Shown: positions 1 through 26,085 of the stretch, in pieces
Numbering within the stretch: position 1 is the stretch's first letter
Layout of the letters: each line of letters opens with the position of its first letter
IMG/VR virus record: IMGVR_UViG_3300047480_000273
Location: 1-26,085 of that record
Source: a virus
Strand: one strand, 5' to 3'
DNA length: 26,085 bases
Position numbers and translations under genes: made by a program
Notes under the pieces: generated by a model
What the model saw: the letters and a program-made list of their open reading frames with translations, nothing else
What the model was told of the DNA's origin: nothing
The model's database searches: none

Positions 1-2
1 CC

Positions 3-362
3 GAAGACGAGATGAATGCTTATAAGCGTTTTCTTGCAGGTAAAGGGTATGAAGTACGCGAAGATAACGGGCAAGTAATCTATCAGACACCTAACTATTC
101 AGGTGAAGAGATTACAATCGGTATCTCGCCTACATCAGGTATCCCATATGTAGATAACAGTGCTATGAACAAAGCACGTAGTATCGCGAAACAGTATGGT
201 GCGTTGGATCAGTTCAAGAATGCTATCGCTACTAACATCGCTGACGGTGTTACTGCGGGTGTGTTCGGTAGAAAGAGTGCTGTTAGTAACGCAACAGGTA
301 GTGTTAAAGTAGAGAAAGCAGTTGAAACTGTTGAAGAAGAGAACGCAGAAGACGCTATGTAG
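3..362 (+). CDS. Unknown protein, 5' end may lie outside window
   Basis: The reading frame is open to the left edge (codons for Glu-Asp-Glu precede the first ATG at 12), so this is probably the 3' part of a longer gene. From the ATG it encodes 116 residues: a globular stretch rich in Gly, Tyr and Thr, then an Ala/Lys/Glu-rich tail after about residue 85 that looks flexible. I do not recognise a family. It ends in TAG at 360-362 and is followed by a hairpin and a long gene-free stretch, so it is the last gene of its transcription unit. Confidence 0.6.
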   Translation, partial: EDEMNAYKRFLAGKGYEVREDNGQVIYQTPNYSGEEITIGISPTSGIPYVDNSAMNKARSIAKQYGALDQFKNAIATNIADGVTAGVFGRKSAVSNATGSVKVEKAVETVEEENAEDAM

Positions 363-380
363 TATTAGTGCGTGAAGTGT

Positions 381-418
381 TGAGTAGTGGGTAGACCTCC
401 CTTGTGTGGTGCTACTCA
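381..418. terminator. Hairpin after first gene
   Basis: TGAGTAG (381-387) pairs perfectly with CTACTCA (412-418), with a possible inner GGG/CCC pair. It sits 19 bases after the stop of the first gene. There is no clean T-run, only a pyrimidine-rich CTCTCT stretch after it, so a terminator or RNA-end-protecting role is tentative. Confidence 0.35.
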
Positions 419-666
419 CTCTCTCACACTCACCATTTTGCCAAATACGTACCCGTTTATAGTATAGCATAACATACTAACATACTCTACACTCTATTAC
501 ATATGATTACTTACTATCTCATACATACAGTCAAACGTACAGTCTTGTATCAGACTAATGATTATTCTCTTCTCTCTCTATATATAGATGAAGAGATACC
601 AGTGGATATGATTCCCCGCGTTTCTGTAGTCATAGACGACTCAACTGACTGATACTCAACGTATTA

Positions 667-731
667 AGTTCTAATAGGGTGTATAACCATAAACATAGTG
701 TATAGTTTCTCATATATACTCTATTAGAACT
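667..731. repeat. Long inverted repeat (hairpin), 11 bp plus 7 bp stem
   Basis: AGTTCTAATAG at 667-677 is the exact reverse complement of 721-731. Just inside, GTGTATA (679-685) pairs with TATATAC (713-719) with one G-U pair. Together these make a near-continuous stem of about 18 pairs closed by a loop of about 27 bases. It is not followed by a T-run, so it is not an ordinary terminator. Confidence 0.75.
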
Positions 732-739
732 ACTCTATT

Positions 740-822
740 GAATACCTGTATAACCCATTCACAACGGTGAGTGGTATCTATCATGGCATACATCTTAACG
801 GAACTATGTTATGCAGGTATTC
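740..822. repeat. Long inverted repeat (hairpin) with inner hairpin
   Basis: GAATACCTGTATAAC (740-754) pairs with 808-822 over 15 positions with one G-U pair. Inside it, CCATTCAC (756-763) pairs with GTGAGTGG (768-775) around an AACG loop. Starting nine bases after the preceding hairpin, it gives two strong adjacent RNA or cruciform structures. Confidence 0.75.
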
Positions 823-939
823 ATACTCTCTTTGCTATATATTTGTAGCAAGACAAATAAGTTTGTCAGTATAACTTGTTGTTACAGCAACGAAATAACT
901 GTCGAGTGCTTGCCTCTTGTAAGTAATCTCTTAAACTTT

Positions 940-993
940 CCTGGGTTCATAGAGAATTGAGATTGAAGAACCCAGGTTCTGTTGAGCAACAGA
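940..993. repeat. Two adjacent hairpins
   Basis: CCTGGGTTC (940-948) pairs exactly with GAACCCAGG (968-976). It is followed at once by TCTGTT-GAGC-AACAGA (978-993), a perfect 6 bp stem with a four-base loop. Both belong to the run of structures in this gene-free stretch. Confidence 0.65.
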
Positions 994-1363
994 TACAGCT
1001 CGCAGAGTGATTCCTTGTGGTCACTGTAATGGCAGATAAGTGTTACACTTTGTAACCACCTATTAGTGGAGAGAGTACTGGACGCAAGTCAGATCGGTAC
1101 TATCCGTGAAACTATAGGTAAAGTTGGTAATTTTAATATTATCACTATTAGTGCTATTGTATCTACACCTGAACAAGTGTATAAACTGTTTATTTAATGC
1201 ACCACAACTCACTTCCCAAGGGTGAGCAGTTGTAGTTATCTGAACACGGCAACGATACTAACCTTAACCCATTAATATTGGACTAGGGACCGAACGTACG
1301 AGCTATGTCTACAACTGAGTGCAGAGGGGATAATCATAAACACTAATCAAAAACAATAAAGCA

Positions 1364-1813
1364 ATGAATGCACAAGCAGAATTCTTGAGTCACATTATGC
1401 ATCTTGGTGATGTGAAAGCAGTAACTATTATGCTCGATAATGAAGGTTATGGATTGAATCCTGAACAGATTAGAATCTTTAACTTACGTGAAGGTTTTAG
1501 TGATGAAGAGCATACCAAGTTTATACAAGACCTAGATTTCGAATATGATAATGGGTATGGTACCCAGCACTTATTCGGTAAGATATGGTTTACTGATGGT
1601 AGTTGGTCAGATCGTTACGAGTACGATGGTTCTGAATGTTGGGATTATCAAGCACCTACAAATGTTTGGCATTATGATATGCAAACGTTTATAGAAAGAT
1701 ATAGAGTGCACAAGGAACAGATGGACGATTATGAAGAAGAAGAAAATCGTCGTGCATATGAAGAAGACTTTGGAAAACCTTGGTTTCAAGGAGAAGAAGA
1801 TGCGGGGGAGTAA
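1364..1813 (+). CDS. Acidic hypothetical protein
   Basis: 149 residues, strongly acidic, with a tyrosine/tryptophan-rich middle (W-F-T-D-G-S-W-S-D-R-Y-E-Y near residue 75) and a Glu/Asp-rich C-terminal third likely to be helical. The central aromatic pattern recurs in small phage proteins but has no function I can name. The ATG follows an A-rich leader typical of Bacteroidota phage genes. The stop codon lies inside the loop of the terminator that follows. No signal peptide or membrane segment. Confidence 0.75.
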   Translation: MNAQAEFLSHIMHLGDVKAVTIMLDNEGYGLNPEQIRIFNLREGFSDEEHTKFIQDLDFEYDNGYGTQHLFGKIWFTDGSWSDRYEYDGSECWDYQAPTNVWHYDMQTFIERYRVHKEQMDDYEEEENRRAYEEDFGKPWFQGEEDAGE

Positions 1814-1834
1814 TCCCCTGCATTTATTATTATT
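1801..1834 (+). terminator. Rho-independent terminator
   Basis: TGCGGGGGA (1801-1809) pairs with TCCCCTGCA (1814-1822) around the loop GTAA, followed by a T-rich tail. The loop contains the TAA stop (1811-1813) of the preceding gene, so coding sequence and terminator share bases. Confidence 0.75.
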
Positions 1835-1854
1835 AACCTAATACCATATTAAAA

Positions 1855-1947
1855 ATGGAAGAAAGAGATTTTAAACAAGGGTTATTAGCGGGAGTGCTGA
1901 TAATGAGTACAATCTTAATGTATGTTTTATTATTAATCTTATTATAA
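1855..1947 (+). CDS. Small single-pass membrane protein (30 aa)
   Basis: A 30-residue frame: a charged N-terminus (MEERDFKQG) followed by about 20 hydrophobic residues rich in Leu, Ile and Met, which would span a membrane once. It sits after a terminator and ends two bases before the next start, with A-rich leader AATTAAAAATG-like spacing. Small membrane proteins are common in phage early regions. No family is recognised, and translation is inferred only from position and composition. Confidence 0.5.
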   Translation: MEERDFKQGLLAGVLIMSTILMYVLLLILL

Positions 1948-1949
1948 GA

Positions 1950-2273
1950 ATGGAAGATTTAGATTTTGGTTCTCTGTTTGAGAACTTTGAGAAAGAGCAG
2001 TCGTATCTTTCTGCGGAAAAGGAACAAGTTCCAGTTTGTCACAACTACTACTCTAAAATGGTTAAGTTTAACTATTCAGGGGATAATCTACCCGTGTTTT
2101 TATTTGTGTATGATTATAATGATAACAAAGACGAGTTATATGCTACAGTTATTAAATCATATTGTCCCGAGTATTATCCAGGTGAGAAAGTTACTCTATT
2201 GTCACAGTTTACTGCGATTGTAGGGAACTTTGATGTAGTAGAACATAAGAATAACCCTGAAATCCTATTTTAA
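1950..2273 (+). CDS. Hypothetical protein
   Basis: 107 residues, acidic N-terminus, then a hydrophobic/aromatic core with alternating strand-like segments (VFLFVYDYNDN, ELYATVIKSY, YPGEKVTLLS, TAIVGNFDVV), suggesting a small beta-rich domain. It begins two bases after the preceding small gene and ends one base before the next ATG, so the genes are co-transcribed. No family recognised. Confidence 0.7.
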   Translation: MEDLDFGSLFENFEKEQSYLSAEKEQVPVCHNYYSKMVKFNYSGDNLPVFLFVYDYNDNKDELYATVIKSYCPEYYPGEKVTLLSQFTAIVGNFDVVEHKNNPEILF

Positions 2274-2274
2274 T

Positions 2275-3150
2275 ATGAGTCACAGAGTAATTTTAAATGG
2301 TGAAGAGAGTTTAAAGAGACATCAAGAGTTCTTTACATTCTCACCCGAGAGACAGCGTATGGAGTATTACTTAAACAAGAATTGGTATAATACTAACTAT
2401 ACGTACTTGTATTCTGATGATGACAAGGTATGTTTAGGTAGTGAAGTACGTAGGGTTAGAATCGGTACCACCGGTAAAGCATGGGCACAGAGTGATAAAG
2501 ACCGCAAGGGTCTCACGTATGACAAGAAAACTAAAAAGGTTAAGTTATGGTATAACTCTAACATGTATAGTTTCAGTGCACATGAAATGAAGACTCTGTT
2601 TGAGCACATGGATGTGCAATGGTTCGAAGGTACGTATGACGTACTCATTGGACTAGTAACACCTACTATGCTTGGTAAAGTATTCAGTGGTAAGATTACT
2701 GATGTACTTACATTCTGCAAAGAGTTTATCAAATCTAAACCATGGTTAAAGAACAGTGATGTTACACCTGAAAAATTAGTATGTTTATTAGCACACATGC
2801 ATATAATTAATACGGCTAGATTAGGTGCTTTTATACAAGCATTCTCTGTTGCTAAATCTGGTAAAGTATTATGTGATAAGATCATGTCAAGTGGTATAAA
2901 TGATTTCTATATGTTGTCTGAAATAATACAACAGGCTCTTGCATTAGATCAGAAGATTGATTTCTCTATACCTGAACAAGAGATTGAGAAGTTATCTAAC
3001 ACATTTAAGAAAATGATAATGCGACTTAAGTTGGAGACTAATCCTGAACTTGCATTAGTTAAAAATGGTAATAAACTAGATGTAGTTAATAATCATCCTG
3101 CGTATGCACGACCAGAACCATTGTTTGATTTAGTAATGCAAGACTTATAA
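2275..3150 (+). CDS. Hypothetical protein, 291 aa
   Basis: The largest gene of the left end. The N-terminal 100 residues are basic and aromatic, rich in Tyr, Lys and Arg (RRVRIGTTGKAWAQSDKDRK), with beta character. Residues about 110-250 look mostly helical. There is no Walker, zinc or nuclease motif I can see. The basic first domain could bind nucleic acid, but that is a guess. It starts one base after the stop of the upstream gene and ends just before a strong bidirectional terminator. Confidence 0.75.
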   Translation: MSHRVILNGEESLKRHQEFFTFSPERQRMEYYLNKNWYNTNYTYLYSDDDKVCLGSEVRRVRIGTTGKAWAQSDKDRKGLTYDKKTKKVKLWYNSNMYSFSAHEMKTLFEHMDVQWFEGTYDVLIGLVTPTMLGKVFSGKITDVLTFCKEFIKSKPWLKNSDVTPEKLVCLLAHMHIINTARLGAFIQAFSVAKSGKVLCDKIMSSGINDFYMLSEIIQQALALDQKIDFSIPEQEIEKLSNTFKKMIMRLKLETNPELALVKNGNKLDVVNNHPAYARPEPLFDLVMQDL

Positions 3151-3151
3151 T

Positions 3152-3185
3152 TTAAACCCCTGAGATTTATATCTTGGGGGTTTAA
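3152..3185. terminator. Bidirectional terminator between convergent genes
   Basis: TTAAACCCC (3152-3160) pairs with GGGGTTTAA (3177-3185), and the inner bases extend the stem (TGAGAT with ATCTTG) to a TTAT loop, giving about 15 continuous pairs with A/T runs on both sides. It lies between a plus-strand gene ending at 3150 and a minus-strand gene ending at 3182, and the minus gene's stop is inside the stem. It should terminate transcription from both sides. Confidence 0.8.
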
Positions 3186-3418
3186 TTATTCTTTGCTGAT
3201 GCTTTGATAAACAAGTGTTGTTTCTCTTGTTCAGCTGCCATGATTGCCATCAATCCTCTAAGTTCCTCATATGTGAACTGTACTATTAGAGTATCATTCT
3301 CTTCATTGATTACTTGTACCTTCTCTTCATCTATGTAGAGTAGTGGTTGAATGTAGTCATCTTCCTCCTCGTCAAAACCGGGAGGAGCATAGAGTCCTGC
3401 TTTTAAATAGGTTGCCAT
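3182..3418 (-). CDS. Small acidic hypothetical protein
   Basis: 78 residues, acidic (FDEEEDDY near residue 15), with a strand-like middle (KVQVINEENDTLIVQFTYEEL) and a helical C-terminus. It lies directly downstream of the metallophosphoesterase on the same strand with a two-base gap, so it is translated from the same message. It may be a partner of that enzyme, but nothing in the sequence shows it. Confidence 0.7.
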   Translation of the reverse strand: MATYLKAGLYAPPGFDEEEDDYIQPLLYIDEEKVQVINEENDTLIVQFTYEELRGLMAIMAAEQEKQHLFIKASAKNN

Positions 3419-3420
3419 AA

Positions 3421-4428
3421 TTATAGTACTTTACCGTCTATGATTAACTTATTATCTACTGAAAATGTACCATCTAGATTTACATCTACTGTAGCAAAAC
3501 CGTGTACCCATTCTGTATGGGTGTTCATATATTCTGCGTCAAGTTCACATAGGCATCCTGTTGACCATGATCCATGTACTGTACCATCTATATCTTTAGT
3601 AAGATGCTCTGACTTTCTATGGAAGTGTCCGCATATTACAGATGATTTAGTTTTTAGGTACATGTTACGTGCTGGGTTTACAGTTCCTCCGCCCTTGTAT
3701 TCATGACCGTGGATTATATTGAGGTTACCTGCTTTGATAGTTGTAAACTTTTCTACTAGATGTATTTTATTTTCCCCAAACTTTAGGAGAATAGGTATCT
3801 CGAACTCCTCATTTCCCAACCACTCAGGTGCTTTAAGTTTTAACCAGCGTTCAAGACGCATCTCATGGTTACCTATCTTATAGTATATAAGTGCATTAGG
3901 AAATACTTGTCTCATTGCAGAGATAAACCATCTACCCTGTTCTAATTCTTCACGCATCTTAGGTTTGCTTGGGTCTTTATCAAATGATGATAGACCATAG
4001 AAGTCTAGGATGTCACCGTTAAGAATAATAGTGTCGGGTTTATATTCTTTGAGATAATCTATTGCTGCAACAAGAGCTGCTTCATCGTGGTAAGGAAAGT
4101 GTATGTCGGATAATACTCCTATACGTCTTGAACCTAAACCTAGTTTAAGCACACTTGCTTTATCTTTATATGATTTTGGTATGTCATCAAAAGGATTATA
4201 CACGTATGTCTTTTCTCTGAACAACTCAGAGTTAGCAATCTTTTCCTTTTGTGATTTACCACTGAGTCCTGCATAATATTTAATCTTACTCCTTACGTCT
4301 TCAACAGACGTGAAGTAGTCAGGTCTCTCAGAGTAGATAAGCTTTGCAAGAGTGAGTACTGGAGTTAATTTATGCTTACGCATGTATGATTTTACAATCT
4401 CTCCTTTCTTAGATGTGTTAGCAGCCAT
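3421..4428 (-). CDS. Metallophosphoesterase (calcineurin-like)
   Basis: 335 residues. The C-terminal two thirds carry the full metal-binding set of the calcineurin-like phosphoesterase superfamily: D-I-H (108-110), G-D (138-139), G-N-H-E (186-189), H-G-H (240-242) and G-H-F-H (267-270). Such enzymes hydrolyse phosphomono- or diesters with two metal ions. Phage members may act as nucleases (SbcD/Mre11-like) or phosphatases, and the sequence does not decide which. Residues 1-60 are basic and helical, possibly a DNA-binding helix-turn-helix. It heads a two-gene minus-strand island and has its own promoter signature immediately upstream. Confidence 0.9.
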   Translation of the reverse strand: MAANTSKKGEIVKSYMRKHKLTPVLTLAKLIYSERPDYFTSVEDVRSKIKYYAGLSGKSQKEKIANSELFREKTYVYNPFDDIPKSYKDKASVLKLGLGSRRIGVLSDIHFPYHDEAALVAAIDYLKEYKPDTIILNGDILDFYGLSSFDKDPSKPKMREELEQGRWFISAMRQVFPNALIYYKIGNHEMRLERWLKLKAPEWLGNEEFEIPILLKFGENKIHLVEKFTTIKAGNLNIIHGHEYKGGGTVNPARNMYLKTKSSVICGHFHRKSEHLTKDIDGTVHGSWSTGCLCELDAEYMNTHTEWVHGFATVDVNLDGTFSVDNKLIIDGKVL

Positions 4429-4432
4429 ATAC

Positions 4433-4464
4433 CAAAGGTAATAAAAAATTTAATTTAATAACAA
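4433..4464 (-). promoter_or_regulatory. Bacteroidota-type promoter, possibly leaderless
   Basis: Read on the minus strand: TTG (4464-4462), 21 bases, then TACCTTTG (4440-4433), a match to the Bacteroidota TAnnTTTG -7 box. The box ends four bases before the ATG of the metallophosphoesterase, so transcription would begin at or near the start codon. Confidence 0.5.
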
Positions 4465-4468
4465 AACT

Positions 4469-4918
4469 ATGGCATTTCATGTACATGTGACTAGAGATCA
4501 CATTAAGCAGAAGTTAAAGTTTCATCTGACTAAATTAGATGATGCTCATATAGATCAGATAGCTGATATAATGGATCAGATGAATAGTCATCATGCTAGT
4601 GTTATATTCAAATCCTTAGATGGATATGTATATAAAGATCATCCGTGGGTTATTGGTGATACAGTTATGATACATAAGGAACATTTGTATACTCACAGAT
4701 ATGATGAGAATGCTATGAGAAATCATGGTATCATAGATGAGAATGGTCTTATAGAATGTAAAATAATAAGGATCAGTAAACTTGATGATGAGATTAGAGT
4801 ACAGTATAAACGTGTAGATAATGATGGTTCACATGGTACTACTGAGTGGTCATGTGATGTAACTAAAATAGAAAGAACCGTGGGTCTAGAGAGACCAAAC
4901 TTAAATGATTTATTATGA
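4469..4918 (+). CDS. Hypothetical protein
   Basis: 149 residues, rich in His, Asp and Met. An N-terminal helical part (residues 8-45) is followed by a beta-rich part with motifs such as VIGDTVMIH and IECKIIRISKLDDEIRVQYK, which look like a small SH3-like or OB-like barrel. I do not recognise the family. It is divergently oriented to the metallophosphoesterase gene and overlaps the next gene by four bases (ATGA), so it heads a short operon. Confidence 0.7.
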   Translation: MAFHVHVTRDHIKQKLKFHLTKLDDAHIDQIADIMDQMNSHHASVIFKSLDGYVYKDHPWVIGDTVMIHKEHLYTHRYDENAMRNHGIIDENGLIECKIIRISKLDDEIRVQYKRVDNDGSHGTTEWSCDVTKIERTVGLERPNLNDLL

Positions 4919-5109
4919 ACGAGAACCAAGATAAACGTGCCGTATATATGGGCACCTTTGAGACTTACAAAAAGAATACAGGTAAGCAGTTAGTAGAACT
5001 TGTAGATATAACCCAGACTATCTGGAGATTTACAGGTAAACATACCGCTATCCTATACGCTATTTCTTTGAGTGCATTAGCACTGAGTATTGTAGCGTTA
5101 GCTATATAA
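4915..5109 (+). CDS. Small C-terminally anchored membrane protein
   Basis: 64 residues: a polar N-terminal 40 residues, then one hydrophobic segment at the very C-terminus (AILYAISLSALALSIVALAI). This is the layout of a tail-anchored protein with the N-terminal part probably in the cytoplasm. It is translationally coupled to the upstream gene through an ATGA overlap. Function unknown; a holin-like or host-membrane role is possible but unsupported. Confidence 0.65.
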   Translation: MNENQDKRAVYMGTFETYKKNTGKQLVELVDITQTIWRFTGKHTAILYAISLSALALSIVALAI

Positions 5110-5165
5110 TGTAAACTAATTAAAGTTCTGAGTACCAACTATTTGGTATTTCACTAACTTTGATT

Positions 5166-5447
5166 ATGCTATATCAGCTTCCCACAGGTAAAACGGTTTG
5201 GTTAGACGTAGACGACATTCTACATTTGACCAAAGAGGATTTGCAGTTTCTTATTGCAATCAACGCTGGGGAGCATATACATAATCCTTTCAAACATTCG
5301 TCAATATCTAAAGAGAGTACAGAGAAACCTGAAGAAGAAGAGGTTGTAGAAGAGTCTGAAGAATCAGAAACTTACTATGAAGAGTTCTTCCCTGATGAGT
5401 TTCCTGATATGCTCGATGATGGTATGTGTTTAAATTTTGAAGACTGA
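5166..5447 (+). CDS. Acidic hypothetical protein
   Basis: 93 residues from the ATG at 5166; an upstream TTG at 5160 in the same frame is less likely. The first 40 residues are ordinary, the remainder is extremely Glu/Asp-rich and probably disordered. Acidic phage proteins of this size sometimes mimic DNA, but no specific family is visible. A TAACTTTG box at 5155-5162 resembles a Bacteroidota -7 element yet lies almost on the start codon. Two terminators follow the gene. Confidence 0.65.
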   Translation: MLYQLPTGKTVWLDVDDILHLTKEDLQFLIAINAGEHIHNPFKHSSISKESTEKPEEEEVVEESEESETYYEEFFPDEFPDMLDDGMCLNFED

Positions 5448-5464
5448 GTTTCAGTCTGTTTTTT
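5441..5464 (+). terminator. Rho-independent terminator overlapping stop codon
   Basis: AGACTGA (5441-5447) pairs with TCAGTCT (5451-5457) around GTT, followed by a T-run. The 5' arm contains the TGA stop of the preceding gene. Confidence 0.6.
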
Positions 5465-5493
5465 GTTTGTGTTGTTTTGTTTTGTTTTGTTTG

Positions 5494-5523
5494 ATGGGGG
5501 AGTAAAATCCCCCATTATTTTTT
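5494..5523 (+). terminator. Second, strong rho-independent terminator
   Basis: ATGGGGGA (5494-5501) pairs with TCCCCCAT (5508-5515) around GTAAAA, followed by a T-run. Between it and the first terminator lies a strand-biased tract of TTTTG/TTTG repeats (about 5458-5493). The pair separates the early left genes from the long plus-strand run that starts at 5551. Confidence 0.8.
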
Positions 5524-5550
5524 TATGTAAATTTTTAAATCCTTAATAAA

Positions 5551-6018
5551 ATGAATAAATATCAAAAGGTCGTTTACGACGGGAGAATGAGTTCTTATCA
5601 GAAGTATGGTACTTCTTTTAAGAAAGTTCAATTCGAGAAGGATCCATTCAACAATTATCAAAACTTTTTGTACAAGCGTGCACTATTTGGACTTTCTGTG
5701 TATCAGAAAGAGGAGCTTGACAAAATGCATTGGGATAAGAAACGAAGGATCGAGAAAGTGCACGAGCGAGCACAAAAAGTATTAAATCTCTGGAAACAAG
5801 AGATGAGTAATCAGTGGTTAGGTGCTGTTTTATCTACGGTTTTCCACCATAGTAGTCTAGTTAAAGAACTAAATGAAAAATTTGGTTCTGAAACAGATGA
5901 GCAGTACATTAGCAAAGTAGATTTTAAGTCATTGGGTGTCAGTAAACAACAAGTTGTTGATAAACTAATCCAAGAAAAGATTCTACCTGCTAATTTCTAT
6001 CAACTAACTGGAGAATAA
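5551..6018 (+). CDS. Basic, helical hypothetical protein
   Basis: 155 residues, rich in Lys, Tyr and Gln, mostly helical. Residues 55-90 carry many basic residues (WDKKRRIEKVHERAQK) and could be a coiled coil or a nucleic-acid-binding helix. The C-terminal 40 residues (ISKVDFKSLGVSKQQVVDKLIQ) look like a small helix-turn-helix-type motif. First gene after the double terminator; its stop overlaps the next start by one base. No family recognised. Confidence 0.7.
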   Translation: MNKYQKVVYDGRMSSYQKYGTSFKKVQFEKDPFNNYQNFLYKRALFGLSVYQKEELDKMHWDKKRRIEKVHERAQKVLNLWKQEMSNQWLGAVLSTVFHHSSLVKELNEKFGSETDEQYISKVDFKSLGVSKQQVVDKLIQEKILPANFYQLTGE

Positions 6019-6329
6019 TGGAACTACACGGGTTAACGAATGAAGAGATAATCTTCATATATAAATCAAATGAATTGAAGATCAATACTTATAATCATAT
6101 CATCGAAAAGAAAGGTATGTATAATGAGCTTGAGATTCCTGAAGTTGGTTTTATATCTGTATTTAGAAACATGAGTGAGGAAGACCTAGATGAACTTCTA
6201 GAGTCTCCTCATTTCAAGATTTGTATACAGATTCAAGAGAAACTCGAACCCATTATTGAAATGATTCAGGAAACAATTCCTGAAGAGTACGAAAGAATAA
6301 GTAAAATCTTTAATGACTTAGAAGAATGA
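6018..6329 (+). CDS. Acidic helical hypothetical protein
   Basis: 103 residues, Glu/Ile-rich and predicted mainly helical, with repeated short acidic segments. It starts on the last base of the upstream stop and overlaps the next gene by four bases (ATGA), so it is translationally coupled on both sides. No motif is recognised. Confidence 0.7.
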   Translation: MELHGLTNEEIIFIYKSNELKINTYNHIIEKKGMYNELEIPEVGFISVFRNMSEEDLDELLESPHFKICIQIQEKLEPIIEMIQETIPEEYERISKIFNDLEE

Positions 6330-6541
6330 AAACAACATTTATTGTGAATGGTAAGACACAACTAATCCTTACCCCTGAAACAGATACAGAGAAAGTATTA
6401 CTAGCTACATTGATTAAGCAATCAGACATCATGGTTGCTGACATCTCTGAAGATAGTGCTTATGCTCGTACATACGGACACGGTTCCTTATTAGTCACAA
6501 GTCAGGTTAAGTTACATGCAAGCGAAGAAGAAGCTGTGTAG
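6326..6541 (+). CDS. Small hypothetical protein
   Basis: 71 residues, with strand-rich segments (KTTFIVNGKTQLILTPET) followed by a helix (EKVLLATLIKQ) and a second strand region. This pattern is common in small phage proteins of unknown role. Coupled to the upstream gene by ATGA, and its 3' end overlaps the next (HNH) gene by 26 bases. Stops with TAG. Confidence 0.65.
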   Translation: MKTTFIVNGKTQLILTPETDTEKVLLATLIKQSDIMVADISEDSAYARTYGHGSLLVTSQVKLHASEEEAV

Positions 6542-6929
6542 TGGTTGTAATCAGTTAGAATACATTTGGAAGAAAGAGGGGTTAGAGAGATATTGCAAGA
6601 ATTGCTGGAGTTGCCAAAACAAAAGTAAGAAAAGCGCTAAACCAACTAGTAAAAAACCTCTCTCCCCTCGATCTTCTAAACAACAGAAGCTAGAAGCTTT
6701 ATATTCTATACTGAGAATCAAGTATCTACAACATCATCCGTACTGTCAGGCACATCTTCCCGGATGTCAAATCAATGCATCAGACATACATCATACTGCT
6801 GGACGTGTTGGTAATCTATTATTAGATGATACACAATTCCTTGCTGTATGTAGAACATGTCATGGTTGGATTGAAACTAATCATGTAGATGCTAAGCTAT
6901 TAGGTCTATCTAAATCAAGAGAATCATGA
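6516..6929 (+). CDS. HNH endonuclease with N-terminal zinc site
   Basis: 137 residues. Residues 8-30 hold two C-x2-C pairs (C8/C11, C27/C30), likely a zinc finger. The HNH fold is seen in residues 77-125: C77, C84, D-I-H-H at 90-93, and C112-x2-C115-H116 followed by W-I-E. HNH nucleases cut DNA with one metal ion. In a phage this could be a packaging-associated, recombination or homing nuclease. The position inside a dense operon, with overlaps on both sides, suggests a resident phage gene rather than a recent homing insertion. Confidence 0.82.
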   Translation: MQAKKKLCSGCNQLEYIWKKEGLERYCKNCWSCQNKSKKSAKPTSKKPLSPRSSKQQKLEALYSILRIKYLQHHPYCQAHLPGCQINASDIHHTAGRVGNLLLDDTQFLAVCRTCHGWIETNHVDAKLLGLSKSRES

Positions 6930-7201
6930 GACAAAAGAAAGGACGCGTAGGTAGACTAGGTGTTAGAGTATGGGAATTTATGGAACCTAGTGCTGTAGTT
7001 AGAGAAGGTAGATATGTTGATCCTACTTTAGCAAACAGTGACTGGAGTTCTTCAGGAAGATTTCATAGAGACTTATACACAGTTAATCTTGATAGCTCTG
7101 ATATTCCTATATGGGAAGAAGCAAGCGGAAACTATGTAAGATTTAAGATTAATAGTGAAGGTAAAGCAGAACTGTATTATAATCCAAAGAAAAGATTATG
7201 A
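6926..7201 (+). CDS. Hypothetical protein
   Basis: 91 residues, basic N-terminus (RQKKGRVGRLGVRVWEF) followed by a beta-rich part with several Tyr and Trp. It overlaps the HNH gene by four bases (ATGA) and the following gene likewise. No family recognised; a role linked to the neighbouring nuclease or helicase is possible only by position. Confidence 0.65.
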   Translation: MRQKKGRVGRLGVRVWEFMEPSAVVREGRYVDPTLANSDWSSSGRFHRDLYTVNLDSSDIPIWEEASGNYVRFKINSEGKAELYYNPKKRL

Positions 7202-7506
7202 GTAAGATGAAAGATGTTATGATGCATCCTTGGGGTTATGGTATTGATGTGCGAGTTTACTTTGATGGTGTTAAAGATTGTATGTATCATACTGCGTATT
7301 TGCAGTGTGATGTTACACATAACATGCTGAAGAGATTAATAAACATAGCAGGTCAGGATCATCCGGAGGGTGTACCAAGTAAACAACCAATTAAAGCAGA
7401 GTTATATATCTATAGAATGTATGGTAAGAATAAAGAGTACCAACAGTTTGATAGAGTAATAACTATGCTAGAGAAACAATGTAAAGAAGTATGGTGTTAT
7501 GAGTAA
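7198..7506 (+). CDS. Hypothetical protein
   Basis: 102 residues with alternating strands and helices (GYGIDVRVYFDGVKDCMYHTAYLQ..., then HNMLKRLINIAGQ). It overlaps the start of the SF2 helicase by eight bases. No catalytic motif. Its tight coupling suggests it is made together with the helicase. Confidence 0.65.
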   Translation: MSKMKDVMMHPWGYGIDVRVYFDGVKDCMYHTAYLQCDVTHNMLKRLINIAGQDHPEGVPSKQPIKAELYIYRMYGKNKEYQQFDRVITMLEKQCKEVWCYE

Positions 7507-8593
7507 ATCAAAGCAAGAAGTGCAAGATGAAGCACTTGAGATACTACAGGATTATAATCGCGCAACTGCTGCGGTTAGTATGGGTGTAGGTAAGACTTTA
7601 ATTGGTCTTAGACATATGGAGCAGAACTTTAAATCAGGAAGAAAGTTTCTTGTTGTAGCTCCAAAGTTAGCAATTTTAAAGTCATGGCAAGATGAAGCGC
7701 ACAAGTTTAATCTTGAGTATCTACTTGATCACATTGACTTTACTACCTACTTGTCTTTGACTAAACAGCATTTGAATTATTACATGGTGTATTTAGATGA
7801 GTGTCACAACTTGTTATATACCCATGAACCTTGGTTATCACAATACAAAGGTAGAATACTAGGTTTAACTGGTACTGCTCCTAAAGTAAAGAAATCAGAG
7901 AAGGGTGTTATGGTCACTAAGTATTGTCCCGTAGTGTATGAATACATTACAGATCATGCTGTTGAAGATGGTATCCTTAATGATTATAGTATAGTTGTGC
8001 ACTTGCTGAGTCTTGATGCTCGTAAGAACTATATGAAGAAAACCAAGAGTGGTAAACAGTTTCCGTCAAGTGAGTTGTCCGATTATAACTATTGGTCAGA
8101 ACGATTACTGAATTGTAACTATGGTAAGGAAGAACAGATATTACGAGTGATGCGTATGAAAGCGCTTATGAGTTATCCTAGTAAGACCAAGTATGCTACT
8201 GATTTGTTCAAGTCTATTACAGATAAGTGTATCTTATTTGCTAATACACAAGAACAAGCGGATAGTATGTGTACCCATAGCTATCACAGTAAGAATCCGA
8301 ATTCTGAACAGAATCTACAAGATTTTAAGAATGGTAATATCGATAAACTTTCTTGTGTATTGCAATTGAACGAGGGTGTTAATATCCCAGATCTAAAACA
8401 AGGTATTATAATGCATGCATATGGTAATGAACGAAAGAGTACTCAGCGTATTGGTCGTTTGTTACGTTTGAATCCTAATCAAAAGTCTACAGTGCACATA
8501 TTGTGTTACGAAGATAGTGTTGATTATACATGGGTGTGTAAAGCATTAGAAGACTTTGATCAATCAAAAATCAAATACGTTAAGAAATCATGA
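7499..8593 (+). CDS. SF2 DNA/RNA helicase (DEAD/DEAH-type fold)
   Basis: 364 residues, a compact two-lobe helicase. Motif I/Walker A is M-G-V-G-K-T (28-33), motif Ia near 51-56 (LVVAPK), motif II D-E-C-H (100-103), motif III T-G-T-A-P (124-128), and motif VI Q-R-I-G-R-L-L-R (316-323). It should couple ATP hydrolysis to nucleic-acid remodelling. It is shorter than most SNF2/UvsW-type phage helicases and has few added domains. Similar SF2 helicases occur in crAss-like phage replication regions. It overlaps both neighbours, so it is embedded in the operon. Confidence 0.88.
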   Translation: MSKSKQEVQDEALEILQDYNRATAAVSMGVGKTLIGLRHMEQNFKSGRKFLVVAPKLAILKSWQDEAHKFNLEYLLDHIDFTTYLSLTKQHLNYYMVYLDECHNLLYTHEPWLSQYKGRILGLTGTAPKVKKSEKGVMVTKYCPVVYEYITDHAVEDGILNDYSIVVHLLSLDARKNYMKKTKSGKQFPSSELSDYNYWSERLLNCNYGKEEQILRVMRMKALMSYPSKTKYATDLFKSITDKCILFANTQEQADSMCTHSYHSKNPNSEQNLQDFKNGNIDKLSCVLQLNEGVNIPDLKQGIIMHAYGNERKSTQRIGRLLRLNPNQKSTVHILCYEDSVDYTWVCKALEDFDQSKIKYVKKS

Positions 8594-8835
8594 GTAATTT
8601 ACCTCCTGGATCTGCAAATGATCCACTAGCACCATGGAATCAAAAGTCTAAACTTTGTAGATACTGTGATTCAGAAGAACTACGAGACGTGCTCTATAAA
8701 CAAGTAGAACTTGACGAAGAATGTGAAGATGACTGTATAGAAGAAGAAGTAGAATACAGATTATCTATGGCACCTTTATGTAAAGACTGCGCAAAAGAAG
8801 AATACTATGACTACGATGACGATGACGACTACTGA
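8590..8835 (+). CDS. Small zinc-ribbon-like protein
   Basis: 81 residues. It opens with N-L-P-P-G (3-7), a sequence common at the start of small phage zinc proteins. Two C-x2-C pairs (C23/C26 and C64/C67) could bind one zinc ion, with another C-x4-C (C45/C50... acidic) between them. The C-terminus is a run of Asp and Tyr. Probably a zinc-stabilised adaptor; function unknown. It overlaps the helicase end and the start of the ClpS-like gene. Confidence 0.7.
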   Translation: MSNLPPGSANDPLAPWNQKSKLCRYCDSEELRDVLYKQVELDEECEDDCIEEEVEYRLSMAPLCKDCAKEEYYDYDDDDDY

Positions 8836-9094
8836 AACAGAAGTAGAAGAGAAAGTTGAAGTAAACCAAGATGAAGAGAGTAAGATTATTCTCTATAATG
8901 ATCACGTGAACTCTTTTGAGCACGTGATCATGTGTCTTGTTGCATTTTGTGATCATGGATTCCAACAAGCTGAACAGTGTGCTACTATAGTACACTATAA
9001 AGGTAAATGTGCTGTAAAGCATGGGAGTAAGGAAGATATGATTGAACGTGCAAAGAGATTATCTGAAGAACAATTAACTGTAGAAGTATTATGA
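8807..9094 (+). CDS. clpS: ClpS-like ATP-dependent protease adaptor
   Basis: 95 residues. After an acidic, Thr-rich N-terminal extension (1-24), residues 26-95 match the ClpS core: I-I-L-Y-N-D-H-V-N-S-F-E-H-V (27-40), a helix with Q-A-E-Q-C (54-58), V-H-Y-K-G-K (62-67), then the C-terminal helix and strand. ClpS delivers N-degron substrates to ClpAP/ClpCP. N31, D32 and H63 match residues that contact the substrate's N-terminus in cellular ClpS; the second Asp of the usual N-D-D is His here. Several ATGs (8807, 8816, 8822) could start it, all overlapping the upstream gene. A phage copy could redirect host proteolysis. Confidence 0.85.
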   Translation: MTTMTMTTTETEVEEKVEVNQDEESKIILYNDHVNSFEHVIMCLVAFCDHGFQQAEQCATIVHYKGKCAVKHGSKEDMIERAKRLSEEQLTVEVL

Positions 9095-9372
9095 AAAAGA
9101 GTGATGAAATCCTCAAGGATATGATAGACGCTATGTTTATTGCTGCTGGTTATAATCTTACATATGATGATGTGAAAGATGATACTAGTTCCTGGTATGA
9201 TAAATATACCTGGAGTTACACCCAACAGTGTAAATTCAAGCAATGGGCTACCGACTATTTAAAAAGAACCTGTAAGTATAGAACTACGGATGCTGATAAA
9301 CAAGCTTCTTGGTTTTTACTTGGTTACGGGTTACGTGTGAAATTTCCAGAAACAGAAACAGATAACGCTTAA
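9091..9372 (+). CDS. Conserved phage hypothetical protein
   Basis: 93 residues. The pattern M-F-x-A-A-G-Y-x-L-T-Y-D-D-V followed by W-Y, F-K-Q-W and a C-terminal Y-G-L is one I associate with a widespread small phage protein of unknown function. Mostly helical, no metal-binding motif. It overlaps the ClpS-like gene by four bases (ATGA), so the two are probably made together. Confidence 0.7.
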   Translation: MKKSDEILKDMIDAMFIAAGYNLTYDDVKDDTSSWYDKYTWSYTQQCKFKQWATDYLKRTCKYRTTDADKQASWFLLGYGLRVKFPETETDNA

Positions 9373-9376
9373 AATT

Positions 9377-9622
9377 ATGAAAAAGACATTATTATTTATT
9401 ATGCTTGTTGCTAGTATACTAGTAGCTTGTAAGAAAGAAGAAGAAGAACAAAAATGTAACTGTGGTACAGTTGCTAATGACGGTGTAGACAATGGATGCT
9501 ACTGGTTAGAGATCCGCAACAGCTGTTCAGGTAACAAGAAAACTTGGTGCTTTGATCAAGATGTATGGATGAATGCACCTGTAGGTTCTGACTTCTGTGT
9601 AACCAATGAGCCTTCATGGTAA
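9377..9622 (+). CDS. Secreted lipoprotein, cysteine-rich
   Basis: 81 residues. Residues 1-17 form a signal peptide (MKK, then a hydrophobic stretch) ending in the lipobox L-V-A-C with lipidated Cys18, followed by an acidic Lys/Glu spacer. The mature part has six further Cys, including C-N-C-G and a tryptophan-rich C-terminus, so disulphides in the periplasm are likely. Phage lipoproteins often block superinfection or alter the host surface, which is an inference here. The lipobox style is typical of Bacteroidota. Confidence 0.75.
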   Translation: MKKTLLFIMLVASILVACKKEEEEQKCNCGTVANDGVDNGCYWLEIRNSCSGNKKTWCFDQDVWMNAPVGSDFCVTNEPSW

Positions 9623-9925
9623 ATGAGACCTGGTACAAGAGTTATATGTATAGATGATTCTATGAATCCTGATGTTGCGTCATGGCAACCTAGATACTGT
9701 CCTAACTGGGTTAAGTTAGATCAGAAGTATACTATCCGTGAGTTTGATGACAATGACGGTATAGTTGATGGGGTTCTCCTAGAAGAAATAGTTAATCCTA
9801 CACTCTATTTACCTAAGTGGGGTAGAGTTATAGAACCTAGATTTGCTGCATGGAGATTCCGTGAACTTCAAGATGATGAAGTAGAAGAAACTGTTACTAG
9901 TAAAGAAGAAGTTGCAGTGTTGTAA
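9623..9925 (+). CDS. Conserved phage hypothetical protein
   Basis: 100 residues starting directly after the lipoprotein stop. The order G-T-R-V-I-C-I-D-D, P-x-W-V-K-L, Y-T-I-R-E, G-V-L-L-E-E-I-x-N, E-P-R-F-A-A-W-R-F-R-E is that of a small beta-barrel-like protein found in many phages and prophages, function unknown. The last 20 residues are acidic. The GroES-like gene's promoter begins inside its 3' end. Confidence 0.72.
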   Translation: MRPGTRVICIDDSMNPDVASWQPRYCPNWVKLDQKYTIREFDDNDGIVDGVLLEEIVNPTLYLPKWGRVIEPRFAAWRFRELQDDEVEETVTSKEEVAVL

Positions 9926-9941
9926 TTCTTCACTATATTTG
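9912..9941 (+). promoter_or_regulatory. Bacteroidota-type promoter for GroES-like gene
   Basis: TTG at 9912-9914, 19 bases, then TATATTTG at 9934-9941, a full match to the Bacteroidota consensus. Transcription should start near 9948, about 15 bases before the ATG at 9963. Confidence 0.65.
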
Positions 9942-9962
9942 TTTAATAATAAACCAACTACT

Positions 9963-10241
9963 ATGTTTAAAGAACTACGCGGTAAACGCATCTTGGTTGA
10001 GAGACCAGAAAGACCAAAATCTCTTATTGAATTAACTCCTGAAGCTGAACAAGAAGCAGCTATTGAGTTTGTAAAGACACTAAACAAGTTACCTGTTGCT
10101 GCAGTAGGAACTGAAGTTACCAGCATTAAACCTGGTGATTTAGTTTATACCGGTATGGGTATTACCAACTGTGAGGTTATTGAAATAGAAAGCAAACTCT
10201 ATTTCGTAGTACCTGAGCAGATGGTTATCATTGTTTGGTAA
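9963..10241 (+). CDS. GroES-like co-chaperonin (Cpn10) candidate
   Basis: 92 residues from the ATG at 9963, chosen because it follows the promoter and begins M-F-K-E-L-R-G-K-R-I-L-V-E-R, like the first strand of GroES. Residues 15-42 would be the mobile loop/roof region, and 43-92 match the remaining barrel: V-A-A-V-G-T-E-V, I-K-P-G-D-L-V-Y, and a terminal strand F-V-V-P-E-Q-M-V-I-I-V. T4 gp31 is the known phage precedent for a GroES substitute that folds capsid protein with host GroEL. The loop sequence is not obviously GroEL-binding, so this remains a fold-level call. Confidence 0.55.
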   Translation: MFKELRGKRILVERPERPKSLIELTPEAEQEAAIEFVKTLNKLPVAAVGTEVTSIKPGDLVYTGMGITNCEVIEIESKLYFVVPEQMVIIVW

Positions 10242-10246
10242 AAAAC

Positions 10247-10354
10247 GCAGTGCAGATAGCAGACTAGGTAGCTCCTAGTCGCCCCAGTTGAGCAAAAGTC
10301 CAGGTCAGATGCGCATAATCCTGGTGCGCAATAGCACTGGGTTCTGTACTGCAC
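10247..10354 (+). ncRNA. Structured RNA with pseudoknot, novel candidate
   Basis: Five helices can be drawn: P1 GCAGTGCAG (10247-10255) with 10344-10352, one G-U; P2 GACTAGG/CCTAGTC (10262-10268/10274-10280); P3 CCCAGT/ACTGGG (10283-10288/10336-10341); P4 CCAGG/CCTGG (10300-10304/10320-10324); and TGCGCA in the P4 loop (10310-10315) with TGCGCA just after P4 (10325-10330), a pseudoknot. The result is a closed three-way junction. A short T-run follows. It lies five bases after the GroES-like stop. I do not match it to a known riboswitch or ribozyme. Confidence 0.7.
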
Positions 10355-10396
10355 ATTTTTAAAGCATTTTACTGAACAGATTAAAAACTAAAAATT

Positions 10397-10603
10397 ATGA
10401 AAAACTTTTTTAAGACAATTATCCTGTTTACCATCATGTCGGTATTAGAATTCATAGCAGTATGAGGAGCTATTACTTATAATAGTGAAACTGAGTTTGG
10501 TTGGAAACTATGGGGTGCTGCTTTATTTTATGGTATTGCTGCATTACCTTCAGCGATATTCTGGAGAAAACAAATTATGTATGTAATAGATTTGGAGGAC
10601 TAA
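10397..10603 (+). pseudogene. Two-pass membrane protein frame with in-frame TGA
   Basis: From the ATG at 10397 the frame reads 22 residues (a hydrophobic segment ending in EFIAV), meets TGA at 10463-10465, then continues open for 45 codons with a second membrane segment (GWKLWGAALFYGIAALPSAIFW) to TAA at 10601. A TGA in place of TGG would restore a 68-residue protein. TGA is used as an ordinary stop by many neighbours, so recoding is unlikely genome-wide. A nonsense mutation, sequencing error or local readthrough fits better. Confidence 0.5.
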
Positions 10604-10605
10604 CT

Positions 10606-10962
10606 ATGAAACCGTTTAATTTAGAAAAAGCATTAGCAGGAGAACCTGTTGTAACCAGAATTGGAGAGGAGGTTACTCAATTACATTTGTTTAATGCATC
10701 AATTACTGATTACCCTTTAGTGGGTGTTTTAAAAGATCAAATAATACATTGGTGTAAAAATGGTAAAGCGTATACTACTGGTGGTAACTCTCATTTAGAC
10801 CTATTCATGGCTCCAAAAGTTATTGAAGGGTGGGTTAATGTATATCAAGAAGGGGATTGTATATGGTTAGGAAGTTGTCACGAATCTGAAAAAGCAGCAA
10901 AAGATACGATTGCAAAAGATGGTACATACATCAAAACAATTAAAATCACTAACGAGGTATGA
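10606..10962 (+). CDS. Hypothetical protein of Bacteroidota phage type
   Basis: 118 residues. The ATG at 10606 is preceded by a GGAGG Shine-Dalgarno-like site (10593-10597), so I prefer it over in-frame upstream ATG codons at 10501 and 10510. The C-terminal half (IEGWVNVYQEGD..WLG..HESEKAAKD..KTIKI) resembles a small family frequent in Flavobacteriia phages, function unknown. It overlaps the next gene by four bases. The stronger ribosome-binding site differs from genes to the left. Confidence 0.7.
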   Translation: MKPFNLEKALAGEPVVTRIGEEVTQLHLFNASITDYPLVGVLKDQIIHWCKNGKAYTTGGNSHLDLFMAPKVIEGWVNVYQEGDCIWLGSCHESEKAAKDTIAKDGTYIKTIKITNEV

Positions 10963-11477
10963 AACAATCAGCAGTAGAATGGTTAGTAAGCCAAATTTGG
11001 AAAAATGAACCACTCGAACATGAACAAAAAGTTATTGAACAAGCTTTCTTAATAGAAAAAAAGCAACTCGGAAAAACATGTGATTGTGTAGTGGATTTTA
11101 GTAATCCAAACCATCATAAAATTATTTCAGCTCCAACACAAACGCCAATACTTGATAATCTTAAAAAACATCTTGATTCTATTACATCTGAAGAGTTTAA
11201 TAGGGAGATAGATGATATTATTAAAAATGATGAATCAACCATGTTAGTATGCGATGATTGCGGTATGGAGGAATGTGACTGTGGTTTAACTGATGATGAA
11301 TTAATCATAAAAGATAAGCATAGTAATATACTAAAATTTGCAGAATGGTTTAAGTCATCTGATTGGGATTGCTTTGACAGTACAGACGGAAGTAATGTTT
11401 ATGCTAACACTCTTATAACAGACAATCTTCTTACAATAGAAGAGATTTATGAACTTTACTTAAAAGAAACAGAATGA
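10959..11477 (+). CDS. Mosaic hypothetical protein
   Basis: 172 residues. The first 30 residues (SAVEWLVSQIW...EQAFLIEKKQ) resemble the start of the unrelated-length protein at 15607 (SSIDWVVEKLEN...). The middle has T-P-I-L-D-N-L-K-K-H-L-D, and residues 95-110 have C-D-D-C-G-M-E-E-C-D-C-G, a possible zinc site. The C-terminal part is acidic and helical. This shuffling of short modules is characteristic of accessory genes in Bacteroidota phages. Function unknown. Confidence 0.68.
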   Translation: MKQSAVEWLVSQIWKNEPLEHEQKVIEQAFLIEKKQLGKTCDCVVDFSNPNHHKIISAPTQTPILDNLKKHLDSITSEEFNREIDDIIKNDESTMLVCDDCGMEECDCGLTDDELIIKDKHSNILKFAEWFKSSDWDCFDSTDGSNVYANTLITDNLLTIEEIYELYLKETE

Positions 11478-11638
11478 AACAACACATTAAAGCACTATTA
11501 GCAACACTAGGAGCAATAGCAGTAGTAGCTGTATGGTGCTGGTTAATTATAACTTACCCACTTACTTTAACTTTTGTTTGTTTAGCTGCTTTATTAACAC
11601 TAGTTTATGTAGGATTTTATGCACATTTTAAACAATGA
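11474..11638 (+). CDS. Small two-pass membrane protein (54 aa)
   Basis: 54 residues: a short basic N-terminus (MKQHIK), then two hydrophobic segments (about 7-27 and 29-49) separated by a short turn. It overlaps the upstream gene by four bases (ATGA), so it is translationally coupled to it. This layout is seen in holin-like and other small phage membrane proteins, but nothing identifies its role. It is the last protein gene before the RNA-rich region. Confidence 0.6.
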   Translation: MKQHIKALLATLGAIAVVAVWCWLIITYPLTLTFVCLAALLTLVYVGFYAHFKQ

Positions 11639-11877
11639 GATAGTAATTAAAATTGAACCTCCAAGCCTCTTAACAATGCACACTATGGAGAGTACCTTGC
11701 AGGTGTGATATCCACTATTGCAAGTAGCTAACACCAAGCTAAAGTCGGGTGTATGTGTTGTTCCCTTGAGAAATGATGAAGAATGTAAGGTAACTACTAG
11801 AGCTTGGTTTGCCCAGTCAGTGTTAGACACCACGAAACACAAGTTACACAACACAGAGGACTTCTCATCCTCAAATT
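11639..11877. other. Structured gene-free stretch upstream of tRNA-like array
   Basis: No protein gene is supported. CTTGCA (11696-11701) pairs with TGCAAG (11719-11724). A long composite helix is formed by CTAACAC (11728-11734) with GTGTTAG (11820-11826), and just inside, CAAGCT (11735-11740) with AGCTTG (11801-11806). It could be a separate RNA or the 5' part of the transcript carrying the tRNA-like elements that follow. Confidence 0.45.
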
Positions 11878-11964
11878 GGGGCACAGAATAGAAAACGTGG
11901 TAGGGTTACCTATAATTAGGATTTAGTTGCCTAAGCCCTCTTGGTTCGACTCCAAGGTGCTCCA
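11878..11964 (+). tRNA. tRNA-like element A, abnormal D and anticodon arms
   Basis: Acceptor GGGGCAC (11878-11884) pairs with GTGCTCC (11957-11963, one G-U). The T arm is canonical: CTTGG-TTCGACT-CCAAG (11940-11956). A putative anticodon stem TTAGG/CCTAA (11916-11920/11930-11934) encloses nine bases instead of seven, with a normal five-base variable region. The stretch between acceptor and this stem is about 11 bases too long and has no standard D arm. CAA follows the discriminator A, so CCA is not encoded. It could be a degraded tRNA or a tRNA mimic. Confidence 0.45.
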
Positions 11965-11969
11965 CAAAT

Positions 11970-12106
11970 AGTCAGGTGGCGGAATAAAGACGCTAAGGGG
12001 GTAAGATAGATAACACATAAGAGGATTACCTAAGGTATAAGCAGGACCACCTGTTATAGCCTTTCCAGTGAGTGTTATCGTACAGGGTTATAACCTGTCC
12101 TGACTA
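11970..12106 (+). tRNA. tRNA-like element B with long extra arm, no anticodon arm
   Basis: Acceptor AGTCAGG (11970-11976) pairs perfectly with CCTGACT (12099-12105). D stem GCG/CGC (11979-11981/11991-11993) in a Leu/Ser-like TGGCGGAA context. T stem ACAGG/CCTGT (12082-12086/12094-12098) abuts the acceptor as in tRNA, but the loop is GTTATAA, lacking the TTCRA signature. In place of an anticodon arm there is GATAACAC/GTGTTATC (12009-12016/12072-12079) enclosing a further bulged hairpin (12034-12060). Total 137 bases. The layout recalls tmRNA, in which a long helix replaces the anticodon arm, but no tag frame is evident. Confidence 0.4.
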
Positions 12107-12259
12107 CAAAAGTTAATCGTGACAAAGGTTAACTTCACCGATGCTCCAACATCGACTCTGCCTACCAAGAGTATAAAACGGGTGGTATTGGTCTCTGAAT
12201 AATAGGGAACACGGCTCACTGCAAGGTAAGTAATGACACCTCGGAAAGACGAGGAACAT
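12107..12259. other. Gene-free spacer with hairpins between tRNA-like elements
   Basis: Contains AAGTTAA/TTAACTT (12110-12116/12128-12134), CGATG-CTCCAA-CATCG (12139-12154) and other short stems, then the GAAAGA-loop hairpin described separately. No protein gene and no group I or II intron core was seen. Confidence 0.4.
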
Positions 12260-12261
12260 AG
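12234..12261 (+). repeat. Recurring GAAAGA-loop hairpin module, copy 1
   Basis: TGACA, then CCTCG-GAAAGA-CGAGG (12239-12254), then AACATAG leading directly into tRNA-like element C. The same arrangement with a different but compensating stem occurs at 12891-12918 before element D. Confidence 0.65.
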
Positions 12262-12330
12262 TCAGGTGGTGTAAGTGGAAACACCCTATGGAAAACGCGG
12301 GAGATACAGGTTCGAATCCTGTCCTCGACT
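12260..12330 (+). tRNA. tRNA-like element C, interrupted at 3' end by HNH insertion
   Basis: Acceptor 5' strand AGTCAGG (12260-12266), D arm GTGT/ACAC with loop AAGTGGAA containing GG (12269-12284), T arm ACAGG-TTCGAAT-CCTGT (12306-12322). The 3' strand here is CCTCGACT, one inserted C away from the perfect complement CCTGACT, which reappears at 12838-12844 after the HNH gene. Between D and T arms, 12286-12305 does not form a 5 bp stem with a 7 base loop. Either the tRNA was disrupted by an insertion or it is a mimic without an anticodon. Confidence 0.45.
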
Positions 12331-12336
12331 GAGCAA
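12316..12336 (+). repeat. Direct repeat, left copy (tRNA 3' end)
   Basis: This 21-base segment and 12831-12848 are the same sequence apart from three extra bases in the left copy. They flank the HNH gene and its promoter like a target duplication. Confidence 0.65.
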
Positions 12337-12341
12337 GATGT

Positions 12342-12369
12342 ATGAGGGAAATAGAAATATTTCCTTCAT
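12342..12369 (+). terminator. Hairpin upstream of HNH promoter
   Basis: ATGAGGGAAAT (12342-12352) pairs with ATTTCCTTCAT (12359-12369), eleven pairs with one G-U, loop AGAAAT. It separates tRNA-like element C from the HNH promoter and could end or process the upstream RNA. No T-run follows at once. Confidence 0.45.
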
Positions 12370-12372
12370 CTC

Positions 12373-12403
12373 TTGACTTTTAATAAAAAGGTTCGTATAT
12401 TTG
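12373..12403 (+). promoter_or_regulatory. Bacteroidota-type promoter for HNH gene
   Basis: TTG at 12373-12375, 20 bases, TATATTTG at 12396-12403. The start codon at 12424 lies about 14 bases past the expected transcription start. The nuclease therefore has its own promoter within the inserted segment. Confidence 0.65.
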
Positions 12404-12423
12404 TGACTACAAAATATGAGTAT

Positions 12424-12831
12424 ATGGAAAGGTTTTTTGATAAAGTAGATAAAACTGATACTTGTTGGTTATGGACAGCAGGATTAAGAGGTAAGACAGG
12501 ATATGGTGCATTTAAACTTAATGGTAAAGTTGTAGATGCACATCGTATATCTTATGAATTACATAATGGTGTAATTCCTAATGGAATGTATGTATGTCAC
12601 ACTTGTGATAATAGAAAATGCGTAAATCCTAATCATTTATTTTTAGGAACAGCTAAAGATAACCATCAAGATGCTGTTACAAAAGGAAGAATTATAAATG
12701 GAAGTAACGGTGATAAATTAAAAAAACACCCAAGCAGAGGCGCATATCTTAGAGGGTGTAGATGTAAAGAATGTAAAGCTATCAATAACATGATGGTTAA
12801 AAGATATAGGGAAGGATTAAAAAAGAAGTAA
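12424..12831 (+). CDS. HNH homing endonuclease
   Basis: 135 residues from the ATG at 12424, which gives the typical family start [18 protein letters not shown]. The HNH core spans 39-75: A-H-R (39-41), V-C-H-T-C-D-N (57-63), [11 protein letters not shown] (66-76). Residues 112-117 form C-x-C-x2-C in a basic C-terminus that probably contacts DNA. Such freestanding HNH nucleases cut a site lacking the gene and spread by repair copying. It lies between two copies of a tRNA 3' end, its stop codon touching the right copy. Upstream in-frame TTG at 12373 overlaps the promoter and is rejected. Confidence 0.88.
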
Positions 12832-12848
12832 TCCTGTCCTGACTGCAA
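12831..12848 (+). repeat. Direct repeat, right copy (tRNA 3' end)
   Basis: Begins in the HNH stop codon. It contains CCTGT-CCTGACT, the exact 3' T-stem and acceptor strands for element C, followed by G and CAA as after a tRNA. It restores the pairing that the left copy lacks. Confidence 0.65.
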
Positions 12849-12871
12849 CCCACTCATGAGGGAAGATTGAG

Positions 12872-12918
12872 TGACGTTGGAAAAGACAACTGACAGCTTG
12901 GAAAGACAAGCAACATAG
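12872..12918 (+). repeat. Tandem GAAAGA-loop hairpins, copies 2 and 3
   Basis: TGAC-GTTG-GAAAAGA-CAAC (12872-12890) is followed by TGACA-GCTTG-GAAAGA-CAAGC-AACATAG (12891-12918), the latter leading into tRNA-like element D exactly as copy 1 leads into C. Stems differ in sequence but keep pairing. Confidence 0.65.
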
Positions 12919-12995
12919 AGAAGTGGCGGAATGGTTACGCATAGTAAGTCTTATATAAGGCTCACTACATACAGGTTCGAATCCTGTCTTCTCTA
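12917..12995 (+). tRNA. tRNA-like element D, extended hairpin instead of anticodon arm
   Basis: Acceptor AGAGAAG (12917-12923) pairs perfectly with CTTCTCT (12988-12994), discriminator A, then CAA. D stem GCG/CGC (12926-12928/12938-12940) with GG in the loop; T arm ACAGG-TTCGAAT-CCTGT (12971-12987). The anticodon position holds TAGT-A-AGTCTT-ATAT-AAGGCT-C-ACTA (12942-12967), a stem of ten pairs with an A/C mismatch and a four-base loop. No register gives a 5 bp stem with a 7 base loop, so no anticodon can be assigned. A prediction program may still report it as an undetermined tRNA. Confidence 0.55.
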
Positions 12996-13010
12996 CAAAC
13001 TTAAAAACTG

Positions 13011-13259
13011 ATGAAAAACATCTTAAAAACAAAGATAGATCTTAATAATACTAAGCTATCTGACATCACAGGAGTAGAACATATTATTCATGCTGAGATA
13101 TGTATAAATATTGATGATATTACTGCAGTTAGACAACATGCTGAGGATGATGAAGAACATATCAATCCTGATTTATCTTTTGTATATCTAAAAAGTGGGG
13201 AGTATTTCATGATATATACTCCGTACGCTGAAGTACTCCAACAGTTAGGTTGGAAATAA
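13011..13259 (+). CDS. Hypothetical protein
   Basis: 82 residues, acidic, with strand-like segments (HIIHAEICINIDDITAV, LSFVYLKSGEYFMIYTPY) that suggest a small beta domain. It starts 16 bases after element D and precedes the radical-SAM gene by 12 bases, so it is probably co-transcribed with it. No family recognised. Confidence 0.68.
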   Translation: MKNILKTKIDLNNTKLSDITGVEHIIHAEICINIDDITAVRQHAEDDEEHINPDLSFVYLKSGEYFMIYTPYAEVLQQLGWK

Positions 13260-13271
13260 AACTATTATCTT

Positions 13272-14165
13272 ATGAATGGTTTAGTAAAAGAGGTTACCAG
13301 ACGGCAACTTAAGATTACTGAATCCGGGAGAAGCACTGACTTCATTGCTCCTAGTTTTGGTCACGGGTGTCTATTCAACTGCAGTTACTGCTACATGAAA
13401 AGACATAGACCTACCGGATTACAGATTGCAAAAAATGTAGATGATGTATTAGATGCTGTAGGTAAGCATCAAGATATTCTTGTTCAGTCTGGATGGATTG
13501 CTGCTAACAAACCTAATCAAACTCATGATACAAGAGTAACCTATGACATAGGTGTAAGTGAAGATCTTGCTTTACATGCTAAGTATTATGACCTAGAGAA
13601 GATATTTAGTTACCCAAAAGGTAATGGTATGCTGTTCTCATTTGCTACTAAATATGTAAACTATGACTTATCACATTTAAATGTACATCCTGACAGAACC
13701 CGTATCAGATTTAGTTTAATGCCGCAGAAGTATGCGGATATACTAGAACCTAACACTAGTCCTATAGAGGAGAGAATATATGCTATTAATGACTTTATAA
13801 AGTATGGTTACAATGTACATATTAACTTCAGTCCTGTTATAGTTACTGATACTTGGTTAGAAGATTACCGGGATTTGTTTATGCTTGTAGATAAGATTGT
13901 ATTTCCCTTGTATAAGAAAACTCATGATATAAGATCAGAAGTTATCTTTCTCACACATAATGAGAAGAAGCATGAGTATAATCTTGCTAATGGGATACCC
14001 GGAGAAGATCTACTATGGAGACCTGACATACAAGAGAACAAGATCTCTAGTAATGGTCAGTTAAATATAAGGTACAACCATAAACTAAAAGCTGATTACA
14101 TATATCAGTTTAAGTGTTTACATGAGTTGCTAATACCTTGGAACACAATACGTTATATCTTTTAG
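13272..14165 (+). CDS. Radical SAM protein, spore photoproduct lyase-like
   Basis: 297 residues. The motif G-C33-L-F-N-C37-S-Y-C40-Y (C-x3-C-x2-C) binds a 4Fe-4S cluster that cleaves S-adenosylmethionine to a 5'-deoxyadenosyl radical. The start of the barrel (D-F-I-A-P-S-F-G-H-G-C) and the following Y-C-Y-M-K-R-H resemble the spore photoproduct lyase family, which reverses a thymine-dimer photolesion. Later segments (RIRFSLMPQKY, YNVHINFSPVIV) fit the remaining barrel strands. I see no second conserved cysteine near the C-terminus clearly equivalent to the one in Bacillus SplB, so the substrate is uncertain. Confidence 0.78.
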   Translation: MNGLVKEVTRRQLKITESGRSTDFIAPSFGHGCLFNCSYCYMKRHRPTGLQIAKNVDDVLDAVGKHQDILVQSGWIAANKPNQTHDTRVTYDIGVSEDLALHAKYYDLEKIFSYPKGNGMLFSFATKYVNYDLSHLNVHPDRTRIRFSLMPQKYADILEPNTSPIEERIYAINDFIKYGYNVHINFSPVIVTDTWLEDYRDLFMLVDKIVFPLYKKTHDIRSEVIFLTHNEKKHEYNLANGIPGEDLLWRPDIQENKISSNGQLNIRYNHKLKADYIYQFKCLHELLIPWNTIRYIF

Positions 14166-14184
14166 TAAACTTAAAACTTAACTT

Positions 14185-14433
14185 ATGGAAATAGAAATAG
14201 AATGTTCTAGTTGTGGTAGTCATTTAAGCATTGAAGGTTCTCATGTAGCAAGGTATAATAATGGATCACCCGTAATATTATCAGTTGAACCATGTACTAG
14301 TTGTATTGATAAGTTTGTACTTGATGCTGTAGAGGAAGCAAAAGAACCTTTATTCTCTGAGATAGAGGAACTAAAATGTGATATAATAGACTTAAACAAA
14401 GAAATTCAGGATATGGATATCCGTAACATGTAA
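14185..14433 (+). CDS. Zinc-binding, coiled-coil hypothetical protein
   Basis: 82 residues. C-S-S-C (8-11) and C-T-S-C near residue 38 make a two-pair zinc site; residues 48-78 (EEAKEPLFSEIEELKCDIIDLNKE) form a likely coiled coil. This zinc-head plus coil layout is common in small phage proteins of unknown role. Preceded by an A/T-rich leader and followed closely by a small membrane gene. Confidence 0.7.
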   Translation: MEIEIECSSCGSHLSIEGSHVARYNNGSPVILSVEPCTSCIDKFVLDAVEEAKEPLFSEIEELKCDIIDLNKEIQDMDIRNM

Positions 14434-14444
14434 AACTTAAACTT

Positions 14445-14555
14445 ATGGAAACAGTTAACGCAGTAGCTACAGCAGTATATTATATACTGTTTGCTCTTTC
14501 AACAGGAGCATTATTATATTTAATGTTTTGGAACCCTAAAGACAGACAAAAATGA
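14445..14555 (+). CDS. Small membrane protein (36 aa)
   Basis: 36 residues: METVNAVATAVYY, a hydrophobic segment through residue 28 or so (ILFALSTGALLYLMFW), then a basic tail (NPKDRQK). One membrane span, N-terminus probably outside. It overlaps the next gene by four bases (ATGA), supporting translation. Function unknown. Confidence 0.55.
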   Translation: METVNAVATAVYYILFALSTGALLYLMFWNPKDRQK

Positions 14556-15229
14556 AAAAAGAACTAATTAAAACACCTGAATATCTACTTGTTGTAGATG
14601 ATTCAGAGATTAAAGAAGGTGATTGGTTAATTGTAAATGATGAAGATGTAATGCAAATGAAATCTGATTACGACAATGATATGAGCAATGAAGATATTTG
14701 GGTTGGTGATTCCTTAAATGGATATGCAACTTATAAAGATAATTGTAAAAAAATCATTGCTCACCTACCACTTAACAACTCACCAATACTTGAAGGAGTA
14801 CCACTACTTCCATCACTTGAGGATGATGTTGAGAAGATGGCTAAAGATTACTTATTCAATGATTATCAAAATCATTTTAATGTTAAAACGAGTGACGAGC
14901 AATTTGGTGTTTTTAAAGGTTATATGAATGGCTACAACAAAGCAAGAGAGAAGTACAAGTTTACTGAGGAGGATGTGAGATTTATGATTATGAAATCTTT
15001 TCTTTTAGGTGTTGATAGAGGTCAATATTCAAAAGAACTTGAAGATAAATTAATCACTTCTCTCTCACAACCCAAAATGCCTACTCACATAGAATTTGAA
15101 ACGGAAAGTATGAGTGTTGATGAGATAAGAGAGCAAGGTAAAGGATTTTTGCACGGCCCAACATTTAAAATCAAAACAACAACCAACTCACAAGGTCAAC
15201 AAGTGGCTTGTGGTAAATACATTTATTAA
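14552..15229 (+). CDS. Mosaic hypothetical protein of Bacteroidota phage type
   Basis: 225 residues. The N-terminal part (YLLVVDDSEIKEGDWLI, KKIIAHLPLNNSPILEGVPL) is a sequence I associate with a family widespread in Flavobacteriia phages and prophages. The middle (DVEKMAKDYLFNDY...GVFKGYMNGYNKA) is helical; the end has G-P-T-F-K-I and a GKYIY tail. It is probably assembled from interchangeable modules. Function unknown. Confidence 0.72.
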   Translation: MKKELIKTPEYLLVVDDSEIKEGDWLIVNDEDVMQMKSDYDNDMSNEDIWVGDSLNGYATYKDNCKKIIAHLPLNNSPILEGVPLLPSLEDDVEKMAKDYLFNDYQNHFNVKTSDEQFGVFKGYMNGYNKAREKYKFTEEDVRFMIMKSFLLGVDRGQYSKELEDKLITSLSQPKMPTHIEFETESMSVDEIREQGKGFLHGPTFKIKTTTNSQGQQVACGKYIY

Positions 15230-15230
15230 T

Positions 15231-15605
15231 ATGCAAAAAGAATTTGTACCCTACGAGTTGGCGGTTAAACTCAAAGCACTTGGATTTGATGAACCTTGTT
15301 TTGCTTGGTATAATGATAATGGTAATTATATGTTAGGTATTGATGAAGTAAGATTTGATACAATGAATACATATCATCTTAATAATACTGATTCAGTATC
15401 AGCCCCACTCTACCAACAAGCATTTAGATGGTTTAGAGAGAAATATGAGTTAGTTGGAGTACCAACTCACCAGTCTTATGATATTTGGAACACGATTACA
15501 GGCGAATGTTTCATTGAAATTTACCCGTTAAATTCATACGAAGAAGCAGAACTTGCGTGTCTTACCAAGCTAATTGAAATCGTTGAACAACAAAAACAAA
15601 AGTAA
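15231..15605 (+). CDS. Conserved hypothetical protein of Bacteroidota phages
   Basis: 124 residues from the ATG at 15231, one base after the upstream stop; an in-frame upstream ATG at 15210 would overlap. The order K-E-F-V-P-Y-E-L-A-V-K-L-K-A-L-G-F-D-E-P-C-F, then A-P-L-Y-Q-Q-A-F-R-W-F-R-E-K-Y, is a frequent protein in Bacteroidota phages and prophages with no assigned role. Ends with a helical region. Confidence 0.75.
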   Translation: MQKEFVPYELAVKLKALGFDEPCFAWYNDNGNYMLGIDEVRFDTMNTYHLNNTDSVSAPLYQQAFRWFREKYELVGVPTHQSYDIWNTITGECFIEIYPLNSYEEAELACLTKLIEIVEQQKQK

Positions 15606-15606
15606 A

Positions 15607-15846
15607 ATGGAAAAGAAACAAAGTAGTATTGATTGGGTAGTTGAGAAATTAGAAAACCTCATACCACAAGGAAATCAAATTGCCATAGGTGTCATTTTTG
15701 AACAAGCCAAAGCAATGCACGAAAAAGAAATTATCAAATCATCTGCTCGTGGTTATGTTATTGCTTCTGATGGCTTTCCTCTGCAAGAAGCAATTGACTA
15801 CGCTAAACAATACTACAACGAAACATTTGGAGGTAACAATGAGTAA
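15607..15846 (+). CDS. Conserved hypothetical protein
   Basis: 79 residues from the ATG at 15607, one base after the previous stop. The N-terminal S-S-I-D-W-V-V-E-K-L-E and central F-E-Q-A-K-A-M-H-E-K-E-I recur in Bacteroidota phage accessory genes, and the first part resembles the start of the protein at 10959. The C-terminal part is unusually short and acidic. It overlaps the next gene by eight bases. Function unknown. Confidence 0.7.
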   Translation: MEKKQSSIDWVVEKLENLIPQGNQIAIGVIFEQAKAMHEKEIIKSSARGYVIASDGFPLQEAIDYAKQYYNETFGGNNE

Positions 15847-16087
15847 GCTATACACAGAAGAACAAGTAATTGAATTGACAAAAGCAGCGTATTCAGCCGG
15901 AGAAAATCACAACAAATTTATTTTTAAGATGGAGTTAGATAAAATAACCCCTATCCAACTACCAACTGATGAGGAGATAAAAGACAAATCTAATAAATTA
16001 GGTTATGGCAGCAGTAGTGTTGGGATTGTTCAAAAGAATTTTCAACTTGGTGCTATTTGGATGAGAGATAAAATAAAAGGATCTTAA
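15839..16087 (+). CDS. Conserved hypothetical protein
   Basis: 82 residues from the ATG at 15839. That start is supported by GGAGG (15829-15833) at proper spacing and by the typical opening M-S-K-L-Y-T-E-E-Q-V. The remainder is helical with P-T-D-E-E-I-K-D-K-S. Member of the same accessory protein set as its neighbours; function unknown. An in-frame ATG at 15689 is rejected because it would overlap most of the previous gene. Confidence 0.7.
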   Translation: MSKLYTEEQVIELTKAAYSAGENHNKFIFKMELDKITPIQLPTDEEIKDKSNKLGYGSSSVGIVQKNFQLGAIWMRDKIKGS

Positions 16088-16131
16088 AAATGAGCGCAAA
16101 AGATAAAATATGGGCGCAAAAGGAGGTAACA

Positions 16132-16371
16132 ATGAATGAGATAGAAGTATTCCGGAATAGACTAAAGAAGATAGGTATAGAACTAGAACTCTTTGGTAAT
16201 GTTCCTTGGATATATATAGACAAAGTTAATGGTAACAAAGTAAGTCGGGAAGACTATAACGCTAACCACGGATATAACTTTGCTTGGTATCCTGTTAGGA
16301 ATGGTGAGGAACCCTGTCTTGATTGGTCAGCTATTAAAAGAACATTTGAAATAATAAGAAAGTATAAATGA
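16132..16371 (+). CDS. Conserved hypothetical protein
   Basis: 79 residues from the ATG at 16132, preceded by AGGAGG at 16120-16125 and the same GGAGGTAACAATGA context seen at 15839. An in-frame ATG at 16090 would add 14 residues and cannot be excluded. The pattern F-R-N-R-L-K-K-I-G-I-E-L-E-L-F-G-N-V-P-W-I-Y then N-G-x-x-V is a small family I associate with Flavobacteriia phages. It overlaps thyX by four bases. Confidence 0.7.
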   Translation: MNEIEVFRNRLKKIGIELELFGNVPWIYIDKVNGNKVSREDYNANHGYNFAWYPVRNGEEPCLDWSAIKRTFEIIRKYK

Positions 16372-16988
16372 AGAACACAGTAGACTTATTAGGATTTTAT
16401 GGTGATGATACCATACACGCAAGTTCAGCTTGGACAAGTACAAGTAGAGACTTGACAGAAGAAAAAGTAAATAGAATACCTAAGTTATTAGACATGCTTG
16501 CATCAGAAGGACATCATACTCCTTTTGAGAAGAGTAGTCTACACTTCTTAGTAACTGTAGATCAAGCTACACACATTCATTTATTAAAACACCGTATTGG
16601 AGTTAGTATAAATGGTGAGTCAGCTAGATATAAAGAGTTGAAGGAAGACAAGACTTATATTCCTGAAGATTGGGATACTGAATGGAAACATACTTTAGAA
16701 GAGTTTACTAGAATGTCTAATCGTTTATATCATAAAGCTTTAGATGTTATGACTCCTACATTAGGACGTAAGCGTGCTAAAGAATCTGCAAGGTTCTTTA
16801 AAACTTTTAACTCTCAGATTACTATGGATGTTATGTTTAACTGGAGAAGTTTTGCACACTTTCAACAACTACGCAACAGTGAGCATGCTCAAGTTGAAGT
16901 TAGAGAGTTAGCACAACAGATGCTAGACATAGTTAAGAACCTAGAAGGTAATCCTTTTGAACACACTATTAATGCTTTTAAATTATAG
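16368..16988 (+). CDS. thyX: Flavin-dependent thymidylate synthase ThyX
   Basis: 206 residues. ThyX makes dTMP from dUMP using methylenetetrahydrofolate, FAD and NADPH. The signature RHRx8S is present as K74-H-R-x8-S85 in KHRIGVSINGESARY, with lysine replacing the first arginine. H-T-P-F-E (50-54) and the C-terminal L-R-N-S-E-H-A-Q-V-E-V-R-E-L also match. Full length for the family. Preceded by a coupled small gene and followed by small genes. It supplies dTMP for replication, consistent with the UDG further right. Confidence 0.92.
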   Translation: MKNTVDLLGFYGDDTIHASSAWTSTSRDLTEEKVNRIPKLLDMLASEGHHTPFEKSSLHFLVTVDQATHIHLLKHRIGVSINGESARYKELKEDKTYIPEDWDTEWKHTLEEFTRMSNRLYHKALDVMTPTLGRKRAKESARFFKTFNSQITMDVMFNWRSFAHFQQLRNSEHAQVEVRELAQQMLDIVKNLEGNPFEHTINAFKL

Positions 16989-16990
16989 TC

Positions 16991-17203
16991 ATGCCAGATA
17001 TTACAATGTGTAAAGGGACTGACTGTCCTGTAAAAGAAAAGTGTCATAGGTTTACATCAGAACCTGATGAGTATCAATCTTACTTCATGGATATACCCGG
17101 AAAATTAGAAGGTAACAAATTTACCTGTACATATTACTGGGGAGAGAATGCTCAAGGTATTTGGAATCAACTTAATAACATAGTAAAAGGAGAAGAGAAA
17201 TGA
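16991..17203 (+). CDS. Small cysteine-containing protein
   Basis: 70 residues: P-D-I-T-M-C-K-G-T-D-C-P-V-K-E-K-C-H-R-F-T then Q-S-Y-F and a fourth Cys at 46. This four-cysteine pattern is frequent in a short Bacteroidota phage protein and could hold a metal ion. Function unknown. It overlaps the next gene by four bases (ATGA) after a GGAGAAG ribosome site. Confidence 0.72.
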   Translation: MPDITMCKGTDCPVKEKCHRFTSEPDEYQSYFMDIPGKLEGNKFTCTYYWGENAQGIWNQLNNIVKGEEK

Positions 17204-17502
17204 AAAACTATTATGTAATAGACACACTGGAACAGAGTGTTGAGTACATCATTACAGAAACAGACACTGATGATGGTACTATGTATCAACTATACCGTAG
17301 TATGAATGACACATGGAGTGAAGATTCTAAAGGTGAATTACTTATTACTATGATTAATGATGGTAATGGGTATAAGTTTAAGTATAAGCATGCTGAGAAG
17401 AAACGTCTTGGTTATGATGAGATAGAACATCTCTATCTGCTTATTGATTATGTACGTAGAGTAGAGGGTCAAGTGTTTTATAATATATGTCAATATCAAT
17501 AA
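17200..17502 (+). CDS. Hypothetical protein
   Basis: 100 residues, acidic and tyrosine-rich, with beta character in the first half (VEYIITETDTDDGTMYQLYR) and a C-terminal helix (LYLLIDYVRRVEG). Coupled to the upstream gene by ATGA. No family recognised. Confidence 0.68.
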   Translation: MKNYYVIDTLEQSVEYIITETDTDDGTMYQLYRSMNDTWSEDSKGELLITMINDGNGYKFKYKHAEKKRLGYDEIEHLYLLIDYVRRVEGQVFYNICQYQ

Positions 17503-17513
17503 AAATTAAAATT

Positions 17514-17765
17514 ATGACATTAGTTTATTTGTTATTAATACTAGCACTATGTTTAGTAATAGTATTTATGAGTGTTAGAATGGCTATGGTACACTCTGAG
17601 AATAATATTCTCCGGGATCAAATCTGTTTTGATAAGACTGATCTGCAGTCAGCATGGAATGGTGGATATGTAGAAGGTGTACATGGTGAAGCAGGTCATG
17701 AGACAAAAACATTTAATGAGTGGTATCAGATGCATAAATTTGTGAAAAAATATGGAAAAAAATAA
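17514..17765 (+). CDS. Membrane-anchored hypothetical protein
   Basis: 83 residues from the ATG at 17514; an in-frame ATG at 17487 would overlap the previous gene and lacks the A-rich leader. Residues 2-22 form one membrane segment (TLVYLLLILALCLVIVFMSV), followed by a soluble part with a Gly/His-rich stretch (WNGGYVEGVHGEAGHE). Overlaps the next membrane gene by 14 bases. Function unknown. Confidence 0.65.
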   Translation: MTLVYLLLILALCLVIVFMSVRMAMVHSENNILRDQICFDKTDLQSAWNGGYVEGVHGEAGHETKTFNEWYQMHKFVKKYGKK

Positions 17766-17949
17766 TATGAGTATCTCATTAGTTGTATTCATAGTCTTCT
17801 TAACTTTGAAACTTAGTAATGTTGTTGACTGGTCATGGTGGTTAGTTACACTACCGTTATGGTGGTGGTTACCTACAATTATCATTGTAATATCAATTGC
17901 TGTGATCTATGTACTTATAACAGAAAGATTTAAAGATAGAGAAGATTAA
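17752..17949 (+). CDS. Two-pass tryptophan-rich membrane protein
   Basis: 65 residues (or 60 from the second ATG at 17767). Two hydrophobic segments flank W-S-W-W-L-V-T-L-P-L-W-W-W-L-P, and a basic tail follows. The V-F-L-T-L-K-L-x-x-V-V-D-W-S-W-W pattern is that of small phage proteins often labelled 'transmembrane Fragile-X-F'. Role unknown; a holin-like function is conceivable but not shown. Confidence 0.68.
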   Translation: MEKNNMSISLVVFIVFLTLKLSNVVDWSWWLVTLPLWWWLPTIIIVISIAVIYVLITERFKDRED

Positions 17950-17950
17950 T

Positions 17951-18280
17951 ATGGAAATGTCTGAAGAAGATAAGCTAAGAATTGTGCATCTGATGATGCA
18001 TCTTGAAGTATGTATTCATGCTTGTGATAATACCGAGGGTATCAAGTGGTTTAATAGGCACAAAACTAAGATGACTATGAAACAGTTTGTTGATACTGTT
18101 CTTAAAGAACACGGTCATTTATTCAAAGCTTTCTGGGAAACACCAGGTCTTGATATGACGGACTTCGTAAGGACAATAGATACATTTGGTAATGAAGTAA
18201 GCACCCTTCCTTTGATGGACTTACCTGAAGTTACCGCAATAATTAAACAATTTAAAGAAAACAAATACGGAAAACAATGA
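17951..18280 (+). CDS. Hypothetical protein
   Basis: 109 residues, helical, rich in Met and His (IVHLMMHLEVCIHACDNTEGIKWF). Starts two bases after the membrane protein stop and overlaps the next gene by four bases. No domain recognised. Confidence 0.65.
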   Translation: MEMSEEDKLRIVHLMMHLEVCIHACDNTEGIKWFNRHKTKMTMKQFVDTVLKEHGHLFKAFWETPGLDMTDFVRTIDTFGNEVSTLPLMDLPEVTAIIKQFKENKYGKQ

Positions 18281-18582
18281 TTATTATTTTAACAAGTATT
18301 GCTGTAGTACTAGGTATTGCAGCAGTTTATGCTTTTAGTCAACTAATGAATGCTAAAGATCTTATTCAAGAACTTGAAGATGCATATGAAGAGATGATGG
18401 ACAAGTATGTCAGAACATATGTTGACAAAGCAGAACTTCAACAAGAGTTAGCAAAGTTTAAGAGAAAACCACGTAAAGATAAAGGTCAAACAAGAACAAC
18501 ATATGGCGGCAAACCTGTTACCCGTAAGCGTAAGATTCAAAAAGGAGAACAAGGAACTGATAATAGCAAATCAGCTAAGTAA
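18277..18582 (+). CDS. Membrane-anchored coiled-coil protein
   Basis: 101 residues: residues 1-20 are one membrane segment (IIILTSIAVVLGIAAVYAF), 25-65 are a heptad-like coil (IQELEDAYEEMMDKY...AELQQELAKF), and the tail is Lys/Arg-rich. A basic tail after a coil suggests nucleic-acid or membrane-surface contact. Overlaps the next gene's likely start by 80 bases. Function unknown; it could be a spanin-like or host-membrane protein, unproven. Confidence 0.65.
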   Translation: MIIILTSIAVVLGIAAVYAFSQLMNAKDLIQELEDAYEEMMDKYVRTYVDKAELQQELAKFKRKPRKDKGQTRTTYGGKPVTRKRKIQKGEQGTDNSKSAK

Positions 18583-18883
18583 AGTTCAACTTGATCTATT
18601 TGTAAAACAGTTAGAAGAAGGACAGAAAGTCCAGGTTACATATGAAGTAGTTACTGATGACGCGTCTTATGCGCAGATAAGTAAGCTTCATAAGTGTATT
18701 AGAGAACTTGCAGATTATGCAGGTATGTCAATGGATGACATGAAACTCTACGTAAAGAACGAAGCTGGTCTTGTTAAAGGTGACAGCATCGTGTCTTTCG
18801 CAGATTGTAGTAAAGAAGAAGTGAGTAGCGCTATTCAAGCATGTATAGCGATAGGTGACAAGATAGGATTCCCTCTTTATTGA
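18503..18883 (+). CDS. NinB-like recombination protein, tentative
   Basis: 126 residues from the ATG at 18503, the only good start in frame, giving an 80-base overlap with the upstream gene. From about residue 15 the protein is well formed: Q-L-D-L-F-V-K-Q-L-E-E-G, A-S-Y-A-Q-I-S-K-L-H-K-C-I-R-E-L-A-D-Y-A-G-M, D-D-M-K-L-Y-V-K. This order recalls NinB/DUF1367-type phage proteins linked to recombination, but the match is by eye only. It ends at a terminator shared with the minus-strand gene. Confidence 0.6.
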   Translation: MAANLLPVSVRFKKENKELIIANQLSKVQLDLFVKQLEEGQKVQVTYEVVTDDASYAQISKLHKCIRELADYAGMSMDDMKLYVKNEAGLVKGDSIVSFADCSKEEVSSAIQACIAIGDKIGFPLY

Positions 18884-18896
18884 GGGTTTTCTATCT
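18861..18896. terminator. Bidirectional terminator between convergent genes
   Basis: AGATAG (18861-18866) with CTATCT (18891-18896) encloses CCCTC-TTTATT-GAGGG (18871-18886), with T-runs downstream on the plus strand and A-rich sequence on the other side. The plus gene stops at 18883 and the minus gene at 18877, so both stop codons are inside the structure. Confidence 0.6.
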
Positions 18897-19206
18897 TTTC
18901 TCCTGTTTCAATGTTAAGTTTTACCTTTTTCATGAAACCTTGCTCTCTAGCAGAATCTTCAAGTACAGTCATCAAAGAAATCAAAGTTTTTAGATGATAT
19001 ACTTTCCTATCAGATTCTTCTTCATCCTTTTTAACTTTCTCTAGTAGTTCCAAAAACTCTTGAGAATCTTTTACAGGGAATGCTTCAAACAAGAATTGAT
19101 TCAAGCGAAAGTAGTAGTGTGCTGTAAGTTCTACTTTGAACACAGCGTTTTCATCTAGAACTTCAACTTCTCTTATTGGGTCGTTTAATGTATTTGAGTC
19201 GCTCAT
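18877..19206 (-). CDS. Hypothetical protein, lone minus-strand gene
   Basis: 109 residues, acidic, helical, with beta-like VFKVELTAHYYF near residue 25 and an acidic E-E-S-D stretch. It is the only minus gene in the right half, yet has a well-formed promoter of its own upstream and a shared terminator, so it is a real independent unit. Function unknown; differently timed expression or a regulatory role would fit, but is not shown. Confidence 0.7.
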   Translation of the reverse strand: MSDSNTLNDPIREVEVLDENAVFKVELTAHYYFRLNQFLFEAFPVKDSQEFLELLEKVKKDEEESDRKVYHLKTLISLMTVLEDSAREQGFMKKVKLNIETGEKIENPQ

Positions 19207-19222
19207 TATTAATTATTTTATA

Positions 19223-19253
19223 CAAACTTATGCTAGAAAGTGTAAACTTACAA
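19223..19253 (-). promoter_or_regulatory. Bacteroidota-type promoter for minus-strand gene
   Basis: On the minus strand: TTG (19253-19251), 20 bases, TAAGTTTG (19230-19223). The ATG at 19206 lies about 10 bases past the expected start. The elements overlap the beginning of the UDG coding sequence. Confidence 0.55.
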
Positions 19254-19943
19254 GAAGTAAAAGACAAATTGATTGACAAGTTACGTCCATCAAAATGGAA
19301 TATATATCTAGAAGGTTATTTAGATACTCCCAGTATGGATAATCTATTAAATACTCTTTTATCCGATGCTATGGATAACAAAAGATTCACACCTAAGATA
19401 AAAGATCTATTCAATGCGTTTGTAGAATGTCCATTTAACGATGTAAAAGTTGTTATAATTGGACAGGATCCTTATCCGCAGCAAGATGTTGCAGATGGTA
19501 TTGCGTTTTCATGTAGTAAAACACAACGTCCTGAAGCATCTCTTAGGTATATATTCGGTTCTTTAAAAGATACGTATGATTCTAATATTAATACGGAAGA
19601 TTGTGATTTGAAGAGATGGTCTCATCAAGGTGTATTATTGCTCAATACAGCATTAACTACTACTATTGGTAAACCAGGGTCACATCAAATGCTATGGAAA
19701 CCATTCACTGCATCTGTTATAGATTCATTAGTATGGAATAAATCTAATGAACTTGTATATGTGTTTATGGGTAAGCAAGCACAAGAGTTTGCTAAGTTAG
19801 TACCCGAAGGTAACTGTAAGATACTTATATCTCATCCTGCAAGTGCTGCCTACAACAAGCAGTCTAAATGGGATTGTGATAATGTATGGAACAGAGTAAA
19901 TGAATGTTTAAAATTACAAGGTAAAACAGAAATTAAATGGTAG
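19230..19943 (+). CDS. ung: Uracil-DNA glycosylase, family 1
   Basis: 237 residues from the ATG at 19230. Removes uracil from DNA. Family motifs: G-Q-D80-P-Y-P (78-83), with the catalytic Asp; L-L-L-N-T (136-140), with N139 the uracil-binding residue; W-K-P-F-T near 156-160; and S-H-P-A-S-A-A-Y (201-208), with the conserved His202. Full length for family 1. An earlier in-frame ATG at 19176 would lie inside the minus-strand gene and is rejected. It fits with ThyX as part of dUTP/dTTP control and repair, and phage UDGs occur in crAss-like phages. Confidence 0.93.
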   Translation: MLESVNLQEVKDKLIDKLRPSKWNIYLEGYLDTPSMDNLLNTLLSDAMDNKRFTPKIKDLFNAFVECPFNDVKVVIIGQDPYPQQDVADGIAFSCSKTQRPEASLRYIFGSLKDTYDSNINTEDCDLKRWSHQGVLLLNTALTTTIGKPGSHQMLWKPFTASVIDSLVWNKSNELVYVFMGKQAQEFAKLVPEGNCKILISHPASAAYNKQSKWDCDNVWNRVNECLKLQGKTEIKW

Positions 19944-20320
19944 AAAAAGTAACAATAACTGTATCAAGTGAACTTACACAGTATGGTGAAGTTGTATTTT
20001 CAGTTAAAAGTCATATGGGTATATTCAAGAGTAAGTGTCTACACGATGCTTTATCTGATGCTGATATCAAGATGACTGGTATAACTGATATGGTTGATAC
20101 TGTATACAGGCGGATGAAATCAGTAAATCACTTTGCTTTAGAAACTAAACACACAAGATTATATGACAGAGAACCAGAAGAGAGCGGAGGATTTGAACCA
20201 AGCTCTGATAATAATGAACCAGCAGTTGAAGTTAGTGTTCCAAACATTTCAAGCAAATGTGGAAAGAGCACTAGAGGAAAAACTAAAAAAGCTAAACATC
20301 TCGTATGTGAATGTGTTTAG
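19937..20320 (+). CDS. Hypothetical protein overlapping DnaA-like gene
   Basis: 127 residues. Residues 1-80 look like a real domain (beta-rich VTITVSSELTQYGEVVFSV, then a helix). The remaining third is Ser/Lys/Gly-rich and coincides with the start of the DnaA-like gene in another frame over 158 bases. It may be a genuine overlap, or the gene may have once been shorter. Coupled to UDG by a seven-base overlap. Confidence 0.6.
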   Translation: MVEKVTITVSSELTQYGEVVFSVKSHMGIFKSKCLHDALSDADIKMTGITDMVDTVYRRMKSVNHFALETKHTRLYDREPEESGGFEPSSDNNEPAVEVSVPNISSKCGKSTRGKTKKAKHLVCECV

Positions 20321-20645
20321 AGAATTTAAGGTACCTCTATCAACTCTTGTAGAGATTGCTTTAGAGATTTCACCTACATGTCTTATGACAGATCAGAAGT
20401 TTTCTAGAAAGAGACCTCTCGTTGTACCCCGTCAACTACTATGTTACATAGCAGGTGAGATGGGTTATACAGATAGTGCTGTTGCTTATGTTATTAACAG
20501 AGATAGAACAACTGTGATTGCAGCTAAAAAGACTGTGTTAGATGCTTTAACTTACAATACAGCTGATTATATTAAAACATTAAAGCAGTTTACAACACGT
20601 CTCAAAGATCATCCAGGTGGTGAGGTATTACAATATCTTGATTAA
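20163..20645 (+). CDS. DnaA domain IV-like DNA-binding protein
   Basis: 160 residues. The C-terminal half matches the DnaA DNA-binding domain: a helix with R-P-L-V-V-P-R-Q-L-L-C-Y-I-A-G-E-M (84-100), then V-I-N-R-D-R-T-T-V-I-A-A-K-K (110-123), equivalent to the G-x-R-D-H-T-T-V signature that reads DnaA boxes, with Arg in place of the signature His. There is no AAA+ ATPase domain. The N-terminal 70 residues are helical and could be a partner-binding region. It may direct the helicase to the phage origin or bind host origins. The next ATG is at 20214. Confidence 0.75.
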   Translation: MTENQKRAEDLNQALIIMNQQLKLVFQTFQANVERALEEKLKKLNISYVNVFREFKVPLSTLVEIALEISPTCLMTDQKFSRKRPLVVPRQLLCYIAGEMGYTDSAVAYVINRDRTTVIAAKKTVLDALTYNTADYIKTLKQFTTRLKDHPGGEVLQYLD

Positions 20646-20656
20646 ATTCGTTGATT

Positions 20657-21211
20657 ATGCAAGAACTATTTGACCATATTGAAATCAAAGGTATAACTCC
20701 AAATCAGTATTATATGCTATGGTGCATCTCTATGAAAAGAGTACCTAAACATATCAATACTGCATTAGAGATGCGTTGTTTAACAACAGATGGGTATCTA
20801 AAAGACTCTAAGATCACACAGAAAGGACAGGATGTTCTAGGTAAACTTGTAAGTGTACCTGCAAAAGCAAAGACTACTACCTATAATGTAGATGATTATT
20901 TAGAGTTATTTCCAAAAGGTAAGTTACCAAGTGGTAAACCTGCCAGAGTAAACAAAAGAAACATTGAAGAAGCGTTTAGTTGGTTCTTTAAGAACTATGA
21001 CTACGAATGGACAATAGTTCTCAAAGCTACATCTTATTATGTAGATACCTATGAGAAAGATAACTATAAGTATATGAGGAACTCCCAGTATTTTATCCGT
21101 AAACAAAATACAGATAAGACATGGGATTCTGAACTTGCTAATTGTTGTGATATTGTTCTAGGTGGTGATGATCTAACTGACAACGCTCACTTCTCAGAAA
21201 GAGTAGTATGA
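20657..21211 (+). CDS. Conserved phage hypothetical protein (replication-associated position)
   Basis: 184 residues from the ATG at 20657. The N-terminus (1-60) looks like a winged helix; the C-terminal part has F-P-K-G-K-L-P-S-G-K-P-A-R, then F-S-W-F-F-K-N-Y-x-Y-x-W, Y-V and Y-M-R-N-S-Q-Y-F-I. I associate this order with a protein next to DnaB-like helicases in Bacteroidota phages. It may be a helicase loader or replication accessory, which is only inferred from position. Confidence 0.68.
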   Translation: MQELFDHIEIKGITPNQYYMLWCISMKRVPKHINTALEMRCLTTDGYLKDSKITQKGQDVLGKLVSVPAKAKTTTYNVDDYLELFPKGKLPSGKPARVNKRNIEEAFSWFFKNYDYEWTIVLKATSYYVDTYEKDNYKYMRNSQYFIRKQNTDKTWDSELANCCDIVLGGDDLTDNAHFSERVV

Positions 21212-21402
21212 GTTTAGAAACAGAGAAAATCCTATTAAAGATAGGTATGTCGATAATATTGTCGATATTGTGTTATTTTATCATAGATACTTTCATTGTG
21301 AATGTTAATATCTTGGAGTACTTAATTATTGAGCTTCTCTTGGTTTTATCACACACATTTTATAAATTTGTACATCGCTGGATCAGCGTTCAACAACGAT
21401 AA
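21208..21402 (+). CDS. Small two-pass membrane protein
   Basis: 64 residues with two long hydrophobic segments (about 10-30 and 33-52) rich in Ile and Leu, ending in a short basic tail. Overlaps the upstream gene by four bases (ATGA). The DnaB gene's promoter begins inside it. Function unknown. Confidence 0.62.
   Translation: MSLETEKILLKIGMSIILSILCYFIIDTFIVNVNILEYLIIELLLVLSHTFYKFVHRWISVQQR
21340..21370 (+). promoter_or_regulatory. Bacteroidota-type promoter before helicase gene
   Basis: TTG (21340-21342), 20 bases, TAAATTTG (21363-21370), a full match. Transcription would start near 21377, about 37 bases before the helicase ATG at 21414, driving the replication operon. Confidence 0.65.
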
Positions 21403-21413
21403 TCAGTACTATA

Positions 21414-22403
21414 ATGGAGAAAAAAAAGCTTTGGAAAGACCAGAAGCAAGGTTTCCTTGACTCATTAGTTTACCTAAAAGGTAGAATGGATGGTGAAATT
21501 CGTAGCTTGAAGACTCCGTGGGAAAAGTTTAATGATGCTACTACTGATGGTCTCGAATGGCACTCGATGACTGTTATAGGTGGTAGACCAGGTAGCGGGA
21601 AAACTTTGATTAAAGATCAGATTGTAAGAGAAGCATTTGTATTGAACCCTGACGAACAATTTCGTGTTTTGGAGTTTCAGTTCGAGATGCTCGCTCGTAC
21701 GTCTGCGATCAGAGAATTCTCTAGTGTACTTGGTAAATCTTATAAATACCTATGTAGTGCAGATGGTCAGTTATCGAATGAAGATCTTAGTGTATGTTAC
21801 GAACATGCTAAAGAGAGAGTAAAGATCCCTATTGATATAGTAGAGGAACCTATCACCGTCAACGAACTTAAAGAAGTAATTGTGGATTATATGAATACCC
21901 ACGCGACTAAGGATGACGAAGGTAAGTTTGAATTTACGAAAACAATAGTGACTCTCGATCACTCTTTGCTGTTAAAGAAAGCACCATTTGAGAAGGATAA
22001 GTTTGATACCTTATATAATCTAGGTGAAGCTATCACAGAACTTAAACGTAGATTCCCAATCGCGTTTATTATTCTTACACAGCTTAACCGGGGTATTGAC
22101 AATCCTGAGAGGAATGAAGACGGTAAGTATGGTAATTACATACTAGAGTCTGATATCTTCGGTTCAGATGCTCTGCTTCAACACGCTGATACACTTATTG
22201 GTATCAATAGACCTGCTAAACAAAAGATTAGGTTCTATGGTCCTGATAGGTATATGATCGAAAATGACAGGGTGCTTGTATTGCACTTCTTGAAATGTCG
22301 TAATGGTGATAATCGAATGAGCTTTTTCAAAGCAGAGTTTGAACGCATGCGTATTTCAGAAATGCAGACACCACCTCAACAAGAAAAAAGATTAAGAATA
22401 TGA
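21414..22403 (+). CDS. DnaB-like replicative helicase
   Basis: 329 residues. A RecA-fold helicase: Walker A G-R-P-G-S-G-K-T (57-64), Walker B-like V-T-L-D-H (179-183), and a conserved I-I-L-T-Q-L-N-R segment in the middle of the fold. It lacks the usual DnaB N-terminal domain. Hexameric helicases of this type unwind the fork 5' to 3'. It heads the replication operon and is followed by the RecA-like ATPase, SSB-like and primase genes, the same grouping seen in crAss-like phages. It has its own promoter. Confidence 0.88.
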   Translation: MEKKKLWKDQKQGFLDSLVYLKGRMDGEIRSLKTPWEKFNDATTDGLEWHSMTVIGGRPGSGKTLIKDQIVREAFVLNPDEQFRVLEFQFEMLARTSAIREFSSVLGKSYKYLCSADGQLSNEDLSVCYEHAKERVKIPIDIVEEPITVNELKEVIVDYMNTHATKDDEGKFEFTKTIVTLDHSLLLKKAPFEKDKFDTLYNLGEAITELKRRFPIAFIILTQLNRGIDNPERNEDGKYGNYILESDIFGSDALLQHADTLIGINRPAKQKIRFYGPDRYMIENDRVLVLHFLKCRNGDNRMSFFKAEFERMRISEMQTPPQQEKRLRI

Positions 22404-22936
22404 GTTTAAGTTTGAAAGAAAAAGAAAAAGATTACAAAACAAAAGTTGCTGAACTAAGAGAGTATCACCAAGAAACATTCAATGCCTTAGGAATTCCTGA
22501 CGCGTATTTCTATCCAAAGATTGCGTATCGACCTAAAGGTAAAGACGAGTTGCATATTAGTTTGTTTCCTAGTGAATTGAGAAAAGGGACTGACGTGTAT
22601 ACAGAGTTTGTAGCAGGTGATACAGAACCACAAGATGCAAACAGAACATTGTGGAGATTATATTTTAATCCCCATTGGGAAGAAGAGTATGATACTACAA
22701 CTCCTTCTGATGATCCTAAGATGCGTTACTTGATTCCTGTTAGTGAACTTGTAAAAGTTACAGCTCCAGCAAAGTTTAATGCTGCGGCGAACTTGAAGGT
22801 AACAGAGTTTGATGATTTCTCAAACTTGTTGCAAGATGATGCTCCTATGTCTGAAATGACAATCAAAGATTTAGCTGCGATTTTGTTGAAGAAACCAATC
22901 AGCAACAAGAAGTGGTTGAACGACTTAGTTAAGTAA
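22400..22936 (+). CDS. Hypothetical protein in replication operon
   Basis: 178 residues. Residues 1-30 are a charged helix, 38-110 look like a beta-rich domain, and 150-178 form a helical tail (EMTIKDLAAILLKKPISNKKWLNDLVK) that could bind a partner. Overlaps the helicase stop by four bases (ATGA). Located between helicase and RecA-like ATPase, so it may be a replication accessory factor. No family recognised. Confidence 0.68.
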   Translation: MSLSLKEKEKDYKTKVAELREYHQETFNALGIPDAYFYPKIAYRPKGKDELHISLFPSELRKGTDVYTEFVAGDTEPQDANRTLWRLYFNPHWEEEYDTTTPSDDPKMRYLIPVSELVKVTAPAKFNAAANLKVTEFDDFSNLLQDDAPMSEMTIKDLAAILLKKPISNKKWLNDLVK

Positions 22937-22950
22937 CAAATATCAAAACA

Positions 22951-23694
22951 ATGGAGATTATATTACCAACAGCGAAGGTTGCTGCGGAACACACGAGTCC
23001 AAAGAACCTGATTATTTTTTCAAAACCCAAAACCGGTAAGACTACCTTACTATCTCAATTAGACAACTGTTTAATACTTGACCTTGAGAAAGGTTCAAAG
23101 TATGTAGATGCTATGAAGATAGAAGCTAGTAGTGTAGAAGAAATTAAGCATATCGGAAAAGCTATTAAGGATGCCGGTAATCCTTATAAATACGTTGCTG
23201 TCGATACCATCACTGCATTAGAAGAGATGTGTATTCCGTATGCTGAAGAGTTGTATATGAAAACCCCTATGGGTAAGAACTGGTTAACAGAAGGTAAACC
23301 TAAGTATAGTAGTATTCTTAGTCTACCTAATGGTGCTGGTTATCCATATCTAAGGGAAGCATTTACGAAGGTTGTGAATTATATTCAAACCTGGGCACCT
23401 AGAACTATTCTAGTGGGTCACGTAAAAGACACAATGCTTGAGAAGAATGGTTCAGAATTCAACTCGCTAGATCTAGATTTAACTGGTAAGTTAAAGAGAA
23501 TCACAGCGTCTAACTCTGACTCTATAGGTTACTTGTACAGAAAAGGTAAGAAAAACATTATTAGTTTTAAGACCTCAGATGAAGTAGCATGTGGAGCAAG
23601 ACCTGCACACTTAAGCAACAAAGAAATAGTTCTGTCTGAAATGCAAGAAGACGGAACGATCGTAGTTAACTGGAATGAAATTTACATTGATTAA
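22951..23694 (+). CDS. RecA-fold ATPase, Sak4-like recombinase
   Basis: 247 residues. Walker A S-K-P-K-T-G-K-T-T (24-32), a likely Walker B at Y-K-Y-V-A-V-D-T near 90-96, and R-T-I-L-V-G-H-V-K later, typical of phage single-strand annealing-type RecA-like ATPases (Sak4/AAA_24). Such proteins promote recombination with a partner SSB, and here a likely SSB gene follows directly. It is a known component of the crAss-like replication block. Confidence 0.82.
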   Translation: MEIILPTAKVAAEHTSPKNLIIFSKPKTGKTTLLSQLDNCLILDLEKGSKYVDAMKIEASSVEEIKHIGKAIKDAGNPYKYVAVDTITALEEMCIPYAEELYMKTPMGKNWLTEGKPKYSSILSLPNGAGYPYLREAFTKVVNYIQTWAPRTILVGHVKDTMLEKNGSEFNSLDLDLTGKLKRITASNSDSIGYLYRKGKKNIISFKTSDEVACGARPAHLSNKEIVLSEMQEDGTIVVNWNEIYID

Positions 23695-23705
23695 AATTAA
23701 GAAAA

Positions 23706-24389
23706 ATGATTAGCACAAAAGATTTAAAAAGCTCAGAAGGTACATCTTTACCAAAAGTTATCGGTCCTGGTAACACAGAAGTTAAAATCAACAGTATCAC
23801 ATTGGAAGCACCTGTCTATGACAAGAACGCTTACAACTTGGTAATGAACGTAGAAACTCGTCCTATTGAAGGATTCGAAGGTTTCTATATTGATAAGAAC
23901 AATCCTGAAAAAGGACGTTACGAAGGTCAAGTAGGTAAAGTGAAGACTTCTGAATATGCTTACAAAGACGGAACTACTAAGACAGGTATCTCTGTGTCTC
24001 GTGATATGGATATATTGAAAGCATTACAGAACATCTGTCGTGTTGTAGACAAACTCAACTGGATGGATGAGAATGACAGCAAGCATGAAACTATCGAAGA
24101 CTATGTTACAGCATTTAACAATGACGCACCTTTCAAAGATGTGTTTGTTAGAATGTGTGTAGGTGGTAAAGAGTATCTTAACAAGGAAGGTTATACAAAC
24201 TATGACATGTTCCTAGTTAGAAACCAACGCGGTGCATACAATATGGAGAATGCTAATGTAGCTGACTCTAAATTGATCAAGTTTGAATCTGATCTTCACA
24301 TCAAGAAGAAGAAAGTAGAAAATGTTGAGTCGTTTGGTAGCGGTACCGTTACTACATCGTCTTCAGTAGGTTCTGATTTCGAATTGTAA
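23706..24389 (+). CDS. Single-stranded DNA-binding protein (phage type)
   Basis: 227 residues. A beta-rich OB-like core, with K-I-N-S-I-T-L-E-A-P and Y-N-L-V-M-N-V-E-T-R-P, aromatic residues spaced along it, and a disordered Ser/Thr/Gly tail ending in the acidic-aromatic S-D-F-E-L, a common partner-binding end in SSBs. Identification rests on this tail, the size and its place beside the RecA-like ATPase and helicase, since the OB sequence itself is poorly conserved. It would coat single-stranded DNA during replication. Confidence 0.65.
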   Translation: MISTKDLKSSEGTSLPKVIGPGNTEVKINSITLEAPVYDKNAYNLVMNVETRPIEGFEGFYIDKNNPEKGRYEGQVGKVKTSEYAYKDGTTKTGISVSRDMDILKALQNICRVVDKLNWMDENDSKHETIEDYVTAFNNDAPFKDVFVRMCVGGKEYLNKEGYTNYDMFLVRNQRGAYNMENANVADSKLIKFESDLHIKKKKVENVESFGSGTVTTSSSVGSDFEL

Positions 24390-24407
24390 TCTAAGTTTAA
24401 CGATAAG

Positions 24408-24434
24408 AGGGGGAGTATTGCTCCCCCTTTTTTA
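24408..24434 (+). terminator. Rho-independent terminator after SSB-like gene
   Basis: AGGGGGAG (24408-24415) pairs with CTCCCCCT (24421-24428) around TATTG, followed by a T-run. It ends the helicase-ATPase-SSB unit just before the primase gene. Confidence 0.82.
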
Positions 24435-24439
24435 TCTCT

Positions 24440-25420
24440 ATGTTTATGATAAGTTCTAAAGTTCTAGTGTCTAGTTATGATGATGTTCCGGATTACTGGA
24501 TGTTTGAGCATTATTGTAATCTAAACGAAAAATTAATCGGTCAAGATGTAAAAATTAAATCTGTATTTAATCCTACAGAACGTACTGCAAGTTTCTGTAT
24601 CTATCGTAAAGAAGAGAAGTATCTGTTTAAAGATTTCTCATCTGGTAGAGGCGGTTCACCAATCAATCTAGTAATGGATCTATATGGTGTAACATTCCCG
24701 GAAGCTGTCAATAAGGTTATAAAAGATTACCGTGAGTTTCTACACACTGGTACAACTGACGACATGCGTACGTTTAAGAAAATGGCGAAGTACAAGATTG
24801 TAGATTTCTCTAAGCGCTCCTGGACTAAAGGTGATGCAAGTTTTTGGACTCAATTTGATATTGATTCGGAAACACTAGAGAGATACAATGTATTTCCTGT
24901 TGGTGATTATTCTATGGAGAAGCAGGATGAAGATGCGGTTAAACACTTGTCTATTACTGGTCCCTATTTGTACGCATATACAAGACTAGACGGTAGTATT
25001 TACAAGATGTATCAACCGATGAATCCTGATCATAAGTTTCTAAAAGTTAAGAATTATATTCAAGGTACAGATCAACTAAAGTTTGAGAAACCAAATCTCA
25101 TCATATGCAGTTCACTCAAGGATCTTATGTCACTATCTAAGTTCGGATTCAATGCGGAATTCGTAGCACCAGATAGTGAGAATACTGTTATCCCACAAGG
25201 TGCGATTAGCATATATAAAAGCAAGTATAAGAATATCATTACTTTGTTTGACAATGACGACGCCGGTAGAAAAGCTATGAGTAAATATGAATCAACTTAT
25301 GGTATCGCTAGTGTTGTCCTACCACTTAGTAAGGATCTATCTGATTCTGTTAGAGACCACGGTTTAGTTAAGACAAGAGAAGTATTATATCCATTATTAA
25401 AAGAAGCAATAAGTAAATGA
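24440..25420 (+). CDS. DnaG-like primase with TOPRIM fold
   Basis: 326 residues. The N-terminal part has the primase S-V-F-N-P-T-E-R-T-A-S-F (41-52) and D-F-S-S-G-R-G-G-S (65-73) region; no CHC2 zinc cysteines are seen. The TOPRIM part shows I-I-C-S-S-L-K-D-L-M (221-230) and L-F-D-N-D-D-A-G (269-276), the latter the metal-binding D-x-D. The Glu expected in the first TOPRIM motif is replaced by Ser, a variation I have seen in Bacteroidota phage relatives. It should make primers for the fork opened by the helicase. ATG at 24440 or the in-frame ATG six bases later could start it. Confidence 0.8.
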   Translation: MFMISSKVLVSSYDDVPDYWMFEHYCNLNEKLIGQDVKIKSVFNPTERTASFCIYRKEEKYLFKDFSSGRGGSPINLVMDLYGVTFPEAVNKVIKDYREFLHTGTTDDMRTFKKMAKYKIVDFSKRSWTKGDASFWTQFDIDSETLERYNVFPVGDYSMEKQDEDAVKHLSITGPYLYAYTRLDGSIYKMYQPMNPDHKFLKVKNYIQGTDQLKFEKPNLIICSSLKDLMSLSKFGFNAEFVAPDSENTVIPQGAISIYKSKYKNIITLFDNDDAGRKAMSKYESTYGIASVVLPLSKDLSDSVRDHGLVKTREVLYPLLKEAISK

Positions 25421-25839
25421 GTTGGATTTATAAAGGTGTAGTATTTACACCTGAGATGATACCTGAAGGTGCTGTTGGTTTCATATATGAAATGACAGCA
25501 ATCATAGACGGTAAGTCTGTGGCTTATATAGGTAAAAAGAACTTTGCATTAGTTACCAAAAAGAAACTTGCAAAGAAGAACGCACCTGTAGATAAGCGTA
25601 AAAAGAATTACGTGAAGACTTCTAAGTTAAATTACGAGAACTACTTTAGTAGTAACGTAGTACTTAAGCAAGCTCACAAAGATAAAGTTCCTATTAAGAG
25701 GAACATCTTACACATATGTTATTCTAAAACAGAACTAACATACATGGAAACCAAGTATCAGTTTGTCAAGGGTGTACTAGAATCAGACTTCTATCTGAAT
25801 GGTAATATCCTAGGACGTTTTTATAAACAAAAATATTAA
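25417..25839 (+). CDS. GIY-YIG-family endonuclease (SegE-like)
   Basis: 140 residues. G-F-I-Y (21-24) and A-Y-I-G-K-K (36-41) match the GIY-YIG core, followed by a Lys-rich insertion and Y-F-S-S-N, as in the phage SegE-type family. It overlaps the primase stop by four bases. Phage GIY-YIG proteins cut DNA for homing or recombination; as a compact, operon-embedded gene it may be resident rather than mobile. The catalytic Tyr and Arg pattern in the later half cannot be settled by eye. Confidence 0.75.
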   Translation: MSWIYKGVVFTPEMIPEGAVGFIYEMTAIIDGKSVAYIGKKNFALVTKKKLAKKNAPVDKRKKNYVKTSKLNYENYFSSNVVLKQAHKDKVPIKRNILHICYSKTELTYMETKYQFVKGVLESDFYLNGNILGRFYKQKY

Positions 25840-25843
25840 TTGT

Positions 25844-26085
25844 ATGAGTATATTTAATGATGATCTAGATAAAGCAATGTTCTTCTCTGGACTAAAAGAT
25901 TTAGGTGTTGAGAAACTAGTTGCCGAGTATAGTGGGGGAGGTGACTCCGGTGCTATAGATACTGTATATGCTGAGAATACTGAAGGTGATCATATAGACC
26001 TTGGTGATTTTCATGACCGTGTAGAAAACTTTATGTATGAAATCTTAAGTACTAAATACGACTATGACTGGTATAACAATGATGG
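25844..26085 (+). CDS. Hypothetical protein, truncated by window end
   Basis: 80 residues visible from the ATG at 25844, open to the right edge. Acidic, with S-G-G-G-D-S-G-A-I-D at about residues 31-40, a glycine/aspartate sequence that recalls DUF6878-type phage proteins. Function unknown, and the 3' end is missing. Confidence 0.6.
   Translation, partial: MSIFNDDLDKAMFFSGLKDLGVEKLVAEYSGGGDSGAIDTVYAENTEGDHIDLGDFHDRVENFMYEILSTKYDYDWYNND

Follow-up and report, generated by a model that had tools for sequence, protein, structure and literature searches.

The window, i.e., the whole stretch of DNA analysed here, is a virus record of 26,085 bases; the same virus is also represented by a 79-kb IMG/VR contig, in which the region is identical. 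It harbours an array of tRNA-like elements, leader modules and an inserted gene, which are listed with their coordinates in Table 1. The initial annotation had placed four tRNA-like elements (here A to D) at 11878-12995, and all four are present.

Table 1. Features of the tRNA-like array, in window positions.
Feature	Position	Strand	Description
Array transcript, 5' part	11636..11777	+	of all sequences scanned, only L109, another phage contig, shares it
Type-2 leader	11754..11872	+	TGTGTTGTTCCCTTGAGAAA ... ACAACACAGAGGACTTCTCATCCTC; precedes element A
Element A	11878..11964	+	7-bp acceptor including one G-U, T arm with TTCGACT, 5-bp arm with 9-nt loop (sequence)
Element B	11970..12107	+	AGTCAGG/CCTGACT; D arm of Leu type; long arm with bulges; T loop GTTATAA; fold z = -3.2
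Type-1 leader before C	12234..12261	+	TGAC, hairpin CCTCG-GAAAGA-CGAGG, AACATAG
Element C	12260..12330	+	AGTCAGG / CCTCGACT with one bulge, T arm with TTCGAAT, anticodon stem absent
HNH promoter, Bacteroidetes-type	12373..12403	+	TTG-N20-TATATTTG; kept in L144
HNH homing-type endonuclease gene	12424..12831	+	inserted in the array between C and D
tRNA-like 3'-end remnant	12830..12844	+	15 nt, AATCCTGTCCTGACT, directly behind the HNH gene; same join in L144
Two extra leader hairpins	12851..12890	+	CACTC...GAGTG and GTTG-GAAAAGA-CAAC (sequence, fold)
Type-1 leader before D	12891..12918	+	TGACA, hairpin GCTTG-GAAAGA-CAAGC, AACATAG
Element D	12917..12995	+	AGAGAAG/CTTCTCT, T arm with TTCGAAT, 10-bp arm with 4-nt loop replacing the anticodon arm

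As claimed there, the tops are those of good tRNAs, i.e., they comprise a 7-bp acceptor and a 5-bp T stem, with a TTCRA loop in A, C (which has one bulge) and D, and GTTATAA in B. The acceptor of A is formed by GGGGCAC (11878-11884) and GTGCTCC (11957-11963), that of B by AGTCAGG (11970) and CCTGACT (12105), and that of D by AGAGAAG (12917) and CTTCTCT (12994). The T arms of A and B read CTTGG-TTCGACT-CCAAG and ACAGG-GTTATAA-CCTGT, respectively, the latter with an unusual loop. A normal anticodon arm (5-bp stem, 7-nt loop, U33, R37) is found in 0/4 elements. What stands in its place also agrees with the earlier description: TTAGG-ATTTAGTTG-CCTAA with a loop of 9 nt in A, a long bulged arm in B, no stem in C, whose short bottom is similar to that of unit 3 of L109, and TAGTAAGTCTT-ATAT-AAGGCTCACTA in D, i.e., a 10-bp arm that includes one A.C mismatch and is closed by the 4-nt loop ATAT (bottom fold z = -4.2). 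The Rfam tRNA model scores D with 44.5 bits (above the cut-off) and C with 25.7 bits (below the cut-off); A and B are unmatched, and other Rfam families are also absent at the array. ARAGORN forces element D into a tRNA-Arg(tct). Neither ARAGORN nor Rfam reports a tmRNA in the window, and there is no Rfam intron match in it.

To the initial annotation we add the conserved leader modules that precede the window elements; many of the related units described below likewise follow one of two such modules. Searched against viral contigs, the type-1 pattern GGAAAGACNNGNAACATAG matches 62 stretches, and a tRNA-like top then follows in nearly all of them. Its hairpin stem varies across contigs with the pairing kept (GCTTG/CAAGC, CCTCG/CGAGG, GCCAG/CTGGC, GCTG/CAGC). 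The type-2 pattern (TGTGTTGTTCCCTTGAGAAAGG ... ACAACACAGAGGACTTCTCATCCTC) is present in 24 copies on about 20 contigs, with little sequence variation and hence few covariation tests; its loops UGAGAA and UUCUCA are complementary and could possibly form a kissing pair. A hypervariable hairpin within the type-2 leader was not above chance, and GOLLD RNA as the origin of the leader was ruled out, the loci being separate. The 5' part of the array transcript shows 88.9% identity to L109 over 144 nt, and a 22-mer taken from it occurs only in L109 and the window virus. A promoter box TAnnTTTG immediately 5' of units was seen in seven cases only, a weak signal. The 54 leader matches in bacterial genomes are mostly due to chance. 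One real leader was observed on the chromosome of Massilibacteroides vaginae (L307 2385, 2499), where the leader hairpin and AAACATAG stand before two normal tRNA-Asn genes.

The HNH gene and the 3' remnant behind it are further additions. The gene product matches Pfam HNH_3 (8e-13) and a PHROG endonuclease (1e-33), and its relative in L144 likewise lies at a tRNA-like element. The array is accessory, since all of 10351-13263 is missing from L002 and L003, the closest relatives of the window virus (SPL-like protein, 90% and 89%). The SPL-like protein itself is encoded at 13272-14165 of the window; it is a radical SAM protein of the spore photoproduct lyase (SPL) family with relatives at 68 viral-contig loci. 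On a related contig (L037 3200-3556), a tmRNA predicted by ARAGORN adjoins the SPL-like gene. On other contigs, arrays in which ordinary tRNAs are interspersed reach 15 units, counted as exact matches to CCTGTCCTGACT. Bacteroidetes-type promoters, found at the window's HNH gene and at a few units, suggest that the phage hosts are Bacteroidota. A search of 396 Bacteroidota genomes yielded no units of the family, and among cultured phages there was no convincing case of AGTCAGG units.

Our set of relatives comprises 188 non-redundant units, drawn from 159 loci in uncultivated phages; searching with patterns built on the top, in addition to the leader patterns, brought in further contigs. Since these relatives have the same kind of top, the four window elements are far beyond chance. 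The family is absent from Rfam, and we found no published account of it in the open-access literature. Nearly all units share a top composed of AGTCAGG/CCTGACT (the commonest acceptor, 160/188), a tRNA-Leu-type D arm and the T arm ACAGG-TTCGAAT-CCTGT. The D arm is regular in 128 units, 124 of which have the D-loop GG. At the 3' flank, A73 is found in 163/188 units and C74 almost always, while CCA is not encoded. The parsing demanded a paired top, and units were gathered with patterns that cover part of it, a bias that the leader-anchored set avoids for the 3' half only: when sites are anchored by the leader alone, T arm and matching acceptor strand are present at 37/41 sites, compared to 3% with shuffled acceptors. 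The four sites without them comprise window element C with its bulge, the relative of B in which the T loop is odd, one case of a changed T stem and one of an HNH insertion. Anchoring by the 5' 18-mer gives T arm and acceptor partner in 98/105 cases (2% with shuffled acceptors). In L115 (2154-2385), L209, L230 and L233, the D loop of a tRNA-like unit itself encloses a nested mini-tRNA made of acceptor stem and T arm.

Next to these constant tops, the bottoms differ strongly. A canonical anticodon arm (with U33 and R37 as above) is found in 1/188 units, compared to 359/464 ordinary tRNAs from the same contigs and to 0.27% of shuffled bottoms. The sole exception, L114, has a normal tRNA-Gln arm below the shared top. 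Loops of 7 nt are not enriched. A correctly placed 5-bp stem with any loop, as an intron-bearing tRNA with its enlarged loop would have, is present in 36/128 units where 21.7 +- 2.6 are expected by chance, i.e., only a minority of units retain a closing stem. The bottoms range in length from 20 to 250 nt, are hypervariable between phages, and have more stable folds than control DNA (mean z -0.90 vs. -0.33, p = 3.6e-7). Beyond tRNA-like words, no sequence motif is common to all bottoms, and a search for antisense targets in the phage's own genome gave short chance matches only. Related bottoms were identified for 52 units, which form 20 groups. Within these small clusters of 2-3 sequences each, we count 19 compensated pairs compared to 6.4 in column-shuffled controls (best groups 2, 7, 10 and 16). 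Since the other 136/188 bottoms stand alone in this set, selection on pairing is established for the clustered minority only. The bottom of window element B recurs in L117 behind a different but still paired acceptor (AGGGGAG/CTCCCTT). Thus, tops and bottoms move independently.

These data bear directly on whether the elements are decayed tRNA genes of a phage tRNA island, the tops of which were kept by chance or by gene conversion. Such an origin would fit the location within or near tRNA islands, the D arm of tRNA-Leu type, the combination seen in L114 and the many unique bottoms. However, the pattern of conserved tops with replaced bottoms, from which the initial annotation had argued, is strongly supported across the 159 loci. 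Ordinary anticodon arms in relatives or random changes in acceptor and T stems had been named as signs of decay; instead, the former are missing apart from L114 and the stems are kept. Tops are intact at about 90% of the leader-anchored sites while anticodon arms are at random level, whereas decayed tRNAs or attachment-site fragments would show damage over all arms. Furthermore, the 79-kb contig of the window virus contains no ordinary tRNA. Simple decay is unlikely because the bottoms fold more stably than the control and related ones compensate, and we consider an origin by decay, including chance or conversion, quite improbable overall.

Among known RNAs, ordinary tRNA (RF00005), especially tRNA-Leu, shares acceptor, T arm, Leu-type D arm and A73 with the family but differs by its decoding arm, which 187/188 units lack, and by the family's bottoms of 20-250 nt. 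The tRNA-like domain of tmRNA also has a tRNA top without an anticodon arm. Still, tmRNA turned out to be a poor parallel, although it had been proposed as a precedent: its D arm is degenerate and has no regular stem, whereas the family keeps D arm and GG, and ARAGORN finds none in the window. Plant-virus tRNA-like structures are tRNA tops without decoding as well; they form the 3' ends of viral genomic RNAs, whereas the family forms gene arrays. GOLLD and ROOL resemble the family as phage RNAs near tRNA islands, and GOLLD sometimes carries linked tRNAs (PMC12286853), but neither has an Rfam match in the window. Two related array-bearing phages (L158, L159) have a GOLLD RNA (E about 1e-95) 15-27 kb from the units. 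The Rfam motif freshwater-1 (RF02979) lies within a different array (L382) but is a separate 62-nt motif outside the window.

The closest parallel in layout is the RNAC of phage T4 (species 1 RNA), a stable RNA of late, Northern-validated expression (PMC9697503) whose function is not known (PMC9697503; PMC3014915). Its ends form a T arm and the acceptor CGATTCG/CGTTTCG (with two U-U), and its bottom consists of two long arms. That is, as in the family, a tRNA top is formed by the ends and the anticodon half is replaced by long arms. The top covaries, too: in Enterobacter phages, an acceptor A-U is changed to G-C and the T stem differs in both of its strands. Most of the bottom is replaced in phage Melville, and in phage AV115 the 3' end is part of a predicted tRNA-Asn. 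Like the window array, the T4 tRNA cluster also holds a homing endonuclease (segB). On the other hand, T4 RNAC has two U-U acceptor mismatches, is single copy, lacks the AACATAG leader and resembles the AGTCAGG top in sequence only at the T loop. The homology search in cultured phages lists T4-like enterobacterial phages, and the IMG/VR units are unalignable outside the T loop. The predicted architecture of T4 RNAC thus matches that of the family without detectable homology. T4 RNAD shares only its location in a comparison of this type.

Taken together, sequence and fold comparisons argue that the elements are probably small stable RNAs on a tRNA chassis, in which the variable domain does the work. 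It is plausible that the units are processed like tRNAs, receive CCA or undergo EF-Tu-like binding because the elbow bases are intact, A73 and C74 are kept and T4 RNAC provides an expressed analogue. Host enzymes (RNase P and those acting on tRNA 3' ends) would cut a polycistronic array transcript at the tops, CCA would be added to each unit, and each unit would persist as a stable RNA that is unable to decode. The exchangeable bottom would then act in trans on a target of the host or of a rival phage, differing between phages. In a more far-reaching version, which we put forward tentatively as a possibility with rather less than even chances, the arrays constitute a phage 'display' system, i.e., a constant chassis matured by host tRNA enzymes presents hundreds of structured domains that are cassette-exchanged trans-acting effectors. 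Such effectors would serve, e.g., counter-defence or inter-phage competition, and T4 RNAC would belong to the system functionally, as a member known for a long time.

Other functions can be assigned to the same architecture. The units could be decoys for host enzymes that bind the tRNA body (anticodon nucleases or other tRNA-targeting defences), offering an elbow without a cleavable loop. Elbow, acceptor and A73 are indeed retained while the anticodon loop is missing, the hypervariability is consistent with an arms race, and phage tRNAs that counter tRNA-cleaving defences are documented (PMC12409363). Long, structured and diverse bottoms are, however, unnecessary for a decoy, which renders this reading unlikely. 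Aminoacylated mimics, serving to deliver an amino acid, to sequester it or to enter the ribosome like tmRNA, have a lower probability still. The Leu-type D arm and A73 would suit them, and LeuRS, SerRS and AlaRS work without the anticodon, which is established for LeuRS in E. coli. But to our knowledge AGTCAGG is not among the known identity sets, no tmRNA features were found, and the D arm differs from that of tmRNA. The smallest probability is given to tops that are processing punctuation only, with leader or spacer RNAs between them as the real products: conserved leader modules recur before tops, and in Vibrio and Microcystis phages leaders sit before or near other tRNAs, but structured, covarying domains inside a tRNA-like element are left unexplained. 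We thus favour stable RNAs with a working variable domain.

The family points to a large unnamed phage RNA class, the members of which are scored by annotation tools as odd tRNAs with essentially arbitrary anticodons; this affects how many tRNAs are counted in phages as well as arguments about codons. Should the bottoms be effectors, phages would offer a new reservoir of functional RNAs. For T4 RNAC, a puzzle for decades, the family supplies a comparative framework, where T4 RNAC and Vibrio phages with related parts provide tractable models. In the Vibrio phages 1.012.O, K453 and PS10B.1 (L148 2230-2324; L149 2085-2245; L151 1630-1790), a GAAAGA leader hairpin lies in a non-coding capsid-neck interval. 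A nearby outer stem GTCAGTTAA/TTAACTGAC holds a tRNA-like element in one of these phages and unrelated sequence in the other two, which, judged by sequence, is cassette exchange in cultured phages. In Microcystis phage Mvi-JY20 (L150 2700-3112), about 300 nt of non-coding DNA end with a GAAAGA leader hairpin directly before a tRNA-Leu(tag), which is normal and has its CCA encoded.
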